Positions 1 through 64,000 of a stretch of DNA of 64,000 bases are shown piece after piece. The DNA comes from Arthrobacter tumbae (GTDB taxonomy: Bacteria; Actinomycetota; Actinomycetes; Actinomycetales; Micrococcaceae): the NCBI RefSeq assembly GCF_016907495.1, contig NZ_JAFBCC010000001.1, positions 2,976,001 through 3,040,000 of the forward strand, read 5' to 3'. The notes below the pieces were generated by a model. It was not told where the DNA came from, made no database searches, and was given only the letters and a program-made list of their open reading frames with translations. The position numbers and the translations under genes were made by a program. Position 1 is the first letter of the stretch. Each line of letters opens with the position of its first letter.

Positions 1-99
1 CCGCGGACCGGGGGAATGGCGACGGGCAGGGGCGGAACCGGCAGAACCGGCTCAGGCGGAGTCGGCGGAATGATCCGCAGCATCCTCAACCGGCGGTAG
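1..99 (+). CDS. C-terminal end of an unidentified protein (5' truncated by window edge)
   Basis: Reading frame 1 is open from the window edge to a TAG at 97-99. It gives a Gly/Arg/Thr-rich tail ending in GGMIRSILNRR. The stop lies directly beside the stop codon of the convergent universal stress gene at 100-102, which suits a real gene end in this gene-dense sequence. Only 32 residues are visible, so the family cannot be named; a chance open frame in GC-rich DNA is the alternative. Confidence 0.35.
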   Translation, partial: PRTGGMATGRGGTGRTGSGGVGGMIRSILNRR

Positions 100-531
100 T
101 CAGGAAGCAGTTTTCACTACGAGGACGTCGCAGGGTGCGTTGTGTACAACGCTCCAGGCGACGCTTCCCAGCACCCTGCCCAAACCTTTGATCCCCACAT
201 TGCCGACCACAAGCAGCTGAGCGCCGGAACGCTCAGCCTCCTCCATCAGGACATCCTGGGGTTTGCCCCGACCTGCCGCAGTGCGGACCGTCAGCCCCGG
301 GTGCTCTCCGCGCAATTTGGCTGCAACCTTTTCTGCCATCTCCAGCGCACGCTCGGCGTCGTCCAACACCCAGGTTTCACTGCCGATCTTGACGATCTCC
401 GTGTTGCCGGTGATATGCGCGCTCAATACGACCAGTTCGGTTCCCAGCCCCTGTGCGAGCGCCGCCGCCCGTGATGCCGCCTTGTAAGCGGTTTCGCTGC
501 CATCGACTCCGACAACTACATTCCCTGCCAT
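100..531 (-). CDS. Universal stress protein, UspA family
   Basis: A single-domain universal stress protein of 143 residues, the usual size for the family. The N-terminus carries the beta-1 motif VVGVDGSE (residues 5-12), and the C-terminal third has the ATP-binding loop G-x2-G-x8-G-S starting near residue 110, so it is likely an ATP-binding member acting in the cytosol. The start was set at the ATG at 531 because an AAGGAGG Shine-Dalgarno sequence lies just upstream; the frame stays open further upstream but that extension looks non-coding. The gene is monocistronic, convergent with the partial frame at the window edge and divergent from glyS. USPs of this type answer to starvation, hypoxia or redox stress; no specific role can be read here. 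Confidence 0.9.
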   Translation of the reverse strand: MAGNVVVGVDGSETAYKAASRAAALAQGLGTELVVLSAHITGNTEIVKIGSETWVLDDAERALEMAEKVAAKLRGEHPGLTVRTAAGRGKPQDVLMEEAERSGAQLLVVGNVGIKGLGRVLGSVAWSVVHNAPCDVLVVKTAS

Positions 532-761
532 GCTGTTCCTCCTTGAACGGTGAATCCCGGGCGGTTCCCGCGCCGGACCTTCAGCAATGACCTTAGCGCC
601 AGCAAGCGGGCAGGCGCGTTTCGGTAGGCTAAGGTGGTACCTTCGCCCGCCCGGTGCGGCACCGCAGTTCGCGTTTGATTCCGTCTGCTGGCCCGTTCCG
701 CACGGCACATCGACGACCGCACCCAGCGGCCTGTCCAAACATGTAGAGGATGGCATTCATC

Positions 762-2150
762 GTGGCCAAGCAGGTTTCCGCCCTGGACCCAATCATTTCC
801 CTCGCCAAGCGGCGTGGCTTCGTCTTCCAGGCCGGTGAAATCTACGGCGGTTCCCGGTCCGCGTGGGACTACGGTCCCCTCGGCGCCGAGCTGAAGGAAA
901 ACATCAAGCGCCAGTGGTGGCAGTCCATGGTCCGTGGACGCGAGGACGTCGTCGGCCTGGACTCCTCGGTCATCCTTCCCCGCCAGGTATGGGAAGCATC
1001 CGGCCATGTCGAGGTGTTCTCAGACCCCCTGGTCGAGTGCCTCTCCTGCCACAAACGCTACCGGGCTGACCACCTTGAGGAAGAGTACGAGGAGAAGAAG
1101 GGCCGGCCCGCGGAAAACGGCCTGGCGGACATCGCCTGCGCCAACTGCGGTACCCGCGGCCAGTGGACGGAACCACAGGAGTTCTCCGGCCTGCTGAAAA
1201 CCTTCCTCGGACCTGTTGCCAACGAGGAAGGCATGCACTACCTGCGGCCCGAGACCGCGCAGGGCATCTTCGTGAACTTCAACAATGTGCTGACCACGTC
1301 CCGGAAGAAACCGCCGTTCGGCATCGGCCAGATCGGCAAGAGCTTCCGCAACGAGATCACGCCCGGAAACTTCATCTTCCGCACCCGCGAGTTCGAGCAG
1401 ATGGAGATGGAGTTCTTCGTCGAGCCGGGTACCGATGAGAAGTGGCACGAATACTGGATCAAGGAACGGTTCGACTGGTACACGGGCCTGGGCATCAACC
1501 CGGACAACCTGCGCCTCTTCGTCCACCCGCAGGAGAAGCTGAGCCATTACTCCAAGGGCACCACGGACATCGAGTACCGCTTCGGATTCTCCGGCTCCGA
1601 GTGGGGTGAGCTTGAGGGCGTCGCCAACCGCACCGACTTTGATCTCTCCACGCACTCGAAGCACTCCGGCACCGAGCTGAGCTACTTCAACCAGGCCACC
1701 AACGAGCGGTTCACCCCCTACGTCATCGAGCCTGCCGCCGGGCTGACCCGCTCCTTCATGGCGTTCCTCGTGGACTCCTACGCAGAGGACGAAGCACCCA
1801 ACGCGAAGGGCGGCGTGGACAAGCGCACCGTCCTCAAGCTCGATCCGCGGTTGGCCCCGGTGAAGGCAGCCGTGCTTCCGCTCAGCCGCAACGAGGACCT
1901 CTCGCCGAAGGCGAAGGATCTGGGTGCTCAGCTGCGGAAGAGCTGGAACATCGACTTCGACGACGCCGGCGCGATTGGCCGCCGCTACCGCCGCCAGGAT
2001 GAGATCGGCACGCCGTTCTGCATCACCGTGGACTTCGACACGCTCGAAGACCAGGCGGTCACCATCCGTGAACGCGACACCATGGCACAGGAACGGGTTT
2101 CCTTCGACAAGGTAGAGGGCTATCTGGCGCAGCGGTTGGTGGGCGCGTAA
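762..2150 (+). CDS. glyS: Glycyl-tRNA synthetase (single-chain, alpha2 type)
   Basis: Class II aminoacyl-tRNA synthetase that charges tRNA-Gly in the cytosol. At about 462 residues it is the short homodimeric type of Actinobacteria, not the bacterial alpha/beta tetramer. The signature [15 protein letters not shown] follows the N-terminus, a zinc-ribbon-like Cys pair set (CLSC near 93-96 and CANC near 126-129) comes next, the motif 2 stretch [19 protein letters not shown] lies in the middle, and an anticodon-binding domain closes the protein. GTG at 762 is preferred: GAGG sits 12 nt before it, whereas for the in-frame ATG at 750 the same GAGG abuts the codon, and homologues start at the equivalent of 762. 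A GNAT gene follows with no gap. Confidence 0.95.
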
Positions 2151-3068
2151 GTGGCAATTCAGTACCGCCCCTGGCACGACGGCGACGACCTCGAACTCCT
2201 GCAGGTGTGGGGAGGCCCGCCGAATCCGCAGGCGGAGCAGTCCCGGGCACTGTTCCGGCCGTCGTCGGATTCCCCGTGGCTGCGCTGCATCGTCGCAGAA
2301 GATTCGATGGACGGTGTGGCCGTGCCGGTCGCGGCCGCTTATGTCTTTGAGCCGAAGCTGCACGATCAGCGGCTGTGGGCCTACGTTGAAGTCAGCCAGG
2401 CCCACCGGGGATCGGGTATTGCCGCCACGCTCCTGGGGATGCTCCGCCACGAAGCCGGCTCATCGCCGTCGGGCGTCTCCAGACTGCGTGCAAAGGTGGT
2501 GCCCGGATCTGACGGCGCTGCCTTCGCAGCGGCGGCAGGCTTTCGGGAGATCCAGCGCTCGCGAATTATTGAAGTTGCTCCCGGCGCGCTTGCCGTACCG
2601 AATTTCGACGACGACGACGGCCCCCAGCTCGAGGAAGCGGCCACCGGCTCAGTTGAGCTCACCAGGGCGGTGACCGATTGGTACAACGCGGTTCATGCGT
2701 GGGACCCGGCGGACATGACGCTGGGCCAGGCGCAGCAGTTCCTGCTCGCTGACACGGCGGGTGCCGGCGGCGCGGTGGTCCTGCGGGACAAGCCCAAGAG
2801 CGCCGGCGGTGTCATTGCGGCCTTCGCATTGAGCTACACACAGAGTCGGACGGATGCCCCGGCTGACGTGCTCATCGGGTATGACACCACGCTGCGGCCC
2901 AGCGAGCAGAGCGCTGCCGTCGCGTCGCTGCTCGCGATGCTGGTGTATCAGTACCCGGTGCAGGTGGAGGTCGATGACTCCATGACCGCACTGGTTGAGG
3001 TGCTGGATCCGCTGCTTGCCACCGGTGCCGCAAGGGTCGTGGCGGAAACGCGGGTTGTCAGCGACTGA
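2151..3068 (+). CDS. GNAT family N-acetyltransferase
   Basis: A 305-residue protein whose N-terminal half is a GNAT acetyl-CoA-dependent acyltransferase domain; the stretch RGSGIAATLLGML near residues 85-97 matches the acetyl-CoA pyrophosphate-binding loop R/Q-x-x-G-x-G/A. The C-terminal half looks like a second, degenerate GNAT-type domain without a clear binding loop. The GTG start directly follows the glyS TAA, so the two are probably co-transcribed and translationally coupled. The substrate cannot be deduced. Tandem-GNAT proteins include mycothiol synthase, but this sequence sits in a different context and I do not assign that role. Confidence 0.8.
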   Translation: MAIQYRPWHDGDDLELLQVWGGPPNPQAEQSRALFRPSSDSPWLRCIVAEDSMDGVAVPVAAAYVFEPKLHDQRLWAYVEVSQAHRGSGIAATLLGMLRHEAGSSPSGVSRLRAKVVPGSDGAAFAAAAGFREIQRSRIIEVAPGALAVPNFDDDDGPQLEEAATGSVELTRAVTDWYNAVHAWDPADMTLGQAQQFLLADTAGAGGAVVLRDKPKSAGGVIAAFALSYTQSRTDAPADVLIGYDTTLRPSEQSAAVASLLAMLVYQYPVQVEVDDSMTALVEVLDPLLATGAARVVAETRVVSD

Positions 3069-3098
3069 CTTCGAGCCCAGCCTGCGCCCGCCCCAAGG

Positions 3099-3914
3099 TC
3101 ACCCGCGGCGGTAGCGACCGGCAGCGGCGTCCCGGGCATCCGCTGCAGCACGCTCGGCCTCGGTCAGCGCGCCCCCGCCGAGATGGGCAGGCTGCCACCA
3201 TGCGCCCGGTGGCGGCACCAGCGGAAAATCGACGATCCCGCGATCAATGCCGTCCTGCAGCTCGGCCTGCAGCTGTTCCGTTTCGAGGGCTATGTCAGCG
3301 TCCTGGGTATGCCTGATCGGTTCGCTGATGTGCACGCGGATCGGTGCACGCCAGGCCCGCCGGAGAGAGAACGCGTGCCCCCGGGTCATCAGCCGGTGCG
3401 CTCCCCAGACCGAAACGGGAATGAGTGGCACGTCGGCTTCGGCGGCAAGCCGTACCGCGCCCGTCTTGAGCTCGCGCACCGTGAAGCTTCGGCTCACACC
3501 GGCCTCGGGAAGGATGGCGATGTACTCGCCGGCGCGGAGCTTCTCAAGCGCACCCTCGTAGGCGGCGGCGCCTGCGCTGCGGTCGACGATCACGTGCCCG
3601 CAGGCGGCAATGGCCGGCCCTGCAAACCAGTGCGACGCCGCAGCCTTGGTGATCAGGAACTTCAGTTGGGCGCGGGTGTGCTTCCACAGCACAAGCTCGG
3701 CAAACGCAAAGTCAAGGTATCCGAAATGGGTGACGGCGAACACCGCTCCCTCTCCGGGCGCGGGTGCTCGTGACACCCCCGTGCCTGCGTGTCCGGGAGG
3801 CAGATTGAATGCACCGCTGACCACAACGCGCATCCGGAAGATCCACCGGAGCAGCAGCCCGCTGTGCACCAGGAGACGGTAGAACCTGACACTTTGCCTC
3901 GGAACCCACGCCAT
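3099..3914 (-). CDS. 1-acyl-sn-glycerol-3-phosphate acyltransferase-like (PlsC family)
   Basis: A 271-residue PlsC-family acyltransferase, likely transferring an acyl chain to a lysophospholipid or related acceptor at the membrane. The catalytic H-x4-D motif is HFGYLD (about residues 82-87), the acceptor-binding block is LPEAGVSRSFTVRELKTGA (a variant of FPEGTRS, with Ala and Val replacing the usual small residues), and the later IPVSVWGAHRL matches block IV. A hydrophobic N-terminal stretch could anchor it. It lies 44 nt downstream of an alpha/beta hydrolase on the same strand, which suggests a two-gene operon. The altered block III makes the acceptor uncertain. Confidence 0.82.
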   Translation of the reverse strand: MAWVPRQSVRFYRLLVHSGLLLRWIFRMRVVVSGAFNLPPGHAGTGVSRAPAPGEGAVFAVTHFGYLDFAFAELVLWKHTRAQLKFLITKAAASHWFAGPAIAACGHVIVDRSAGAAAYEGALEKLRAGEYIAILPEAGVSRSFTVRELKTGAVRLAAEADVPLIPVSVWGAHRLMTRGHAFSLRRAWRAPIRVHISEPIRHTQDADIALETEQLQAELQDGIDRGIVDFPLVPPPGAWWQPAHLGGGALTEAERAAADARDAAAGRYRRG

Positions 3915-3958
3915 CGCTCAGGCGCCCCGCCTCGAACGGGGGTAAGGGGATAACAGGT

Positions 3959-4714
3959 TCACAGCGTGACGCCGAGCGGCGAGGTTTCGGCGAGCAGATC
4001 CGCAGCGCGTCGGAGGTACTTCGCGTCCACCGGTGCGCCGGTGTCGCGGGAAAAGCTTGTCAGCAGGTAGGACGCACTGAGTTCGTGCCACACCGGAAGC
4101 TTGGTGAACATGAAGTGTCCTGCACCGGCCAGGGTGACGTACCGGACGTCGTCGGCAATGTGCTGAATCCGCTGCGCATATCTCAGCGACTGCCGCGGCG
4201 ACGTCCAGCGGTCGGCGGCGCCATGGATAATGAGCACACTCCGCCCCGCCACCTGCTGCAGCGGCGTTGTGCTGTCCAGCCACGGTGCCAGCGCCACGAC
4301 GGCCCGGACCTGCGGATCATCCGCCGCGCACAGGGCTGTCAGGCCGCCCATCGAGTGGCCCAACAGGTAGACAGGCTTGCCGGGGTGACGTTCGCGGATC
4401 TGCTTCAGCGCCCACCTTGCATCGTGCAGCGCAGACATATGCTCGCCGTTCCAGCCGCGCACCCGGTTTCGCAGGCTCCAGGTCTCAAGGCCGGCTGGAG
4501 ACCCCCAGGAATGCAGCAGACGGGCAAATGGGATCATCCGTGCCGGACTCAGGTGCCGTGACCGCACCGGCTCGAAGCTGTTCGAGCGCCCACCGTGCAG
4601 CACCAGCACAACGCCGCGGACAGCGCCGGCCGCCGGCCGGACCGTCACTTCCGGCGCGTGCGCCATCGAACCGGCCGGATCCTGCTCGGCTTCACTGAAC
4701 CGTTCCTTCACCAT
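3959..4714 (-). CDS. Alpha/beta hydrolase (serine hydrolase, Hydrolase_4/lysophospholipase-like)
   Basis: A 251-residue alpha/beta-hydrolase-fold protein. The nucleophile elbow is GHSMGG, the likely acid lies in IIHGAADRWTSP, and the catalytic His in LAGAGHFMF near the C-terminus, so the triad is complete. The early VVLVLHGGRSNSF supplies the oxyanion-hole HGG. No signal peptide is visible, so it should be cytosolic. Members of this group cleave esters, thioesters or monoacylglycerols; the neighbouring acyltransferase hints at lipid turnover but does not prove it. The ATG at 4714 has GGAAGG a few bases upstream. The gene diverges from the YibE/F gene. Confidence 0.85.
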   Translation of the reverse strand: MVKERFSEAEQDPAGSMAHAPEVTVRPAAGAVRGVVLVLHGGRSNSFEPVRSRHLSPARMIPFARLLHSWGSPAGLETWSLRNRVRGWNGEHMSALHDARWALKQIRERHPGKPVYLLGHSMGGLTALCAADDPQVRAVVALAPWLDSTTPLQQVAGRSVLIIHGAADRWTSPRQSLRYAQRIQHIADDVRYVTLAGAGHFMFTKLPVWHELSASYLLTSFSRDTGAPVDAKYLRRAADLLAETSPLGVTL

Positions 4715-4867
4715 GCACCTTCCATTCAGTTCTGATCCGGATTTTACTCAGGCCGTGCGCTGCCTCCCGGCCCCCGGCCCGCCCTCTGCGTAGAATCCTC
4801 GGGGGATCACGCAGGAGAACGCCGGTTTCCATCCTGCCAGTAGTACACCGACAGCAAGGGACGATGA

Positions 4868-6271
4868 GTGGGCCACAGCCATATCCATCCTTCGGACGGG
4901 GCCGCTCCTGAACTCAACCCTGAGCAGGACGCTGCCCTGGCAAGAACGCGCCGACGGGCAAATTTTCTCCTCGCAGCGATTCTCGTTCCGCTTGGCGTCA
5001 TCACGCTCGTGGCACTGATGATGCTGTGGCCAAGCGCCGACCGGTCCGGCATCACGGTTGCCGATCCGCTCGCCACCGCGCCCGGCACCTCGATGGATGT
5101 GGGCACGGTCCAGCGTGTTGTCCTGGAGGACTGCCCGTCCTCCCAGCCAACCGTCGACGCCGGCGGTGAGGCGCAGCAGTGCCTGGTCGCCTACACGCAG
5201 CCTGACGCCGGCGGCTCCGCCGTTCCGGTGGAGCTCAACCCCGAAATCGCCCGTTCCGGACAGCTGGAACCGGGCGATTCCATCCGTTACCTCAATCTCG
5301 AGGGAGTCATCAGCGGCGCAGGCACTCCGTACATTTTCGTGGATTTCGTGCGCACCCTCCCGGTGGCAGCGCTCGCGGTGCTGTACGCCGTCGTCGTTGT
5401 CTCTGTTGCCCGGTGGCGCGGGCTGCGGGCGATCATCGGGCTGGTCGGCGCGCTCTTTGTTCTGGCACAGTTCATGCTGCCGGGGCTGGTCGAGGGCAAG
5501 CCGCCGCTGCTGCTCGGGTTGGTGGGCTCGGTGGTCATCATGTTCGGCGTCCTCTACTTTGCGCACGGATTCTCGGCCCGAACCTCGACGGCGCTGCTCG
5601 GGACGATCTTCGGGCTCGCGATCACCGTGCTGCTGGCAGCATGGGCCACGGGCACCGCGAATCTCACCGGAGTAGGCAATGACAGTTCAACTACCCTGAT
5701 CACTGCAGCGCCGGAGGTCTCGCTCTCCGGAATCATCCTCTGCGGACTGATCATCTCGGGGCTCGGTGTGCTCAACGATGTGACCATCACGCAGTCCTCG
5801 GCGGTCTGGGAGCTCTACGAGCTGGCGCCTGGAACGTCCACCCGGCGGCTGTTTGCAGGCGCCATGCGGATTGGCCGGGACCATATTGCTTCCACGGTCT
5901 ACACCATTGCTTTTGCGTACGCCGGTGCGGCCCTTCCGCTGCTGATCCTGGTGTCGCTGCAGGACAGTTCGCTGGTCACCGCCCTGACAAGTGGTGAGCT
6001 TGTCGAGGAGGTGGTTCGTACCCTGGTCGGCTCGATCGGGCTGGTTCTCGCCATTCCGGTCACCACGCTGGTTGCCGTGCTGGTGGTCAAGGCGGTCGGT
6101 CAGGGGACCGGACCAGCCAGTTCCACAACCCAGCACGACGACGCACTCACCCCTGCCGCGCTCGCCGCCGAGGAGGTGCGGGACTCACAAGCCGCGGAAG
6201 CACACGCCGGGCAGGTTCCGGCGGGCACGCTGCCGAGCCGCCGGGAGTTGCGCGGGCAGAGGCAGGGCTGA
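4868..6271 (+). CDS. YibE/F-like family multipass membrane protein
   Basis: A 467-residue integral membrane protein of the YibE/F family, whose function is unsettled. A short charged N-terminus is followed by one membrane segment (around residues 30-52), an extracytoplasmic domain of roughly 120 residues, then about seven further hydrophobic segments between residues 160 and 430. The block GVLNDVTITQSSAVWELYE is the conserved family core, and a polar Ala-rich cytosolic tail ends the protein. The GTG start has AAGGGA six bases upstream. It is monocistronic or leads into dus 37 nt downstream. Homologues are scattered through Firmicutes and Actinobacteria. Confidence 0.88.
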   Translation: MGHSHIHPSDGAAPELNPEQDAALARTRRRANFLLAAILVPLGVITLVALMMLWPSADRSGITVADPLATAPGTSMDVGTVQRVVLEDCPSSQPTVDAGGEAQQCLVAYTQPDAGGSAVPVELNPEIARSGQLEPGDSIRYLNLEGVISGAGTPYIFVDFVRTLPVAALAVLYAVVVVSVARWRGLRAIIGLVGALFVLAQFMLPGLVEGKPPLLLGLVGSVVIMFGVLYFAHGFSARTSTALLGTIFGLAITVLLAAWATGTANLTGVGNDSSTTLITAAPEVSLSGIILCGLIISGLGVLNDVTITQSSAVWELYELAPGTSTRRLFAGAMRIGRDHIASTVYTIAFAYAGAALPLLILVSLQDSSLVTALTSGELVEEVVRTLVGSIGLVLAIPVTTLVAVLVVKAVGQGTGPASSTTQHDDALTPAALAAEEVRDSQAAEAHAGQVPAGTLPSRRELRGQRQG

Positions 6272-6308
6272 TGCCCCTCGATTTGCCCTGTCTTGCGACA
6301 ATGGTTGG

Positions 6309-7487
6309 GTGAGCATTGCACCAACAACCACCCCCACGCGACTCGACCTTCCGCCGCTGCGCCTGGGCGGGATAACCGTTCCTACCCCCGTGGTTCTCGC
6401 TCCCATGGCCGGCATCACCAATACGGCATTCCGTCGGCTGTGCCGCGAGTACGGCGGCGGCCTCTACGTGTCTGAGATGGTGACGTCCCGCGCCCTCGTC
6501 GAACGCAATCCGGAATCCCTGCGCATCATCTCCCACGACGAGGATGAATTGGTGCGCTCCGTCCAGCTGTACGGTGTGGATCCCAAGACCGTCGGCGCCG
6601 CCGTCCGCATCCTCGTGGAGGAAGACCGTGCGGACCACATCGACCTGAACTTCGGCTGCCCGGTCCCGAAGGTCACCCGTAAGGGCGGTGGAGCGGCGCT
6701 TCCGTGGAAGCTCGACCTCTTTACCGGTATCGTCCAGACGGCCGTCCGGGAAGCTGGGCGGGGAAACATCCCGCTGACCATCAAAATGCGCAAAGGCATC
6801 GACGAGGATCACCTGACCTTCCGCGAAGCAGGGAAGATTGCCCGCGACGCCGGTGTGGCCGCCGTCGCGCTGCACGGACGCACTGCCTCGCAGTTCTACT
6901 CCGGCAAGGCCGACTGGAACGCCATCGCCGAGCTGCGCGAGGCCCTCCCTGATATTCCAGTACTGGGCAACGGTGATATCTGGAGTGCGGAGGACGCCAT
7001 CCGCATGGTTCAGCAGACCGGTGTTGACGGCGTCGTCATAGGCCGCGGCTGCCAGGGCAGGCCATGGCTGTTCGGTGACCTCATGAACGCTTTCGAGGGC
7101 AAGGACGAGCGGCACCAGCCCGGTCTCGGAGAGGTTGCGGACACGGTGTACCGGCATGCGGAACTGCTGGTGGACACCTTCGGCAACGAGATGATGGCGC
7201 TGCGCGACATCCGCAAGCACATGGCCTGGTACTTCAAGGGCTATGTGGTGGGCGGAGAGCTGCGCGCGGCGCTCGCTGCTGTACCCACGCTCGAGGTTCT
7301 GCGCGGCCTGCTCGACCAGCTGGACCGCACGTCCCCGTATCCCGGTACCGACGCCGAAGGCCCCCGCGGGCGTGCCGGGTCACCCAAGCGCACAGCGCTG
7401 CCGGACAAGTGGCTCGATGCCCGCCAACTGAACCCCGAACAGCAGGCGGACATCGCCGCAGCGGAAGTCGATATATCCGGTGGATAG
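6309..7487 (+). CDS. dusB: tRNA-dihydrouridine synthase (DusB-like)
   Basis: FMN-dependent enzyme that reduces uridines in the D-loop of tRNA. The TIM-barrel opening APMAGITNTAFRRLCR binds FMN and the catalytic Cys lies in NFGCPVPKV near residue 117. IKMRKG, LHGRTA and NGDIWS follow in the expected order, and a helical C-terminal domain carries HMAWYFKG. The 392-residue length suits DusB of Actinobacteria. GTG at 6309 is chosen by alignment to the family; the frame is open far upstream in the YibE/F gene. No Shine-Dalgarno is seen, and GACAAT lies 6 nt before the start, which hints at a leaderless transcript. The dgt gene overlaps or follows at once. Confidence 0.93.
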   Translation: MSIAPTTTPTRLDLPPLRLGGITVPTPVVLAPMAGITNTAFRRLCREYGGGLYVSEMVTSRALVERNPESLRIISHDEDELVRSVQLYGVDPKTVGAAVRILVEEDRADHIDLNFGCPVPKVTRKGGGAALPWKLDLFTGIVQTAVREAGRGNIPLTIKMRKGIDEDHLTFREAGKIARDAGVAAVALHGRTASQFYSGKADWNAIAELREALPDIPVLGNGDIWSAEDAIRMVQQTGVDGVVIGRGCQGRPWLFGDLMNAFEGKDERHQPGLGEVADTVYRHAELLVDTFGNEMMALRDIRKHMAWYFKGYVVGGELRAALAAVPTLEVLRGLLDQLDRTSPYPGTDAEGPRGRAGSPKRTALPDKWLDARQLNPEQQADIAAAEVDISGG

Positions 7488-7500
7488 GGCAGGGGAGCAC

Positions 7501-8796
7501 GTGCAGAATCACCCCATGGGCAACGCGGCACCGGTTACGCCGGGCTACACGGATGCTGACATGCAGCGTTGGGTGGATGAAGCGCCCAAGAGCCTCCACC
7601 GTACGCACTTCGAGCGTGACCGCGCACGCGTGCTCCACTCCTCGGCGCTGAGACGGCTCGGCGCGAAGACGCAGGTTGTCGCCCCCGACACGGACGACTT
7701 CGTACGGACCCGGTTGACTCACAGCCTCGAAGTTGCGCAGGTCGGGCGGGAGCTGGGACGCTCCCTCGGCTGCGACCCGGACATCGTCGACGCGGCCTGC
7801 CTCTCCCACGACCTCGGACATCCGCCGTTCGGACACAACGGTGAAGCCACCCTCAATGACCTGGCGCACTCCATCGGCGGGTTCGAGGGCAACGCGCAGA
7901 CACTCCGGCTGCTGACCCGGCTTGAGCCGAAAGTCATCCGCGCCGACGGCGAGCCGGCCGGGCTCAACCTCACCCGCGCCAGCCTCGACGCCGCCTGCAA
8001 GTATCCGTGGACTGCTGTGGACGCCCCGGTCATCCATGGACACCGCACCTCGAAGTTCGGCGCCTATGAGGATGATCTCCCCGTCTTCACCTGGCTGCGG
8101 CAGGGAGCACCGGCCGGCCGGTCCTGCCTTGAAGCGCAGGTGATGGACCTGGCCGATGACATCTCCTACTCGGTCCACGACGTTGAAGACGCCATCGTGG
8201 CCGGGCACTTCCAGCTCAAGTGGATGGACAACCCCGACCACCGCGCCCGCGTTGTCGGATACACGCAGCAGTGGTACCTGCCGCACTCCGATCCGGCCGC
8301 CGTCGACGCCGCGCTCGCGCGACTGGAGGCGACCGACGTCTGGGTCCGGGAGGCTGACGGCAGCCGCAAAGCGATGGCGGCGCTGAAGGACATGACCAGC
8401 CAGCTCATCGGGCGCTTCTGCTTCAGCGCCCTGGAAACCACCCGCGGCATTTACGGCAACGACCCGCTTACCCGGTACGCCGCCGAGATGGTGGTTCCTG
8501 AAGACACCGTCACCGAGATCGCGGTGATGAAGGGACTTGCAACCACTTACGTGATGACGAGCGTCCACCGCCAGCCCATCTATGAGCGGCAGCGCGAGGT
8601 GCTGTCCTCCCTGGTGCAGCAGATGGCTGCAGCAGGAGACCGCTACCTGGAGCCGATGTTCGCCTCCGATTGGCGCCAGGCCGACGACGACGACGCCCGC
8701 CTCCGCGTGGTGATCGACCAGGTGGCCTCCCTCACGGACGCTTCCGCCCTCACCCTGCACGAGAGGGTTGTCGGCCCGGTTCCCGCGCTCTGGTAG
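7501..8796 (+). CDS. dgt: Deoxyguanosinetriphosphate triphosphohydrolase-like protein (HD domain)
   Basis: An HD-domain dNTP triphosphohydrolase that removes triphosphate from deoxynucleotides. Metal ligands are visible as TRLTHSLEVAQVGRE and LSHDLGHPPFGHNGE, with a later DLADDISYSVHD supplying the last Asp. The length of about 431 residues fits the dGTPase-like family. Three in-frame starts exist (GTG 7480, GTG 7501, ATG 7516); GTG 7501 is preferred because AGGGGAG lies right before it, while 7480 would overlap the dus stop by 8 nt without a ribosome site. The order dus-dgt-dnaG is common in Actinobacteria and ties nucleotide pool control to replication priming. Confidence 0.9.
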   Translation: MQNHPMGNAAPVTPGYTDADMQRWVDEAPKSLHRTHFERDRARVLHSSALRRLGAKTQVVAPDTDDFVRTRLTHSLEVAQVGRELGRSLGCDPDIVDAACLSHDLGHPPFGHNGEATLNDLAHSIGGFEGNAQTLRLLTRLEPKVIRADGEPAGLNLTRASLDAACKYPWTAVDAPVIHGHRTSKFGAYEDDLPVFTWLRQGAPAGRSCLEAQVMDLADDISYSVHDVEDAIVAGHFQLKWMDNPDHRARVVGYTQQWYLPHSDPAAVDAALARLEATDVWVREADGSRKAMAALKDMTSQLIGRFCFSALETTRGIYGNDPLTRYAAEMVVPEDTVTEIAVMKGLATTYVMTSVHRQPIYERQREVLSSLVQQMAAAGDRYLEPMFASDWRQADDDDARLRVVIDQVASLTDASALTLHERVVGPVPALW

Positions 8797-8835
8797 CGGT
8801 ATTCACAGGCCGGATAGCGGTATTCACAGGGCCGG
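8794..8835. repeat. Two-copy 21-nt tandem repeat at the dgt stop, before dnaG
   Basis: The unit TAGCGGTATTCACAGGCCGG at 8794-8813 is repeated at 8815-8835 with one extra G. The first copy includes the dgt TAG stop codon. Its role is unknown; it may be a slippage duplication or a protein-binding site upstream of the dnaG promoter. Confidence 0.8.
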
Positions 8836-8868
8836 GCTACCGGACGGCGTAGACCGAAGACCCGACAC

Positions 8869-8874
8869 TAGACT
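8869..8874 (+). promoter_or_regulatory. Candidate -10 box for a leaderless dnaG transcript
   Basis: TAGACT matches the actinobacterial TANNNT -10 and ends 7 nt before the dnaG ATG, so transcription would begin at or next to the start codon. No convincing -35 is seen. Confidence 0.4.
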
Positions 8875-8881
8875 GGATGGC

Positions 8882-10828
8882 ATGGCCGGACTCATCAAGC
8901 GTGAAGACATCGATGAGGTTCGCCAGCGCACCGACATCAAGGAAGTGGTGGACGGTTACGTCACCCTGAAGTCCGCCGGCGTGGGCTCCTGGAAAGGGCT
9001 CTGTCCCTTCCATGATGAGCGGTCGCCGTCGTTCCACGTCCGGCCGCATATGGGCTCCTATCACTGTTTCGGGTGCGGTGAAGGCGGCGATGTCATCTCC
9101 TTCGTGCAGAAGATGGATCACACGTCCTTCGCGGAGACGGTGGAGAAGCTGGCCGCGCGGATCTCATTCGAGCTGCGCTACGAGGACGGCGGAACGGGCC
9201 CCCGGCGCGAGGACTCAGGGAAGCGTCAGCGCCTCCTCGATGCCCACAAGATTGCTGCGGAGTTTTACCGTGACCAGCTGCTGACTCCCGAGGCGGCGAC
9301 AGGCCGCGCGTTCCTGCAGGAGCGTGGCTTCGACCGTGCCGCCGCTGAGCACTTCGGCGTCGGGTACGCACCCCAGGGGTGGGACGGGCTGCTCAGTTCC
9401 CTGACGGGCCGCGGGTTTACTCTGGACGAGCTGAAGCTGACGGGCATGTTCAGTGTCTCGTCGAACAACTCGGGAAGGCTCTACGACCGCTTCCGGGGCA
9501 GGCTGATGTGGCCCATCCGGGATATTACCGGGCACACCGTGGGATTCGGAGCACGCAAGCTGTATGAGGACGACCCCGGGCCGAAGTATCTGAACACCCC
9601 GGAGACCACCCTGTACAAGAAGTCGCAGGTGCTCTACGGAATCGATCTCGCCAAACGGGACATCGCGAAGTCCCGCCAGCTTGTGGTTGTGGAGGGCTAC
9701 ACCGACGTCATGGCGTGCCATCTGGCCGGAGTGGGCACCGCCGTGGCCACCTGCGGCACGGCCTTCGGAGCGGACCACATCAAGATCGCACGGCGGCTCC
9801 TGTCCGACGACGGCACAGGCGGGGAGGTCATCTTCACCTTTGATGGCGACGCAGCCGGGCAGAAGGCGGCGCTGCGCGCCTTCGAGGAAGACCAGCGGTT
9901 CAATGCGCAGACTTACGTGGCGGTCGGTGCTGACGGCGCCGACCCCTGCGAGCTCCGGCAAACCGCAGGGGACCAGGCGGTTCAGGACCTCATCAGCACC
10001 CGGCGCCCGCTGTTCGAATTCGCCATCAAGGCGTCCTTCGACCAGTTCGATCTCTCCACCGGCGAGGGCCAGACAAAAGCGCTCCGGCACGCGGCGCCCA
10101 TCGTGGCGAACATCCGCGATGTGTCCCTGAGGTCCGTCTACACCCGGGAGCTGTCCCGGTGGCTCGGCATGCAGTTTGTCGGGGAGGATCAGGTTGCGCG
10201 CGCGGTGACTGCCGCGGCGAAGCGGGGAACGCAGCCGGCAACCAGCCCGGCGCAAAATGGGCAGCAGGGTGCACAGAACCCGCAGAGCCGACAGGGCGGG
10301 CAGGGTGGCAGCGGACCTGAACCGGCTGAAGAGGCGCCGCAGTTCCGACGTCCCGATCCGCGCGATCCTGTCGCGCGCATGGAGCGCGAGGCGCTCGAGG
10401 TGGTCCTCCAGTATCCGCAGCTGGTTGATGAAAACCAGTGGGAGCGTTTTTCTGATTCCCGGTTTTCTGTGCCCGCCTACGCCGCGCTGCACGATGCCGT
10501 GCGTGCTGCGGGAACCGTTGGACGGGACGGGGCGGGCTCGGCGTCGAACTGGGTGGAACGGGTGCGCCAGGAGGTTCCCGACATGCTGCGCGGTTATGTG
10601 AGCGAACTCGCTGTGACGCCGCTGCCGGCTACGGATGGAGAGGGGGTGGCCGCGTACTGCCGGGACATCCTCAACAGGCTCTCGGAGCTGCGCATCACCC
10701 GCCTGAAGGCAGAGAAGCTGAGCGCGCTGCAGAGGCTCGATCCGGCGGCCGATCCATCCCTCTTCCAGCAGCTGAACCGGGAGCTGATGGAGCTCGAAAT
10801 GGAGCGTCGCGCCCTGCGCTCGGACTAG
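8882..10828 (+). CDS. dnaG: DNA primase
   Basis: Makes RNA primers for replication together with the DnaB helicase. The CHC2 zinc ribbon is complete (C41, H44, C62, C65). The TOPRIM domain shows VVEGYTDVMACH near residue 267 with its catalytic Glu and FDGDAAG near 320 with the metal-binding Asp pair. A Gln/Gly-rich linker around residues 455-490 leads to the C-terminal helicase-binding domain. At 648 residues it has the normal length. The ATG at 8882 was chosen over upstream in-frame codons because the protein then begins MAGLIKREDIDEVRQR as in other primases. It follows dgt by 85 nt, which include a tandem repeat. Confidence 0.97.
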   Translation: MAGLIKREDIDEVRQRTDIKEVVDGYVTLKSAGVGSWKGLCPFHDERSPSFHVRPHMGSYHCFGCGEGGDVISFVQKMDHTSFAETVEKLAARISFELRYEDGGTGPRREDSGKRQRLLDAHKIAAEFYRDQLLTPEAATGRAFLQERGFDRAAAEHFGVGYAPQGWDGLLSSLTGRGFTLDELKLTGMFSVSSNNSGRLYDRFRGRLMWPIRDITGHTVGFGARKLYEDDPGPKYLNTPETTLYKKSQVLYGIDLAKRDIAKSRQLVVVEGYTDVMACHLAGVGTAVATCGTAFGADHIKIARRLLSDDGTGGEVIFTFDGDAAGQKAALRAFEEDQRFNAQTYVAVGADGADPCELRQTAGDQAVQDLISTRRPLFEFAIKASFDQFDLSTGEGQTKALRHAAPIVANIRDVSLRSVYTRELSRWLGMQFVGEDQVARAVTAAAKRGTQPATSPAQNGQQGAQNPQSRQGGQGGSGPEPAEEAPQFRRPDPRDPVARMEREALEVVLQYPQLVDENQWERFSDSRFSVPAYAALHDAVRAAGTVGRDGAGSASNWVERVRQEVPDMLRGYVSELAVTPLPATDGEGVAAYCRDILNRLSELRITRLKAEKLSALQRLDPAADPSLFQQLNRELMELEMERRALRSD

Positions 10829-10839
10829 CAATGGGCCAA

Positions 10840-10869
10840 TTTCACTTAGCCGCATTTCCTATGTAAAGT
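10840..10869 (+). promoter_or_regulatory. Candidate promoter of tRNA-Asn
   Basis: TTTCAC (10840-10845) and TAAAGT (10864-10869) are spaced by 18 nt and stand 14 nt before the mature tRNA 5' end, so initiation would fall just upstream of the tRNA. The -35 match is weak. Confidence 0.4.
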
Positions 10870-10883
10870 TGTTTCTGCTGCTT

Positions 10884-10956
10884 TCCCCCGTAGCTCAATT
10901 GGCAGAGCATTCGACTGTTAATCGAAGGGTTACTGGTTCAAGTCCAGTCGGGGGAG
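10884..10956 (+). tRNA. tRNA-Asn (anticodon GTT)
   Basis: A 73-nt cloverleaf with a perfect seven-pair acceptor stem (TCCCCCG with CGGGGGA), D-stem GCTC/GAGC, anticodon stem TTCGA/TCGAA enclosing CTGTTAA, and T-arm ACTGG/CCAGT around TTCAAGT. The anticodon is GTT. The discriminator base is G, and the CCA end is not encoded, as is usual in Actinobacteria. A strong terminator follows 6 nt later, so it is transcribed as a single-gene unit or together with dnaG. Confidence 0.97.
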
Positions 10957-10962
10957 CAAATA

Positions 10963-11000
10963 GGCTCCTGACCTGCAGTTTCGCTGGTCAGGAGCCTTTC
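10963..11000 (+). terminator. Rho-independent terminator after tRNA-Asn
   Basis: A perfect 11-bp stem (GGCTCCTGACC with GGTCAGGAGCC) with a 12-nt loop, followed by TTTC. It ends the tRNA-Asn transcript. Confidence 0.85.
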
Positions 11001-11036
11001 TCGTTCACCGTCGGGTTACCATTCAGATTCGCCGCG

Positions 11037-11042
11037 TAGTCT
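11037..11042 (+). promoter_or_regulatory. Candidate -10 box for a leaderless transcript of the SDR gene
   Basis: TAGTCT ends 6 nt before the ATG at 11049, and no Shine-Dalgarno lies between. The -35 region is not recognisable. Confidence 0.4.
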
Positions 11043-11048
11043 GAGCCC

Positions 11049-12527
11049 ATGCAGAATGATGATCTTGTTCTTGTAACGGGCGCCACCGGATATATCGGAG
11101 GCCGTCTCGTCTCCCGGCTGGTGGAAGACGGACGGCGGGTCCGCGTGGTCGTGCGGTCGCCCCAGAAGCTGCGGGACGTGCCGTGGGCGGCGCAGGTCGA
11201 GGTGGTCGAAGGTGATCTCCAGGACGCCGAAACCATGAACCGTGCAAGCGAGGGCGTATCAACGCTTTACTACCTCGTGCACTCCATGGGATCCGGCCGC
11301 GGGTTCGAGGAGCGGGAAGCGCAGATCGCATCGACCGTCGCCAAGGCTGCCGCACAGGCTTCCGTCAAACGCATCGTCTACCTCGGCGGCCTCCACCCGC
11401 AGGGTGTGAAGCTCTCAACCCATATGCGCTCGCGCGTGGCTGTGGGTGAAGCGCTCCTGGCCTCAGGTGTTCCCACCGTCGCTTTCCAGGCCGGCGTCGT
11501 CATCGGATCCGGCTCCGCGTCATTCGAGATGATCAGGCATCTGGCCGATGTGCTGCCGGTCATGCCTGCGCCAAAGTGGGTACTGAACCGCATCGAGCCC
11601 ATTTCCGTGCGCGACGTCATCCACTATCTCCTCGGCGCACTGGACCTCCCGGAAGGGCTCAATCGAACCTTCGACATCGGTTCGGGCGACGTACTGACCT
11701 ATGCGGACATGATGAAACGCTATGCGGAAGCCGCCGGTCTGCCTGGTCGAACGGTCCTCGCGCTGCCGGTTCTCACTCCGCGTCTTGCGGGCCACTGGGT
11801 GAATCTCGTCACCCCCATCCCGCGGGCCATGGCGATGCCGCTGATTGAATCCCTCCAGCACGACGCCGTCACCGCCGAAGCGGACATCCACGAGTATGTG
11901 CCGCAGCCGGAAGGTGGGCTTACCGACTATCGCGCCGCCGTCGACCTCGCCTTGAACAAAATGAGCGCCGGTGAGGTGGAAACGAGTTGGGCCGGAGCGT
12001 CACAGCGCGACGCGGTTGCGGACCCGCTTCCCTCCGACCCTCAGTGGGCCGGTCACACGGTCTATAAGGACGAGCGCACCTTCCGCTCCAGCGCACCGGC
12101 CCCCGCGGTCTGGAAGGTGATCGAAGGCATCGGCGGGGAGAACGGCTGGTATTCCTGGCCGGTCGCCTGGGCTGCCCGCGGCTGGCTGGACAAGGTTGCC
12201 GGCGGCGTCGGCCTGCGCCGCGGTCGCCGGCACTCGTCGGAGCTGATGGCAGGAGAGGCACTGGACTTCTGGCGGGTCGAAGAGCTGGTGCGCGGAGAGA
12301 AGCTCCGCCTACGCGCGGAGATGAAACTTCCCGGACGCGCCTGGCTGGAGCTGACAGTAGTGCCCGACGGCGGCGTGAGCGAATACCGCCAGCGCGCCAT
12401 TTTCTTTCCCCGCGGCCTGGCCGGCCGGCTCTACTGGCTCGGCGTGCTGCCGTTCCACGGCGTGGTGTTCGCTGCCATGGCGCGCAACATCACACGCACT
12501 GCCGAACGGGCAGGGCAGGACGCGTAG
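11049..12527 (+). CDS. NAD(P)-binding SDR-type protein with C-terminal DUF2867
   Basis: A 492-residue two-domain protein. The N-terminal half is an atypical short-chain dehydrogenase/NmrA-like Rossmann domain opening with VLVTGATGYIGGRLV (residues 7-21, glycine-rich dinucleotide loop); YYLVHSMG and RIVYLGGL follow, but the classical YxxxK dyad is not apparent. The C-terminal part, from about residue 345, matches DUF2867, a START-like module, with YKDERTFRSSAPAPAVW at its start. The two-domain build is frequent in Actinobacteria, and the reaction is unknown. The promoter seems leaderless. The gene converges with the Bcr/CflA pump. Confidence 0.87.
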   Translation: MQNDDLVLVTGATGYIGGRLVSRLVEDGRRVRVVVRSPQKLRDVPWAAQVEVVEGDLQDAETMNRASEGVSTLYYLVHSMGSGRGFEEREAQIASTVAKAAAQASVKRIVYLGGLHPQGVKLSTHMRSRVAVGEALLASGVPTVAFQAGVVIGSGSASFEMIRHLADVLPVMPAPKWVLNRIEPISVRDVIHYLLGALDLPEGLNRTFDIGSGDVLTYADMMKRYAEAAGLPGRTVLALPVLTPRLAGHWVNLVTPIPRAMAMPLIESLQHDAVTAEADIHEYVPQPEGGLTDYRAAVDLALNKMSAGEVETSWAGASQRDAVADPLPSDPQWAGHTVYKDERTFRSSAPAPAVWKVIEGIGGENGWYSWPVAWAARGWLDKVAGGVGLRRGRRHSSELMAGEALDFWRVEELVRGEKLRLRAEMKLPGRAWLELTVVPDGGVSEYRQRAIFFPRGLAGRLYWLGVLPFHGVVFAAMARNITRTAERAGQDA

Positions 12528-12562
12528 AGCCTGCTGCCGGTGCCGTCGCTGAAGCGGAGGGA

Positions 12563-13786
12563 CTAGTTGATCGAGGGTACGGTCCTCGGCCGGACAATCG
12601 TCCAGAGGAACACAATCCCGAGGGCAATACAGCAGGCCATCACCACTGCCATGGGTGTGGCCGAAGCGATCCCGAGGACCCCCACGATCGGCGAGATGAT
12701 CCCTGCCAGGCCGAAGGTCGTGGCTCCGAGCAGCGACGCTGCGGTTCCCGCCTGCGCGCCATGGTTGGCCAGCGCGAGCACCTGGACGCAGGGGAAAGTG
12801 AAACCGGCAGCGGAGATGTAGAACCAGAGCGGAACCGCTGTACCCCAGAATCCGAAGCCCAGATAGTCGAAGAGGATCATCAGGATCGCCATCGCAAGCA
12901 TTGCTGCGGTGGAGCAGGCGATGATCCACTGCGGACCTACCCTCCGGACAACGCGTGCGCTGATCTGGACAGCCGCCACAATACCGAGCGAGTTCACGGC
13001 GAAGAGCAATCCGTACTGCTGGGGATCGAGCCCGTACACGTCCTGAAACAGGAACGGCGAGGCCGACAGGTAGGAGAACAGGCCCGAGAAGTTCATGCCG
13101 CCCACCAGGAGGATGCCGATGAAGACCCGGTCGGTCAGTACCGCGCGGTATCGCTGAAGCGCCGTGGAAGACGATGCCTTCCGCCGCTCCGCAGGCAGGG
13201 TTTCGATGATGAAGAATGAGACGGCAAGGATCACCAGGAATCCGTAGGCGGCGAGGAACCAGAAGATTCCGGGCCAGGGCATCACCACTAGCAGCTGGGA
13301 CCCGATGACCGGCGCAAAAATTGGGGCCATGCCGTTCACCAGCGCCATGTAGGAAAGCATGCGAACCAGCGGATAGCCGCTGAAGAGGTCCCGGATCATC
13401 GCCATGGCCACCACACCACCTCCTGCAGCTCCCATGCCCTGCAGCACACGGAAGACCATGAGCATGCCGATCTCCGTGGACAGCGCGGCGCCGAGCGAGG
13501 CGATGACGTGCAGGCTGGTGGCCAGGATCAGCGGAAGCCGCCGGCCCACCTTGTCACTCAGCGGGCCCACGATCAGCTGGCCCGCGGCGAATCCCACGAT
13601 CGTACCGGTCAGGGTGAGCTGTACCGCCGCTTCAGTGACGCCGAGATCATCCTGCAGGGCCGGAAACGCGGGCAAGTAAAGGTCGATGGTGAACGGGCCG
13701 AGGGCGGTCAGGGTGCCAAGAATGAAAACGTAGATCAGCTTCTGGCGTCGGGTGAGGGCGTCGCCGGGGTGCGTGATGGTGCTCAA
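12563..13786 (-). CDS. Bcr/CflA family multidrug efflux MFS transporter
   Basis: A 407-residue major facilitator with twelve predicted membrane segments. The DHA1-type signature FTIDLYLPAFPALQDDLG after the first helix and GPLSDKVGRRLPL between helices 2 and 3 place it in the Bcr/CflA group, proton-driven exporters of drugs such as bicyclomycin or sulfonamides, or of small metabolites like cysteine. The frame begins with TTG at 13786; no ATG or GTG lies nearby downstream, and the ribosome site is weak. A 14-bp palindrome abuts the start codon, so expression is probably controlled by a repressor. The substrate cannot be told from sequence. Confidence 0.88.
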   Translation of the reverse strand: MSTITHPGDALTRRQKLIYVFILGTLTALGPFTIDLYLPAFPALQDDLGVTEAAVQLTLTGTIVGFAAGQLIVGPLSDKVGRRLPLILATSLHVIASLGAALSTEIGMLMVFRVLQGMGAAGGGVVAMAMIRDLFSGYPLVRMLSYMALVNGMAPIFAPVIGSQLLVVMPWPGIFWFLAAYGFLVILAVSFFIIETLPAERRKASSSTALQRYRAVLTDRVFIGILLVGGMNFSGLFSYLSASPFLFQDVYGLDPQQYGLLFAVNSLGIVAAVQISARVVRRVGPQWIIACSTAAMLAMAILMILFDYLGFGFWGTAVPLWFYISAAGFTFPCVQVLALANHGAQAGTAASLLGATTFGLAGIISPIVGVLGIASATPMAVVMACCIALGIVFLWTIVRPRTVPSIN

Positions 13787-13800
13787 CAGATACCTATCTG
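13787..13800. promoter_or_regulatory. 14-bp palindrome abutting the efflux pump start
   Basis: CAGATACCTATCTG consists of perfect 6-bp arms around CC and ends one base before the TTG start. The position suits an operator or translational control site. No matching regulator gene lies next to it. Confidence 0.5.
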
Positions 13801-14039
13801 GCGTTTGCGGATGCGGGGGAGTCGCACTGCGGCGCTGCAGACGAAAGGTGGGAAGAGCCGGCCGAGGCAGCGAGGTGGTTGCCGGAACGAATCAACAACC
13901 ATCTTAGGGCCCCGGGTAGCCCTGCGGAAGACGCCCCGACATCAAGGGTGCCGGCCATTGCTCAGTAGGCTTTGGATTGTCGTAGGGTGAAATGCAGCTC
14001 AGAGGTCCACAGGGTAGCCGAGAGGTCAGGAGAGAAGAC

Positions 14040-15479
14040 GTGAACGCCAGCGATAGCGACAGAAGTACGCCGACAGATGCGCCACAGCCGCACATGGGGA
14101 AGGTCATCGGCGTCAGTGTCGCTGCCGCTGTCGGCGGCCTCCTGTTCGGCTTCGACACTGCAGTAATCAACGGCGCGGTCGAAGCCATCCAGGAGGATTT
14201 CAGCCTGGGAGAAGCCGTCCTGGGGTTCACTGTCGCGATCACCCTCCTCGGCTGTGCCGCCGGCGCCTGGTTTGCCGGTGAACTGGCGGACCGGCTCGGC
14301 CGCAAACGGGTGATGTTCGGCGCAGCGATCCTCTTCCTGGTCAACTCGGTAGGTTCCGGTTTCGCATTCAGCGAGTGGGATCTGATGCTCTGGCGACTCA
14401 TCGGCGGCGTCGCTATCGGAGTCGCTTCCGTCATCGCGCCCGGCTACATCGCCGAAATCGCTCCCGCGAAGTGGCGTGGCGGTCTCGCGTCCATCCAGCA
14501 GCTGGCCATCACCGTCGGTATCTTCGCCGCCCTTCTGTCCGACGCATGGCTCGCCGACCTGGCAGGCGGAGCCACCGGTGAACTGTGGTGGGGACTGCCG
14601 GCCTGGCGCTGGATGCTGCTGGTCGGCGTCGTACCGGCAATCATCTACGGAGTGCTGGCGCTGACCATTCCGGAATCGCCCCACTACCTGATTCGCGGCG
14701 GCCGCGATGCAGAAGCGGCACACGTGCTTTCCCGCGTGACGGGCATTCGTGACACCGCCGCCAAACTGACCCAGATCCGTTCGACCCTCCGGATGGAGGA
14801 CAAGACGACGCTGCGTGACCTCCGCGGATCGATGCTTGGCCTGCAGCCCATCCTCTGGGTGGGAATGACCATCGCCGCCCTGCAGCAGCTGGTCGGCATC
14901 AACGCCATCTTCTACTACTCCACCACGCTGTGGCAGTCGGTCGGGTTCAGTGAGAGCGATTCATTCACGACGTCGGTGATCACGTCGATCATCAACGTTG
15001 CGATGACCTTCGTGGCCATCTTTTTCGTCGACAGGATCGGCCGCCGCAAGCTGCTGCTCGTGGGTTCCGCAGGCATGTTCGTGGGCCTCCTCGCCGCAAC
15101 GGTGTCCTTTGCGCAGGCAACAGGCAGCGGAGCAGACGTCTCCCTGCCCGGTTTGTGGGGACCAGCGGCCCTGGTCGGCGCAAACCTGTTCGTCATTTTC
15201 TTCGCGGCGACCTGGGGGCCGGTCATGTGGGTAACGCTGGGCGAGATGTTCCCGAACAAGGTGCGCTCGATCGCCCTGGGCGTGGCCACGATGGTGAACT
15301 GGATCTTCAACTTCATCGTCACCCTCGCGTTCCCCTGGGTCAGCGAGAACCTCGGCGTCTGGATCATGTACGCGGTGTTCACGGCTTTTGCCGTTGTTTC
15401 CTTCTGGTTCGTGAAGACCCAGCTTGAGGAGTATGCAGGCCGCGAACTCGAGGACCGGGACGAATTGCCCGCCCGCTGA
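14040..15479 (+). CDS. Sugar porter family MFS transporter (proton symporter)
   Basis: A 479-residue sugar/proton symporter of the XylE/GalP/IolT type. Family marks appear in order: GGLLFGFDTAVINGA in helix 1, DRLGRKRVM between helices 2 and 3, the PESPHYL motif near mid-protein, QQLVGINAIFYYS in helix 7, DRIGRRKLL and the loop WVTLGEMFPNKVRSIA in the C-terminal half. Twelve membrane segments are predicted. The start is GTG at 14040 with AGGAG seven bases upstream; the longer frame begins in untranslated leader. Sugar preference is not readable. It stands alone, divergent from the efflux pump across 253 nt. Confidence 0.92.
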   Translation: MNASDSDRSTPTDAPQPHMGKVIGVSVAAAVGGLLFGFDTAVINGAVEAIQEDFSLGEAVLGFTVAITLLGCAAGAWFAGELADRLGRKRVMFGAAILFLVNSVGSGFAFSEWDLMLWRLIGGVAIGVASVIAPGYIAEIAPAKWRGGLASIQQLAITVGIFAALLSDAWLADLAGGATGELWWGLPAWRWMLLVGVVPAIIYGVLALTIPESPHYLIRGGRDAEAAHVLSRVTGIRDTAAKLTQIRSTLRMEDKTTLRDLRGSMLGLQPILWVGMTIAALQQLVGINAIFYYSTTLWQSVGFSESDSFTTSVITSIINVAMTFVAIFFVDRIGRRKLLLVGSAGMFVGLLAATVSFAQATGSGADVSLPGLWGPAALVGANLFVIFFAATWGPVMWVTLGEMFPNKVRSIALGVATMVNWIFNFIVTLAFPWVSENLGVWIMYAVFTAFAVVSFWFVKTQLEEYAGRELEDRDELPAR

Positions 15480-15569
15480 GGCGGTGTTCGGCACGCGCAC
15501 GGGCGAGAAGTATGCGTCGGTGGTAATTTTGGGAACAGATGCAGGATTGAATGGATGGGAGCAGGGCAT

Positions 15570-16409
15570 ATGGACAGCTCGACCAGCACGAGGGTGAACC
15601 GGGCCGGCGGCACGCCGTCGGTGATCGGCTTGATCAGATTGCTGCTGCGGCTGACCCCGCGCCAGTTGGGCGACGAAGTCTCGCTTGCCCGCGAACAGCT
15701 CAAACAGAAGGGCATCACGGCCGGCATCGCTGCGGCGTTCTTCGTCGTGGCGTTATTGTTCGTGGCTTTCCTTGTCGTAGCCCTTATCGTTGCGGCGATC
15801 ATGGGCCTCGCTACGGTCATGCCGCCCTGGCTGGCCGCGCTCTGCTTTGCTGCACTGTTCCTCATCATCGCCGCCATTGCAGGGCTGATGGGCCTCACCC
15901 GCTTCAAGAAGGCGCTGCCGCTCCTGCCCGAAGACGCCATCCGCGGCGTCAAGTATGACATCGGTGTGCTCAAGGAAGGGCGCAGGTTCAACCCGGCGAC
16001 GCTCGACGTCAAGAAGCCCAAGGAAGAAAAGAAGCCCAAGCACAAGGAAACCGGAGAGTCCAAGCCGCCTGCGCCGTCGTACGCTGAGCTCCGCAGCCGC
16101 TCGGGGCGCCGCCGCGACCACATTGCAGAGACCAGGGATGATCTCGGCCGCGGCCTGGACTTCAAGTCCCAGGTCAACCGCACCACGTCACGGGCGCGCA
16201 CCGCCGCCGCCCAGGCCAAGTCCTCGGCAGTCCATGCCCGGGAGGCGCAGCGCACCCGCAGCGGATCAACGGGGGTGGACCATGCTTCGGCGTCGCATAC
16301 GCCTGCACGCCACAACCAGACGCTCGCTGACCGCTGGAAGCCGCTCAGCGTCGTTGCTGCTTCTGCCGCTGCAATCGCTGTCATGGTGCGACGCCTCGTC
16401 GCCAAGTAG
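15570..16409 (+). CDS. Phage-holin-like family membrane protein (holin superfamily III-type)
   Basis: A 279-residue protein with two hydrophobic segments (about residues 45-75 and 80-110) preceded by LRLTPRQLGDEVSLAREQLK, which is typical of the Phage_holin_3_6 family of cellular membrane proteins. The long C-terminal part is Lys/Arg/Ala-rich and low in complexity, with a helical stretch, and ends in a short hydrophobic piece AAAIAVMVRRLVAK. Despite the family name there are no phage genes around, so this is probably a cell-envelope protein. ATG at 15570 is preferred over 15555 because an AGGG-rich stretch lies just upstream. It precedes the phosphatidyltransferase gene by 72 nt. Confidence 0.78.
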   Translation: MDSSTSTRVNRAGGTPSVIGLIRLLLRLTPRQLGDEVSLAREQLKQKGITAGIAAAFFVVALLFVAFLVVALIVAAIMGLATVMPPWLAALCFAALFLIIAAIAGLMGLTRFKKALPLLPEDAIRGVKYDIGVLKEGRRFNPATLDVKKPKEEKKPKHKETGESKPPAPSYAELRSRSGRRRDHIAETRDDLGRGLDFKSQVNRTTSRARTAAAQAKSSAVHAREAQRTRSGSTGVDHASASHTPARHNQTLADRWKPLSVVAASAAAIAVMVRRLVAK

Positions 16410-16481
16410 CGTTGCACGTCGCTCGGACGCTGCGTCAGCCGCTTCGAGCGCCGCTGCCTGCATAATGGGAGCGGAGGAACA

Positions 16482-17090
16482 GTGATCAGACTTATTGGCG
16501 CCGGGGGAAAGCCTGGGCAGGCCGCTGCCGAATTGGACACGTTCTGGACCGTACCGAACATCATCACCGTTGTCCGGTTCCTGGGGGTCCCGCTGTTCGT
16601 GATGTTCATTGTCCGGCAGGAGTATGCCGCCGCTGTCATCACCCTCGTGCTGCTCGGATCAACTGACTGGATCGACGGCTACATCGCCCGCAGGTTCGGC
16701 CAGGTCTCCTCGGTCGGTAAGTGGCTCGATCCCGTGGCGGACCGGACCGCGCTGATTGTGGTTGCCGTGACCTTCGTGGTGGATGGAGTCGCGCCCATCT
16801 GGCTCGTGTGGGCCATCGTGATTCCGGATGCAGTCCTGATCACCAACGTCCTGATTCTCTTTCGCGGACGGTTACGTCTGCCCGTTTCGACCATCGGCAA
16901 GATCAGGACCGCACTGCTGTTGGTGGGGTCCCCCCTCCTGCTCCTGCAGCGTGTGGATGGCTTCGACCAGATGTGGCTTGAGGTCACCGCCAATGTGCTG
17001 CTGATCCTCGGCTGCATCGGCCATCTCATTGCGTTCTACGGCTACTTCACCGCGTCCCACCGTGTGTACCGCCTGGAGCGCTCCGCATGA
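16482..17090 (+). CDS. CDP-alcohol phosphatidyltransferase family protein (PgsA-like)
   Basis: A 202-residue membrane enzyme that joins a CDP-diacylglycerol phosphatidyl group to an alcohol. The full catalytic signature D-x2-DG-x2-AR-x8-G-x3-D-x3-D is present, running from D66 through the WLDPVAD segment, and four to six membrane helices are predicted. The family includes phosphatidylglycerophosphate, cardiolipin and phosphatidylinositol-phosphate synthases; the sequence is closest in feel to PgsA/cardiolipin synthase types. The GTG start has GGAGG four bases before it. A CATAAT box upstream may be its own promoter. The transporter gene follows 13 nt later. Confidence 0.88.
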   Translation: MIRLIGAGGKPGQAAAELDTFWTVPNIITVVRFLGVPLFVMFIVRQEYAAAVITLVLLGSTDWIDGYIARRFGQVSSVGKWLDPVADRTALIVVAVTFVVDGVAPIWLVWAIVIPDAVLITNVLILFRGRLRLPVSTIGKIRTALLLVGSPLLLLQRVDGFDQMWLEVTANVLLILGCIGHLIAFYGYFTASHRVYRLERSA

Positions 17091-17103
17091 CGAAAGCGGG
17101 CGC

Positions 17104-17994
17104 ATGGCCTGGGTAGCAGTACTCCTGGCGCTGCTCGGCGCCTGCTTCCTTGCTGTCGGCGCCCAGCGCCAGGGCAGTGCAGTACGTTCGAACACCGGCG
17201 GACTGTCCCTCAATTCGACGGGGTTCGTTCGTTTGTTGCGCAACCCGCGCTGGATCCTCGGCCTGATCCTGCTCGGGGCCGGGATTGTGTGCAACGTCAT
17301 CGCCCTCAGCCTGGCCAGCCTCACCGTTGTGCAGCCGATCGGCGCCATCGCGCTGGTCATCACCACCATCGTGAACTCCAGGGACCAGGGCGTGCGCATC
17401 AACCGTCCCACCGTCGTCGCAATCTCCGCCTGCGTGGCGGGCAGCGCGCTGTTCGTGCTGCTGGCCCTCAATGTCACGCGGAAGGACAACGTTGTTCTTC
17501 CGGACCAGGAACTGACCGCTGTCCTGCTGCTGAGCATCGCCGTCGCACTGTTCGGCACGCTCGCCGTCGTCTTCAAGCGCAGGCTCAGCGCCTTCGCCTA
17601 CATCCTCGGCGCAGGCGTCCTCTTCGGCTTCGTTGCCGTGCTGACCAAGATCATCGCGACGCACCTGCTCGATCCAAACGGCCGGTTCTTCCTCAACGTC
17701 CCGGTCTACAGCGTGATTGCGATCATCGCGGCCGCGGGACTGGGCTCGTGGTTCGTCCAGAGCGCTTATGCCACCGGCCCGCCCGACCTCGTGATTGCCG
17801 GCCTTACCGTGATTGACCCCATAGTGGGAATTGCCGTCGGAATAGCGGTGCTGGGTGAACTCCAGCCGAACGTTGAATCGGTGATAGCAATTGCCATGGG
17901 AGCGGCCGCCATCGTTGCTATTGTTGGAGTGATAGCACTGTCGCGCCACCACCCGGATGTGGTCAAGCGCCAGAAAGAAGCACGACGGCGGTAA
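17104..17994 (+). CDS. DMT-superfamily membrane transporter (EamA/NIPA-like)
   Basis: A 296-residue membrane protein with nine to ten hydrophobic segments and an internal duplication typical of drug/metabolite transporters. The first helix AVLLALLGACFLAVGAQRQG and the loop LASLTVVQPIGAIALVITT resemble the NIPA-like magnesium/DMT branch seen in Actinobacteria. The substrate is unknown. ATG at 17104 was selected, 13 nt after the pgsA-like stop, as upstream codons fall inside that gene. Its C-terminal codons are shared with an open extension of the next gene, but the real glycosyltransferase start lies beyond its stop. Confidence 0.78.
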   Translation: MAWVAVLLALLGACFLAVGAQRQGSAVRSNTGGLSLNSTGFVRLLRNPRWILGLILLGAGIVCNVIALSLASLTVVQPIGAIALVITTIVNSRDQGVRINRPTVVAISACVAGSALFVLLALNVTRKDNVVLPDQELTAVLLLSIAVALFGTLAVVFKRRLSAFAYILGAGVLFGFVAVLTKIIATHLLDPNGRFFLNVPVYSVIAIIAAAGLGSWFVQSAYATGPPDLVIAGLTVIDPIVGIAVGIAVLGELQPNVESVIAIAMGAAAIVAIVGVIALSRHHPDVVKRQKEARRR

Positions 17995-18037
17995 CGCCCG
18001 TAACTTCTTCCACCGTTGCCAACCCGAGGACTACTTC

Positions 18038-19234
18038 GTGACCGATACGGCAGCAGATGCGCCGCTGACCATCCTTATCGCTGCGGACACCTACCCGCCG
18101 CACGTCAACGGTGCCTCCATGTTCGGCTACCGCCTGGCCAAGGGGATGAAGGCCCGCGGCCACAACGTTCATGTGCTGGCTCCGAATACGATCAACGGCA
18201 GAAGCTTCACCGAGCCGGACGGGGATTGGACGGTGCACCGCCTCCGCTCACACGCGGTTCCCACCCACGAATACTGGCGCATCTGCCTGCCGTGGGAAAT
18301 CAAGCGCGAGATCAGGATGCTCTTCGACCGGGTGAAGCCCGACGTCGTCCACATCCAGTGCCACTACATGGTGGGCGAATACGCCCTGTATGAAGCTGTG
18401 AAACGCGGTATCCGCGTGGTCGCGACCAACCACTTCATGCCGGAGAACCTGAACCCCTTCCTGCCCTTCCCACAGTGGTTCAAGAACATCGTTGCGAAGA
18501 ATTCCTGGCGCGACATGGGCAAGGTCATGGGGAAGGCTGACGTTGTCACCACGCCGACCCCCCTTGCGGCCAAGGCAATGCACCAGCATGCGTTCCTGCG
18601 CAAGGTGCTCCCGCTGTCGAACGGCATCGACGCCGCAGCGTATGAAGCCAGGCCCGGCGAGCAGGTGGAGCGTCCCGGTTACCCGGTCGTCCTGTTCGTG
18701 GGGCGCCTTGCCGAGGAGAAGCACGTGGACGTGCTCATTGATGCAGTCGCGAAGACCCCCAGCGAACTGGACCTGCACTTGGAGATCGTTGGCGGGGGAG
18801 AAGTGAAGCCCGCCCTGCAGGCTCAAGTCAAGAAACTGGGGCTTCAGGAGCGCGTCACGTTCCACGGGCTCATCGATGATGAGGAACTCCGCCAGGCGTA
18901 CCTGCGGGCCACTGTTTTCTGCCAGCCGGGTACGGCCGAACTGCAGTCACTGGTTACGCTCGAGGCGATGTCCGCCTCCACCCCGGTGCTGCTGGCCAAC
19001 GCCATGGCTCTGCCGCACCTGGTGGAAGACGGCGCGAACGGCTATTTGTTCACTCCCCATGACAGCGCTGAACTGGGCCGCCGGCTCACGGAAATCATCT
19101 CCATGCCGGAGGCTGAGCGGGAGCGGATGGGGAAGATGAGCCGCTCCCTGGTTGAAAAACACAGCATCGAAGCGACGCTGTCCACGTTCGAGGATCTTTA
19201 TTTCGGCAGGTTTCACGACACCGAAACTGTCTAG
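18038..19234 (+). CDS. GT4 family glycosyltransferase
   Basis: A 398-residue GT-B fold enzyme. The N-terminal domain opens with ILIAADTYPPHVNGASMFGYRLAKG, the usual acceptor-side loop of GT4 enzymes acting on lipids. The C-terminal donor domain contains LFVGRLAEEKHVDVLIDA and the E-x7-E type nucleotide-sugar site within PGTAELQSLVTLEAMS. It resembles actinobacterial mannosyl- or glucosyltransferases for phosphatidylinositol mannosides or glycolipids; the nearby phosphatidyltransferase fits, but donor and acceptor are inferred only by family. GTG at 18038 has GAGGA seven bases upstream. The protein lacks a signal peptide and should act at the inner membrane face. Confidence 0.9.
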   Translation: MTDTAADAPLTILIAADTYPPHVNGASMFGYRLAKGMKARGHNVHVLAPNTINGRSFTEPDGDWTVHRLRSHAVPTHEYWRICLPWEIKREIRMLFDRVKPDVVHIQCHYMVGEYALYEAVKRGIRVVATNHFMPENLNPFLPFPQWFKNIVAKNSWRDMGKVMGKADVVTTPTPLAAKAMHQHAFLRKVLPLSNGIDAAAYEARPGEQVERPGYPVVLFVGRLAEEKHVDVLIDAVAKTPSELDLHLEIVGGGEVKPALQAQVKKLGLQERVTFHGLIDDEELRQAYLRATVFCQPGTAELQSLVTLEAMSASTPVLLANAMALPHLVEDGANGYLFTPHDSAELGRRLTEIISMPEAERERMGKMSRSLVEKHSIEATLSTFEDLYFGRFHDTETV

Positions 19235-19262
19235 CTGCCAGATACACCGCCACCGTCGTGGC

Positions 19263-19268
19263 TACAAT
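19263..19268 (+). promoter_or_regulatory. Candidate -10 box of tRNA-Met
   Basis: TACAAT stands 29 nt before the tRNA 5' end in an otherwise GC-rich gap. No clear -35 lies at the expected distance. Confidence 0.35.
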
Positions 19269-19297
19269 GGACTGCGCCGACGCGTCGTCGGCGTTGC

Positions 19298-19371
19298 GGG
19301 GCTGTAGCTCAGCTGGTTAGAGCAGCGGACTCATAATCCGTTTGTCCTGGGTTCAAGCCCCAGCAGCCCTA
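19298..19371 (+). tRNA. tRNA-Met (anticodon CAT, elongator type)
   Basis: A 74-nt cloverleaf: acceptor GGGGCTG/CAGCCCT with a G-T pair at the first position, D-stem GCTC/GAGC, anticodon stem GCGGA/TCCGT around CTCATAA, and T-arm CTGGG/CCCAG around TTCAAGC. The discriminator is A and CCA is not encoded. CAT also fits the lysidine-modified tRNA-Ile2. I favour elongator Met from overall resemblance to actinobacterial tRNA-Met; a TilS identity check would settle it. The initiator type is excluded because it would carry a C-A mismatch at 1-72 and three G-C pairs in the anticodon stem. Confidence 0.88.
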
Positions 19372-19382
19372 CACATGCAAAG

Positions 19383-19411
19383 AACCCCGGTCCGGAAGGG
19401 CCGGGGTTTTT
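19383..19411 (+). terminator. Rho-independent terminator after tRNA-Met
   Basis: An 11-bp stem (AACCCCGGTCC with GGGCCGGGGTT, one G-U pair), a GGAA tetraloop and a run of T residues, 11 nt after the tRNA. Confidence 0.9.
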
Positions 19412-19438
19412 GCATCTGCTGCCTGGGTGGCACGAGAA

Positions 19439-19454
19439 GTTACTCGCGGGTAAC
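19439..19454. promoter_or_regulatory. 16-bp palindrome upstream of the acyl-CoA dehydrogenase
   Basis: GTTACTCGCGGGTAAC is symmetric at all but one base-pair couple. TAACAT, a TANNNT -10 candidate, overlaps its right end at 19451-19456. This layout suits a TetR-type repressor of lipid or acyl-CoA catabolism; no regulator gene adjoins it. Confidence 0.55.
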
Positions 19455-19539
19455 ATAGGCCGAGGTGATCCGCGCCGCAAGGGTGTGGACAGCGCCGGCG
19501 CAGGTAAACGCCGGTGGAACTGATGGTGAGGAACGTTTC

Positions 19540-20730
19540 ATGGGTGCACCCGCAATCGACGCTGATAACCTGCCGTACGCCGACGGCGACTTCTACTTCT
19601 TCGAGCAGCTGCTCGACCCGAAAGAGCGTACCCGGCTCCTTGAAGTCAGGGAATGGTTGGCCGCGGAAATCCGGCCGCACGCAGCGCACTGGTGGAACGT
19701 CGGAGCTTTTCCCACCGAACTGATCCCGCGGATCGCTGAGCTGGACATTGTGTCTCCGGTGAAACGGTTGGGGTACTCCAATCTCTTCGCTGGCCTGCTG
19801 CATGCTGAATTCACCAGGGCCGACACCTCCATTGCAACGTTCATGGGTGTCCACGACGGCCTGTTCACCGGCTCCATCGAGACGCTCGCCTCGCCGGACC
19901 AGCAGGCGGAATGGCTTCCCGACATCTATGCCATGAAGAAGATCGGGGCCTTCGGCCTCACGGAGCCGCTCGGCGGTTCCGATGTCGCCGGCGGCACGCG
20001 TACAACCGCTGAGCGCAACGGCGACGGATGGGTCCTCAACGGCGCAAAACGCTGGATCGGGAACGCGACCTTCTCCGACTGGGTGGTCATCTTTGCCCGC
20101 GATGTCGCGGACAACCAGGTCAAGGGGTTCATGGTTGACACCTCGCTGCCCGGTTACAAGGCCACCAAGATCGAAAACAAGACCGCCCTGCGCACCGTCG
20201 AGAACGCCGACATTGTGCTCGACGGCCTCCAGATCAGCGACGACTACCGGCTCGCCGGTGCCAACAGTTTCAAGGACACCAACAAGGTCCTGCGCATCAC
20301 GCGCTTGTCGGTGGCATGGCAGGCTGTAGGGCAACAGCTGGCAGCCTTCGATGTTGCCCGGCGGTATGCCGTGGAACGCCAGCAGTTTGGCCGCCCGCTG
20401 GCATCCTTCCAGCTCATTCAGCAGCAGCTGGTCGAGATGCTGGGAAATACCGTCAGTTCCCTGGGCATGATGGTGCGCCTTGCGCAATTGGCCGACGACG
20501 GCGGCGCGCGGGATGAGCAGTCCGCCCTCGCCAAGGCGTTCACTACTGCCCGAATGCGGGAAACGGTCGCCCTGGGCCGCAGCATTTTCGGCGGAAACGG
20601 CATAGTCACCGACTACGAGATGGCCAAAATCTTTGCCGATGCCGAAGCCGTCTATTCCTATGAGGGCACGTACGAGATCAACTCGCTGGTCACCGGTCGG
20701 GCGATCACGGGAATCGCTGCGTTCGTCTAA
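19540..20730 (+). CDS. Acyl-CoA dehydrogenase family protein (glutaryl-CoA dehydrogenase-like)
   Basis: A 396-residue FAD-dependent acyl-CoA dehydrogenase. The FAD/substrate segment GAFGLTEPLGGSDVAGG and the RWIGNATFSDW strand sit mid-protein, RQQFGRPLASFQLIQQQLVEM marks the C-terminal helical domain, and SYEGTYEINSLVTGRAITG holds the catalytic base Glu. The C-terminal block most resembles glutaryl-CoA dehydrogenases, which suggests a dicarboxylic or short-chain substrate, but the Arg that binds the glutaryl carboxylate was not verified. The ATG at 19540 has GAGGAA upstream; earlier in-frame codons are leader. It is a single gene with a palindromic operator, and sits between tRNA-Met and an M23 peptidase gene. 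Confidence 0.88.
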   Translation: MGAPAIDADNLPYADGDFYFFEQLLDPKERTRLLEVREWLAAEIRPHAAHWWNVGAFPTELIPRIAELDIVSPVKRLGYSNLFAGLLHAEFTRADTSIATFMGVHDGLFTGSIETLASPDQQAEWLPDIYAMKKIGAFGLTEPLGGSDVAGGTRTTAERNGDGWVLNGAKRWIGNATFSDWVVIFARDVADNQVKGFMVDTSLPGYKATKIENKTALRTVENADIVLDGLQISDDYRLAGANSFKDTNKVLRITRLSVAWQAVGQQLAAFDVARRYAVERQQFGRPLASFQLIQQQLVEMLGNTVSSLGMMVRLAQLADDGGARDEQSALAKAFTTARMRETVALGRSIFGGNGIVTDYEMAKIFADAEAVYSYEGTYEINSLVTGRAITGIAAFV

Positions 20731-20744
20731 GCCACCTCATCACC

Positions 20745-21257
20745 CTAAGGATCGGCCAGCGGCAACAGGACGGACGGCCGCCGGTCCGAGACGAACGGAA
20801 GCGGATTGACGTACTCCCCGCCCTCCCGCACACCCCAGTGCACGCACAGGGAAGGGCAGTGGGGTTCAGAGCTGATACGGCCTACCTCCTGCCCTGCCGT
20901 TACCCTATCTCCCTCCGCAACCGAGGCTGTGACCGGTTCGAAGCTGGACAGTAGCCCTCCGCCATGGTCGATGGTCAGCACCGGCCGGTCCACCACGGTG
21001 CCGACGAACACCACCATGCCCTCCGCCGGGCTGAGCACTGCACCGTCAGACGCACTGAGGTCAACGCCGCGGTGCCCCGCCATCCAGGGTTCCGGCGGCC
21101 GGTCGAAGTGCCGTAGTACTGAAGGCGCCCCGCTGAGCGGCCAGTCCCAGGGAGTTTCCGGGTTTGAGAGACCAGGTGCCGTCCCGGGGGAGAGCAGCAG
21201 CCCGATGGTGACGGCGATGCCCGTCAGGGACCGGAGCGGATTCGCGAAGGTAGCCAC
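20745..21257 (-). CDS. M23 family metallopeptidase (LytM-like), secreted
   Basis: A 170-residue protein with an N-terminal hydrophobic signal-like stretch (residues 8-25) followed by a compact M23 peptidase domain. Zinc ligands are present as H-x3-D in GHRGVDLS and as H-x-H-like CVHWGV, where the first His position is Cys, so the usual HxH is incomplete (VHW). This may be a degenerate LytM/EnvC-type activator more than an active endopeptidase. Placement directly before rpsB is common in Actinobacteria. The GTG start lacks a good ribosome site. It converges with the acyl-CoA dehydrogenase gene across 14 nt. Confidence 0.82.
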   Translation of the reverse strand: MATFANPLRSLTGIAVTIGLLLSPGTAPGLSNPETPWDWPLSGAPSVLRHFDRPPEPWMAGHRGVDLSASDGAVLSPAEGMVVFVGTVVDRPVLTIDHGGGLLSSFEPVTASVAEGDRVTAGQEVGRISSEPHCPSLCVHWGVREGGEYVNPLPFVSDRRPSVLLPLADP

Positions 21258-21696
21258 CCACCCACTGTGAACTGGTAGGCAGTGCAGACCCGGCGTCGTG
21301 ATCCTTATGTGGACAGGTTCAGCGAAACCGATGCGCTGTGCAGGTGAAGTAGCGCGCTGGTGAAGGAACGCCGGTCCAGGTCAGTCCCTGGCAACCGGCA
21401 GCTGTAGTACACTTGACGAAGCAGTTCTCCGTATCCCGTCGTGCCATAAAAGCTGTTGTGGTTCGTTGGGTGTCGGGAACTGACTACGCGTGTCCCTGAT
21501 TCGCAGGCCAGCTCACTGTCAGATTTCATCGGTGAGCGTATGCCTGGGAACACTGCTCCAGCGGTCCGGAGAAATCCGGTTGGAGAAGTGAGCCACACAG
21601 CTGACGGGCACCAGGACCCCGCATCGTCCGCGGGATATCAACCGTCAAAACCGGCAGAACACAGCAACGCCTGTGCTGCCCAACGAAAGGAACGGC
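21258..21696. other. 439-nt gap between the M23 peptidase gene and rpsB
   Basis: This stretch should hold the divergent promoters and the untranslated rpsB leader. I see a TTGACG at 21413-21418 without a fitting -10 and a TACACT at 21408-21413 that could be a -10. A CCCGC/GCGGG hairpin lies at about 21617-21633. No open frame here looks like a gene, and no known riboswitch was recognised. Confidence 0.4.
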
Positions 21697-22644
21697 ATGC
21701 CAGTCGTTACCATGCGCCAGCTGCTCGACAGCGGCGTCCACTTCGGCCACCAGACCCGTCGCTGGAACCCGAAGATGAAGCGCTTTATCTTCACGGAGCG
21801 CAACGGAATCTACATCATTGACCTCCAGCAGTCGCTGTCCTACATCGACCGCGCCTACGAGTTCATCAAGGCCACCGTCGCCCACGGCGGCACCGTACTG
21901 TTCGTCGGAACCAAGAAGCAGGCACAGGAAGCAATTGCCGAGCAGGCAACCCGTGTTGGTCAGCCGTACGTCAACCAGCGTTGGCTCGGCGGCATGCTCA
22001 CCAACTTCCAGACGGTATCCAAGCGCATCCAGCGCATGAAGGAACTCGAGGAGATCAACTTCGAGGATGTCGCCGGTTCCGGCCACACCAAGAAGGAACT
22101 TCTCCTGCTGCGCCGCGAGCTGACCAAGCTTGAAACCAACCTGGGCGGCATCCGCAACCTCACGAAGGCTCCGTCCATCGTGTGGGTTGTCGACACCAAG
22201 AAGGAACACCTCGCAATCGACGAGGCGAAGAAGCTCAACATCCCGGTTGTCGCCATCCTCGACACCAACTGCGATCCTGATGAAGTCGACTTCCCGATTC
22301 CGGGTAACGACGACGCCATCCGCGCAGTCAACCTGCTGACCCGCGTCGTCGCGGACGCCGTTGCCGAGGGTCTCATCGCCCGCAACAACAGGGCCTCCGG
22401 CAATGACACTGCCGCAGCAGAAGAGCCGCTCGCCGAGTGGGAGCGTGAGCTGCTTGAGGGTAGCGCCGCACCTGCAGAGAGTGCCCCCGCCGCAGAAGCA
22501 CCGGCTGAGGAAGCACCGGCAGCAGCTGAGGCTCCCGCTGAGGAAGCGCCCGTAGCTGAGGCTCCCGTAGCAGAAGCTCCCGCTGAGGAAGCCCCCGCAG
22601 CCGACGTTCCTGCTGAGGAAGCCGCGAACGGCGAAAGCAAGTAG
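21697..22644 (+). CDS. rpsB: 30S ribosomal protein S2
   Basis: Small-subunit ribosomal protein, needed for S1 docking and translation initiation in most bacteria. [23 protein letters not shown] is the standard S2 opening, with the family core running to about residue 232 ([16 protein letters not shown]). The total of 315 residues exceeds the common 240-260: a tail of some 60 residues consists of Ala/Glu/Pro repeats (EEAPA, VAEAP units) and is probably disordered. ATG at 21697 has AAAGGA five bases upstream. A hairpin separates it from tsf, so the pair may be differentially expressed. Confidence 0.98.
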
Positions 22645-22654
22645 TTTCATCGAC

Positions 22655-22683
22655 AGGGTGCGGGACGTCAAAGCCCGCACCCT
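22655..22683 (+). terminator. Hairpin between rpsB and tsf (terminator or attenuator)
   Basis: Perfect 10-bp stem AGGGTGCGGG/CCCGCACCCT with a 9-nt loop, followed by TTCGCTT. The T tract is poor, so partial read-through into tsf is likely. Confidence 0.6.
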
Positions 22684-22758
22684 TTCGCTTGTGCCGGAGA
22701 AGGATCCGGAGAACTTTCACTCAAAACTTGACGAGAAAACCACATCTGAGGAGTTCAA

Positions 22759-23595
22759 ATGGCAAACTACACTGCCGCTGACATCAAGGCTCTCCGCGAG
22801 CGGACCGGCGCCGGAATGATGGACGTGAAGAAGGCTCTCGACGAGGCCAACGGCGATGCCGACAAGGCCATGGAGCTCATCCGCATCAAGGGCCTGAAGG
22901 GCGCCACCAAGCGCGAAGGCCGTTCGACAGCTGAAGGCCTGGTGGCCGCAAGAGTCGAAGGCAACGTCGGCGTCATGGTCGAGGTCAACTGCGAAACCGA
23001 CTTCGTCGCCAAGGCCGGCCCCTTCATCGGGTTCGCCGACAAGGTGCTCGCTGCGGCCTTCGAATCCGGCGCGTCCGACGTTGAGTCGCTGCTTGCCCAT
23101 ACGCTTGACGGCAAGCCCGTATCCGAGCATGTCATTGAAGCCGGCGCGCTGCTCGGTGAGAAGGTCGACATCCGTCGCGTTGCACGCGTCGAGGGCGCCA
23201 TCGTCGATGCCTACCTGCACAAGACGTCCAAGGACCTCCCTGCACAGGTGGGCGTGCTCTTCGCCGTTGAAGGCAGCGGAGACGGCGCGGCTGAGGCTGC
23301 GCATGACGTCGCCGTCCACATTGCCGCCTACTCGCCGACGTACCTCACCCGTGAGGACGTACCGGCAGAGCTGGTCGAGACCGAACGTCGTATCGCGGAT
23401 GAGACCGCACGTGCCGAAGGCAAGCCCGAGGCCGCCCTCACCAAGATCGTCGAAGGTCGCCTGACCGGCTTCTTCAAGGAGGGCGTGCTGGTTGACCAGG
23501 CGTTCGCCAAGGATGCCAAGAAGTCAGTGGCACAGGTACTGAAGGAAGCCGGAGTGGAGCCGAAGAAGTTCGCTCGTTTCCGGGTGGGTGCCTGA
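22759..23595 (+). CDS. tsf: Elongation factor Ts
   Basis: Guanine nucleotide exchange factor that recycles EF-Tu in the cytosol. The N-terminal UBA-like domain contains ALRERTGAGMMDVKKALDEA, and the core domain shows VEVNCETDFVAK, the contact region for EF-Tu. At 278 residues it is the normal actinobacterial length. GAGGAG lies five bases before the ATG. It is the second gene of the rpsB-tsf unit, the hairpin between the two allowing separate levels. A GC-rich hairpin follows the stop codon. Confidence 0.98.
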   Translation: MANYTAADIKALRERTGAGMMDVKKALDEANGDADKAMELIRIKGLKGATKREGRSTAEGLVAARVEGNVGVMVEVNCETDFVAKAGPFIGFADKVLAAAFESGASDVESLLAHTLDGKPVSEHVIEAGALLGEKVDIRRVARVEGAIVDAYLHKTSKDLPAQVGVLFAVEGSGDGAAEAAHDVAVHIAAYSPTYLTREDVPAELVETERRIADETARAEGKPEAALTKIVEGRLTGFFKEGVLVDQAFAKDAKKSVAQVLKEAGVEPKKFARFRVGA

Positions 23596-23621
23596 CCCTT
23601 CCGGGCCGGTTTTAGTTTGAG

Positions 23622-23663
23622 ATGATGGAGGGGCGGTCGCCACGGTGGCCGCCCCTCCGTCAT
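23622..23663 (+). terminator. Strong GC-rich hairpin after tsf
   Basis: Arms 23622-23640 and 23645-23663 pair with few mismatches around ACGG-type loop bases (GGAGGGGCGG with CCGCCCCTCC at the core). There is no T tract, so it may work as a Rho-dependent or RNA-stabilising end. Confidence 0.55.
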
Positions 23664-23791
23664 GTCCGGTGAGTAGAGGCGCCGGAAACCTGTAAGACTT
23701 ACCAAGCCGGACATCAGTTCCACTGCTGACGCGCTGACACCCACATGGAACTCACACCCTGACACGCACGTACGACTGCCCGGGAGGCATC

Positions 23792-24529
23792 ATGGAGAAA
23801 TACGACAAGGCCGGTCACAGCGGATCACCGAGGCGGCGCGTGCTGTTGAAGCTCTCCGGAGAGGTCTTCGGCGGCGGCAAGCTCGGTGTGGACCCTGACA
23901 TGGTGCGCGGTATAGCCAAGCAGATTGCCGCGACAATCGGCGAAGTAGAAGTCGCCATTGTGGTGGGCGGAGGCAACTTCTTCCGTGGTGCCGAGCTCTC
24001 GCAGAGCGGGATGGACCGCTCGCGTGCAGACTACATGGGCATGCTCGGAACCGTCATGAACTGCCTTGCGCTGCAGGATTTCCTGGAGCAGGCCGGCGTT
24101 GAAACCCGGGTGCAGAGTGCAATAACCATGGGCCAGGTCGCTGAGGCCTACATTCCCCGCCGGGCGATCCGCCACCTGGAGAAGAGCAGGGTCGTCATCT
24201 TCGGCGCAGGCGCGGGCCTGCCCTATTTCTCCACCGATACAGTGGCCGCCCAGCGTGCGCTGGAAGTCCGAGCCGACGTCGTCCTGATGGCCAAGAGCGG
24301 CGTGGACGGTGTCTACACAGCTGACCCGCGCAAGGACCCGAGCGCGCAGAAGCTTGATGCCCTGTCTTATGATGACGCGCTGCGGCAGGACATCCGCGTG
24401 ATGGACCAGACGGCCATGACCATGTGCAAGGACAACAACCTTTCCATGGTGGTCTTCGGCATGGAGGGCGAGGGCAACGTCACCAGCGCGATCATGGGTG
24501 AGCGGATAGGCACGGTCGTCACAGCCTGA
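23792..24529 (+). CDS. pyrH: Uridylate kinase (UMP kinase)
   Basis: Phosphorylates UMP to UDP, a step in pyrimidine nucleotide supply; homohexameric in the cytosol. Family marks: [13 protein letters not shown] near residues 17-29, [10 protein letters not shown], the UMP-binding [11 protein letters not shown], and [12 protein letters not shown] with [12 protein letters not shown] close to the C-terminal half. The length of 245 residues is standard. GGGAGG precedes the ATG by four bases. It follows tsf after 196 nt containing a hairpin, so it likely has its own promoter, and it leads into frr. Confidence 0.97.
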
Positions 24530-24637
24530 GCGCCGCGCAGCGGTCGGAGAAGTCCCAGCAGGAGCCCGGCTGTGAACTAGGATTATCAACTGAATCGGAC
24601 GCTTAGAAGCAGCGGATTTCGAACCAAAGGAGCAATC

Positions 24638-25195
24638 GTGATCGAAGAGACCATGTCAGAGGCAACCGACCGCATGGACAAGGCAGTCGAGGCCGCGAAA
24701 GAAGACTTCGCGACCATACGCACCGGCCGTGCCAACCCGTCCCTGTTTTCGAAGGTCATCGTGAACTACTACGGCTCGCCGACACCGCTGCAGCAGTTGG
24801 CGTCCTTTCAGAATCCGGAAGCGCGCACGCTGCTCATCACGCCGTTCGACCGCTCCGCTCTCTCCGAGATCGAGAAGGCCCTGCGTGACTCGGACCTTGG
24901 CGCCAACCCGTCCAATGACGGCAACGTCATCCGCGTGGTCCTTCCCGAACTGACCGAGGAACGGCGCAAAGAATACGTCAAGCTGGTGCGCGGCAAAGCG
25001 GAAGACGCCAAGATCCAGATCCGGAACATCCGCCGCAAAGCCAAGGACGGCATCGACAAGGCCGTGAAGGACGGCGACGCCGGCGAGGACGACGGCGCCC
25101 GCGCCGAGAAGGACCTCGACGCACGGACGAAGTCCCACACCGACACGATCGACGACATGCTCAAGCGCAAGGAAACCGAGCTGCTCGAAGTCTGA
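24638..25195 (+). CDS. frr: Ribosome recycling factor
   Basis: Releases the 70S ribosome from mRNA after termination together with EF-G. The 185-residue protein shows [20 protein letters not shown] in the first helix/turn and [24 protein letters not shown] as the second hallmark, the whole being the usual three-helix bundle with an inserted small domain. It starts with GTG, preceded by AAAGGAG at five bases. A TAGGAT box about 70 nt upstream may be a local -10. Its TGA overlaps the cdsA ATG as TGATG, so translation of the two is coupled. Confidence 0.97.
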
Positions 25196-26205
25196 TGAGC
25201 GACTCCCAGCCTTCCAGAGAGGCTGGCCGCACGCCTGACGCTGATGCCGCACCCGCTGATGCTGCACCACAGGCGCCGGCCGGTCCGCCGGCCCCCGGTG
25301 TGGTGCCCGGCAGACGTGCACTGCGCGAGGGTGCACCCCAGACCGGAGGCATGTTCAAGCGCCGCCCGCCGCGTGCCAAGTCCGGCGAGCCCTCACGTGC
25401 GGGGCGGAACCTCCCTGCGGCTATCGGGGTCGGCCTGGCGCTTCTGGTTTCGCTGTTGGTGGGAATGCTGTTCCTGCCCCTGGCCTTCGTGGCACTCACC
25501 ACGATGATCGGCGTCGTCGGCGTCTGGGAAGTCGGCAGGGCGCTGGAGGTCCGCCAGATCAAGGTCCCCACCGTACCGGTATTGGCTGCCGGCGTGGCGC
25601 TGCCATTCGCCGCTTACCTCGGTGGTCCTGAAGCGCTGGCGTTTGCGACGGTGGTCTCAGTGACCGCGGTGGCGCTGTGGCGCTGCCTGGACCCTGCACC
25701 CGACGCCGCGCGAAGCATCATGGCAGGAACGTTCGTCCTCCTCTGGGTGCCGTTCCTCCTCAGTTTCGCGATGCTGCTGCTGCAGGAGCCCTCGGGTCCG
25801 ATCAAGGTGGCAACGCTGCTGCTGCTCGTGGTTGCCAATGACACCTTCGGCTACCTGGTCGGCGCTTTCTTCGGCAAGCATGCAATGGCACCCCGGATCA
25901 GCCCGAAGAAATCCTGGGAAGGCTTCGGCGGGTCCATCGGCGGAGCAATGGTGGTCGGCGTCCTCGCGGTGGTTTTCCTGCTGGACAGGCCCTGGTGGGT
26001 CGGTATCTGCCTCGCGGTTGCAGTGGTTGCCGCAGCTACCGCCGGAGACCTCGCCGAGTCGATGATCAAGCGCGAGCTCGGAGTCAAGGACATGAGTAGC
26101 ATCCTCCCCGGACACGGTGGTGTGATGGACCGGCTCGACTCGATTGTTTTTGCTTCGCCGGTGGCGTTCCTGCTGTCCGTTACATTGGTACCCGGGACCC
26201 TATAG
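25195..26205 (+). CDS. cdsA: Phosphatidate cytidylyltransferase
   Basis: Integral membrane enzyme making CDP-diacylglycerol from phosphatidate and CTP, the precursor of all phospholipids. After a Pro/Ala-rich cytosolic N-terminus of about 75 residues come about eight membrane segments. The signature S-x-K-R-x4-K-D-x3-P-G-H-G-G-x2-D-R-x-D is visible as SMIKRELGVKDMSSILPGHGGVMDR and related residues near the C-terminus, and ISPKKSWEGFGG is the second conserved block. Total length is 336 residues. The start overlaps the frr stop by one base. The product feeds the CDP-alcohol phosphatidyltransferase encoded earlier in the window. Confidence 0.95.
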   Translation: MSDSQPSREAGRTPDADAAPADAAPQAPAGPPAPGVVPGRRALREGAPQTGGMFKRRPPRAKSGEPSRAGRNLPAAIGVGLALLVSLLVGMLFLPLAFVALTTMIGVVGVWEVGRALEVRQIKVPTVPVLAAGVALPFAAYLGGPEALAFATVVSVTAVALWRCLDPAPDAARSIMAGTFVLLWVPFLLSFAMLLLQEPSGPIKVATLLLLVVANDTFGYLVGAFFGKHAMAPRISPKKSWEGFGGSIGGAMVVGVLAVVFLLDRPWWVGICLAVAVVAAATAGDLAESMIKRELGVKDMSSILPGHGGVMDRLDSIVFASPVAFLLSVTLVPGTL

Positions 26206-26253
26206 AACCTGACGACGGCGCGTTGCGAGGCGCGACGCGGTGGAGAAGTTTCG

Positions 26254-26856
26254 ATGATGAAAGAGAAACGCACAACTATGGATGGAGCACGCAACGGCAG
26301 TTCGCCGTTCGCCCGTGTCGGCCGCCGCGAATTCGGCTATAAGGCAAAGCAGGTCGACAGGTTCCTGACCCGTGCACGCACCTTCTACAACTCCGACGGC
26401 ACAGACGGAGAACCCGTGACCAGTTCCGAGGTGCGCACCACAGCCTTCGATCCTGCCCGGGGCGGGTATGAGCCGCGGGCGGTCGATGCCGCCCTCGACC
26501 GGCTTGAAGACGTCTTCGCGCAGCGGGAGCGGGACACCCTGATCGCGTCGAACGGCGAACAGGCCTGGCTCATGCGGATCGGGCGCACGTCCGCCGTCCT
26601 TCGGAGCAGGCTGCACCGGCCGCCGGGGGAGCGGTTCCGGCGTCCCTCCCGGAAGGGCACAACCAGCTACGACATCGATGACGTGGATGCCCTCTGCAAC
26701 GAGCTGCTCGGGTACTTCGAGAAAGACATGCCGCTCAGCGTAGACGTGGTCCGCAGGGCGGTATTCCGTGAAGCTCTCGGCCAGGACGGCTACGAGGAGA
26801 CCCAGGTGGACGCATTCCTCGACCGCGTGGTTGAACTCATGGCGGCTATCGACTAG
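26254..26856 (+). CDS. DivIVA domain-containing protein
   Basis: A 200-residue protein with DivIVA-type motifs repeated: FGYKAKQVDRFLTRAR near residue 29, GGYEPRAVDAALDRLEDVF near 71, and DGYEETQVDAFLDRVVELM at the C-terminus. Each is the short helix-turn piece seen in DivIVA/Wag31 N-termini, but no long coiled coil follows, so this is a small adaptor-like relative and not DivIVA itself. Its place after cdsA is usual in Micrococcaceae and suggests a cell-envelope or polar growth link. Starts at 26254, 26257 or 26278 are possible; GGAG lies eight bases before 26254. Confidence 0.78.
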   Translation: MMKEKRTTMDGARNGSSPFARVGRREFGYKAKQVDRFLTRARTFYNSDGTDGEPVTSSEVRTTAFDPARGGYEPRAVDAALDRLEDVFAQRERDTLIASNGEQAWLMRIGRTSAVLRSRLHRPPGERFRRPSRKGTTSYDIDDVDALCNELLGYFEKDMPLSVDVVRRAVFREALGQDGYEETQVDAFLDRVVELMAAID

Positions 26857-26877
26857 CTGCGGGACCTGCCCACACCT

Positions 26878-28353
26878 TCACAAAGCCTCAGGCGTATGCA
26901 GCCGCGCGAGGACTCGTGATGTGTTCAACGGCCGCCGGCCGGCTGTCAGCCGCGACACCGAGATGGTGACCGTGAACGCGGCAGGCACCGTCCAGAGCGC
27001 GGGCCACTGAAGCCACTGCGGCGCCTGGTCTATCCCCAGGCCGGCAGCCACCAGGATCGATCCGCCGCACAGAACGGCGCCTGAGACCATGCCCGCTATT
27101 GCTCCCGCGTCCGTGAGCCCCCGCCACCAGATGCCGAGCACCAGCAGCGGGCAGATGGTGGAAGCCGTGAAGGCAAAGACCATGCTCACGCTGCCGGCCA
27201 GGGCAAGGGTGTCCGTCAACAGGGCAAACCCCAGCGGTATGAGCGCCGAGACAATCGCCGCCCACCGGAACCCGGACACGCTGGCCCGGAAGAAGTCCTG
27301 GCTCACCACGCCGGCCAGCGAGACCACGAGACCGCTGGTGGTGGACAGGAACGCCGCGAACGCTCCGGCCGTGACGAAGGCCGAGAGGATGTCTCCGCCG
27401 ACGCCGTCGAAAATGCGGCTCGGGAGCAGCAGGACGGTGGCATCGGCCGCTCCCCGGACAGCCAGGTCCGGGGTGTGGATCCTGCCCAGCAGTCCGTACA
27501 GCGTGGGAAACAGGTAGAACACTGAGAGCAGCCCGAGCACCAGGAGGGTTGTCCGGCGCGCGGAGGCGCCGTCCGGGTTCGTGTAGAAGCGCACCAGCAC
27601 ATGGGGCAGTCCGAGGGTGCCGAACAGCAGGGCGATGACCAGGGAGATGTTCTGGTACAGGGTTGCATCGGCGGTGGTGTTCAGTTCCGGTGCAAAGACG
27701 GCACCGTCGTTGGTGATCGATTCACCGGAGCCGGTCAGGTGAACCAGGATGAAGACAATAGGGACGGCCAGCGCAGTCAGCTTCAGCCAGTACTGGAAGG
27801 CCTGGACAAACGTGATGGAGCGCATCCCGCCGGTGACCACACTCAGGCAGACAACCACGACGACGGCGACCGAGCCCACCCACGACGGCAGTCCCGTGGT
27901 GATCCGCACGGTGAGGGCGGCGCCGTGCAGCTGCGGCACGATGTAGAGCCAGCCGACCGCGATGACGAGGAGGCTCGTCACCCGGCGGACATTCCGGGAC
28001 TCAAGGCGGGCTTCGGCGAAGTCAGGGATGGTGTACGCACCGGAGCGCCGCAGGGGAGCGGCCACGAACAATAGGAGCATGAGGTAGCCGGCCGTATAGC
28101 CGATGGGGAACCACAGAGCGTCCACGCCCGAGAGCAGGATCAGGCCGGCGACACCGAGGAAGCTGGCCGCCGAGAGGTATTCGCCGCCGATCGCCGAGGC
28201 GTTCCACCAGGGGCGGACCGTGCGCGAGGCCACGTAGAAGTCACCGGTGGTCCGGGAGATCCGAAGTCCGTAGATACCGATCAGGACGGTGGAGACCGCC
28301 ACGATCACCAGCGACACGTAGCCGACCACTGGATTCAGCTCAGGGAAGGTCAC
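26878..28353 (-). CDS. Sodium:solute symporter (SSS family, ActP/monocarboxylate-like)
   Basis: A 491-residue transporter with about thirteen membrane segments. DFYVASRTVRPWWNASAIGGEYLSAASFLG near the N-terminus is the SSS-family signature of acetate/monocarboxylate carriers, and LPHVLVRFYTNPD in the middle matches ActP. It is the last gene of a minus-strand unit that begins with a histidine kinase, so uptake of its substrate is probably under that system. Its start overlaps the stop of the small membrane gene upstream by 4 nt. It shares the fold with the second transporter at 31327-32946 but is a divergent paralogue, not a recent copy. Likely substrates are pyruvate, acetate or other short acids. 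Confidence 0.88.
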   Translation of the reverse strand: MTFPELNPVVGYVSLVIVAVSTVLIGIYGLRISRTTGDFYVASRTVRPWWNASAIGGEYLSAASFLGVAGLILLSGVDALWFPIGYTAGYLMLLLFVAAPLRRSGAYTIPDFAEARLESRNVRRVTSLLVIAVGWLYIVPQLHGAALTVRITTGLPSWVGSVAVVVVVCLSVVTGGMRSITFVQAFQYWLKLTALAVPIVFILVHLTGSGESITNDGAVFAPELNTTADATLYQNISLVIALLFGTLGLPHVLVRFYTNPDGASARRTTLLVLGLLSVFYLFPTLYGLLGRIHTPDLAVRGAADATVLLLPSRIFDGVGGDILSAFVTAGAFAAFLSTTSGLVVSLAGVVSQDFFRASVSGFRWAAIVSALIPLGFALLTDTLALAGSVSMVFAFTASTICPLLVLGIWWRGLTDAGAIAGMVSGAVLCGGSILVAAGLGIDQAPQWLQWPALWTVPAAFTVTISVSRLTAGRRPLNTSRVLARLHTPEAL

Positions 28354-28730
28354 CGGTCGTCCACCAGGTCCCGGAAGCGCTGCTCAATGCGCCCGGCGCT
28401 CCGCACATAGAGGACGGCACACCCGATAACCAGCGGGTAGATGCCCAGACCGAGCAGGAGCCAGGGGGCGGGGACTGTCGCGATGGTCCACGTAGTGACG
28501 GCCGGAAAGATGCTGAACAGGATGGGGATGCCCACCAGGATGACGAGGAAGCCGGCGGCGACCACCACGGCGAGGCGCAGCTGGGATCGAATGAGGGAGC
28601 GCACAAACAGCTCGCCGACGTCGGACTGTTCAGCCATCTCCCGCGAGACGGGATAGGTTCCGGCGGGCCCGGCAGCAGAGTGCGGCGCGGTGACCCTCAC
28701 CCGGAGCGGGCGCTCTTCGGGCTCTGGCAC
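28350..28730 (-). CDS. Small two-helix membrane protein, partner of the SSS symporter
   Basis: A 126-residue protein with a polar N-terminus of about 45 residues and two hydrophobic segments (roughly 50-72 and 83-108), ending in a charged helix AGRIEQRFRDLVDD. The build is that of DUF485/YjcH-like subunits found next to SSS transporters, though sequence similarity to DUF485 is weak. It overlaps the symporter gene by 4 nt, and its start lies 4 nt after the response regulator stop. This points to an accessory subunit for the transporter or a link between it and the sensor. Confidence 0.72.
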   Translation of the reverse strand: MPEPEERPLRVRVTAPHSAAGPAGTYPVSREMAEQSDVGELFVRSLIRSQLRLAVVVAAGFLVILVGIPILFSIFPAVTTWTIATVPAPWLLLGLGIYPLVIGCAVLYVRSAGRIEQRFRDLVDDR

Positions 28731-28734
28731 GCGG

Positions 28735-29454
28735 TTACTGTCCCGGCCTCAGGCGGGTGGCTTCAAGCTTGCCGCGGATCTGGGACAGGTGCCGCCGGCT
28801 GACGGGTAGTTCCGCGTCGCCTACGAGCACGCTGGCCTTGCCCGCCCCGAGCTTGACCTGGGTCACCTGGTCCATGGCCACGAGGTAGGAGCGGTGCGTG
28901 CGCAGGAAACCGGCGTCCGCCCACTGCCGTTCAAGGTCATTGAGCGGAATGCGGATGAGGTAGCTCGCCTCCGCCGTGTGCAGCCGGGCGTAGTCGCCCT
29001 GGGCCTGTACATAGCGGATCTCGTCGCGCCGGATCATCCTGCTGATGCCGCCCTGATCCACCGTGATGACGTCCGGTGCGGCGGCGCCGTCCTCCATCAG
29101 CTCGCAGATCCGCCGGACGGACTCGGTGAGCCTTTCGGTGCGGACCGGCTTGAGCAGGTAGTCCACCGCGCGCAGTTCAAACGCCTCCAGCGCCCGGTCC
29201 TCGTCCGCCGTGACGAAGACGACGGCGGGAGGCCGGCTGAAGCGCGAAATAACCCGTGCGATGTCCAGGCCGGAGAGGGATGGCATGTGGATGTCGAGGA
29301 AGAGTGCATCTATCGGGTGGCTTTGCAGGATTCGAAGAGCCTCGGCACCGCTGGATGCCTGATGGATAGCGTCGATGCGGGCGTCCTTGGCGAGCAGGAA
29401 GCCGAGTTCGGCGAGTGCCGGGAGTTCATCGTCCACGATGACCGCGTTGACCAT
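28735..29454 (-). CDS. LytTR-family response regulator
   Basis: A 239-residue two-component regulator. The receiver domain has the acidic pair D8/D9, the phosphoacceptor D54 in FLDIHMPS, and K102 in LLKPV. A LytTR DNA-binding domain follows from about residue 130 (RDEIRYVQAQGDYARLHT and FLRTHRSYLVAMDQV). Such regulators bind pairs of short direct repeats about two helical turns apart. A matching repeat pair lies upstream of the kinase gene at 30739-30782. It is encoded 60 nt after the kinase and 4 nt before the small membrane protein, which indicates one operon. Known relatives of this pairing sense pyruvate or other external acids. Confidence 0.93.
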   Translation of the reverse strand: MVNAVIVDDELPALAELGFLLAKDARIDAIHQASSGAEALRILQSHPIDALFLDIHMPSLSGLDIARVISRFSRPPAVVFVTADEDRALEAFELRAVDYLLKPVRTERLTESVRRICELMEDGAAAPDVITVDQGGISRMIRRDEIRYVQAQGDYARLHTAEASYLIRIPLNDLERQWADAGFLRTHRSYLVAMDQVTQVKLGAGKASVLVGDAELPVSRRHLSQIRGKLEATRLRPGQ

Positions 29455-29513
29455 GCTCCCAGATTACGCGGTCGATCCGGCCCCCGCGTCCGCAACCGGG
29501 CGCAGGGCATTGC

Positions 29514-30707
29514 TCAGGTCTGGTGAGCAGGCTGGGATTTAGGAACCCGCAACGTGATCAGGGTTCCGGCGCCCGGTGCGGTGTCGATGATGAGCCCATG
29601 GGCGTCGCCGTACACCTGCCGCAGCCTCGAATCGACGTTCCGCAGCCCCACGTGGACCCCGTCCACGTGCCCGGCAAGCACGGCGCGCAGGCGATCGGGA
29701 TCCATCCCCACACCGTCGTCCTCGACCGTGACCACCGCGTAGGCGCCGGCGTCGTGCGCTGTGATGGTGATGTTGCCTGTCCCGTCCTTCGAGTCGAGGC
29801 CGTGGCGGACGGCGTTCTCCACCAGCGGCTGCAGGCTGAGGAAGGGGATGACGGTGCTGAGCACCTCCGGCCCGATCTGGAGGCTGACCCTGAGCCGGTC
29901 ACCGAAACGTGCCCGCTCCAGCAATAGGTAGCGGTCGATGGACCGGAGCTCCTCCGCCACGGTGGTGAAGTCGCCGTGGCGGCGGAACGAGTAGCGGGTG
30001 AAGTCGGCGAACTCGACCACGAGCTCCCGCGCCCGCTCCGGGTCCGTGTTGATGAAGGAGGCGATGGCGTTCAGCGAGTTGTAGATGAAGTGCGGGCTGA
30101 TCTGTGCCCGCAGCGCGCGGACTTCGGCTTCCATGAGCTGGGTGCGCGAGGAGTCCAGCTCGGCCAGCTCCACCTGGGTGGCCACCCAGGCTCCGACCTC
30201 GTTTGTTGCACGGACCAGCCCTGCGCTGACAGCGGGTGCGAAGGCTCCCACCGTTCCGACCACGCGGCCATTGACCCGGATCGGTGCCAGAACGGCCTCG
30301 GCAAGGTCTTCCTCTCCTCCGGTCACCGGCTCCAGCCGGAACCTCTTGAAGATCTGCGTCCGCCCACTGGCGAGGACCTCCTGTGCAACGGTCATCACCT
30401 CAGCCGGCTCGGCTGAGGTGCCATCCCAGGCCAGGACGCCGTTCAGGTCCGTCACCAGCAGGGCCTGGCTGCGCAGCAGGCCGCGCAGGTGCCGTGCAGC
30501 TTTCGATGCGCCGCCGGGCGTCAGGCCGGTACGCAGGTGTTCAGAGGCCAGGGCTACGGTGTGCAGCGTCGCGTAGGTGGCGCGGTCGGCGTCGGAACCG
30601 AGGTCGCGGTAAGAACGGGAGAACCTGAATCCCAGGACCGCCACCACCGCAAGGGTGATGATGACGACGGCGCCGACCAGCGCGGCGTCGACGGCGGGGC
30701 TCAGCAT
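29514..30707 (-). CDS. LytS-type sensor histidine kinase
   Basis: A 397-residue kinase with a single N-terminal membrane segment (residues 8-28), a GAF/PAS-like sensor region (about 75-180, with LLVTDLNGVLAWDG), and a His_kinase domain of the LytS class: phosphoacceptor H206 in QISPHFIYNSLNAI, N-box LVENAVRHGLDSK and G-box VEDDGVGMD. Unlike true LytS it lacks the multi-helix 5TM domain, so it probably senses through the cytosolic GAF-like part. The ATG at 30707 has no Shine-Dalgarno; TACTGT ends 6 nt before it, as in leaderless actinobacterial genes. It heads the operon kinase-regulator-membrane protein-symporter. Confidence 0.92.
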   Translation of the reverse strand: MLSPAVDAALVGAVVIITLAVVAVLGFRFSRSYRDLGSDADRATYATLHTVALASEHLRTGLTPGGASKAARHLRGLLRSQALLVTDLNGVLAWDGTSAEPAEVMTVAQEVLASGRTQIFKRFRLEPVTGGEEDLAEAVLAPIRVNGRVVGTVGAFAPAVSAGLVRATNEVGAWVATQVELAELDSSRTQLMEAEVRALRAQISPHFIYNSLNAIASFINTDPERARELVVEFADFTRYSFRRHGDFTTVAEELRSIDRYLLLERARFGDRLRVSLQIGPEVLSTVIPFLSLQPLVENAVRHGLDSKDGTGNITITAHDAGAYAVVTVEDDGVGMDPDRLRAVLAGHVDGVHVGLRNVDSRLRQVYGDAHGLIIDTAPGAGTLITLRVPKSQPAHQT

Positions 30708-30713
30708 GGATCA

Positions 30714-30719
30714 ACAGTA
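30714..30719 (-). promoter_or_regulatory. Candidate -10 box of the kinase operon (leaderless)
   Basis: On the minus strand TACTGT fits TANNNT and is followed by TGATCC and the ATG at 30707. The direct repeats at 30739-30782 lie where the -35 and activator sites would be. Confidence 0.45.
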
Positions 30720-30738
30720 GCCGCGAACCCGGCCAGGA

Positions 30739-30782
30739 CCTGAACCGCCCGGCGCAGTGTTCCTGAACCGCTCGGCGCAGTA
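30739..30782. promoter_or_regulatory. Direct repeat pair, candidate LytTR regulator site
   Basis: Two 21-nt copies (30739-30759 and 30762-30782) differ at two positions and are offset by 23 nt. Each contains, on the minus strand, GCGGTTCAG, which matches seven of nine positions of the LytTR consensus. They sit just upstream of the kinase -10. Confidence 0.55.
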
Positions 30783-30863
30783 GGGCGCCGTTTATCGCAG
30801 GCCGATGCCCGTTGGGCGATGTGCCCCCGCAGGGTGCTGGCATCCGCACGCCTTGTGGCCAAC

Positions 30864-30879
30864 AGTGATGGGAGTCACA
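30864..30879. promoter_or_regulatory. CRP/GlxR-type site upstream of the DUF485-actP pair
   Basis: AGTGATGGGAGTCACA matches TGTGA-N6-TCACA at nine of ten conserved bases. It lies 68 nt before the DUF485 start codon and 157 nt from the divergent kinase gene. Confidence 0.6.
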
Positions 30880-30946
30880 CTCCCTCGTTCCCTGCCGTCC
30901 AGTGCGGTACCGAGCCTGCGTGGGAGCACCTAACGAGGAGGTATCA

Positions 30947-31330
30947 ATGGGTCACGACCCATCCACACCCGGCGCACCGCCGTCGGCGTCCGTGGACTTC
31001 ACGGAAGTCCAGCAGCGGCCGGAGTTCCAGGAACTGAGGAAGCGCCACCGCAGCTTCGTCTTTCCCATGGCAGCAGCATTCCTGCTGTGGTACTTCCTGT
31101 ACGTGCTGCTTGCCGATTACGCGCACGAGTTCATGTCCACACCCGTCTGGGGGAACATCAACATCGGCCTGATCCTCGGGTTGCTGCAGTTCGTCAGCAC
31201 CTTCGGCATCACCATGTGGTACGTCAGCTACGCCAACAGGAGACTCGACCCCATCGCCGAGGAACTGCGCAACGATCTCGAAGACGCCGCACCTGAGGTA
31301 TTCAACGCCCCAGAGGGAGGAACCAAATGA
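30947..31330 (+). CDS. DUF485 family membrane protein
   Basis: A 127-residue protein with two membrane segments: FVFPMAAAFLLWYFLYVLLA (about residues 45-64) and a second around 78-105. Motifs RPEFQELRKRHRSFVFP and STFGITMWYVSYANRRLDPIAEELR are typical of DUF485 (YjcH) proteins, which are encoded with ActP-type transporters and thought to be an accessory subunit. ATG at 30947 has GAGGAGG five bases upstream. The stop overlaps the symporter ATG as ATGA. A CRP-like site precedes the unit. Confidence 0.92.
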   Translation: MGHDPSTPGAPPSASVDFTEVQQRPEFQELRKRHRSFVFPMAAAFLLWYFLYVLLADYAHEFMSTPVWGNINIGLILGLLQFVSTFGITMWYVSYANRRLDPIAEELRNDLEDAAPEVFNAPEGGTK

Positions 31331-32946
31331 GGCAGTACCTGCCGCTGCAGACCGTTGAGACGACGCAGGTCGGCGAGCCCTGGCTGAACATCACCATTTT
31401 CGGCATTTTCGTGGCAATCACCCTGGTGATCGTGCTGCGCGCCAGCCGCAACAACAAGACGGCCGCGGACTACTATGCTGCCGGACGCTCCTTCACCGGC
31501 CCGCAGAACGGTACGGCGATAGCCGGCGACTACCTGTCCGCCGCGTCCTTCCTCGGTATCGTCGGGGCTATCGCGATCAACGGGTATGACGGCTTCCTGT
31601 ACTCGATCGGCTTCCTGGTCGCCTGGCTCGTTGCGCTCCTTCTCGTGGCGGAACTGCTCCGCAACACCGGCAAGTTCACCATGGCGGACGTTCTGTCCTT
31701 CCGGCTGCAGCAGCGGCCGGTGCGCATCGCAGCGGCCATCACCACACTCGCTGTCTGCTTCTTCTACCTCCTGGCCCAGATGGCCGGAGCGGGTGCCCTG
31801 GTGTCCCTGCTCCTGGGCATCGACGACCGGCTGGGGCAGTCCCTCGTCATCACTGTTGTCGGCGCGCTCATGATCCTGTACGTATTGATCGGCGGCATGA
31901 AGGGCACCACCTGGGTCCAGATCATCAAGGCCTGCCTGCTCATCGCCGGCGCCTTCGTGATGACCATCTGGGTGCTCGCCCTCCACGACTTCAACCTTTC
32001 GACGCTGCTCGGCGCCGCGATCGAGACGTCCGGAAACCCTGACATCACCGGCCCGGGACTGCAGTACGGCGCGTCCGGCACCACCCGCCTGGACTTCGTG
32101 TCCCTGGCCCTGGCGCTCGTCCTGGGAACCGCTGCCCTGCCGCACGTCCTCATGCGCTTCTACACCGTGCCCACGGCCAAGGAAGCGCGCCGCTCGGTGG
32201 TGTGGGCCATCTGGCTCATCGGAGCGTTCTACCTGTTCACCCTGATTCTCGGCTACGGCGCTGGAGCCCTCATCGGCGCCGACCGCATCAACAATGCACC
32301 CGGCGGCGTCAACTCTGCCGCACCGCTTCTGGCGTTCGAACTCGGCGGCCCGTTCCTGCTGGGAATCATCTCCGCGGTGGCGTTCGCCACCATCCTCGCG
32401 GTGGTTGCGGGACTGACCATCACGGCCGCTGCTTCCTTCGCCCATGACATCTACGCGAACGTTGTGCGCCGCGGCAAGGTGGACCCGGATGGTGAGGTGA
32501 AGGTAGCGCGCCGCACCGTCGTCGTCATCGGTGTGCTGTCGATTGTCGGCGGCATCGGCGCGCAGGGGCAGAATGTTGCGTTCCTCGTTGCGCTGGCCTT
32601 CGCTGTGGCAGCGAGCGCCAACCTGCCGACCATCATCTACTCGCTGTTCTGGAAGAAGTTCAACACCCAGGGCGCGCTGTGGAGCATGTACGGCGGCCTG
32701 CTGACCGCGATCATCCTGATCGCGTTCTCGCCGGTGGTCTCCGGTGGGGAGAAGTCGATGATCCAGACGGCTGATTTCTCCTGGTTCCCGCTCAGTAACC
32801 CCGGGATCGTCTCGATTCCGCTGGCGTTCTTCCTCGGCTGGCTCGGTACAGTGCTGGCCAGGCGGACGGAGGATGCGCAGAAGCAGGCGGAGATGGAGGT
32901 CCGCTCGCTCACGGGTGTAGGCGCGGAGAAGGCGACCAACCACTAG
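31327..32946 (+). CDS. actP: Cation/acetate symporter (ActP/MctC-like, SSS family)
   Basis: A 539-residue SSS transporter with about thirteen membrane segments. AADYYAAGRSFTGPQNGTAIAGDYLSAASFLG is split over the first two helices and is the family signature; LPHVLMRFYTVPTAKEARRSV and ITAAASFAHDIYANV are ActP hallmarks. The protein should import acetate, pyruvate or propionate with sodium or protons; the C. glutamicum counterpart (a DUF485 gene followed by mctC) moves these acids. It is translationally coupled to the DUF485 gene through an ATGA overlap with GAGGGAGG before it. The divergent two-component operon carries a second SSS gene. A strong bidirectional terminator follows. Confidence 0.93.
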   Translation: MRQYLPLQTVETTQVGEPWLNITIFGIFVAITLVIVLRASRNNKTAADYYAAGRSFTGPQNGTAIAGDYLSAASFLGIVGAIAINGYDGFLYSIGFLVAWLVALLLVAELLRNTGKFTMADVLSFRLQQRPVRIAAAITTLAVCFFYLLAQMAGAGALVSLLLGIDDRLGQSLVITVVGALMILYVLIGGMKGTTWVQIIKACLLIAGAFVMTIWVLALHDFNLSTLLGAAIETSGNPDITGPGLQYGASGTTRLDFVSLALALVLGTAALPHVLMRFYTVPTAKEARRSVVWAIWLIGAFYLFTLILGYGAGALIGADRINNAPGGVNSAAPLLAFELGGPFLLGIISAVAFATILAVVAGLTITAAASFAHDIYANVVRRGKVDPDGEVKVARRTVVVIGVLSIVGGIGAQGQNVAFLVALAFAVAASANLPTIIYSLFWKKFNTQGALWSMYGGLLTAIILIAFSPVVSGGEKSMIQTADFSWFPLSNPGIVSIPLAFFLGWLGTVLARRTEDAQKQAEMEVRSLTGVGAEKATNH

Positions 32947-32957
32947 TCCCAACTACA

Positions 32958-33000
32958 GACAGAAGGGGCCGGAATCAAGTTGATTCCGGCCCCTTCTGTC
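32958..33000. terminator. Bidirectional terminator, perfect 21-bp inverted repeat
   Basis: Arms 32958-32978 and 32980-33000 are exact reverse complements around a single G, with T-rich ends (CCTTCTGTC). It separates actP from the convergent minus-strand membrane protein gene and can serve both. Confidence 0.85.
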
Positions 33001-33037
33001 GTGTTCGAGAACCTCGTACGTTCAGTGTCGCACCCAT

Positions 33038-33679
33038 TCAGTGATCGGGATGCTCCGCCGGTAAGGGGGCCACGCCGTGCTCCCCGTGCGGCACTGCATT
33101 GTCACCGGCCGTCGATGCGGCGAGTCCCGGCGTCGTAATTCCGGCGACCAGCACGGCAGAGAGGAAAAGTCCGGTGAGGAGCCTGCCGGGGGAGAGGCGT
33201 GTGCCGGCCTCTGAACGGCCCGCCCGCCTGCGCAGGGCGCCATGGCAACCGAGCTGCAGGAGAACGAGCACCAGCGCGGAGGCAAGCGTGAGGTTGAAAC
33301 TCCTGCTCCCGGCCGGCGCCAGCAGCGCTCCCCACGCAAGAACCCCCAGCACGACGGCGGCGGCACCGGGAAGAACGGCAGGCACCGCTGCTGCCAGCAA
33401 TGCAGAACCGCGGCTCCGGCCGGACAAACCACGCAGCGCAAGGATTCCCCACAAGGTCAGTGCAGCCGCCCACAGCCCGGTGAGCACTCCGAGCACAACG
33501 TTCAGAATGCCGCCGGATGCCAGCAGGGCGTCGGCCGCGAGGGCGAAGAACGTCAGGCCGGAACCGAGGGCAGTGAATCCGGCCAGCAGGCGGAGCAGTT
33601 CACCCGTGGTGCCCTGCTCCGCGCCGGCGCGGGATTGAAGAGCAGGCATGACCCGCTCTTCAACCGCAGCACTGTTCAT
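33038..33679 (-). CDS. Hypothetical multipass membrane protein with His-rich tail
   Basis: A 213-residue protein that I do not recognise. Five hydrophobic segments are visible (about residues 26-48, 55-80, 88-118, 125-142, 165-186). The C-terminus VPHGEHGVAPLPAEHPDH is rich in His and acidic residues and would face the outside or periplasm-like space, possibly binding metal. The start at 33679 lies 16 nt after the stop of the DUF4383 gene, so the two are likely one unit. No close family can be assigned. Confidence 0.68.
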   Translation of the reverse strand: MNSAAVEERVMPALQSRAGAEQGTTGELLRLLAGFTALGSGLTFFALAADALLASGGILNVVLGVLTGLWAAALTLWGILALRGLSGRSRGSALLAAAVPAVLPGAAAVVLGVLAWGALLAPAGSRSFNLTLASALVLVLLQLGCHGALRRRAGRSEAGTRLSPGRLLTGLFLSAVLVAGITTPGLAASTAGDNAVPHGEHGVAPLPAEHPDH

Positions 33680-33695
33680 GGAAACGACGTCCGGA

Positions 33696-34115
33696 CTACG
33701 CGGTGCGCGCGTGGGTGCTGGAGGTGCGCACGTTCTTGTCCTGTGACAGGCCTACGCCCAGCAGGAGGACGGCGCTCGCGAGGTGCAGAACGTTGTCGGC
33801 ACCGTTGAGGGCGATGATGTTCAGCGAGCTGCCGACCAGGAAGAGCCCGAGGATGCCCACCAGGAGGTAGACCGCACCCACAGTGGTGTTGACGCCCTTG
33901 GCGGCGCTCACCGAGTTGAGGCCGCCAAGCAGCAGTGCTGCGCCGATGGCCAGGTGAATGATGTTGTGGAGCGGGTTGACTTCAAAAATGATGAGCGTGT
34001 TGCCCTCGGTCGCGAAGAAGCCGACTCCGGCGGTGACGAAGAAGCCGAGGATTCCGACGAGCAGGTAGACGGCTCCGAAGACGGTTGCGAGTAGCCGGTT
34101 GGGGGAGGTTCCCAT
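33696..34115 (-). CDS. DUF4383 domain-containing membrane protein
   Basis: A 139-residue protein with four membrane segments built from an internal repeat: VFGAVYLLVGILGFFVTA and VGAVYLLVGILGLFLVGS, each followed by a His-containing helix (NPLHNIIHLAIGAALLLGG and NGADNVLHLASAVLLLGVG). That pattern defines DUF4383, whose role is unknown but which is often general-stress regulated. The ATG at 34115 has AAAGG eight bases upstream. It precedes the five-helix protein gene in a two-gene unit. Confidence 0.87.
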   Translation of the reverse strand: MGTSPNRLLATVFGAVYLLVGILGFFVTAGVGFFATEGNTLIIFEVNPLHNIIHLAIGAALLLGGLNSVSAAKGVNTTVGAVYLLVGILGLFLVGSSLNIIALNGADNVLHLASAVLLLGVGLSQDKNVRTSSTHARTA

Positions 34116-34223
34116 GGGTGTTGCCTTTCGTGTGATGTGCGCTCCCTGGTGGAGCTCTGCACACCATTCGGATCCGTTCCTGCTTTGGATGGTTCCGATG
34201 TTTTCTGGAAGGAACAGCAGCGG

Positions 34224-34694
34224 CTACTCCCCGGAACCGCGCTCCAGCAGGGGCTCCATGCGGTAGGGGATCAACTCGTGCATGGCGAGGGAGGTGTCAC
34301 AGCGTTCCACTCCGTCGCAGGCCAGGATCTTCCCGTTGATCCGGAAGAGGTCTTCGGCATCCACTGACACCACGCGGACCAGAATGTCCGCCTGTCCCGT
34401 CAGCCCATGGGCCTCGAGTACTTCGGGGATACCGGCCAGTTGGCCGGTGATGGAGCCGAGTTTCCGCTGGTCCACATGGACATTGATGAACGCGGTGAGC
34501 GGGTAGCCGAGGGCAGCCGGATTGATGCGCCGTTCGAAGGACAGGAACGTCGCATTCTTCTCCAGCCGGGTCATCCGGGCCTGGACGGTGTTACGCGAGA
34601 GCCCCAGCTTCTGGGCGAGGGCGACGACGGTCCGCCGGGAGTCCCGCGCCAGCGCGAGAAGGAGCCGCGTGTCGGTGGCATCAAGGGGCTGCAT
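34224..34694 (-). CDS. Lrp/AsnC family transcriptional regulator (BkdR-like)
   Basis: A 156-residue feast/famine regulator. The N-terminal winged helix includes LDATDTRLLLALARDSRRTVVALAQKLGLSRNTVQARMTRLE, and a C-terminal RAM ligand domain ends in a short tail. It diverges from bkdABC, just as BkdR-type Lrp proteins do in other bacteria, so it most likely controls that operon in response to branched-chain amino acids. ATG at 34694 is chosen; TACCGT lies 8 nt upstream without a Shine-Dalgarno, which suggests a near-leaderless transcript. A pair of inverted GAGCACAA/TTGTGCTC half-sites lies in the shared promoter region. Confidence 0.9.
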   Translation of the reverse strand: MQPLDATDTRLLLALARDSRRTVVALAQKLGLSRNTVQARMTRLEKNATFLSFERRINPAALGYPLTAFINVHVDQRKLGSITGQLAGIPEVLEAHGLTGQADILVRVVSVDAEDLFRINGKILACDGVERCDTSLAMHELIPYRMEPLLERGSGE

Positions 34695-34731
34695 AGTGCG
34701 CAACGGTAGCACGAGCCGGGGGCGGCAAATC

Positions 34732-34769
34732 GAGCACAATGCTCAGGAATTCCGTGTTCGGTTGTGCTC
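34732..34769. promoter_or_regulatory. Candidate Lrp operator between the regulator and bkdA
   Basis: GAGCACAA (34732-34739) and TTGTGCTC (34762-34769) are perfect inverted 8-mers, centres 30 bp apart (three helical turns), with a looser GTGTTC half-site between. The right arm overlaps the candidate bkdA -35. Confidence 0.55.
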
Positions 34770-34790
34770 AGTGGCTTGCGTGAGTATCGT
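34762..34790 (+). promoter_or_regulatory. Candidate bkdABC promoter
   Basis: TTGTGC (34762-34767) and TATCGT (34785-34790) are spaced by 17 nt. The leader to the bkdA start would be about 105 nt. Confidence 0.45.
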
Positions 34791-34794
34791 CACA
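34779..34794. promoter_or_regulatory. CRP/GlxR-type site over the bkdA -10
   Basis: CGTGAGTATCGTCACA matches TGTGA-N6-TCACA at nine of ten conserved bases. It covers the TATCGT -10 candidate, a repressor-like position. Confidence 0.55.
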
Positions 34795-34902
34795 CTAAAC
34801 CTCGGGCAACGGTGCCCTCGGCCCGCCGAACACCCACGGCCCGGTGCCGGAGGCTGCGGTTGGCCGGTGTACAAAACGCCGAAGCCGGTAAGAGAAGGAT
34901 GA

Positions 34903-36054
34903 GTGAACGTGCCTCTGAACAACGATGCGGACGCCACGCAGGATGAGCTGGTCCAGCTCATCGCGCCCAACGGCGAACGCCGAAGCAACGCCGCGTATGA
35001 CCGCTGGGTTTCCGACGTCGACGACGCCGGTCTGCAGGCCCTGTACGAGGACATGATCGTCATTCGCCGGATCGACGCCGAAGCAACGGCTCTCCAGCGT
35101 CAGGGTGAGCTTGCGCTCTGGCCGCCGTTGCTGGGGCAGGAAGCGGCGCAGATCGGCTCCGGCCGCGCCCTGCGCGAGGATGACTTCGTCTTCTCCAGTT
35201 ACCGCGAGAACGGCGTTGCCTACTGCCGCGGCGTGGACCTCACTGACCTCCTGCGGGTCTGGCGGGGCAACGCCTCTTCCGGCTGGGATCCTTACGCCAT
35301 CAACATGGCTCCGCCGCAGGTCATCATTGGAGCGCAGACCCTGCACGCCACCGGATACGCCATGGGCGTTCTGGCGGACGGTGCGGACTCCGTTGCAGTC
35401 ACCTATTTTGGAGACGGCGCCACGAGCCAGGGCGATGTAAACGAGGCCATGGTCTTTGCCGCCAGCTACCAGGCTCCCGTCATCTTCTTCTGCCAGAACA
35501 ACCAGTGGGCCATCTCCGAACCGGTCCGGCTGCAGGCACACGTGCCCATCGCGCACCGCGCACCCGGATTCGGTATCCCCTCCGTCCGTGTTGACGGCAA
35601 CGATGTGCTCGCGTGCCTCGCCGTTACCCGTGAGGCGCTCGATCGCGCCCGGACCGGCGGCGGCCCCACCTTCATCGAGGCAGTGACCTACCGGATGGGC
35701 CCCCACACCACTGCCGATGACCCCACCCGCTACCGTGACGCAAACGAGCTCGAGGACTGGGCCGCCAAGGATCCGATCGCCCGCCTGGCAGCCCTCCTGG
35801 ATGCACGCGGCCTGCTGTCTGCGGAGGTAAGCGACGCGGTCAAGGCCACAGCCGACGACGTCGCTGCCCGGCTGCGCGAGGGCTGCATCTCCATGCCGGA
35901 GCCGCAGATCCTCGATGTCTTCAAACACGTCTACAGCGAGCCGAACTCGTGGCTCGATCGCCAGCAGGACCACTACGAGCAGTATCTGACCTACTTTGAT
36001 TCCGCTGACGCTGACAGTGCTGCGTCCAACCTCTCCAAGGAGGCGAACCGCTGA
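34903..36054 (+). CDS. bkdA: Branched-chain 2-oxoacid dehydrogenase E1 alpha subunit
   Basis: Thiamine-diphosphate-dependent decarboxylase subunit that acts on the 2-oxoacids of leucine, isoleucine and valine. The 383-residue protein has the TPP motif GDGATSQGDVNEAMVFAA ending in QNNQWAIS, the phosphorylation-loop-like YRMGPHTTADDPTRYR and the opening LYEDMIVIRRIDAEA. Pyruvate dehydrogenase E1 alpha is similar, but an Lrp-type regulator next door and a leucine-degradation operon 1.4 kb downstream favour the branched-chain enzyme. GTG at 34903 or 34909 may be the start; AAGGA is spaced better for the latter. The TGA overlaps the bkdB ATG. Confidence 0.9.
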   Translation: MNVPLNNDADATQDELVQLIAPNGERRSNAAYDRWVSDVDDAGLQALYEDMIVIRRIDAEATALQRQGELALWPPLLGQEAAQIGSGRALREDDFVFSSYRENGVAYCRGVDLTDLLRVWRGNASSGWDPYAINMAPPQVIIGAQTLHATGYAMGVLADGADSVAVTYFGDGATSQGDVNEAMVFAASYQAPVIFFCQNNQWAISEPVRLQAHVPIAHRAPGFGIPSVRVDGNDVLACLAVTREALDRARTGGGPTFIEAVTYRMGPHTTADDPTRYRDANELEDWAAKDPIARLAALLDARGLLSAEVSDAVKATADDVAARLREGCISMPEPQILDVFKHVYSEPNSWLDRQQDHYEQYLTYFDSADADSAASNLSKEANR

Positions 36055-37070
36055 TGTCCACCATGACATTCGGCCGTGCCATCAATGCAGGCCTTCGCAG
36101 GGCGATGGAAGACGATCCGAAGGTTGTCCTCATGGGCGAGGACATCGGGAAGCTGGGCGGCGTCTTCCGCATCACCGACGGTCTGCAGAAGGACTTCGGG
36201 TCCCACCGCGTCCTCGATACGCCGCTCGCCGAGTCCGGCATCCTGGGCACGGCAGTCGGCCTGGCGTACCGCGGCTACCGTCCCGTCGTCGAGATCCAGT
36301 TCGACGGCTTCATCTATCCGGCGTTCGACCAGATCGTGTGCCAGGTTGCCAAGCTCCACTACCGGACCCAGGGTGCGGTCAAGGTGCCGCTGACCATCCG
36401 TGTGCCGTTCGGCGGCGGTATCGGGTCCCCGGAACACCACTCGGAGTCTCCGGAAGCGTATTTCACCCATACGTCCGGGCTGCGGGTTGTGAGCGTCTCC
36501 AACCCGCAGGATGCTTTTGTGATGATCCAGCAGGCCATTGCCAGCGATGATCCTGTCCTGTACTTCGAACCGAAGCGCCGCTACCACGTGAAGGGTGAGG
36601 TGGACGAGGCCGTGGACCTGAACGCCACGAGCATGAGTGATGCGCGCGTGGTCACCGAGGGCAGCGACGTCACGTTGGTCACCTACGGGCCGCTGGTGCC
36701 GACGGCGCGCGATGCCGCCATTGCAGCGTCCGACGACGGCGTCTCCGTTGAGGTGATTGACCTGCGGTCCCTTGCCCCGATTGATTTCGCCACCGTGGAG
36801 AAGTCGGTGCGGAAGACCGGCCGCCTGGTCATCACGCATGAAGCTGCCCAGTCGGGCGGCCTCGGCGCCGAGATCGCGGCCAGCATCACCGAGCGCTGCT
36901 TCTACCATTTGGAGCACGCACCGGTCCGCGTGACGGGGTTCGACATCCCGTATCCCTACTCCAAGCTTGAGTTCCATCATCTGCCGGATCTGGACCGGAT
37001 ACTCGATGGGGTTGACCGTGCGCTGGGCCGGTCCAACTCCCTTAGCTCCCGCAGCGGACTGGAAGGATAG
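36054..37070 (+). CDS. bkdB: Branched-chain 2-oxoacid dehydrogenase E1 beta subunit
   Basis: A 338-residue transketolase-like beta subunit that pairs with the E1 alpha product. Recognisable parts are TFGRAINAGLRRAMEDDPKVVLMGEDIG at the N-terminus with the cofactor-contact Glu, DTPLAESGILGTAVGLAYRG, the RVPFGGGIGSPEHHSESPEA loop, and IDLRSLAPIDFATVEKSV in the C-terminal ferredoxin-like domain. Its ATG overlaps the bkdA stop by one base, and its stop TAG overlaps the bkdC GTG, so the three subunits are made in step. Confidence 0.93.
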   Translation: MSTMTFGRAINAGLRRAMEDDPKVVLMGEDIGKLGGVFRITDGLQKDFGSHRVLDTPLAESGILGTAVGLAYRGYRPVVEIQFDGFIYPAFDQIVCQVAKLHYRTQGAVKVPLTIRVPFGGGIGSPEHHSESPEAYFTHTSGLRVVSVSNPQDAFVMIQQAIASDDPVLYFEPKRRYHVKGEVDEAVDLNATSMSDARVVTEGSDVTLVTYGPLVPTARDAAIAASDDGVSVEVIDLRSLAPIDFATVEKSVRKTGRLVITHEAAQSGGLGAEIAASITERCFYHLEHAPVRVTGFDIPYPYSKLEFHHLPDLDRILDGVDRALGRSNSLSSRSGLEG

Positions 37071-38509
37071 TGTCACCGGTGATTAAGGAATTCCGACTGC
37101 CTGACCTCGGCGAAGGCCTGACTGAATCGGAGATCGTCGCCTGGCATGTAGCAGTCGGCGACACGGTGGAGTTGAACCAGGTCATCGCCGACGTAGAAAC
37201 CGCCAAAGCGGTCGTGGAACTGCCCTCGCCGTATGCCGGCGTTGTGGCGAAGCTGCACGAGCAGCCCGGAACGGTGGTGGAGGTCGGCTCGCCGATCGTG
37301 TCCTTCGACGTGCCGGGTTCCGGCGGACCTTCCAGCGATTCTCCGGACACCTCAGCGGACAAAGCCGACGACGACGCGCCGCCGGCCAAGCGGGAGCCCA
37401 ACCTCGTGGGGTACGGCGCGGCTGTCGAGAAGACGGGGCGGCCCGCGCGGCGGGCCCGGCGCAGCGGCGGGACGGCAGAGCCTGCCGCAACCGTCGAGCC
37501 TGCTGCGCCTGTCCGCGCCGAGGAACCCGTTGCTCCTCCTGCAGTGCCCGAGGCATCGCAGCCTTCCGTTCCGGCGGAGGCGCAGCTGGAGCGTCCGCGG
37601 TCAACGCCGCCGGTACGCAAGCTTGCACGTGATCTCGGCGTCGACCTCACTGCGCTGAACGGCAGCGGCCCACAGGGCCTTATCACCCGCGAGGACGTGC
37701 TCGCTGTACAGCAGAAATCCGCGCAGGGTGGATCCGGGCAGCAGGGACTGAATCGTGAAGTGCAGCCAGCAGCGGCAGGCGGGGCGCCGGCGTCGCCCAT
37801 GAATGGTGAGCGGGAGACGCGCACACCGATCAAGGGCGTGCGGAAGCACACCGCCGCGGCCATGGTTGCCAGCGCCTTCACCGCGCCGCACGTCACCGAG
37901 TTCCTGACCGTGGACGTCACGGCCTCCATGGACCTGCTGGCACGGTTGAAGTCGAGCAGGGCGTTCGCGGATGTTCGCATCACGCCGCTGGTGCTGGTGG
38001 CCAAGGCGCTGTGCATTGCGCTGGACCGTAATCCCACGCTCAATTCCCGGTGGGATGAGGCCGCGCAGGAGATTGTGCAGCACCACTACGTGAATCTGGG
38101 CATTGCAGCGGCGACTCCGCGGGGTCTGATGGTCCCGAATATCAGGGATGCTCACACCCTGGGACTCCGCGAGTTGGCTGATGCGCTCAAGGGGCTGACG
38201 GAAACGGCCCGCGCAGGCAAGACCAGTCCCGCGGATCTCTCCGGCGGAACGATTTCCATCACCAATGTCGGGGTGTTCGGCATCGATGCGGGGACGCCGA
38301 TCCTCAACCCGGGGGAAGCCGCGATCCTTGCCATGGGGTCGGTGCGGAAGATGCCGTGGGAGTACCAGGATGAGATTGCCCTGCGGCAGGTTATGACCCT
38401 CAGCCTGTCCTTCGACCACCGCCTGGTGGACGGCGAACAGGGCTCACGCTTCCTCGCGGATATCGGCACCATCCTGTCCGACCCGGGCATGGTGCTCACG
38501 ATGGTCTGA
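37070..38509 (+). CDS. bkdC: Branched-chain 2-oxoacid dehydrogenase E2 (dihydrolipoamide acyltransferase)
   Basis: The 479-residue core acyltransferase of the complex. It has one lipoyl domain (residues 5-80) with lipoylation Lys46 in DVETAKAVVEL, an Ala/Pro-rich linker (about 85-175), a peripheral subunit-binding domain (PPVRKLARDLGVDLTALNGSG, about 182-215), and the catalytic domain with SFDHRLVDGEQG near residue 450 including the active-site His and Asp. The E3 lipoamide dehydrogenase is not in the window and is presumably shared. GTG 37070 shares a base with the bkdB stop. A convergent GNAT gene follows. Confidence 0.93.
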   Translation: MSPVIKEFRLPDLGEGLTESEIVAWHVAVGDTVELNQVIADVETAKAVVELPSPYAGVVAKLHEQPGTVVEVGSPIVSFDVPGSGGPSSDSPDTSADKADDDAPPAKREPNLVGYGAAVEKTGRPARRARRSGGTAEPAATVEPAAPVRAEEPVAPPAVPEASQPSVPAEAQLERPRSTPPVRKLARDLGVDLTALNGSGPQGLITREDVLAVQQKSAQGGSGQQGLNREVQPAAAGGAPASPMNGERETRTPIKGVRKHTAAAMVASAFTAPHVTEFLTVDVTASMDLLARLKSSRAFADVRITPLVLVAKALCIALDRNPTLNSRWDEAAQEIVQHHYVNLGIAAATPRGLMVPNIRDAHTLGLRELADALKGLTETARAGKTSPADLSGGTISITNVGVFGIDAGTPILNPGEAAILAMGSVRKMPWEYQDEIALRQVMTLSLSFDHRLVDGEQGSRFLADIGTILSDPGMVLTMV

Positions 38510-38546
38510 CGGGCCTCGCCTGTCCACCCTTCCGTCTTTGGGGTCG

Positions 38547-39014
38547 TTAGCGAAGCTCGAGGACGAGCTCCCTGACCACTGCGCCGCGAGCGTTGGCGAA
38601 GCCCTGGGTCTCGCCGACCTGGGTGAAGCCGTAACGCTCGAGGATGCGGATCGAGTTGGTGTTGTCCGCGACCGCTCGTGCCCGGAGCGGGCGCTCACTG
38701 AACTCTTCGAGGAAGAGGCCGACTGCCGCCGTCGTAATTCCCTGGCCCCAGCGCGCCTTGTCGATCCAGTAACTGATCTCGGGGATGTCGGCGTCGCGGT
38801 AGGCGAGGATGCTTCCCACCACGGCGTCGTCAGCCACGATGGTGCGGACCGTCACGGTGGGGTCATTGAGAATGTTTTGCCAGTGGAGGTCGAAGACTCC
38901 CCTGTCCGAGGGGTTCTTGGCACTGAAGGCGGCCATGTGGTTGGCGCTGGGGTCGAGCTGGTGTGAGAAGAACTCGTCCAGGTCGGTGGATTCAACGGCG
39001 CGTAGCGTGATCAC
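38547..39014 (-). CDS. GNAT family acetyltransferase (RimJ/RimL-like)
   Basis: A GNAT protein of about 155 residues. ISYWIDKARWGQGITTAAVGLFLEEF contains the RxxGxG/A acetyl-CoA loop in the form RWGQGI, and NTNSIRILERYGFTQVGE is the usual C-terminal strand-helix of RimJ/RimL-type enzymes, which acetylate protein N-termini or small amines. GTG at 39014 is proposed because the family domain (ITLRAVESTDLDEFF) begins there; an ATG at 39068 would add an 18-residue unlikely extension. It lies between bkdC and the TetR gene and has no evident link with them. Confidence 0.8.
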   Translation of the reverse strand: MITLRAVESTDLDEFFSHQLDPSANHMAAFSAKNPSDRGVFDLHWQNILNDPTVTVRTIVADDAVVGSILAYRDADIPEISYWIDKARWGQGITTAAVGLFLEEFSERPLRARAVADNTNSIRILERYGFTQVGETQGFANARGAVVRELVLELR

Positions 39015-39123
39015 TGGAGACTTTCCGGTAGGCGGAACGGGATGGTTTTGCGAAGTTCGGGTGCACACGAGGTGCTCTATTCATCAGCGTACTAGGACGC
39101 GGAGCGTGGTGCCGTGTGTGCAC

Positions 39124-39738
39124 TCACGCCTCCACGCTGAGCGCTGCCCATGCCATCTCCTCAAGCAGCTGGCGCAGATCCGCGGTGTCCTTGCTGCTTC
39201 GGCGACGGTGGGTGGAGTGCGGGGTGGAGTTGATGAGCCCGAAGGCGGCATGGGCCTTGCGGCGCAGGTGGGTCCTGTCCGTTTCCCGGGCGAGAGCGGC
39301 AAGGGCATCCACCCATACCTCTACATAGGTGCGCTGCAGGGAACGCACGGTTTCCTGGTCCTCGTCAGCCAGCGAGCTGAGGTCCCTGTCCTGGACCCGG
39401 ATGACGTTCGCATTACGGAGTGCAAAGTCCACCTGAAACTCGATCAGTCCCCGGAGCGCCTGGTCCGGGCCGGGGGATTCAGCAACAACGGCACGGCTGC
39501 CCTCCAGCAGGTCCTGGCTCACGCCGGCCAGGAGAGCCGCGAGGACTGCGGGCTTTCCGCTGAAGTGCCGGTAAACCGCCGGTCCGCTGACGCCGGCTGC
39601 TGCACCCAGATCCTCGATGGACACTCCGTTGTAGCCGCGCTCGGCGAAAAGCTGCGCGGCCGCGTCGAGCAGCGCCGCGCGCCGGGAAGCCTTGGCGAGG
39701 CTGCGGCCGGTCATCCGGGTGGGAGCTGGGGCGTCCAT
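39124..39738 (-). CDS. TetR/AcrR family regulator of the acyl-CoA carboxylase operon
   Basis: A 204-residue TetR-type repressor. The HTH spans about residues 20-65 (RRAALLDAAAQLFAERGYN, SIEDLGAAAGVSGPAVYRHFSGKPAVL), followed by an all-helical ligand domain. It diverges from accD1-accA1-fadE, as Rv2506 does from the matching M. tuberculosis operon, so the likely inducer is a branched-chain acyl-CoA such as isovaleryl- or methylcrotonyl-CoA. Two GTTA-N8-TAAC palindromes in the intergenic region are probable operators, one placed inside the operon promoter. The start could also be the in-frame ATG at 39714. Confidence 0.88.
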   Translation of the reverse strand: MDAPAPTRMTGRSLAKASRRAALLDAAAQLFAERGYNGVSIEDLGAAAGVSGPAVYRHFSGKPAVLAALLAGVSQDLLEGSRAVVAESPGPDQALRGLIEFQVDFALRNANVIRVQDRDLSSLADEDQETVRSLQRTYVEVWVDALAALARETDRTHLRRKAHAAFGLINSTPHSTHRRRSSKDTADLRQLLEEMAWAALSVEA

Positions 39739-39806
39739 GCCTGTCTTTCATCAGTGGAGGAATACTTCAGTGGAGGATTACTGCGGAGGGGATTCTTCCA
39801 TTCTGG

Positions 39807-39835
39807 TGGACAGTTCGGTTAATAGCTACTAACCT
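39807..39835 (+). promoter_or_regulatory. Candidate promoter of the leucine catabolic operon
   Basis: TGGACA (39807-39812) and TAACCT (39830-39835) with a 17-nt spacer. Transcription would start near 39842 and give a leader of about 75 nt. Confidence 0.5.
39818..39833. promoter_or_regulatory. TetR operator 1 of the leucine catabolic operon
   Basis: GTTAATAGCTACTAAC is a 16-bp palindrome with one mismatched pair. It fills the spacer and the start of the -10, so bound repressor would block polymerase. Confidence 0.7.
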
Positions 39836-39843
39836 AAATTTGA

Positions 39844-39859
39844 GTTAATCCCTGCTAAC
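39844..39859. promoter_or_regulatory. TetR operator 2 of the leucine catabolic operon
   Basis: GTTAATCCCTGCTAAC keeps the GTTA and TAAC arms of operator 1 with a less symmetric centre, 26 bp further downstream, right after the presumed transcription start. Confidence 0.55.
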
Positions 39860-39915
39860 TGAGTGGTCGTTTCGTGCGAAGCCTGAATCATCGCGCGCCG
39901 GCCGAAAGGACGTCA

Positions 39916-41520
39916 ATGGAGACCCTGGCCTCGCGACTGGACCCGAACGCTGAAGCGTTCCGGCAGAACGATGCCGGCCAGCGCGCACTCGCTGCCGAGC
40001 TGCGGGACCGGCTCGCTGACTCTGCCCTCGGCGGCCCCGAGCGCTCCCGCGAACGCCACGTCAGCCGCGGGAAGCTGCTGCCACGGGACCGCATCGACCA
40101 CCTGCTGGATCCGGGCAGTCCTTTCCTGGAGATCGCGCCGCTGGCAGCCAATGGAATGTACAACGACGAGAGCCCCGGAGCGGGCGTCATCGCGGGCGTC
40201 GGTCTGGTGCACGGCCGTCACGTGCTCGTCATTTCCAATGACGCGACCGTCAAGGGCGGCACCTACTACCCGATGACGGTCAAGAAGCACCTTCGCGCCC
40301 AGGAAATCGCGCTGGAGAACAACCTGCCCTGCGTGTACCTGGTGGACTCCGGCGGAGCGTTTCTGCCCCGACAGGATGAGGTATTCCCCGACCGGGAGCA
40401 CTTCGGCAGGATCTTCTACAACCAGGCCACCATGTCCGCCCGGAAGATTCCACAGATCGCGGCGGTGATGGGCTCGTGCACAGCGGGCGGCGCCTATGTG
40501 CCTGCGATGAGCGACGAGACAGTCATCGTCCGGAACCAGGGGACCATCTTCCTTGGAGGCCCGCCGCTGGTGAAGGCCGCCATTGGTGAGATTGTCACGG
40601 CCGAAGAGCTCGGCGGCGGCGACGTGCACGCAAAGACGTCCGGCGTCGTCGACCATCTCGCGGAGAACGACCAGCACGCCCTGGAGATCGTTCGGGATAT
40701 CGTCTCGACCCTGCCCGTGCCGGAGCAGGCCTGGAGTACCAACGCTCCAGAAGAACCCGCCGTGGATCTGGAGAGCCTGTACGGGGCCGTGCCGGTTGAT
40801 GTGAATGCGTCCTATGACGCAAGGGAGATCATCGCGCGCATCGTGGACGGCAGCCGGTTCCACGAGTTCAAGAAGGACTACGGCACTACCCTCATCACGG
40901 GTTTCGCCACACTCCACGGCCACCGGGTGGGCATCGTTGCCAACAACGGCGTGCTCTTCGGCGAATCGGCGCTCAAAGGCGCCCACTTCATCGAACTGTG
41001 CGACCAGCGCGGCATCCCGTTGATCTTCCTGCAGAACCTCTCGGGTTTCATGGTGGGCCTCGACTATGAAGCCGGCGGCATCGCCAAGCACGGCGCGAAG
41101 ATGGTCACCGCGGTGGCGACGTGCCGCGTGCCCAAGCTGACCGTCGTCGTCGGCGGTTCCTTCGGTGCAGGTAACTATTCGATGTGCGGGCGCGCCTACT
41201 CGCCCCGTTTTCTCTGGATGTGGCCGGCCAGCCGCATCTCCGTGATGGGCGGCAACCAGGCGTCTTCCGTGCTGAGCACGGTGAAGCGGGACCAGCTTGA
41301 GGCACGCGGTGAAGAGTGGAGCGCCGAGGATGAGGAGGCGTTCAAGGCTCCGATCCGTGAGCAGTATGAGGCACAGGGGAGTCCCTACTACTCCACCGCG
41401 CGGCTCTGGGACGACGGGATCATCGATCCAGCCGATACCCGCCGGGTCCTGGGTCTCGCCCTCGATGTCTGCGCCAACGCGCCGCTGCCGGAGACCTCCT
41501 TCGGCCTCTTCAGGATGTGA
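39916..41520 (+). CDS. accD1: Acyl-CoA carboxylase beta subunit (methylcrotonyl-CoA carboxylase type)
   Basis: A 534-residue carboxyltransferase subunit. It carries the two crotonase-like carboxyltransferase lobes; [30 protein letters not shown] and the C-terminal [19 protein letters not shown] are characteristic of methylcrotonyl-CoA carboxylase beta chains, which carboxylate 3-methylcrotonyl-CoA in leucine breakdown. ATG at 39916 has GAAAGGA five bases upstream; the frame reaches back to 39874 without a ribosome site. It is the first gene of a tightly packed operon and pairs with the biotin-containing alpha subunit next to it. Counterpart of M. tuberculosis Rv2502c. Confidence 0.93.
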
Positions 41521-41525
41521 GTTCG

Positions 41526-43607
41526 ATGAAAAACAGAGCCCTCTTCCCCGCCGTTCTCGTAGCCAACCGCGGTGAGATCGCCTGCCGGGTCATCCGGACG
41601 CTGCGCGCGCTCGGTATCCGGTCAGTCGCCGTCTACAGCGATGCCGACGCCGGTGCCCGCCACGTGCTCGAGGCTGACCAGGCAGTGCGGATCGGCCCGG
41701 CTGCCGCTTCCTTGAGCTACCTCAACAGCGACGCGATCATCGCGGCTTGCCGGGCGACCGGCGCGGAGGCCGTGCATCCCGGGTACGGGTTCCTGAGCGA
41801 GAACCAGGCCTTTGCCCGCGCGCTTGAGGACGCCGGCATCGTGTTCATCGGCCCGCGGGTGCATGCCCTCAATGTCATGGGCGACAAGATCCGGTCCAAG
41901 AACCATGTCAGCGGATTCGATGTGCCCGTGGTCCCCGGCATCGCGGAGTCGGGGCTGAGCGATGAGGACCTCATCGAAGCCGCCGGCGAGGTGGGCTACC
42001 CGCTGCTCATCAAGCCCTCGGCTGGCGGCGGCGGCAAAGGCATGCACGCCGTGGAACGCGCTGAGGATCTCGCGGAGAGCCTCAAGACGGCACGGCGCGT
42101 TGCCGCGTCCGCTTTCGGTGATGACACGCTGTTCCTTGAGCGACTCATCCGCACACCGCGGCACATCGAGGTGCAGGTGCTCGCGGATTCCTACGGCAAC
42201 GTCATTCACCTGGGGGAGCGGGAATGCTCCCTGCAGCGGCGGCACCAGAAGGTCATCGAGGAAGCTCCCTCGGCGCTCCTTGACGAAGCGACCCGCGCGC
42301 GGATCGGTGAGGCCGCGTGCAATGCGGCCCGCAGCGTCGACTACGTCGGGGCAGGGACCGTTGAGTTCCTGGTGTCCGACGACGCGCCGGATGAGTTCTT
42401 CTTCATGGAGATGAATACCCGGCTCCAGGTTGAGCATCCGGTCACCGAGATGGTGACAGGCGTGGACCTCGTTGAGTGGCAGGTGCGTATCGCCGCCGGT
42501 GAGAAGCTGACGCTGGCCCAAAGCGACGTCGTCCTCACCGGCCACGCAGTGGAAGCGCGCGTGTATGCGGAAGACGCGGAGGCCGGCTTCCTGCCCTCGG
42601 CGGGAACCGTCGTCGACCTGTCCGAGCCGCACGGAGAGGGTATCCGTGTTGACAGCGCGCTGCTGCCGGGACTGGAAATCTCTCCCACCTACGACCCGAT
42701 GCTCTCGAAGGTCATTGCGTGGGCGCCGTCCCGCTCAGAGGCGCTGGACCGGCTGGACCAGGCGCTCGCGCAGACGCGGGTAGCCGGCCTGCGCACCAAC
42801 GTGGAGTACCTCCGCCTGCTCATCAACGACGACGACGTCCGCGCCGGCAGGCTCGACACCACCATGATCGAGCGGAAGCTTCCGACTCTCGCCTTCCGGA
42901 CGGCGAGCGACGCAGAGATCGCTGCGGCCGCCGTCGTCCTGGCCGGGCTTTCCACGGGTGCCGACCCAGCCTCGCCGTGGCACTCAAGGGACGGTTGGCG
43001 TATCGGCGGGGTACATGCGGCAACGCCCGTTCAGCTCCAGATCGGGAACACTTCGCCGCGGACCGTGTTCATGACTCGCGATGGTGCGCGGAGCGTGATC
43101 ACGATCGATGACAACCCCCACCAGGTTGACTGGCTTCCAGCCGCGGAGGGCCGCGGGACGGGCCGCGCCGTCGTCGACGGTGTCACGCTGGACACCCGAT
43201 TCGCTCCGAACGGCTCCACACTCTGGCTGACGGATACCGGTTGGTCCCAGCCCGTCCGGATGCTGAGCCGCGAGGAGGTCCTCCAGACGCAGCTGGCTTC
43301 GATCGCTCGAACCGAGGGTGCAGCTGACCCGGAAGTGCGCTCGCCGATGCCCGGCACCGTGATCACAGTGAATGTCGCCGACGGCGATTCCGTTGAGGAA
43401 GGGCAGGTGCTCGCGAGCGTCGAAGCAATGAAGATGGAACACCAGCTCACCGCCACCGTCGCCGGCACCGTCGCCATCACCCTCAGCCCCGGTGACCTGG
43501 TAACAGCCAACCAGGTCGTTGCCCGCATCCACCCCCTACCGTCCGGCGAGCCAGAAGATCCTGCCGCCGAAACAGTCCCCACCGAACAGGAAGAGTCCCC
43601 ATCATGA
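41526..43607 (+). CDS. accA1: Acyl-CoA carboxylase alpha subunit (biotin carboxylase with biotin carrier)
   Basis: A 693-residue subunit that carboxylates its own biotin with ATP and bicarbonate. The biotin carboxylase domain opens with LVANRGEIACRVIRTLRALGI; it contains KPSAGGGGKGMH, the ATP-grasp lid, and HIEVQVLADSYGNVIHLGERECSLQRRHQK; MEMNTRLQVEHPVTE lies near residue 300. The BCCP domain at the C-terminus carries biotinyl Lys636 in EAMKMEH. The linker between (about 450-600) is the alpha-beta contact region. ATG at 41526 is preferred over GTG 41517 because of spacing to AGGA. Its last bases overlap the dehydrogenase start (ATGA). Confidence 0.94.
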   Translation: MKNRALFPAVLVANRGEIACRVIRTLRALGIRSVAVYSDADAGARHVLEADQAVRIGPAAASLSYLNSDAIIAACRATGAEAVHPGYGFLSENQAFARALEDAGIVFIGPRVHALNVMGDKIRSKNHVSGFDVPVVPGIAESGLSDEDLIEAAGEVGYPLLIKPSAGGGGKGMHAVERAEDLAESLKTARRVAASAFGDDTLFLERLIRTPRHIEVQVLADSYGNVIHLGERECSLQRRHQKVIEEAPSALLDEATRARIGEAACNAARSVDYVGAGTVEFLVSDDAPDEFFFMEMNTRLQVEHPVTEMVTGVDLVEWQVRIAAGEKLTLAQSDVVLTGHAVEARVYAEDAEAGFLPSAGTVVDLSEPHGEGIRVDSALLPGLEISPTYDPMLSKVIAWAPSRSEALDRLDQALAQTRVAGLRTNVEYLRLLINDDDVRAGRLDTTMIERKLPTLAFRTASDAEIAAAAVVLAGLSTGADPASPWHSRDGWRIGGVHAATPVQLQIGNTSPRTVFMTRDGARSVITIDDNPHQVDWLPAAEGRGTGRAVVDGVTLDTRFAPNGSTLWLTDTGWSQPVRMLSREEVLQTQLASIARTEGAADPEVRSPMPGTVITVNVADGDSVEEGQVLASVEAMKMEHQLTATVAGTVAITLSPGDLVTANQVVARIHPLPSGEPEDPAAETVPTEQEESPS

Positions 43608-44764
43608 ACTTTGAACTGAGCGAGGAATACCAGGACCTGGTAGATACCGTCCGGGAGTTCGCCGACCAGGTCGTAGCGCCGGTATCCGCGAAGCACGATG
43701 AAGAGCACAGCTTCCCCTATGCGGTCATCGCCCAGATGGGCGAGATGGGACTGTTTGGGCTCCCGTTCCCGGAGCAGTACGGCGGCATGGACGGCGACTA
43801 CTTCGCGTTGTGCCTGGCCCTCGAGCAGCTGGCGCGGGTCGACCAGTCGGTGGCGATCACCCTTGAGGCGGGCGTATCGCTGGGCGCCATGCCGATCTAC
43901 CGGTTCGGCACCGAGGAACAGAAGCAGCAGTGGCTGCCCCAGCTCATCAGCGGTGAAGCGCTCGCCGGATTCGGCCTGACCGAGTCCGAGGCCGGCTCTG
44001 ACGCTTCCGGCACCAAGACCAACGCGAAGCTGGTTGACGGCGAGTGGGTCATCAACGGCAGCAAGGAGTTCATCACCAACTCCGGAACCGATATCACCCG
44101 GCTGGTTACGGTCACCGCCGTCACGGATACCACCACACGGGAGGACGGCTCCGTGAAAAAGGAGATCTCCACCATCCTCGTGCCGACCGACACGCCCGGC
44201 TTCACGGCGGAGAAGGCGTACAACAAGGTGGGCTGGAACGCGTCGGACACCCACCCGCTGACCCTGAAGGACGTCCGCGTCCCGGAAACGAACCTGCTCG
44301 GAACGCGGGGACGCGGTTACGCCAACTTCCTCCAGATCCTCGACGAGGGCCGCATCGCCATCGCTGCGCTCGCGACGGGGGCCGCCCAGGGCTGTGTAGA
44401 GGAATCCATCCGCTACGCCAAGGAACGCCAGGCCTTCGGCGCCAACATCGGCAGCTATCAGTCGATCCAGTTCAAGATCGCGCGGATGCAGGCACGCGCC
44501 CACACCGCCCGGCTCGCGTACTACGACGCCGCGGCACGCATGCTCGCCGGCAAGCCGTTCAAGACCCAGGCGTCCATCGCTAAGCTGGTCGCAGGCGAGG
44601 CCGCGATGGACAACGCCCGCGACGCCACCCAGATCTTCGGCGGCTACGGGTTCATGAACGAGTTCACGGTGTCCCGCCACTATCGTGACTCAAAGATCCT
44701 CGAGGTCGGAGAGGGAACCACCGAGGTGCAGTTGATGCTCATCGCCCGCGAACTGGGGCTCTGA
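43604..44764 (+). CDS. Acyl-CoA dehydrogenase of the leucine operon (FadE19-like)
   Basis: A 386-residue acyl-CoA dehydrogenase, expected to act on isovaleryl-CoA or related branched acyl-CoAs. [17 protein letters not shown] and [14 protein letters not shown] are the FAD-side motifs; [19 protein letters not shown] and [20 protein letters not shown] belong to the C-terminal domain. The segment [10 protein letters not shown] places Glu at the classical catalytic site near the C-terminus; true mammalian-type isovaleryl-CoA dehydrogenase has Gly/Ala there and uses a Glu in another helix. So the enzyme is closer to short-chain or 2-methyl-branched dehydrogenases. It overlaps accA1 by 4 nt and precedes scoA by 49 nt. 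Confidence 0.92.
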
Positions 44765-44813
44765 GCCAAGCAATCGGCCACCCGCGCCGGTTGAAACGAG
44801 TAAGGGAGAAGCA

Positions 44814-45608
44814 GTGATAGACAAAGTCGTCGCCTCAGCAGCCGAGGCCGTAGCCGACATTCCTGACGGCGCGTCCCTGGCCGTGGGCGGTTTCGGACTC
44901 TGCGGCATTCCCGTAGCGCTGATCGATGCGCTGCACCAGCAGGGAACCAGGGAACTCGAAACCATCAGCAATAACTGCGGTGTTGACGGCTGGGGCCTCG
45001 GACGGCTCCTCGATGACCACCGGATCCGGCGCACGATCAGCTCCTATGTCGGCGAGAACAAGGAGTTCGCCCGCCAGTACCTTTCCGGCGAGCTTGAGGT
45101 TGAACTGACGCCGCAGGGAACGCTGGCGGAAAAGCTGCGGGCCGGCGGGGCCGGCATCCCCGCTTTCTACACCACGGCCGGGGTGGGCACACAGGTGAGT
45201 GAGGGTGGACTGCCGCAGAAATACGACGACGCCGGCAACATCGCCATTGCATCGTCCCCCAAGGAAGTGCGGGAGTTCGCCGGTCAGGACTACGTGCTCG
45301 AGGAGTCGGTAAATCCTGACTTCGCCCTCGTGCATGCGTGGAAAGGCGACCGTCACGGAAATCTTGTGTTCCACGCGACGGCCATGAATTTCAACCCGCT
45401 CTGCGCGCAGGCGGGCCGTATCACCATCGCCGAGGTGGAGGAACTGGTTGAGCCGGGCGAGCTCGATCCGGAGCACGTACACATTCCCGGCATCTTCGTG
45501 CAGCGGGTGGTACATGCGCCGGACCCCGAGAAGCGCATCGAGAAGCGGACAGTTTCCCTGAGTACCTCCAGTCCGGAAATGACCTCCAGCCAGGCGAAGG
45601 AGCTCTAA
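44814..45608 (+). CDS. scoA: 3-oxoacid CoA-transferase subunit A
   Basis: A 264-residue alpha subunit of a succinyl-CoA:3-oxoacid CoA-transferase. [20 protein letters not shown] near the N-terminus is the glycine-rich family start, and [31 protein letters not shown] is the conserved core; [23 protein letters not shown] follows. It activates acetoacetate, the end product of leucine degradation, to acetoacetyl-CoA at the cost of succinyl-CoA. The GTG start has AGGGAGAA upstream. The beta subunit starts 2 nt after the stop, so the two form one translational pair. Confidence 0.94.
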
Positions 45609-45610
45609 CC

Positions 45611-46267
45611 ATGGCCCTGACACGAAACGAACTGGCCGCACGGGTAGCGCAGGAGCTGGAGAACGGGCAGTACGTGAACCTGGGCATCGGCATGCCCACG
45701 CTCATTCCCAACTACATTCCTGCAGGCGTGGAAGTGGTACTCCACTCGGAAAACGGAATCCTCGGCGTCGGTCCGTACCCCACGGAAGACCAGCTGGACC
45801 CGGACCTGATCAACGCCGGCAAAGAAACTGCAACTGTCAACGATGGCGCGGCCTTCTTCGACTCCGCTTCCTCCTTCGGCATGGTGCGCGGCGGACATGT
45901 CGACGTCGCCGTCCTCGGAGCCATGGAAGTCGCCGCCAACGGTGACCTGGCCAACTGGATGATCCCGGGCAAGATGGTCAAGGGCATGGGCGGTGCCATG
46001 GACCTGGTGTTCGGTGCGAAGCGGCTGATCGTCATGATGGAGCACGTTGACCGCAACTCCAACCCGAAAATCGTCGAGCGGTGCTCGCTGCCGCTGACCG
46101 GCAAGGGATGCGTGGACCGTATTATCACCGACCTCGCGGTGATTGATGTGGATTCCGGGCGTAACGGAGGCACCCTGATCCTTCGCGAGACCGCTCCCGG
46201 GGTCAGCGTGGATGACGTGATCGCGGCCACCGGTGCTCCGCTGGAGGTTGTGCTTGATGAGCGGTAA
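45611..46267 (+). CDS. scoB: 3-oxoacid CoA-transferase subunit B
   Basis: A 218-residue beta subunit that contributes the catalytic residue. The active-site Glu47 lies in [13 protein letters not shown], the hallmark of class I CoA-transferases, and [32 protein letters not shown] is the long conserved stretch shared by this family (interrupted here for brevity). It works as a heterotetramer with scoA in the cytosol. Its last 11 nt overlap the MaoC gene start, where GGAGG inside scoB serves as the ribosome site. Confidence 0.94.
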
Positions 46268-46772
46268 GGAACATACGTCGGCCACCATCGTGCAGCGCGG
46301 CCTCTACTATGACGAACTGCAGACGAGGGTCGTGTACGCGCACCGCCCGGGCAGGACGCTCACCGAAGCGGACAACATCCTGTTCACCACCATGACCATG
46401 AACACGCAGGCGCTGCATCTTGATGCCGCGTGGAGCGGGGATCAGCCCTTCGGCCAGCGCCTGGTGAATTCAATGCTGACTCTGGCTACCGTCGTCGGGC
46501 AGTCAGTCACCCAGCTCACCCAGGGGACAATCGTGGCGCAGTTGGGACTGACGGACATCTCCTTTCCCAAGCCTGTTTTCCATGGCGACACCCTGTACAC
46601 CGAGACGGAAATAATCGAGAAACGGCCTTCGAAGTCACGTCCCGGCCAGGGATTGGTGACCATGAAGCACACCGGACGCAACCAGGACGGCGAGGTCGTG
46701 GCGCTCGCTACCCGCACTGTACTCATGTGGACAGCGGTCGCGCATGGAGTGGGGGAGCGCGTTCATGACTGA
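46257..46772 (+). CDS. MaoC-like hydratase (itaconyl-/3-methylglutaconyl-CoA hydratase type)
   Basis: A 171-residue single hot-dog MaoC protein. [22 protein letters not shown] (residues 35-56, given in parts) holds the hydratase dyad region with His54; the usual Asp-x4-His pattern appears with Asn in place of the proximal Asp, as in the Rv2499c group. In M. tuberculosis this gene is part of the same locus and its product hydrates itaconyl-CoA and 3-methylglutaconyl-CoA with R-stereochemistry, replacing the crotonase-type hydratase of the classical pathway. The start overlaps scoB by 11 nt and the end overlaps the CitE gene by 8 nt. Confidence 0.86.
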
Positions 46773-47580
46773 TTTCAGCATGGGGCCGGCACTGCTCTTT
46801 TGCCCGGCCGACCGTCCCGAGCGGTACAGCAAGGCCGCTGAGCGCGCCGACGCCGTCATTCTTGATCTCGAAGACGCGGTTGCTCCCGAGAGCAAGGCAG
46901 CAGCCCGCGAAGCCCTGATCTCAAGCGCACTTGATCCGGCGAGGACCATCGTGCGGGTGAATCCCGCCCAAAGTCACGAGTTCGCGCTGGACCTGCAGGC
47001 GCTTCGCGGCACCCAGTACCGCACGGTCATGCTGGCCAAGGCTGAAGGTGCTGAGGATCTGTGGTCGCTGAACGGCTTCAGTGTTGTCGCGCTCTGCGAG
47101 ACGGCGTGCGGAGTGCTGAAGGCAACTGAGCTTGCCGAGGAACCGAACGTCGTCGCCCTCATGTGGGGAGCTGAGGATCTGGTTGCCTCATTGGGCGGGA
47201 CCGGGAGCCGCAAGGACGACGGCGGTTACCGCGACATCGCGATGCATGCCCGCTCCTTTGTGCTCCTGGCGGCGGCCGCCGCTGGAAAGCAGGCAGTGGA
47301 TTCGGTCTATGTCAACATCCCGGACGCGGACGGGCTTGCCGCGGAGGCGCGCGACGCCGTCGCCTCGGGTTTCGGTATGAAGGCCTGCATCCACCCGAGC
47401 CAGGTGAACATTATTCGGGAGGCCTATCGGCCCTCGGCTGACGAGGAACAGTTCGCGCGCGACGTGCTCGCAGCGGCGCAGCACGAGGGTGGAGTGTTCA
47501 CCTTCCGCGGCACCATGGTTGACGGACCCATCCTGCGGCATGCCGAGCAGACCCTGCGGCGCGCGGGGCACACAAGCTGA
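46765..47580 (+). CDS. citE: CitE/HpcH-type lyase, probable (R)-HMG-CoA / (S)-citramalyl-CoA lyase
   Basis: A 271-residue TIM-barrel lyase of the CitE family. Markers are LFCPADRPERY at the start, VILDLEDAVAPESK (metal-site region, residues 31-44), the substrate Arg in IVRVN, the metal ligand Glu in ALCETACGVL, WGAEDL and KACIHPSQV. It ends the operon. In M. tuberculosis the equivalent Rv2498c cleaves (R)-3-hydroxy-3-methylglutaryl-CoA and citramalyl-CoA, so one enzyme serves leucine and itaconate breakdown. ATG at 46765 has GGGGGAG seven bases upstream; an earlier ATG at 46744 lacks one. An unusual hairpin follows the stop. Confidence 0.87.
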   Translation: MTDFSMGPALLFCPADRPERYSKAAERADAVILDLEDAVAPESKAAAREALISSALDPARTIVRVNPAQSHEFALDLQALRGTQYRTVMLAKAEGAEDLWSLNGFSVVALCETACGVLKATELAEEPNVVALMWGAEDLVASLGGTGSRKDDGGYRDIAMHARSFVLLAAAAAGKQAVDSVYVNIPDADGLAAEARDAVASGFGMKACIHPSQVNIIREAYRPSADEEQFARDVLAAAQHEGGVFTFRGTMVDGPILRHAEQTLRRAGHTS

Positions 47581-47601
47581 ACCTTCGCGTTGAATTCGCA
47601 G

Positions 47602-47637
47602 GACACGCCCCGAATAGCCCGCCAAAAGGGGTGTGTC
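47602..47637 (+). terminator. Hairpin at the end of the leucine operon
   Basis: GACACGCCCC (47602-47611) pairs with GGGGTGTGTC (47628-47637) with one G-U pair around a 16-nt loop. Outer arms GCGTTGA (47587) and TCAACGC (47646) pair as well, giving a composite structure. No T tract. Confidence 0.55.
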
Positions 47638-47704
47638 GTGCCATCTCAACGCATTGAAGTAGGGCGCGCCAACTGAGCCAGGAGCAGTGCGGGATACTGG
47701 GGAC

Positions 47705-48925
47705 ATGGAGTTCCTCCCTTCCCGGTCCGACCCCTCGCAGTCTTCGCCGCGCCGCATCATCATTCTTGGATCCACCGGTTCGATCGGCACCCAGGCACTC
47801 GACGTCATCGCGCAGTCTCCGCACCTGTTCGCGGTCGCGGGTCTCTCCGCCGGCGGATCGAATCTGGCGCTGCTCGCTGAACAGGCGGTGAAGGCCGATG
47901 CTCCGGCGGTGGCCGTGGCAGCCGGATCCGAGGAGGAACTGGACGCCGCAATCTCGGACGCCGCGCGCAGGGCCGGCAAGGCCGGGTACCGGCCGGAACT
48001 GCTCACTGGTCCCGACGCATCCGCCGGCCTCGCCGCCCGGCCGGACGCCGACGTCGTTCTCAATGCCATCACCGGTTCGATAGGCCTGGCACCCACGCTC
48101 GCGGCGCTGAAGCAGGGTCATCTGCTGGCGCTCGCCAACAAGGAATCGCTCATCGCCGGCGGTCAACTGGTGCGTGACGCCGCACGTCCGGGGCAGATCG
48201 TTCCGGTCGATTCAGAGCACTCCGCCATTGCCCAGGCACTGCGCTCGGGAACCGCCGACGAGGTCCAGCGTCTGGTCCTCACTGCATCCGGCGGCCCGTT
48301 TCGTGGTCGGTCCCGGTCTGAGATGGAATCGGTCACCCCTGCGGAAGCACTCGCCCACCCCACCTGGGACATGGGCTTGATGGTCACCACCAACTCGGCC
48401 ACGATGGTGAACAAGGCACTCGAAGTGATCGAGGCGCACCTGCTGTTCGATGTACCGCTGGACCGGATCGACGTCGTCGTGCATCCCCAGTCCGTGGTGC
48501 ATTCAATGGTGGAGTTCATCGACGGCTCCACCATCGCCCAGGCTTCCCCGCCCGATATGCGTCTCCCCATCGCCCTCGGTATCGGGTGGCCGCGCCGAGT
48601 ACGCGGTGCTGCCTCGGCGTGCGACTGGACCACGGCCACCTCCTGGACGTTTGAACCGCTGGATGAGGAGGCGTTCCCCGCCGTCGCGCTCGCGAAGGAC
48701 GCAGCGGCACGCGGCGGAACGTTCATGGCGGTCTACAACGCAGCGAACGAAGAGGCAGTCACGGCGTTCCATAGCGGCCGGATCGGCTTTACGGATATCG
48801 TTGACACCGTGCGCGCCGTCGTCGAAGACCACACCAGCGAAGCGCATCTCACCCTCCAGTCAGTGCTCGACGCCGAAACCTGGGCACGACGCAGCGCGCG
48901 GATTCGTTGTGGCTTCCAGGACTGA
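47705..48925 (+). CDS. dxr: 1-deoxy-D-xylulose 5-phosphate reductoisomerase
   Basis: Second step of the MEP isoprenoid route: converts DXP to MEP with NADPH and a divalent metal. [18 protein letters not shown] is the NADPH loop, [15 protein letters not shown] and PVDSEHSAI hold the substrate and metal ligands, and ASGGPFRG plus HPTWDMG(L)MVT (usually HPxWxMGxKI) form the flexible catalytic loop; the Lys of the GxKI part seems to be Met-Val here, so that region merits checking. The 406-residue length is normal. ATG at 47705 has no clear Shine-Dalgarno; GATACT ends 6 nt before it. It opens the conserved dxr-rip1-ispG block. Confidence 0.93.
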
Positions 48926-48952
48926 GATTTACCACCGAGAAGGAACTGACGA

Positions 48953-50302
48953 GTGACCATTGTGCTGTTCATAGCCGGCGTGCTTTTTGTGGCCGTCGGT
49001 ATCGCGGTCTCCATTGCGCTGCACGAGGTGGGCCACCTGGTGCCCGCGAAACTATTCCGGGTGCGGGTCACGCAGTACATGATCGGCTTCGGTCCCACCA
49101 TCTTCTCCCGCCGCAAGGGCGAAACCGAATACGGCGTCAAGGCCCTCCCGCTGGGCGGGTATGTCTCGATGGTCGGCATGTTTCCTCCGGCGAACAAGGC
49201 CGACGGCGGTGCAACAGTCCGCCAGTCCAGCACCGGCATGTTTCAGCAGTTGGCTGCAGATGCCCGCCAGGCGGCGGCCGAACAGCTTCAGCCGGGTGAC
49301 GAGAAGAGAGTGTTCTACAAGCTCCCCATCTGGAAGCGCATCGTGATCATGCTCGGCGGGCCGCTGATGAACCTGCTGATCGGCATCGTCATGTTCGCCG
49401 TCCTCATCATGGGGTTCGGATCCGCGCAGGCAACCACCACGGTCTCTGAGGTCTACCAGTGTGTGGTTGCGGCCGATCAGCAGCAGGAGACAGGGCAGAC
49501 GGATTGCGGCCCTGCGGATCCGGCAGCTCCCGCGTTTGAGGCCGGACTCCAGCCGGGGGACCGCATCGTTGCCTTCGACGGACGGGACGTGACGAGTTGG
49601 AGTGAACTCTCCTCCTGGATCCGGGATGCCGCCGGTCAGGAAGTCCCGATCACCTATGTACGCGATGGCGAGACCATCAACGCAGCCATTGAACCGCTGC
49701 TCACCGAGCGTCCCGTCCCCGACGTCGACGGCAGGGCGATGCTGAACGACGACGGCACGCCGGTCATGCAGGAAGTCGGTTTCATCGGCGTCGGGTCCCA
49801 GCAGGAACTCGTGCCGCAACCGGCCACGGAGGTTCTGCCCGCGGTGGGCGACAGCCTGGTCCGCGTGACCGGCGTCGTGCTCAATCTGCCTCAACGGGTG
49901 GCGCAGGTGGCCGAAGCCGCGTTCTCCGATGCGCCGCGCGACCCCGAGGGCCCCATCAGTGTGGTGGGCGTAGGACGGATTGCGGGGGAGGTCTCCGCAA
50001 TGGAGGAAATTCCGTTCGAAGCCCGTGCAGCGACCCTGGTCGGCCTGGTGGGGGGCGTCAACCTCGCACTGTTCGTGTTCAACCTGATCCCCCTCCTGCC
50101 GCTCGACGGCGGCCACGTAGCCGGCGCCCTGTGGGAGGGGCTGCGGCGCGGCGTGGCGAAACTCTTCAAACATCCGGACCCGGGACCGTTCGATATGGCG
50201 AAGCTGCTGCCGGTCACCTACGCGGTCGCGATTCTCCTCATGGGGATGGGTGCGCTTCTCATATACGCCGATATCGTGAAGCCCGTCGATCTCTTCGGGT
50301 AG
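48953..50302 (+). CDS. rip1: Site-2 intramembrane protease (Rip1/RseP family, M50)
   Basis: A 449-residue intramembrane zinc protease that cleaves anti-sigma factors and other membrane substrates. Zinc ligands are in the HEVGH motif (His24, Glu25, His28) within the first helix; NLIPLLPLDGGH near residue 380 supplies the third ligand. A PDZ domain lies around residues 180-265 (PGDRIVAFDGRDVTSW). Four membrane segments are predicted. The GTG start has AAGGAA about nine bases upstream. The gene order dxr-rip-ispG is conserved in Actinobacteria, and its loss in mycobacteria alters envelope lipids and virulence-related signalling. Confidence 0.94.
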   Translation: MTIVLFIAGVLFVAVGIAVSIALHEVGHLVPAKLFRVRVTQYMIGFGPTIFSRRKGETEYGVKALPLGGYVSMVGMFPPANKADGGATVRQSSTGMFQQLAADARQAAAEQLQPGDEKRVFYKLPIWKRIVIMLGGPLMNLLIGIVMFAVLIMGFGSAQATTTVSEVYQCVVAADQQQETGQTDCGPADPAAPAFEAGLQPGDRIVAFDGRDVTSWSELSSWIRDAAGQEVPITYVRDGETINAAIEPLLTERPVPDVDGRAMLNDDGTPVMQEVGFIGVGSQQELVPQPATEVLPAVGDSLVRVTGVVLNLPQRVAQVAEAAFSDAPRDPEGPISVVGVGRIAGEVSAMEEIPFEARAATLVGLVGGVNLALFVFNLIPLLPLDGGHVAGALWEGLRRGVAKLFKHPDPGPFDMAKLLPVTYAVAILLMGMGALLIYADIVKPVDLFG

Positions 50303-50308
50303 GTTGAA

Positions 50309-50327
50309 TTTGAGAATTCATCTCAAA
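50309..50327. promoter_or_regulatory. Palindrome 1 upstream of the SatD-like gene
   Basis: TTTGAGA and TCTCAAA flank ATTCA: perfect 7-bp arms in an AT-rich island. It lies just before the -35. Confidence 0.65.
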
Positions 50328-50329
50328 TA

Positions 50330-50351
50330 GGTTGAATTTTGTAAGTCAACC
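50330..50351. promoter_or_regulatory. Palindrome 2 spanning the SatD-like gene promoter
   Basis: GGTTGA and TCAACC are inverted 6-bp arms with a 10-nt spacer; the left arm covers the -35. GGTTGAATTT also occurs as a direct repeat at 50302, so the region has several related half-sites. Confidence 0.6.
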
Positions 50352-50360
50352 TCTTAGAGT
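50332..50360 (+). promoter_or_regulatory. Promoter of the SatD-like gene, leaderless
   Basis: TTGAAT (50332-50337), a 17-nt spacer, and TAGAGT (50355-50360). Only six bases (CGAAAC) separate the -10 from the ATG at 50367, and no Shine-Dalgarno is present, so the mRNA should begin at the start codon. Confidence 0.75.
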
Positions 50361-50366
50361 CGAAAC

Positions 50367-50987
50367 ATGTACGTTCTGACGATCGATCAGCGGAACAGCA
50401 CCAACGAGCCCGATCGCGTTCCTACCCTGCTCCGCCACCTGGGTGGCGTCCCGACCGCGGTCCCGTTCGAGCGGTCGGTAGGAGATGAGATCCAGGGCGT
50501 CCTGGCAACCGGCGAAGACGTGATTGAAGCGGCGCTGCGCTGCCTGCGGGCCGGTGGGTGGTATGTCGGCATCGGCATCGGCACAGTGGAGCTTCCGCTG
50601 CCCGTGACCCCGCGCGAGGGAAGGGGGAGTGCCTTCGTGGCTGCGAGAGCCGCCGTCGAGCGGGCAAAAAAGACAGGGGACCGCGCACCCCTTGCCGTGG
50701 AGGGTACAGACGGCGCCGCTGACGCCGAAGGAGTGCTCTCACTCATTGGACGGTTCGTCATGCACCGGACCGATGCGGAGTGGCGCATCCTGGACCTCCT
50801 CGAACCGCAGCAGCGAGGAAGCCAGTCGGCGGTGGCCCGCACGCTGGACATCAGTCCGCAGGCGGTCAGCAAGGCAGTCTTCCGGTCAGCCTGGATCGAA
50901 GAGTGGGCTGCCCGTCCCGCCGCCGCAGTATTGTTGCAGCTGGCGGATGACAATGCTGGAAAACCGGCAGACGGGGACAGACACTGA
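50367..50987 (+). CDS. SatD-like protein with C-terminal helix-turn-helix
   Basis: A 206-residue protein resembling the SatD family of Firmicutes. The N-terminal strand MYVLTIDQRNS has Asp7 where SatD has IGD; VGDEIQGVL (38-46) matches GDEFQGLL, and YVGIGIGTVEL (66-76) with GSAFVAARAAVERAK matches the GIGIG...AREAI part. A MarR-like helix-turn-helix closes the protein (GSQSAVARTLDISPQAVSKA, residues 151-170). The Asp strand, GDE hairpin and GIGIG strand recall the palm domain of GGDEF and class III cyclases, but no enzyme activity is known. It probably controls itself through the palindromes in its promoter. The next gene overlaps its stop as TGATG. Confidence 0.78.
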   Translation: MYVLTIDQRNSTNEPDRVPTLLRHLGGVPTAVPFERSVGDEIQGVLATGEDVIEAALRCLRAGGWYVGIGIGTVELPLPVTPREGRGSAFVAARAAVERAKKTGDRAPLAVEGTDGAADAEGVLSLIGRFVMHRTDAEWRILDLLEPQQRGSQSAVARTLDISPQAVSKAVFRSAWIEEWAARPAAAVLLQLADDNAGKPADGDRH

Positions 50988-51418
50988 TGGAGATTCTTTG
51001 GGGCTCATTGGCCCTGCTCGTCGCAGGCGCTCTGGGATCGCCAATCACGCTCGCTGTCCTGCGCCTGGCGCGCGCGGTTGATGACCAGAAAACCCTTCAT
51101 GCTCCGATTTCCGATGCAGAGGCGGTACCGGTTGCCGACGGGGAACAGGAAGCCCCGATCGAGGAGGCCGCTCCGGACACACCGGGTGTGCTCCGCGGCG
51201 GGCTGGTGATCGGCATCCTGGAGCGCACGTCGGTGGCGCTCGCAATTCTGCTGAACGAACCGGTTGCCATTGCCTACGTCGTCGCCATCAAGGGACTGGG
51301 GCGTTACGCGGAGCTGAAGGAAACCCCCGCGGCCGCCGAACGGTTCATCATCGGGACGCTGACGTCGCTGTTGTGGGCCTGCGCTGTCGCGGGACTCACA
51401 GCTGCCTACCTGCTCTGA
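50987..51418 (+). CDS. Small membrane protein, DUF3307-like partner of the SatD-like protein
   Basis: A 143-residue membrane protein with segments at about 3-27, 70-103 and 118-143 and an acidic cytosolic loop (residues 40-66). The part AIKGLGRYAELKETPAAAERF followed by IIGTLTSLL resembles the C-terminal end of DUF3307 proteins, which accompany SatD genes in other phyla. Here the N-terminal DUF3307 portion is missing, so it looks like a shortened relative. The ATG shares its A with the preceding TGA, so translation is coupled. The function is unknown; a membrane receptor or anchor for the SatD-like regulator is my inference. Confidence 0.7.
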   Translation: MEILWGSLALLVAGALGSPITLAVLRLARAVDDQKTLHAPISDAEAVPVADGEQEAPIEEAAPDTPGVLRGGLVIGILERTSVALAILLNEPVAIAYVVAIKGLGRYAELKETPAAAERFIIGTLTSLLWACAVAGLTAAYLL

Positions 51419-51423
51419 TCACG

Positions 51424-51429
51424 TAGGGT
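51424..51429 (+). promoter_or_regulatory. Candidate -10 box of the YciI gene
   Basis: TAGGGT ends 6 nt before the ATG at 51436, the leaderless spacing seen at other genes here; GGTGGAG could also act as a ribosome site. Confidence 0.35.
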
Positions 51430-51435
51430 GGAGCC

Positions 51436-51732
51436 ATGAGTGTTTTCGCAGTCGAGTACGTGTATGGCGCCGAATCCGCAGCCAGCCGGGATGAGTACCG
51501 GCCCGCGCACCGGGAGTGGCTGAACCAGCTGGTCAGCCAGGGAAACGTCCTTGCATCCGGACCCTTCGTAGACAACGCGGGAGCGCTGCTGCTCTTCGTC
51601 GCGGACGGCGAAGCCCAGCTCAACGATCTGCTGAAGCAGGATCCCTTTGCCGCTGCAGGTGTCATCTCCGCCGTCAAGACAACGCAGTGGAACCCAGTGA
51701 TCGGCGTTCTCGCCGAGCATGCGGATCGCTGA
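51436..51732 (+). CDS. YciI family protein
   Basis: A 98-residue ferredoxin-like (dimeric alpha/beta barrel) protein. The family residues are visible: FAVEYVYG at the N-terminus, the conserved His in RPAHREWLNQL (about residue 31), ASGPFVDNAGALLLF with the Asp-containing strand, and DPFAAAGVISAVKTTQWNPVIG at the end. Some YciI proteins have dehydrochlorinase or lactonase-like activity; no role is established here. It lies between the SatD-like pair and ispG, with about 65 nt to the latter, and appears to have its own promoter. Confidence 0.88.
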   Translation: MSVFAVEYVYGAESAASRDEYRPAHREWLNQLVSQGNVLASGPFVDNAGALLLFVADGEAQLNDLLKQDPFAAAGVISAVKTTQWNPVIGVLAEHADR

Positions 51733-51798
51733 CTGGTCGGTAGCGATCAGTAATAAATTCATCGACATCCAGCCACGAATCTATCCCTGGAGGATACT

Positions 51799-52965
51799 TT
51801 GACCTCGGTCAACCTCGGAATGCCTGCCGCACCGCCGCCAACACTGGCATCGCGGCGGAAGACCCGCCAGATCAAGGTGGGTTCCGTGGGGGTGGGCTCG
51901 GACTCGCCTGTCAGCGTGCAGTCCATGACCACAACCCCCACCACGGACATCAACGCCACCCTTCAGCAGATCGCTGAGCTGACGGCGTCCGGCTGCGACA
52001 TCGTCCGGGTGGCCTGCCCTACTGCGGATGACGCCGAAGCGCTGCCCATCATCGCCAGGAAGTCGCAGATCCCGGTTATCGCGGATATTCACTTCCAGCC
52101 GAAGTACGTTTTTGCGGCTATCGACGCCGGGTGTGCAGCTGTCCGTGTCAATCCCGGCAATATCCGGAAGTTCGATGACCAGGTAAAGGAAATCGCGAGA
52201 GCCGCCAAGGCTGCCGGAACGTCCATCCGGATCGGAGTGAATGCCGGCTCGCTTGACCCTCGCCTGTTGGAGAAGTACGGCAAGGCAACTCCTGAAGCGC
52301 TCGTGGAATCGGCCGTCTGGGAAGCCTCCCTGTTCGAGGAACACGATTTCCACGATTTCAAGATCTCGGTCAAGCACAATGATCCTGTGGTGATGGTGCG
52401 CGCCTATGAGTTGCTCGCCGAGCGCGGCGACTGGCCGCTGCACCTTGGCGTAACTGAAGCCGGGCCTGCCTTCCAGGGCACCATCAAGTCGGCTACAGCG
52501 TTCGGAGCGCTGCTCTCCAAGGGAATCGGTGACACGATCCGGGTCTCGCTCTCAGCGCCTCCGGTTGAAGAAATCAAGGTCGGCAACCAGATCCTGCAGT
52601 CGCTGAACCTGCGCCCGCGCAAGCTGGATATTGTCTCCTGCCCGTCCTGTGGACGCGCCCAGGTGGATGTCTACTCCCTCGCAGAGGAGGTGACCGCCGG
52701 CCTCGAGGGTATGGAGGTCCCCTTGCGGGTCGCGGTCATGGGTTGCGTGGTGAACGGTCCAGGCGAAGCACGTGAAGCTGACCTCGGCGTTGCCTCCGGA
52801 AACGGTAAGGGACAGATATTCGTCAAGGGAGAAGTTATCAAGACTGTTCCTGAGGACCAGATTGTTGAGACACTCATTGAAGAAGCGATGAGGATTGCAG
52901 AAGAGATGGGCGAAACCGATGGCGAAACTGCTGGCTCGGGTAGCCCCGTGGTTTCCGTCCGGTAA
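51799..52965 (+). CDS. ispG: 4-hydroxy-3-methylbut-2-enyl diphosphate synthase (flavodoxin type)
   Basis: Penultimate enzyme of the MEP route, a [4Fe-4S] protein that makes HMBPP from the cyclic diphosphate. The N-terminal TIM barrel holds [19 protein letters not shown] and [12 protein letters not shown]. The cluster ligands are C280 and C283 in SCPSCGRAQ and C316 in [15 protein letters not shown], where the following Glu is the fourth ligand. Length 388 residues. It begins with TTG; GGAGG stands five bases upstream, which fixes this start. Dxr, encoded 3 kb upstream, acts in the same pathway. A GNAT gene overlaps the 3' end by 47 nt. Confidence 0.95.
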
Positions 52966-53812
52966 GTCCGCCCCAAGCGGAGTTGCCTTTCGCACCCTGG
53001 GCGGGAAAGATACCTGCGATCTCTGGCAACTCGTGAACGCGGACAGCACGGCCAATGTCTTCATGGCCGCGCATCTGGAGGCAGCAGGAACGGCCGCGCC
53101 GTCGTCGTCCGGGGGAGAAGTGATCGGCACTTTCTCCAACGCACGCCTGATTTCCGCGTGCTGGACCGGAGTGAATCTTGTTCCGATCGGGATGGCGGGA
53201 AGCGACGCCGCCGCCCTGGGGACCGTCCTCGGCGAGAGCGGGCGCCGGTTTTCCTCCATTTTTGGCCCCGCGGCTTCCGTCATGGGCCTCTGGTCCACCT
53301 TGAGTGCCTACAGCGCCGAGCCGTTCGACGTCCGGTCCGAGCAGCCTCTGCTTGAAATCCGGGAGCCGTCGACGGTGCCTCCGACATCCACCCTCCGGTA
53401 TACCAAACCGTCGGAGTTGGAAAAGATCCTGCCCGCGTGCGCCGCCATGTTCGAAGAAGAAGTTGGTTATTCCCCATATGTCGGGGGCGAGGAGCACTAT
53501 CGGCGGCGCGTGGCCAGCCTCATTCGACGGCGGCACTCCCTGGTGGATTTCGACGACGACGGTCAGGTGATCTTCAAGGCGGAACTGGGCACGGTTTCGG
53601 CCGCCACTGCCCAGGTTCAGGGTGTCTGGATCAATCCCGCCTACCGCGGGGAGGGGCTGAGCGCAGGCTATATGTCGGCGGTTGTGAACGAAGCGCTGAA
53701 GCTTGCGCCCGTTGTCAGTCTCTACGTGAACTCGTTCAACACACGAGCCCTGGCGCTCTACCGGACCGTCGGTTTTACCCGGACGGGTGAGTTTGCGACG
53801 GTGCTCTTCTGA
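52919..53812 (+). CDS. GNAT acetyltransferase with N-terminal DUF4081
   Basis: A protein of about 297 residues. The N-terminal half is DUF4081-like ([23 protein letters not shown] and the [14 protein letters not shown] stretch); the C-terminal half is a GNAT domain with [20 protein letters not shown], where RGEGLS is the acetyl-CoA loop, and [22 protein letters not shown]. It is the gene next to ispG in Actinobacteria (Rv2867c in M. tuberculosis). The start is unsure: ATG 52919 overlaps ispG by 47 nt, while the conserved domain begins only after the ispG stop. The substrate is unknown. Confidence 0.85.
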
Positions 53813-53856
53813 GCCGTCTCGTGTCCGTCTCTTCCCGACGTCGTGAAAGGTCAACA

Positions 53857-54648
53857 ATGAGGCGAGTGGCCCGCATTGCCGGCGGATTCGCCTGTGTTCT
53901 CGCGTTGGCGGGCTGCAGCGCCGATCCGCCGGATGAACATCCGCCGGAACGGCAGACCCAGACTGCGGCGCCTGCAGAACCCTCGGCAGCCGGGACGCAG
54001 ACTCCGGCCACATCCGAGCCGGCGGCAACCCCTTCTTCCACTCCCGGCAGCGGCTCCCGGTTGAGCGCAGAACAACTCGAGGCGGTGCTTGCGGCGGTCA
54101 ACGAGGCGGAGTCACTCAATGCGCAGATCATTGCTGACGGCGAGCTTCGTGCCCTTGAGGAGGAGGGCGCCCGTCGGGCAGAAGACATCGCGGTGACTCC
54201 CGAGGAATGCAACGTGTATGCGGAGTCCAGCCCGGAAGGCCTCTCCGCCGAGGCCAGCCGCGCAGCGATGACGTTCGCGGGGGAATCTTCGCTGCAGCCC
54301 GACACTGTCAGTCTCTCCGGCCTGACCTCGGAGGGGGCAGCCGGCGCGCAGATTCGGGCCAGCCGGAACCAGTTGAACGCATGCTCGGAATTCACCATGG
54401 AGGTATCCAGCCAGGAGATCAGAACCACCGTCGCGGAAATCGAGGTTGAGACCGCTGCGGATCAGGACCTGGCCCTTCGCACCACCGCGCAGGTTCCCGG
54501 AACTATCCAGGAATCTCTGACGGTGCGCGCCGCTGTGGGCGGCACCGTCGTCGACGTCCTGGTGGGCGGCTCAACTGATCCGGCAGCTGATGTGGCCCGC
54601 GCCGAACGCCTGACGAATCTCGTGGTGGCTGAGCTCCGCGCACCCTGA
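53857..54648 (+). CDS. Secreted lipoprotein of unknown function
   Basis: A 263-residue protein with a clear lipoprotein signal: RRVARIAGGFACVLALAGCS, the lipobox LAGC placing the lipid on Cys20. A Pro/Thr/Ala/Ser-rich linker (about residues 23-68) spans the wall region, followed by a folded domain of about 190 residues. Two Cys in the mature domain (in PEECNVYAES and NACSEF) may form a disulfide. The pattern recalls the extracellular sensor-type domains of actinobacterial lipoproteins, but I cannot name the family. ATG at 53857 has GAAAGG six bases upstream. It lies between the ispG-GNAT unit and proS. Confidence 0.75.
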   Translation: MRRVARIAGGFACVLALAGCSADPPDEHPPERQTQTAAPAEPSAAGTQTPATSEPAATPSSTPGSGSRLSAEQLEAVLAAVNEAESLNAQIIADGELRALEEEGARRAEDIAVTPEECNVYAESSPEGLSAEASRAAMTFAGESSLQPDTVSLSGLTSEGAAGAQIRASRNQLNACSEFTMEVSSQEIRTTVAEIEVETAADQDLALRTTAQVPGTIQESLTVRAAVGGTVVDVLVGGSTDPAADVARAERLTNLVVAELRAP

Positions 54649-54681
54649 AACACCGTGTCACCCGGAACCCGCCGGACCGGT

Positions 54682-54687
54682 TAGATT
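54682..54687 (+). promoter_or_regulatory. Candidate -10 box of proS
   Basis: TAGATT fits TANNNT, 72 nt before the chosen proS start. A GTG at 54693, right after it, opens the same frame and could be a leaderless alternative start. Confidence 0.35.
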
Positions 54688-54758
54688 GGTAGGTGTTGTT
54701 GCTGCCGCCACGTTCGCTCGAACCGCGGCAGAAAGTGCCAAAGAAACGGATTCCAAGC

Positions 54759-56558
54759 GTGGTCCTTCGACTCTCCACTCTTTTCCTGCGCACGCTGCGC
54801 GAAGATCCCGCCGAAGCTGAGGTGGCAAGTCATCGTCTGCTGCTGCGTGCAGGCTATATCCGCCGCGCCGCTCCCGGCATATACAGCTGGCTGCCGCTCG
54901 GCCTGAAAGTACTCGCGAGGGTGGAGTCCGTCATCCGCGAGGAGATGGACGCGATCGGTGCGCAGGAGGTCCACTTCCCGGCGCTACTCCCCAAGGAGCC
55001 GTACGAGGCCACCAACCGCTGGACCGAGTACGGCGAAGGCATCTTCCGCCTGAAGGACCGCAAGGATGCGGACTACCTCCTGGCGCCCACCCACGAGGAG
55101 ATGTTCACCCTGCTGGTCAAGGACCTGTACAACTCCTACAAGGACCTTCCGCTCAGCCTGTACCAGATCCAGACAAAATACCGCGATGAAGCACGTCCGC
55201 GGGCAGGGCTTCTGCGTGGCCGCGAATTCATCATGAAGGACTCCTACTCCTTCGACATCGACGACGCCGGTCTCGAACACAGCTACGAGCTGCACCGGGA
55301 AGCCTACCTTCGTATCTTCTCCCGGCTTGGACTCGACGTGATCCCGGTCGCCGCCACGGCCGGCGCCATGGGGGGCTCCAGGAGCGAGGAGTTCCTGCAC
55401 CCTTCCGAGATCGGTGAGGACACCTTTGTAGTGTCCGACGGCGGGTACGCGGCGAACGTCGAGGCCGTCACCACCGTCGTGCCCTCCGAGGTGGACTACT
55501 CGAACGCGCAACCGGCGGAAGTGCGGGATACACCTGACACTCCGACGATCGACACGCTGGTGGACCACGCCAACGCCGCACTGCCGCGGCAGGAACGTCC
55601 ATGGTCTGCCGCGGACACGCTGAAGAATGTAGTGCTGGCGGTAGTCCTGCCTACCGGTGAGCGCCGGCTCGTTGTGGTTGGTGTGCCGGGCGACCGCAGC
55701 GTGGACCTCAAGCGGATCGAAGCCAATATCGGTCTGCACCTGTCCGCCAGCGGAGAGGTGACGGTCGAGGCGGCAACCGATGAGGACCTCAAGAAGCATC
55801 CGGGGCTCGTCAAGGGCTACATAGGCCCGGGCCTGAGCCTTGACGCGGCGGTGCTTGGGTCGAAGAGCTCCACCGGCCTGACATTCCTGGTAGACCCGCG
55901 CGTTGTATCCGGCACCACCTGGGTTACCGGTGCCAACGTCCGCGGGAAGCACGTCTTCGGGCTCGTTGCCGGCAGGGACTTCACCTGGGACGGAGTGATT
56001 GAGTCCGTCGAAGTGCGCGTCGGGGATGAAGCTCCCGACGGCTCCGGCCCGCTCCGAACCCAGCGCGGTATCGAGATGGGCCACATCTTCCAGCTCGGGC
56101 GGAAGTATGCTGAGGCGCTCCATCTCAAGGTCCTGGACCAGAACGGCAAACTGACCACGGTCACCATGGGTTCCTATGGGGTCGGGGTCACCCGGGCAGT
56201 GGCCGCGCTGGTGGAATCAAACCGCGATGACAAGGGCATCATCTGGCCGCGGAACGTGGCGCCCGCCGACGTCCACCTGGTCGCAACGGGTAAGGGCGAT
56301 GAGGTGTTCGCGGCGGCAGAGCAGCTTGCCGGCGAGCTCGAAGCCAGGGGACTGAGCGTCCTATTCGATGATCGGCCGAAGGTCTCGCCGGGCGTGAAGT
56401 TCGGCGATGCAGAGCTGATCGGTGTTCCAACCATCGTCGTCGTGGGACGCGGACTGGCCGAAGGCCACATCGAGGTGAAGGACCGCCGCTCCGGCACAAG
56501 CGAGAACGTGGCTGTTGCCGACGTCGTCGATCATCTGCATGCGGTGATCAGCGCCTGA
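54759..56558 (+). CDS. proS: Prolyl-tRNA synthetase (bacterial type, with editing domain)
   Basis: Class II synthetase charging tRNA-Pro, 599 residues. Motif 1 lies near the start ([23 protein letters not shown]), motif 2 as [27 protein letters not shown], the INS editing domain against alanyl-tRNA between about residues 230 and 400, and motif 3 near [17 protein letters not shown]; an anticodon-binding domain follows. GTG at 54759 gives [16 protein letters not shown], the standard beginning; the frame continues upstream to a GTG at 54693. The neighbourhood ispG-GNAT-proS is conserved. The next gene converges. Confidence 0.96.
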
Positions 56559-56621
56559 GGCGCTCGTCGACTATATCTGCCCGTCGATAATTTCGGGACG
56601 AAGAGTATCCGCTGACGCCGG

Positions 56622-57626
56622 TCAGGGCGCAGCCAGCCGGGCAGCGGGCGGCAGGTTCGCCAGCGGTTTGCGCAGCAGGTTGCTCGCCACCCAGAGCGAG
56701 CGGTCGGCGTCGTCGGACTGGCCTTCCCTCAGGTAACCCAGCGCGTTCTCGACCTCCCGGACCACCGACCAGTCGCGGGCCAGCATTGGATCCAGACCCG
56801 CCGCGAGTGCCAAATCCGTGCAGCGGTCGCGCAGATGGCTTGCAGGATCAGCCGCACTGAGCTCGCTGATCCGGTTCCAGAGCATCGGCGCCACAGCAAA
56901 CTCCGCATCTCCCAGGAGCGGTTTCGGGTCAATCGCCAGGAACCGCCGGGGGAGTTCATGGACCGGCAGGACGTTCAGGTAGTGGAGGTCGGAATGAACC
57001 AGCACATCGTGATCACGGCGTCGGCCGACTGCGCCGTGCAGCTGGCACACCTCAAGCGCATACTCCAACAGCCAGCGGTCGAAGGGACGCCCGAGGGTCT
57101 CCCACTCCAGCGGCAGCGTGTCCGTCCACTGTTCGGCCTGCTCCGCAACGGAGGGAAGGGCGAACCAACGGGGGTCCGAATCGGCCGCACCAGCCGGAGC
57201 GATCGATAGCCGGCGCATGATCGCCCCCCAGATATCGGTGGTTTCGGCCAGCGGCAGCTCAGCCAGGGAAGAGTCCCCGTCCAGCCGCTCAAGGAGCAGG
57301 ACGAAATCGTGGGGCGCACTGTCCAGGAGTTCGACGGCGCCGCTTCCGCCCCACAGGGCAAGCGCATCCGGTTCAGGAACCGCTTCGGAATGTGGCACGG
57401 TGATCTTGAGGACGGCCGGCCGTCCGTCGGCGCAGGCCACCGGAAGCACGACGGCGCAGTGCCCGCTCCACGGCTCTGCCCCCGGTTCCAGCTCCAGAAC
57501 CAGGTCCCACTGCTCGAGGTAGCGGTTCGCGATGCCGGCCCAGCCGTCCACCCAGGCCCTGCCTCCCGGCAAGTTCAGCGCTTTGCGCGCCAGGGTGCGC
57601 GGGAGCTCAATGTTGCGTGCGTCCAT
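56622..57626 (-). CDS. Aminoglycoside/hydroxyurea-type phosphotransferase family protein
   Basis: A 334-residue kinase-fold protein resembling streptomycin 6-phosphotransferases (APH(6)/hydroxyurea family). The catalytic loop is LVHSDLHYLNVL with Asp and Asn, the metal-binding segment is AIDPKPLLGDAEFA, and the nucleotide-binding Lys lies in AVLKITVPHSEA. Members confer streptomycin resistance when highly expressed, but this one stands in a conserved chromosomal setting beside proS and a DUF4439 gene with no mobile elements, so it is probably an intrinsic kinase. The gene ends convergent with proS and starts 9 nt after the DUF4439 stop, with no good ribosome site. Confidence 0.83.
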   Translation of the reverse strand: MDARNIELPRTLARKALNLPGGRAWVDGWAGIANRYLEQWDLVLELEPGAEPWSGHCAVVLPVACADGRPAVLKITVPHSEAVPEPDALALWGGSGAVELLDSAPHDFVLLLERLDGDSSLAELPLAETTDIWGAIMRRLSIAPAGAADSDPRWFALPSVAEQAEQWTDTLPLEWETLGRPFDRWLLEYALEVCQLHGAVGRRRDHDVLVHSDLHYLNVLPVHELPRRFLAIDPKPLLGDAEFAVAPMLWNRISELSAADPASHLRDRCTDLALAAGLDPMLARDWSVVREVENALGYLREGQSDDADRSLWVASNLLRKPLANLPPAARLAAP

Positions 57627-57635
57627 CCGACAAGG

Positions 57636-58712
57636 CTAGCTGCCGGCATCCCGGAGCCGCGGGTACTCGCCTGGGTCGATGCCCGGGAACGCGCTGCTGC
57701 CGGAGTCGGAGCCTCCTGAACTGCTGAGGTGCTGGGCGGTTGCAGCCAGCTGCCGCATTGCCCACTCCCGCGCCGGGCCCGGCGCGCTGACGCCCACCAG
57801 ATCGGCATAAAGGCCAGCCAGCGACTCCTCCAGCTCCTGCAGTGCGGCAGCCGGATCAGACAGGAAGCTCTCATCGAGCGCATACGCTGCAGCGGGCAGT
57901 GGTTCAGCGACGCAGTAGCGGGCGAGGATGGCCGATCCCACGGCGGCTGCACCCTCGTGTTGCGCCATCTGCTCCAGGAGATCCACGGGGTCGGGGGAAC
58001 GCGCTGCCACCACTTCATAGGCGTAGGCGGCGCGCTGTTCAGCGAGCACGGCTGTCCTGGCACCGTCCAGGCCGATGTCTGCCTTGAGTGTTGTCTCCGG
58101 AGGGCAGTTGGAGGTGCCGCCGTCGTCGTACGCTACCTCCGCAACTGGAATCGGGGGCAACTCCTTCCCCAGGCTCTCAGCCAGCACACGGCTCTGCAGC
58201 CACTGGGCAGTCGCAGCCGACGCCAGTACCCGTGCCGGCCCGGCATCGACCACCGCTGCTGCTTCGAAGGCATGAGTGTAGGAGTCTGTGAGGCCAACCA
58301 GAAGGTCGGTCGGCGTTGGGGCAGCAGGCGATGCGGACGGCGATGCAGGCGGAGATGATGCAGCCGCCGGGAAGGCGGGAGGGGAGGTCCCGGTGGCGGT
58401 GCCCACGGGCCGGAGGGCAATCGAGTGCAGCCGGAGCGTCCTGGCCAGCGCCGCGTAGTCCGGCCCGGCAGGCGCTGCGGTATCTTCGAGGAACGCGGCG
58501 GTTTCCGCGAGGATCTGAGCCGCATCGGACCCCTCGCTGAGAGCCAGTTCGGCAGCGCTCGGCTCAGCCTCCGGCGATCCTGTGCCGATCACGAGCCCGA
58601 TGGTAGCCACGAGGAGAAGGACCAACAGCAGGACTACCGTACGGACAACGCGCCTCAGTGCTGCCTTGAAGCCGCTGCCGGTGGAGGCGGAACGGTCCTT
58701 CGAGTGCGTCAC
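57636..58712 (-). CDS. Membrane-anchored DUF4439 (ferritin-like) protein
   Basis: A 358-residue protein. An N-terminal membrane anchor (about residues 21-46, VRTVVLLLVLLLVATIGLVIG) follows a basic start; a helical part and a Pro/Ser/Ala-rich linker (about 115-130) lead to helices that end in the DUF4439 ferritin-like domain (about 215-330, opening ARTAVLAEQRAAYAYEVVAARS). The domain is four-helix and may bind metal, although ligands are not obvious. GTG at 58712 starts the protein. It diverges from rimP, as in other Actinobacteria (Rv2843 region of M. tuberculosis), and is cotranscribed with the kinase gene. Confidence 0.83.
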   Translation of the reverse strand: MTHSKDRSASTGSGFKAALRRVVRTVVLLLVLLLVATIGLVIGTGSPEAEPSAAELALSEGSDAAQILAETAAFLEDTAAPAGPDYAALARTLRLHSIALRPVGTATGTSPPAFPAAASSPPASPSASPAAPTPTDLLVGLTDSYTHAFEAAAVVDAGPARVLASAATAQWLQSRVLAESLGKELPPIPVAEVAYDDGGTSNCPPETTLKADIGLDGARTAVLAEQRAAYAYEVVAARSPDPVDLLEQMAQHEGAAAVGSAILARYCVAEPLPAAAYALDESFLSDPAAALQELEESLAGLYADLVGVSAPGPAREWAMRQLAATAQHLSSSGGSDSGSSAFPGIDPGEYPRLRDAGS

Positions 58713-58816
58713 AACCGATCATCATGCCATGCGGAAGACCGTTCCGTGTGCCATTCACTGACCTGTCATAAAGTCGTTAGGGTAGTAGCTACAAGATCAT
58801 CGAGCGGGAGGCGGCA

Positions 58817-59434
58817 ATGGCGGGTAAATCCGGCAAGCAGAACACTGCTGCAAAGCAAAACACCTCCGCACCCCGCCGGAACACGGCTGCTGCGCACCTG
58901 GATGCGGCGGCTGAGGCCGCACGGCTCATTGAGTTCCTGCGCCCCACAGTGGAGAAGCATAATCTCCTCCTGGAAGACGTGGAAGTGCGCATCGTGGGAA
59001 GCCACCGGACGCTCCATGTGGTTGTGGACCTGCCGGATGACGGCCTCGATGGTGTGAGTCTTGACACTGTCTCCGAGGTGTCGCAGAGCGTCTCAAGCGC
59101 CCTCGACGATGATCCGGGAGATGACGGACGGCCCTACAACCTGGAGGTTTCCTCGCCCGGGGTATCCAGGCCGCTTACCCAGCCGCGCCACTGGCGGAGG
59201 AACATCGGCAGGCTGGTTGATGTAAAGCTGGCTGACGGCGAGGTGCTGGAAGGCCGTCTGATTGATGCTGATGAGACGTCGGTGACCCTGAAACCGCTGA
59301 TGGCGGTCAAAAAGGGCACCAAACCGAAGTTCAGGGAAGACCGGGCAATTCCCTACGACAAAATCCGCAAGGGTACTGTCCAGGTCGAATTCGCCCACGC
59401 TGATGCCGAGGAATCCGGCGGCGACAATGACTGA
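58817..59434 (+). CDS. rimP: Ribosome maturation factor RimP
   Basis: Assembly factor for the 30S subunit. The N-terminal alpha/beta domain (about residues 35-120) contains LEDVEVRIVGSHRTLHVVVD and the conserved YNLEVSSPGVSRPLTQPRHW; the C-terminal SH3-like barrel spans about 120-190. The first 30 residues are a polar Lys/Asn/Ala extension. Total 205 residues. ATG at 58817 follows GGGAGG at five bases. It is the first gene of rimP-nusA-ylxR-infB. Upstream, TTCACT and TAGGGT with 18 nt between are a weak promoter candidate at about 58754-58783. Confidence 0.95.
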   Translation: MAGKSGKQNTAAKQNTSAPRRNTAAAHLDAAAEAARLIEFLRPTVEKHNLLLEDVEVRIVGSHRTLHVVVDLPDDGLDGVSLDTVSEVSQSVSSALDDDPGDDGRPYNLEVSSPGVSRPLTQPRHWRRNIGRLVDVKLADGEVLEGRLIDADETSVTLKPLMAVKKGTKPKFREDRAIPYDKIRKGTVQVEFAHADAEESGGDND

Positions 59435-59464
59435 TTACGACCGCTGGTTGCTGAGGAGGCCCCA

Positions 59465-60436
59465 ATGGATATAGATATGAGCGCTCTGCGGCTACTGGAA
59501 CGGGAACGCGAGATCCCCCTGGAACTGCTGATCCCCACGATCGAGCAGGCACTCCTCGTCGCCTATCACAAGACGCCCGGAGCGCAGGAGATTGCCCGGG
59601 CAGAAGTGGATCGGCGGACAGGCCATGTGACCATCTGGGCTACCGAGGTCGACGACGACGGCGTGGCCATGGGTGAGTATGACGACACACCTACCGGGTT
59701 CGGCCGGATCGCGGCGAGCACAGCGCGCCAGATCATCCTGCAGCGGCTGCGTGATGCCGAGGACGACAACATCCTCGGTGAGTTCCGCGGCAAGGAAGGC
59801 GAGCTGGTGGCCGGTCTCATCCAGCAGGGCAACAATCCCCACATGATCCAGGTGAACCTGGGCTCGGTGGAGGCCTTGCTTCCGCCGCCGGAGCAGGTAC
59901 CCGGTGAGAAATACCTTCACGGTACCCGCCTGCGGGCATTCGTCATTGATGTCCATCGCGGGATGAAGGGGCCGTCCATCACGCTCTCCCGGTCGCACCC
60001 CGGCCTCGTTCGGAAACTGTTCGAGCTCGAAGTACCGGAAATCGCAGACAAGAGCGTTGAGATTGTGGCTTTGGCGCGGGAAGCCGGCCACCGCACCAAG
60101 ATCGCGGTGAAAGCGCATGTTCCCGGAGTGAACGCAAAGGGCGCCTGTATTGGAGAGATGGGATCACGCGTGCGCGCCGTGATGAACGAGCTCAACGACG
60201 AAAAGATCGACATCGTTGACTTCAGCGAAGATCCGGCCACCTTCATTGCCAGTTCGCTTTCGCCGTCGAGGGTGTCATCTGTGACCATCACCGACGAAAA
60301 GACCCGCAGCGCCCGGGTGGTTGTGCCGGACTACCAGCTGTCACTCGCCATCGGCAAGGAAGGCCAGAACGCGCGGCTTGCGGCGAAGCTGACAGGATGG
60401 CGGATCGATATCGCTTCCGACGCGGCCGGCGCCTGA
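59465..60436 (+). CDS. nusA: Transcription termination/antitermination protein NusA
   Basis: RNA polymerase-associated factor for pausing, termination and rRNA antitermination. At 323 residues it has the short actinobacterial form: N-terminal RNAP-binding domain (1-105), S1 domain (about 110-180, with [18 protein letters not shown] closing it), and two KH domains ([18 protein letters not shown] near 220 and [19 protein letters not shown] near 300); the C-terminal acidic repeats of E. coli NusA are absent. GAGGAGG stands five bases before the ATG. It lies 30 nt after rimP. Confidence 0.97.
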
Positions 60437-60492
60437 AGCACCGGGGCTCGCCTCAGCAAACCGCCGATGCGTCATATCGACGCGCTTGGCGC

Positions 60493-60498
60493 TAGAAT
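60493..60498 (+). promoter_or_regulatory. Candidate -10 box of ylxR-infB
   Basis: TAGAAT lies 11 nt before the ylxR ATG. A -35 is not clear. It may provide an internal promoter for ylxR and infB. Confidence 0.4.
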
Positions 60499-60509
60499 GG
60501 ACAGGGCTT

Positions 60510-60788
60510 ATGTCGTTACGCCACCAACCGGTACGAACCTGTATCGGTTGCCGAAGCCGTGATGACCAAGCCAATCTGGTTCGATGGTCAGCGGTCAACC
60601 GCGGCGGCGTCAACGCCGCCGAGGTGGATCACCGCCGTCAGCTAGTGGGCAGGGGTGCCTGGTTGCACCCCCGACCGTCCTGTGTGGAGCTTGCGCTCAA
60701 ACGCAAAGCGTTCAATCGCGCCTTTCGGGGCATAGTTGACACGCGAGGTGTTGAGCAATGGCTGCGCACACTCCAGGGCATCTCCTGA
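60510..60788 (+). CDS. ylxR: YlxR family nucleic-acid-binding protein (DUF448)
   Basis: A 92-residue protein of the YlxR family, found between nusA and infB in many bacteria. PVRTCIGCRSRDDQANLVRW (the two-Cys GRGAW fold start) and GRGAWLHPRPSCVELALKRKAFNRAFRG are the family motifs. YlxR has been linked to RNA binding and to RNase P regulation, and in some bacteria is nucleoid-associated. ATG at 60510 gives a start close to the first conserved motif; only AGGG lies before it. The stop codon is followed by 205 nt of unusual leader before infB. Confidence 0.9.
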   Translation: MSLRHQPVRTCIGCRSRDDQANLVRWSAVNRGGVNAAEVDHRRQLVGRGAWLHPRPSCVELALKRKAFNRAFRGIVDTRGVEQWLRTLQGIS

Positions 60789-60840
60789 TGGAGGTTCCCT
60801 GCACGTACACCGTCCTCCCTGAAAGCGGGTCAGAAAACTG

Positions 60841-60855
60841 ATGGAAACCCGATGA
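60841..60855 (+). other. infB leader mini-ORF 1 (4 codons)
   Basis: ATG GAA ACC CGA TGA. The stop overlaps the start of the next mini-ORF as ATGA. Expression is unproven. Confidence 0.3.
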
Positions 60856-60869
60856 GTACCCAGCGATGA
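60852..60869 (+). other. infB leader mini-ORF 2 (5 codons)
   Basis: Encodes MSTQR and shares ATGA with both neighbours. It is one unit of a 14-nt imperfect repeat. Confidence 0.3.
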
Positions 60870-60883
60870 GTGCCCAACGATGA
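60866..60883 (+). other. infB leader mini-ORF 3 (5 codons)
   Basis: Encodes MSAQR, nearly the same as mini-ORF 2, again overlapping by ATGA. Confidence 0.3.
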
Positions 60884-60951
60884 ACAATCTGTTGAGCTCT
60901 GCAATCAGCGCGTCAGCTGCTCCGGTGGCTGGGGTCTGCAGTAGGAATTAG
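60880..60951 (+). other. infB leader mini-ORF 4 (23 codons)
   Basis: Begins MNNLLSSAISAS and ends with TAG at 60949, ten bases before the hairpin that hides the infB ribosome site. Ribosomes finishing here would reach that hairpin. Confidence 0.35.
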
Positions 60952-60960
60952 ACGGTTCGC

Positions 60961-60988
60961 TCCTGACTCGGTGCGGACCGAGACAGGA
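60961..60988 (+). promoter_or_regulatory. Hairpin sequestering the infB Shine-Dalgarno
   Basis: TCCTGACTCGGT (60961-60972) pairs with ACCGAGACAGGA (60977-60988) around GCGG with a single A-A mismatch. The C at 60960 also pairs with G60989, so the whole AGGAG ribosome site is paired. Confidence 0.65.
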
Positions 60989-60993
60989 GAAAT

Positions 60994-63885
60994 GTGGCCA
61001 AGGTCCGCGTACACGAGCTCGCCAAAGAGCTCGGAATTACTTCGAAGGATGCAGTAGCAAAGCTGCAGGAACTGGGCGAATTCGTCCGGTCGGCATCCTC
61101 AACCATTGAAGCGCCCGTCGTGAAGAAACTTCGCGGCGCTTTCCCCGATGCCCCGGCGGCAGCCAAGGCTCCGGCGTCGGCACGTGGGTCCCAACCCACC
61201 CCCAAGGCGGCAACGCCAGGTCCAGCTCCCGCGGCCCCGGAGAAGCCGGCCCCTGCCCCGGAAAAGCCGGCAGCCCCGGCCCCGGCCGCTCCCCGCGAGC
61301 AGGCTCCGGCAGCGCCCGCATTCCAGGCGCCGGAGACACCCAAAGCAGAGACAGAGACCCCTGCAGGCACGGACGCTGCTCCCAGCAGCGACTCCGGCAC
61401 CGACAGCAAGCCGGGGCCGAAGCCTGCAGCCGCACGACCGACCTCAGCACGCCCGGGAGCTGCCCGTCCAGGCAGCGACCGTGCCGGTGGTCCGCGTCCG
61501 GGCAACAACCCCTTTGCGACATCCCAGGGCATGCCGCGGTCCGGCCGTGGAGACGGCGACCGTGCGGGTGGTCCGCGTCCGGGCAACAACCCGTTCGCGC
61601 CTTCCCAGGGCATGCCCCGTCCGGGAGGGCGCCGCGATGATGAGCGCAGCCCCCGTCCCGCAGCTGGTGCGGGCGGGCCCCGTCCTGCCGCTGGTGCAGG
61701 TGGTCCGCGCCCCGGCGCACCCCGTCCGGGTGCACCTCGCCCGGGTGCCCCGCGTCCCGGCGGTGCCGGTGGTGCCCGTCCGACTCCGGGCATGATGCCC
61801 AACCGTACCGAGCGTCCTGCCGCGCCCGGTCGCGGCGGAGCTGCCGGTGCAGGCGCTGGACCTCGGCGCGGCCCCGGGGGAGCCCCCGGTGCCGGTGGTG
61901 GAGCTCCGGCCGGCGGCGGTTTCGGCAAGGGCGGCCGCGGTCGCGGCGGCACTGCCGGTGCCTTCGGCAAGGGTGGAGCCGGTCGCGGCAAGCAGCGCAA
62001 GTCGAAGCGGGCAAAGCGGCAAGAGCTTGAGCAGATGTCAGCTCCCTCGCTTGGCGGCGTCAGCGTTCCCCGCGGCGACGGCAACACTGTTGTCCGGCTG
62101 CGTCGCGGATCATCGATCACCGACTTCGCCGAGAAGATTGATGCGAACGCCGCAGCGCTGGTCACCGTGCTGTTCCACCTCGGAGAGATGGCTACGGCAA
62201 CACAGTCACTGGATGAAGCGACCTTCGAGGTACTGGGTGGCGAGCTCGGCTACAAGATCCAGGTTGTCTCACCGGAGGACGAGGAGCGGGAGCTGCTCGA
62301 GAACTTCGACATCGACCTGGATGCCGAACTCGACGCCGAGGGTGACGAGCAGCTTGAGGCACGTCCTCCGGTCGTGACCGTCATGGGCCACGTCGACCAC
62401 GGTAAAACCCGTCTGCTGGATGCGATCCGCAAGTCGAACGTCGTTGCAGGCGAACACGGCGGCATCACCCAGCACATCGGTGCATACCAGATTGACCACG
62501 AGCACGAGGGCGACAACCGTCCCATCACCTTCATCGACACCCCGGGCCACGAGGCGTTCACGGCCATGCGTGCCCGCGGTGCGAAGGTCACCGACATCGC
62601 TGTACTTGTGGTGGCCGCGGATGACGGCGTCATGCCGCAGACCGTTGAGGCGCTGAACCACGCCCAGGCGGCCGGTGTGCCGGTAGTCGTGGCGGTGAAC
62701 AAGATCGACAAGGAGGGCGCCAACCCGGACAAGGTCAAGGGTCAGCTCACCGAGTACGGACTGGTTCCCGAAGAGTACGGCGGCGACACCATGTTTGTAC
62801 ACGTCTCGGCGCTGCGCGGCGAAGGGATCGAGGAGCTGCTCGAAGCGGTTCTGCTCACCGCTGACGCCGCACTCGACATGCGTGCAAACCCGAACAAGGA
62901 CGCCCGCGGAATCGCGATTGAAGCCAACCTCGACAAGGGCCGCGGTGCGGTTGCCACCGTGCTGGTCCAGTCCGGAACGCTGACGGTCGGAGACACCATC
63001 GTCGCGGGTATTGCCCACGGCCGTGTCCGCGCGATGTTCAACGAAGACGGAGACAACGTCACCGAGGCGGGTCCGTCCCGTCCGGTGCAGGTGCTGGGTC
63101 TGTCCACGGTTCCCCGTGCAGGCGATACCTTCCTCGTCACCCCCGACGAGCGCACAGGTCGCCAAATCGCCGAAAAGCGTGAGGCAGCGGACCGCAACGC
63201 GGCGCTGGCCAAGCGTCGCAAGCGCGTCAGCCTGGAAGACTTCGACCAGGCCGTGGCCGAGGGCAAGGTTGATACCCTCAACCTCATCCTCAAGGGCGAC
63301 GTCTCCGGTGCCGTCGAGGCGCTCGAGGACTCGCTGCTCAAGATCGACGTCGGCGAGGGAGTCGCACTGCGCGTCATCCACCGCGGTGTCGGTGCGATCA
63401 CGCAGAACGACGTCAACCTGGCAACGGTGGACAACGCGATCATCATCGGGTTCAACGTCAAGCCGGCCGAACGTGTCGCCGATCTGGCCGACCGCGAAGG
63501 CGTGGACCTGCGCTTCTACTCCGTCATCTACGCAGCAATCGATGACATCGAGCTTGCACTCAAGGGCATGCTCAAGCCGGAGTACGAGGAAGCACAGCTC
63601 GGTACCGCGGAAATCCGCGAGGTCTTCCGGTCTTCCAAGTTCGGCAACATCGCCGGTTCGATTGTCCGTTCCGGTATTATCCGCAGGAACTCGAAGGCAC
63701 GTCTGATCCGCGACGGAGTAGTGGTTGGCGACAACCTCAGCGTCGACACGCTCCGCCGCTTCAAGGACGACGCAACCGAGGTCCGCACGGACTTCGAGTG
63801 CGGCATCGGCCTTGGGTCGTTCAACGACATCAGGGAAGGCGACACCATCGAGACCTACGAGATGCGTGAGAAGCCGCGGGTCTAG
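60994..63885 (+). CDS. infB: Translation initiation factor IF-2
   Basis: GTPase that places initiator tRNA on the 30S subunit and joins subunits; 963 residues. The first 50 residues form the IF2-N helical domain ([24 protein letters not shown]). A Pro/Ala/Gly/Arg-rich disordered region with tandem repeats spans about 55-345, then a second IF2-N-like part. The G domain starts near residue 462 with G1 GHVDHGKT, followed by DTPGHEAF and NKIDKEG; domains II, III and the C-terminal fMet-tRNA domain follow. GTG at 60994 is the start, AGGAG four bases before it being paired in a hairpin. Confidence 0.97.
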
Positions 63886-63893
63886 TCCCGTAT

Positions 63894-63927
63894 CAGGTGG
63901 GGCCGCTGCCTGCAGCGGCCCCACCTG
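63894..63927 (+). terminator. Long hairpin after infB
   Basis: A perfect 16-bp inverted repeat, CAGGTGGGGCCGCTGC and its complement, around CT. No T tract follows, so it may stabilise the 3' end or attenuate read-through to the next gene. Confidence 0.55.
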
Positions 63928-63939
63928 CGCCCATACCGG

Positions 63940-63964
63940 CGCTCGACGCATGAGCCGTCGAGCG
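63940..63964 (+). other. Second hairpin before the next gene
   Basis: CGCTCGACG pairs with CGTCGAGCG over a 7-nt loop. A purine-rich Shine-Dalgarno-like stretch (AAGGAG) ends the window at 63994-63999, presumably for the next gene (rbfA by synteny). Confidence 0.5.
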
Positions 63965-64000
63965 TCGTTGCAGCTCCCCTGGGGGAGGAAGTAAGGAGAA

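Follow-up and report, generated by a model that had tools for sequence, protein, structure and literature searches.

Background

To our knowledge, SatD and DUF3307 are named protein families without an established molecular function. The first takes its name from the secretion and acid tolerance gene D of Streptococcus mutans, and the S. mutans protein reportedly has a role in secretion and acid tolerance. In Streptococcus pyogenes, excerpts of one study (PMC11323703) describe satD, as assigned by eggNOG annotation, as an accessory gene present in 178 of 249 genomes, as the only accessory gene in the top quarter of essentiality, and as seemingly essential whichever strain or condition the compared Tn-seq studies used. 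The label 'SatD family' also appears in a Fusobacterium nucleatum annotation list (an excerpt of PMC10326533). In the literature searched, the Pfam model PF16264 (SatD) was not named, 'SatD family' and DUF3307 were rarely named, and among the matches listed no title or abstract opening linked SatD to cyclases. For the class III nucleotidyl cyclases, with which the SatD-like protein is compared below, an excerpt of PMC4886424 names the conserved metal-binding aspartates.

Genome organization and gene content

The locus described here lies in a window of 64,000 nucleotides (the whole stretch of DNA that was analysed) from Arthrobacter tumbae, whose genome is a single 3.70-Mb contig, and its genes are, from upstream to downstream, dxr, rseP (encoding an M50 protease), a satD-like gene, the gene for a membrane partner, a YCII-related gene and ispG. 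The satD-like reading frame (50367..50987, forward strand) encodes a putative regulator of 206 residues with a class III cyclase-like N-domain (about residues 1-112) and a C-terminal helix-turn-helix (HTH, about residues 137-171), and the partner frame (50987..51418, forward strand) a small membrane protein of 143 residues, in which a hydrophobic N-terminal segment is followed by an acidic and proline linker and then by a tail. The two frames overlap by one base, in TGATG. An earlier note on this DNA had described a 206-residue protein with the motifs Asp7, Gly39-Asp40-Glu41 and Gly68-Ile-Gly-Ile-Gly72, translationally coupled to a three-segment membrane protein; the genes and motifs agree with that account, three hydrophobic segments being returned by a Kyte-Doolittle scan. 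The span given there opened at 50309, 58 bases upstream of the satD-like frame; the reading frames stand, and the additional bases contain the operator described below.

Comparisons were made with 91 loci of the same order, a part of the homologue places located, with start codons set by rule, and with an Arthrobacter group consisting of the best 80 of 521 loci, whose record titles are mostly Arthrobacter, with a few Paenarthrobacter, Pseudarthrobacter and Specibacter, one Vibrio cholerae and one Acidobacteria. The last two records (WNZI01000023.1, L125, titled Vibrio cholerae 35D, and JABBNV010000060.1, L121, titled Acidobacteria bacterium) carry Arthrobacter-like SatD genes and are probably mislabelled or contaminated. 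The three closest named relatives are from Arthrobacter, with 81-92% identity in the SatD-like protein. Profiles were built from 78 of the 91 SatD-like loci, from 33 of 45 partner proteins (L026, with a shifted frame, was left out of the partner HMM), from 13 of 25 canonical SatDs, all from Actinomycetota and each matching PF16264, and from 18 of 20 cyclase loci.

HMM searches with SatD and DUF3307 had been proposed in the earlier note, and for the two single proteins they came back empty, whereas profile-profile comparison recovered homology on both sides. The window protein alone lies below the Pfam cut-off for PF16264, without a match at E-values up to 10; its top Pfam hits are HTH models below their own cut-offs, with MarR_2 (E 0.00045, 20.7 bits against a cut-off of 27) also matching 65 of the 78 homologues at E up to 1, and an HTH at about residues 137-171 is supported. 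The profile of the 78 homologues aligns with that of the canonical SatDs over 187 columns (hhalign probability 99.7, E 1.1e-26), at full length and with the HTH included, and PF16264 is matched by 50 of the 78 at E up to 1 (best 7.5e-12), so that the window protein is, by profile comparison, a divergent full-length SatD. It had previously been read as a SatD-type domain joined to an HTH; the SatD homology is upheld and the fusion is not, because the Pfam SatD model, 211 positions long, already covers the HTH. Throughout the 91 homologous loci Gly68, Gly70, Gly72, Gly87, Ala96 and Ala157 are invariant, and Glu41 is retained in 89, Asp40 in 84, Gly39 in 81 and Asp7 in 71.

Two further arrangements were noticed. 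One locus (L236) carries a canonical and a window-type SatD in tandem, which bears on the origin of the window type, and the A. tumbae genome holds a second SatD-like gene (L002, G000:C1:1715864-1716466) with Asn in place of Asp7 and without a partner. A mobile element was considered and rejected: the window protein has no match in 50,697 phage records at E 0.01, and tblastn of two canonical SatDs against plasmids returned none and one Arthrobacter plasmid.

The window partner matches no Pfam family, DUF3307 (PF11750) included, and DUF3307 is absent from the 18 Pfam families matched by the 33 partner proteins; membership of the partner in Pfam DUF3307 was therefore rejected. Membrane proteins encoded next to SatD genes, six in number and including three DUF3307 proteins, have a C-terminal tail with which the profile of the 33 partners aligns (hhalign probability 99.0, E 6.2e-18), in agreement with the earlier suggestion that the partner resembles the end of DUF3307. 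The shared tail has the motif LRGGxxIGxLER...KGLGRxxEL...ERFIIGT, common to the SatD-linked DUF3307 proteins. The Pfam DUF3307 domain itself corresponds to the N-terminal block of the SatD-linked proteins, and this block is missing from the window partner.

Operator and promoter

Upstream of the satD-like gene stands a dyad, GGTTGA-N10-TCAACC (50330..50351, -37 to -16 from the ATG; AGGTTGA-N10-TCAACCT with its flanking bases), which we interpret as an operator, and 28 bp further upstream a second, weaker copy (50302..50323) whose right arm is degenerate. At window 50300-50305 the rseP stop codon and this upstream copy share one base, the last of the former and the first of the latter. From a fixed-register logo, a putative -35 element (TTGAAT, 50332..50337, forward strand) lies in the left operator arm, the right arm falls inside the 17-bp spacer, and a putative -10 element follows (TAGAGT, conforming to TANNNT, 50355..50360, forward strand, -12 to -7). 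In ungapped alignments anchored on the start codon, TTG occupies -35 to -33 in 70/80 loci of the Arthrobacter group and in 45/91 of the order, TANNNT occupies -12 to -7 in 70/80 and 39/91 respectively, and a TTG at -35 is missing from 25 of the 68 order loci that have a partner. A generic sigma-70 scan called no promoter at this gene. Because the start codon is also the expected transcription start, the satD-like message should be leaderless, apparently beginning at the start codon; leaderless genes are reported from Actinobacteria in excerpts of PMC3160421 and PMC3898074.

Inverted repeats with 7-base arms recur in these upstream regions well above the numbers expected from dinucleotide shuffles. 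With a loop of 6 they occur in 45 of 56 order loci with a partner (8.1 expected), in 61 of 80 Arthrobacter-group loci (8.9 expected) and in 14 of 35 order loci without a partner (3.8 expected), and with a loop of 8 in 43/56 order loci with a partner (6.5) and 65/80 of the Arthrobacter group (8.7); the partner rule behind these counts (56 loci with a partner, 35 without) is stricter than the one behind the counts of pairing and Asp7 given below (68 with, 23 without). The Arthrobacter-group logo also contains a third half-site that overlaps the -10 element and is degenerate in the window.

Within its own genome the dyad occurs with at most one mismatch only at the satD-like promoter. A wide regulon was considered, since matches with up to three mismatches number 54 against 5 for a backward control, and was rejected on the strength of that single near-perfect site. 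Four of the other sites were inspected. Of the three that have two mismatches, two lie inside long open frames, as does the single three-mismatch site inspected, and the remaining two-mismatch site overlaps, as judged by eye, the start of another gene in a different geometry. The TCAACG/GGTTGA pair near the L002 paralogue was not counted as an operator either, because it sits in a 15-bp hairpin, just upstream of that gene, which may be a terminator.

An inverted-repeat operator laid over the -35 and -10 elements of an apparently leaderless promoter, essentially unique in its genome, appears to be what is new at this locus, and its fixed register over the gene's own promoter supports the transcription-regulating role that had been suggested for the protein. 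Palindromes are found upstream of canonical SatDs too. In 46 regions (46 of 56 loci gave one, two of these being the same place twice), loops of 5 occur in 27 against 6.0 expected and loops of 7 in 27 against 5.2 (single-base shuffles), with another half-site, e.g. ATGAAG-N7-CTTCAT, and odd loop lengths, so self-regulation looks like a property of the SatD family.

The HTH and the operator are the best supported parts of the system, and they would also suit a local repressor of the usual kind whose ligand domain has degenerated, controlling an unrelated membrane transporter or envelope protein without any nucleotide signalling; the persistence of the paralogue at G000:C1:1715864, which has lost Asp7 and the partner, speaks for this. 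The retention of Asp7 and Asp40-Glu41 in all paired copies and the presence of cyclase and cyclic-nucleotide-binding genes beside other DUF3307 genes speak against that explanation, which we consider improbable.

Contacts between protein and operator were sought by covariation. Residue 169, in the recognition helix, ranks second of 194 positions by mutual information with base -36, and the 115 loci with TTG at -35 divide into G with Lys (40), A with Arg (34), C with Gln or Asp (26) and other combinations (15). On a tree made without these columns, the independent pairs for and against are 3.0/0.2 for G/Lys, 3.0/0 for C/Gln-Asp and 0.5/0.3 for A/Arg, none of them significant, and for A and C at base -36 other protein positions fit equally well or better; a reading of base -36 by residue 169 is thus only suggestive, as a prediction.

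The N-domain and class III cyclases

The earlier note had likened the order of Asp strand, GDE hairpin and GIGIG strand to the palm fold of both GGDEF proteins and class III cyclases. Only the second half of the comparison survives, as a sequence-profile relation. Pooled SatD N-domains score 41.9 against the 18 class III cyclase domains (E 3.4e-6, one comparison), where 180 column-shuffled decoys reach at most 23.0, and a pool of 78 window-type and 33 canonical N-domains scores 45.5 (E 6.7e-7, one comparison) above a ceiling of 19.7 among 100 such decoys; separate SatD profiles score 31.9-33.8, with decoys at most 22.6. The corresponding hhalign probabilities are 68.5, 56.3 and 52.3 for the separate profiles and 87.7 and 92.0 for the pooled ones, and 35.3 when SatD and cyclase are aligned globally. 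Against a GGDEF profile, SatD scores 16.0-20.2, which is the decoy level (up to 17.3 in 30 GGDEF decoys run with one of the SatD profiles), as compared with 37.0 for a known cyclase, and a GGDEF kinship was rejected. We conclude, from profile scores, that the SatD N-domain is related to the class III nucleotidyl cyclases.

The match runs for about 65-90 columns, as far as the GxGxG strand, and pairs Asp7 with the first metal aspartate (FAD), Gly39-Asp40 with the GD hairpin and GIGIG with the RIGINTG strand; the FAD and GD aspartates are those that we take to be metal-binding in class III cyclases. The register becomes uncertain past that strand, and substrate-specifying and transition-state residues are not placed. 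Against 177,635 PDB sequences, the top hit of the canonical N-domain profile is 1ybt (E 0.047), which is also the sole one of 35 hits of the full canonical SatD profile to fall outside the HTH region (E 0.034), neither value being significant alone; the window-type profile gave no cyclase hit in the best 60 of 92. The entry carries the names lipJ and hydrolase, and is presumably the class III cyclase domain of Rv1900c.

A domain of this descent could belong to an active nucleotidyl cyclase or another NTP-converting enzyme, whose product, a cyclic or unusual nucleotide, would act on the membrane partner as on other DUF3307 proteins, the HTH only adjusting the enzyme's own dose. Both metal-site acids are kept, Asp7 being found in 145 of 145 paired copies, and some DUF3307 genes adjoin a genuine class III cyclase gene and cyclic-nucleotide-binding genes, as this would lead one to expect. 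A dedicated cyclase, however, seldom bears an operator-binding HTH of its own, and that the substrate-binding and transition-state residues are not placed in the alignment also counts against catalysis. On the latter point, an excerpt of PMC4886424 gives Rv1900c a His at the position of the transition-state Asn, so that this Asn is not required. All in all, we regard an active enzyme as unlikely.

Pairing with the membrane partner

According to the partner profile, the partner adjoins the satD-like gene in 68/91 loci of the order and in 77/80 of the Arthrobacter group. Asp7, present in every paired SatD, is lacking from 20 of 26 unpaired ones, among which are the second copy in this genome (Asn7) and L076, which has a gap at that position. 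Since the tree offers few independent events (2.4 independent pairs agree, 0 disagree and 3.6 show no difference; not significant), the association of Asp7 with pairing is only suggestive.

Order-wide, the partner is present in 111 of 198 genomes and the window-type SatD in 95. Another 32 partner loci were examined, all but one in genomes where no window-type SatD was hit. They adjoin a SatD in 29 cases (25 on the same strand and 4 on the opposite one) and none in 3, two of these lying at contig ends. The partner loci with a SatD on the opposite strand (L273, L284, L288 and L298) possibly contain two SatD types each. In 396 Actinomycetota genomes, canonical SatD and canonical DUF3307 co-occur in three and are adjacent in all three, and the partner tail adjoins 17 of 25 SatD loci phylum-wide; the loci without it in the flanks covered (8/25) are L213-L217, which are canonical, L229, at a contig end, L236 and L237. 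The pairing of the two genes, which the earlier note mentioned for other phyla, thus extends beyond close relatives within Actinomycetota. Among 14 DUF3307 loci, the tail is found in 3/3 that are SatD-linked and 0/11 that are not (E up to 0.001), as judged with two tail models, one built partly from the three SatD-linked DUF3307 loci themselves and the other from window-type partners alone; several of the unlinked loci have a degenerate ER motif.

The 11 DUF3307 loci without SatD were inspected for other neighbours, with flanks of up to 1.5 kb. Six (L199, L201, L204, L206, L207 and L209; a raw count) have a neighbour with the Pfam cNMP-binding domain, and a seventh (L203) has one by eye. This neighbour is divergent in L201, L203 and L206, which belong to one genus, and upstream on the same strand in the other four; a class III cyclase gene is present as well in L204, L207 and L209, and the seven loci come from four families. 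DUF3307 would appear from these neighbourhoods to be linked to cyclic-nucleotide signalling, its genes being found next to the cyclase-like SatD or else, in many cases, next to cyclic-nucleotide genes.

Overlapping genes, a tandem operator and a small membrane protein in second place also recall toxin-antitoxin modules. SatD would then be both autorepressor and antidote, the derepressed membrane protein would be harmful, and the cyclase-like domain would serve as a scaffold only; the S. pyogenes gene, accessory yet seemingly essential in the excerpts of PMC11323703, shows the pattern of an antidote or repressor. Such a module is difficult to reconcile with a chromosomal partner present in 49 of the 72 genera sampled from the order, with the conservation of metal-site acids needless for a scaffold, and with the lack of any phage match to the window protein noted above, and we think it quite improbable.

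Proposed mechanism

The reading that we prefer, and to which we give an even chance, is that of a nucleotide sensor that represses its own operon and is coupled to the membrane protein, working as a one-component switch. The SatD-like protein, probably as a dimer, would bind the GGTTGA-N10-TCAACC dyads over the -35 and -10 elements, for which the sequence evidence is strong, and so shut its own leaderless two-gene operon. The ligand of its cyclase-derived N-domain is most likely a nucleoside triphosphate with its metal, or else a nucleotide of cyclic or related type, given the domain's descent from a class III cyclase and the retention of both metal-site acids, and the bound nucleotide may change DNA binding. 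The co-translated partner would be the target whose dose is controlled. To judge from gene order, it most likely makes contact with the cyclase-like domain as well, at the membrane, and the states of the membrane and of the nucleotide may thereby be read together; the near-obligate pairing and the Asp7 kept in each paired copy argue for a dedicated target or contact of this kind. Loss of SatD would derepress the partner.

A wider proposition can be offered only tentatively, and we hold it to be doubtful. In it, SatD would be a repressor of cyclase descent that senses a nucleotide signal, or produces it, and keeps a membrane protein of DUF3307 type in check. DUF3307 proteins would form the membrane arm of signalling related to cyclic nucleotides, their companion being either SatD or a cNMP-binding protein, the latter frequently together with a cyclase, and streptococcal satD would be essential yet accessory since its loss unleashes the partner. 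The SatD switch could explain the essentiality of S. pyogenes satD: an accessory gene would be essential where present if a cell that lost the repressor alone fared worse than one that lost the complete module.

Under the switch that we propose, SatD and DUF3307 would acquire a testable function, with operator coordinates, a ligand class (nucleotides), a metal site and a near-obligate partner, and the locus suggests how the widespread and unexplained SatD family may work.

Comparison with known systems

The closest relative by sequence is the SatD family (PF16264) itself, with which the window protein shares the order of its motifs and a full-length alignment that includes the HTH; it differs in falling below detection by the family model, in having TIDQ where the SatD family has IGDxVxSR, and in the half-site of its operator. 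With DUF3307 (PF11750) the partner has in common the C-terminal tail of the SatD-linked members, whereas the N-terminal block that defines the family has no counterpart in it. The class III cyclases (PF00211; nearest solved structure by profile, 1ybt) have the metal Asp strand, the GD hairpin and the GIxxG strand in the same order as the SatD-like protein, which differs from them in bearing an HTH and in that its substrate and transition-state residues are not placed in the alignment. The DUF2652 proteins, as described in excerpts of PMC4886424, are likewise cytosolic, cyclase-like and of unknown function, and occur in Actinobacteria, Bacteroidetes and Proteobacteria; they belong to another Pfam family, all but one are single-domain proteins, and those excerpts note no pairing with DUF3307, in contrast to the SatD proteins described here.
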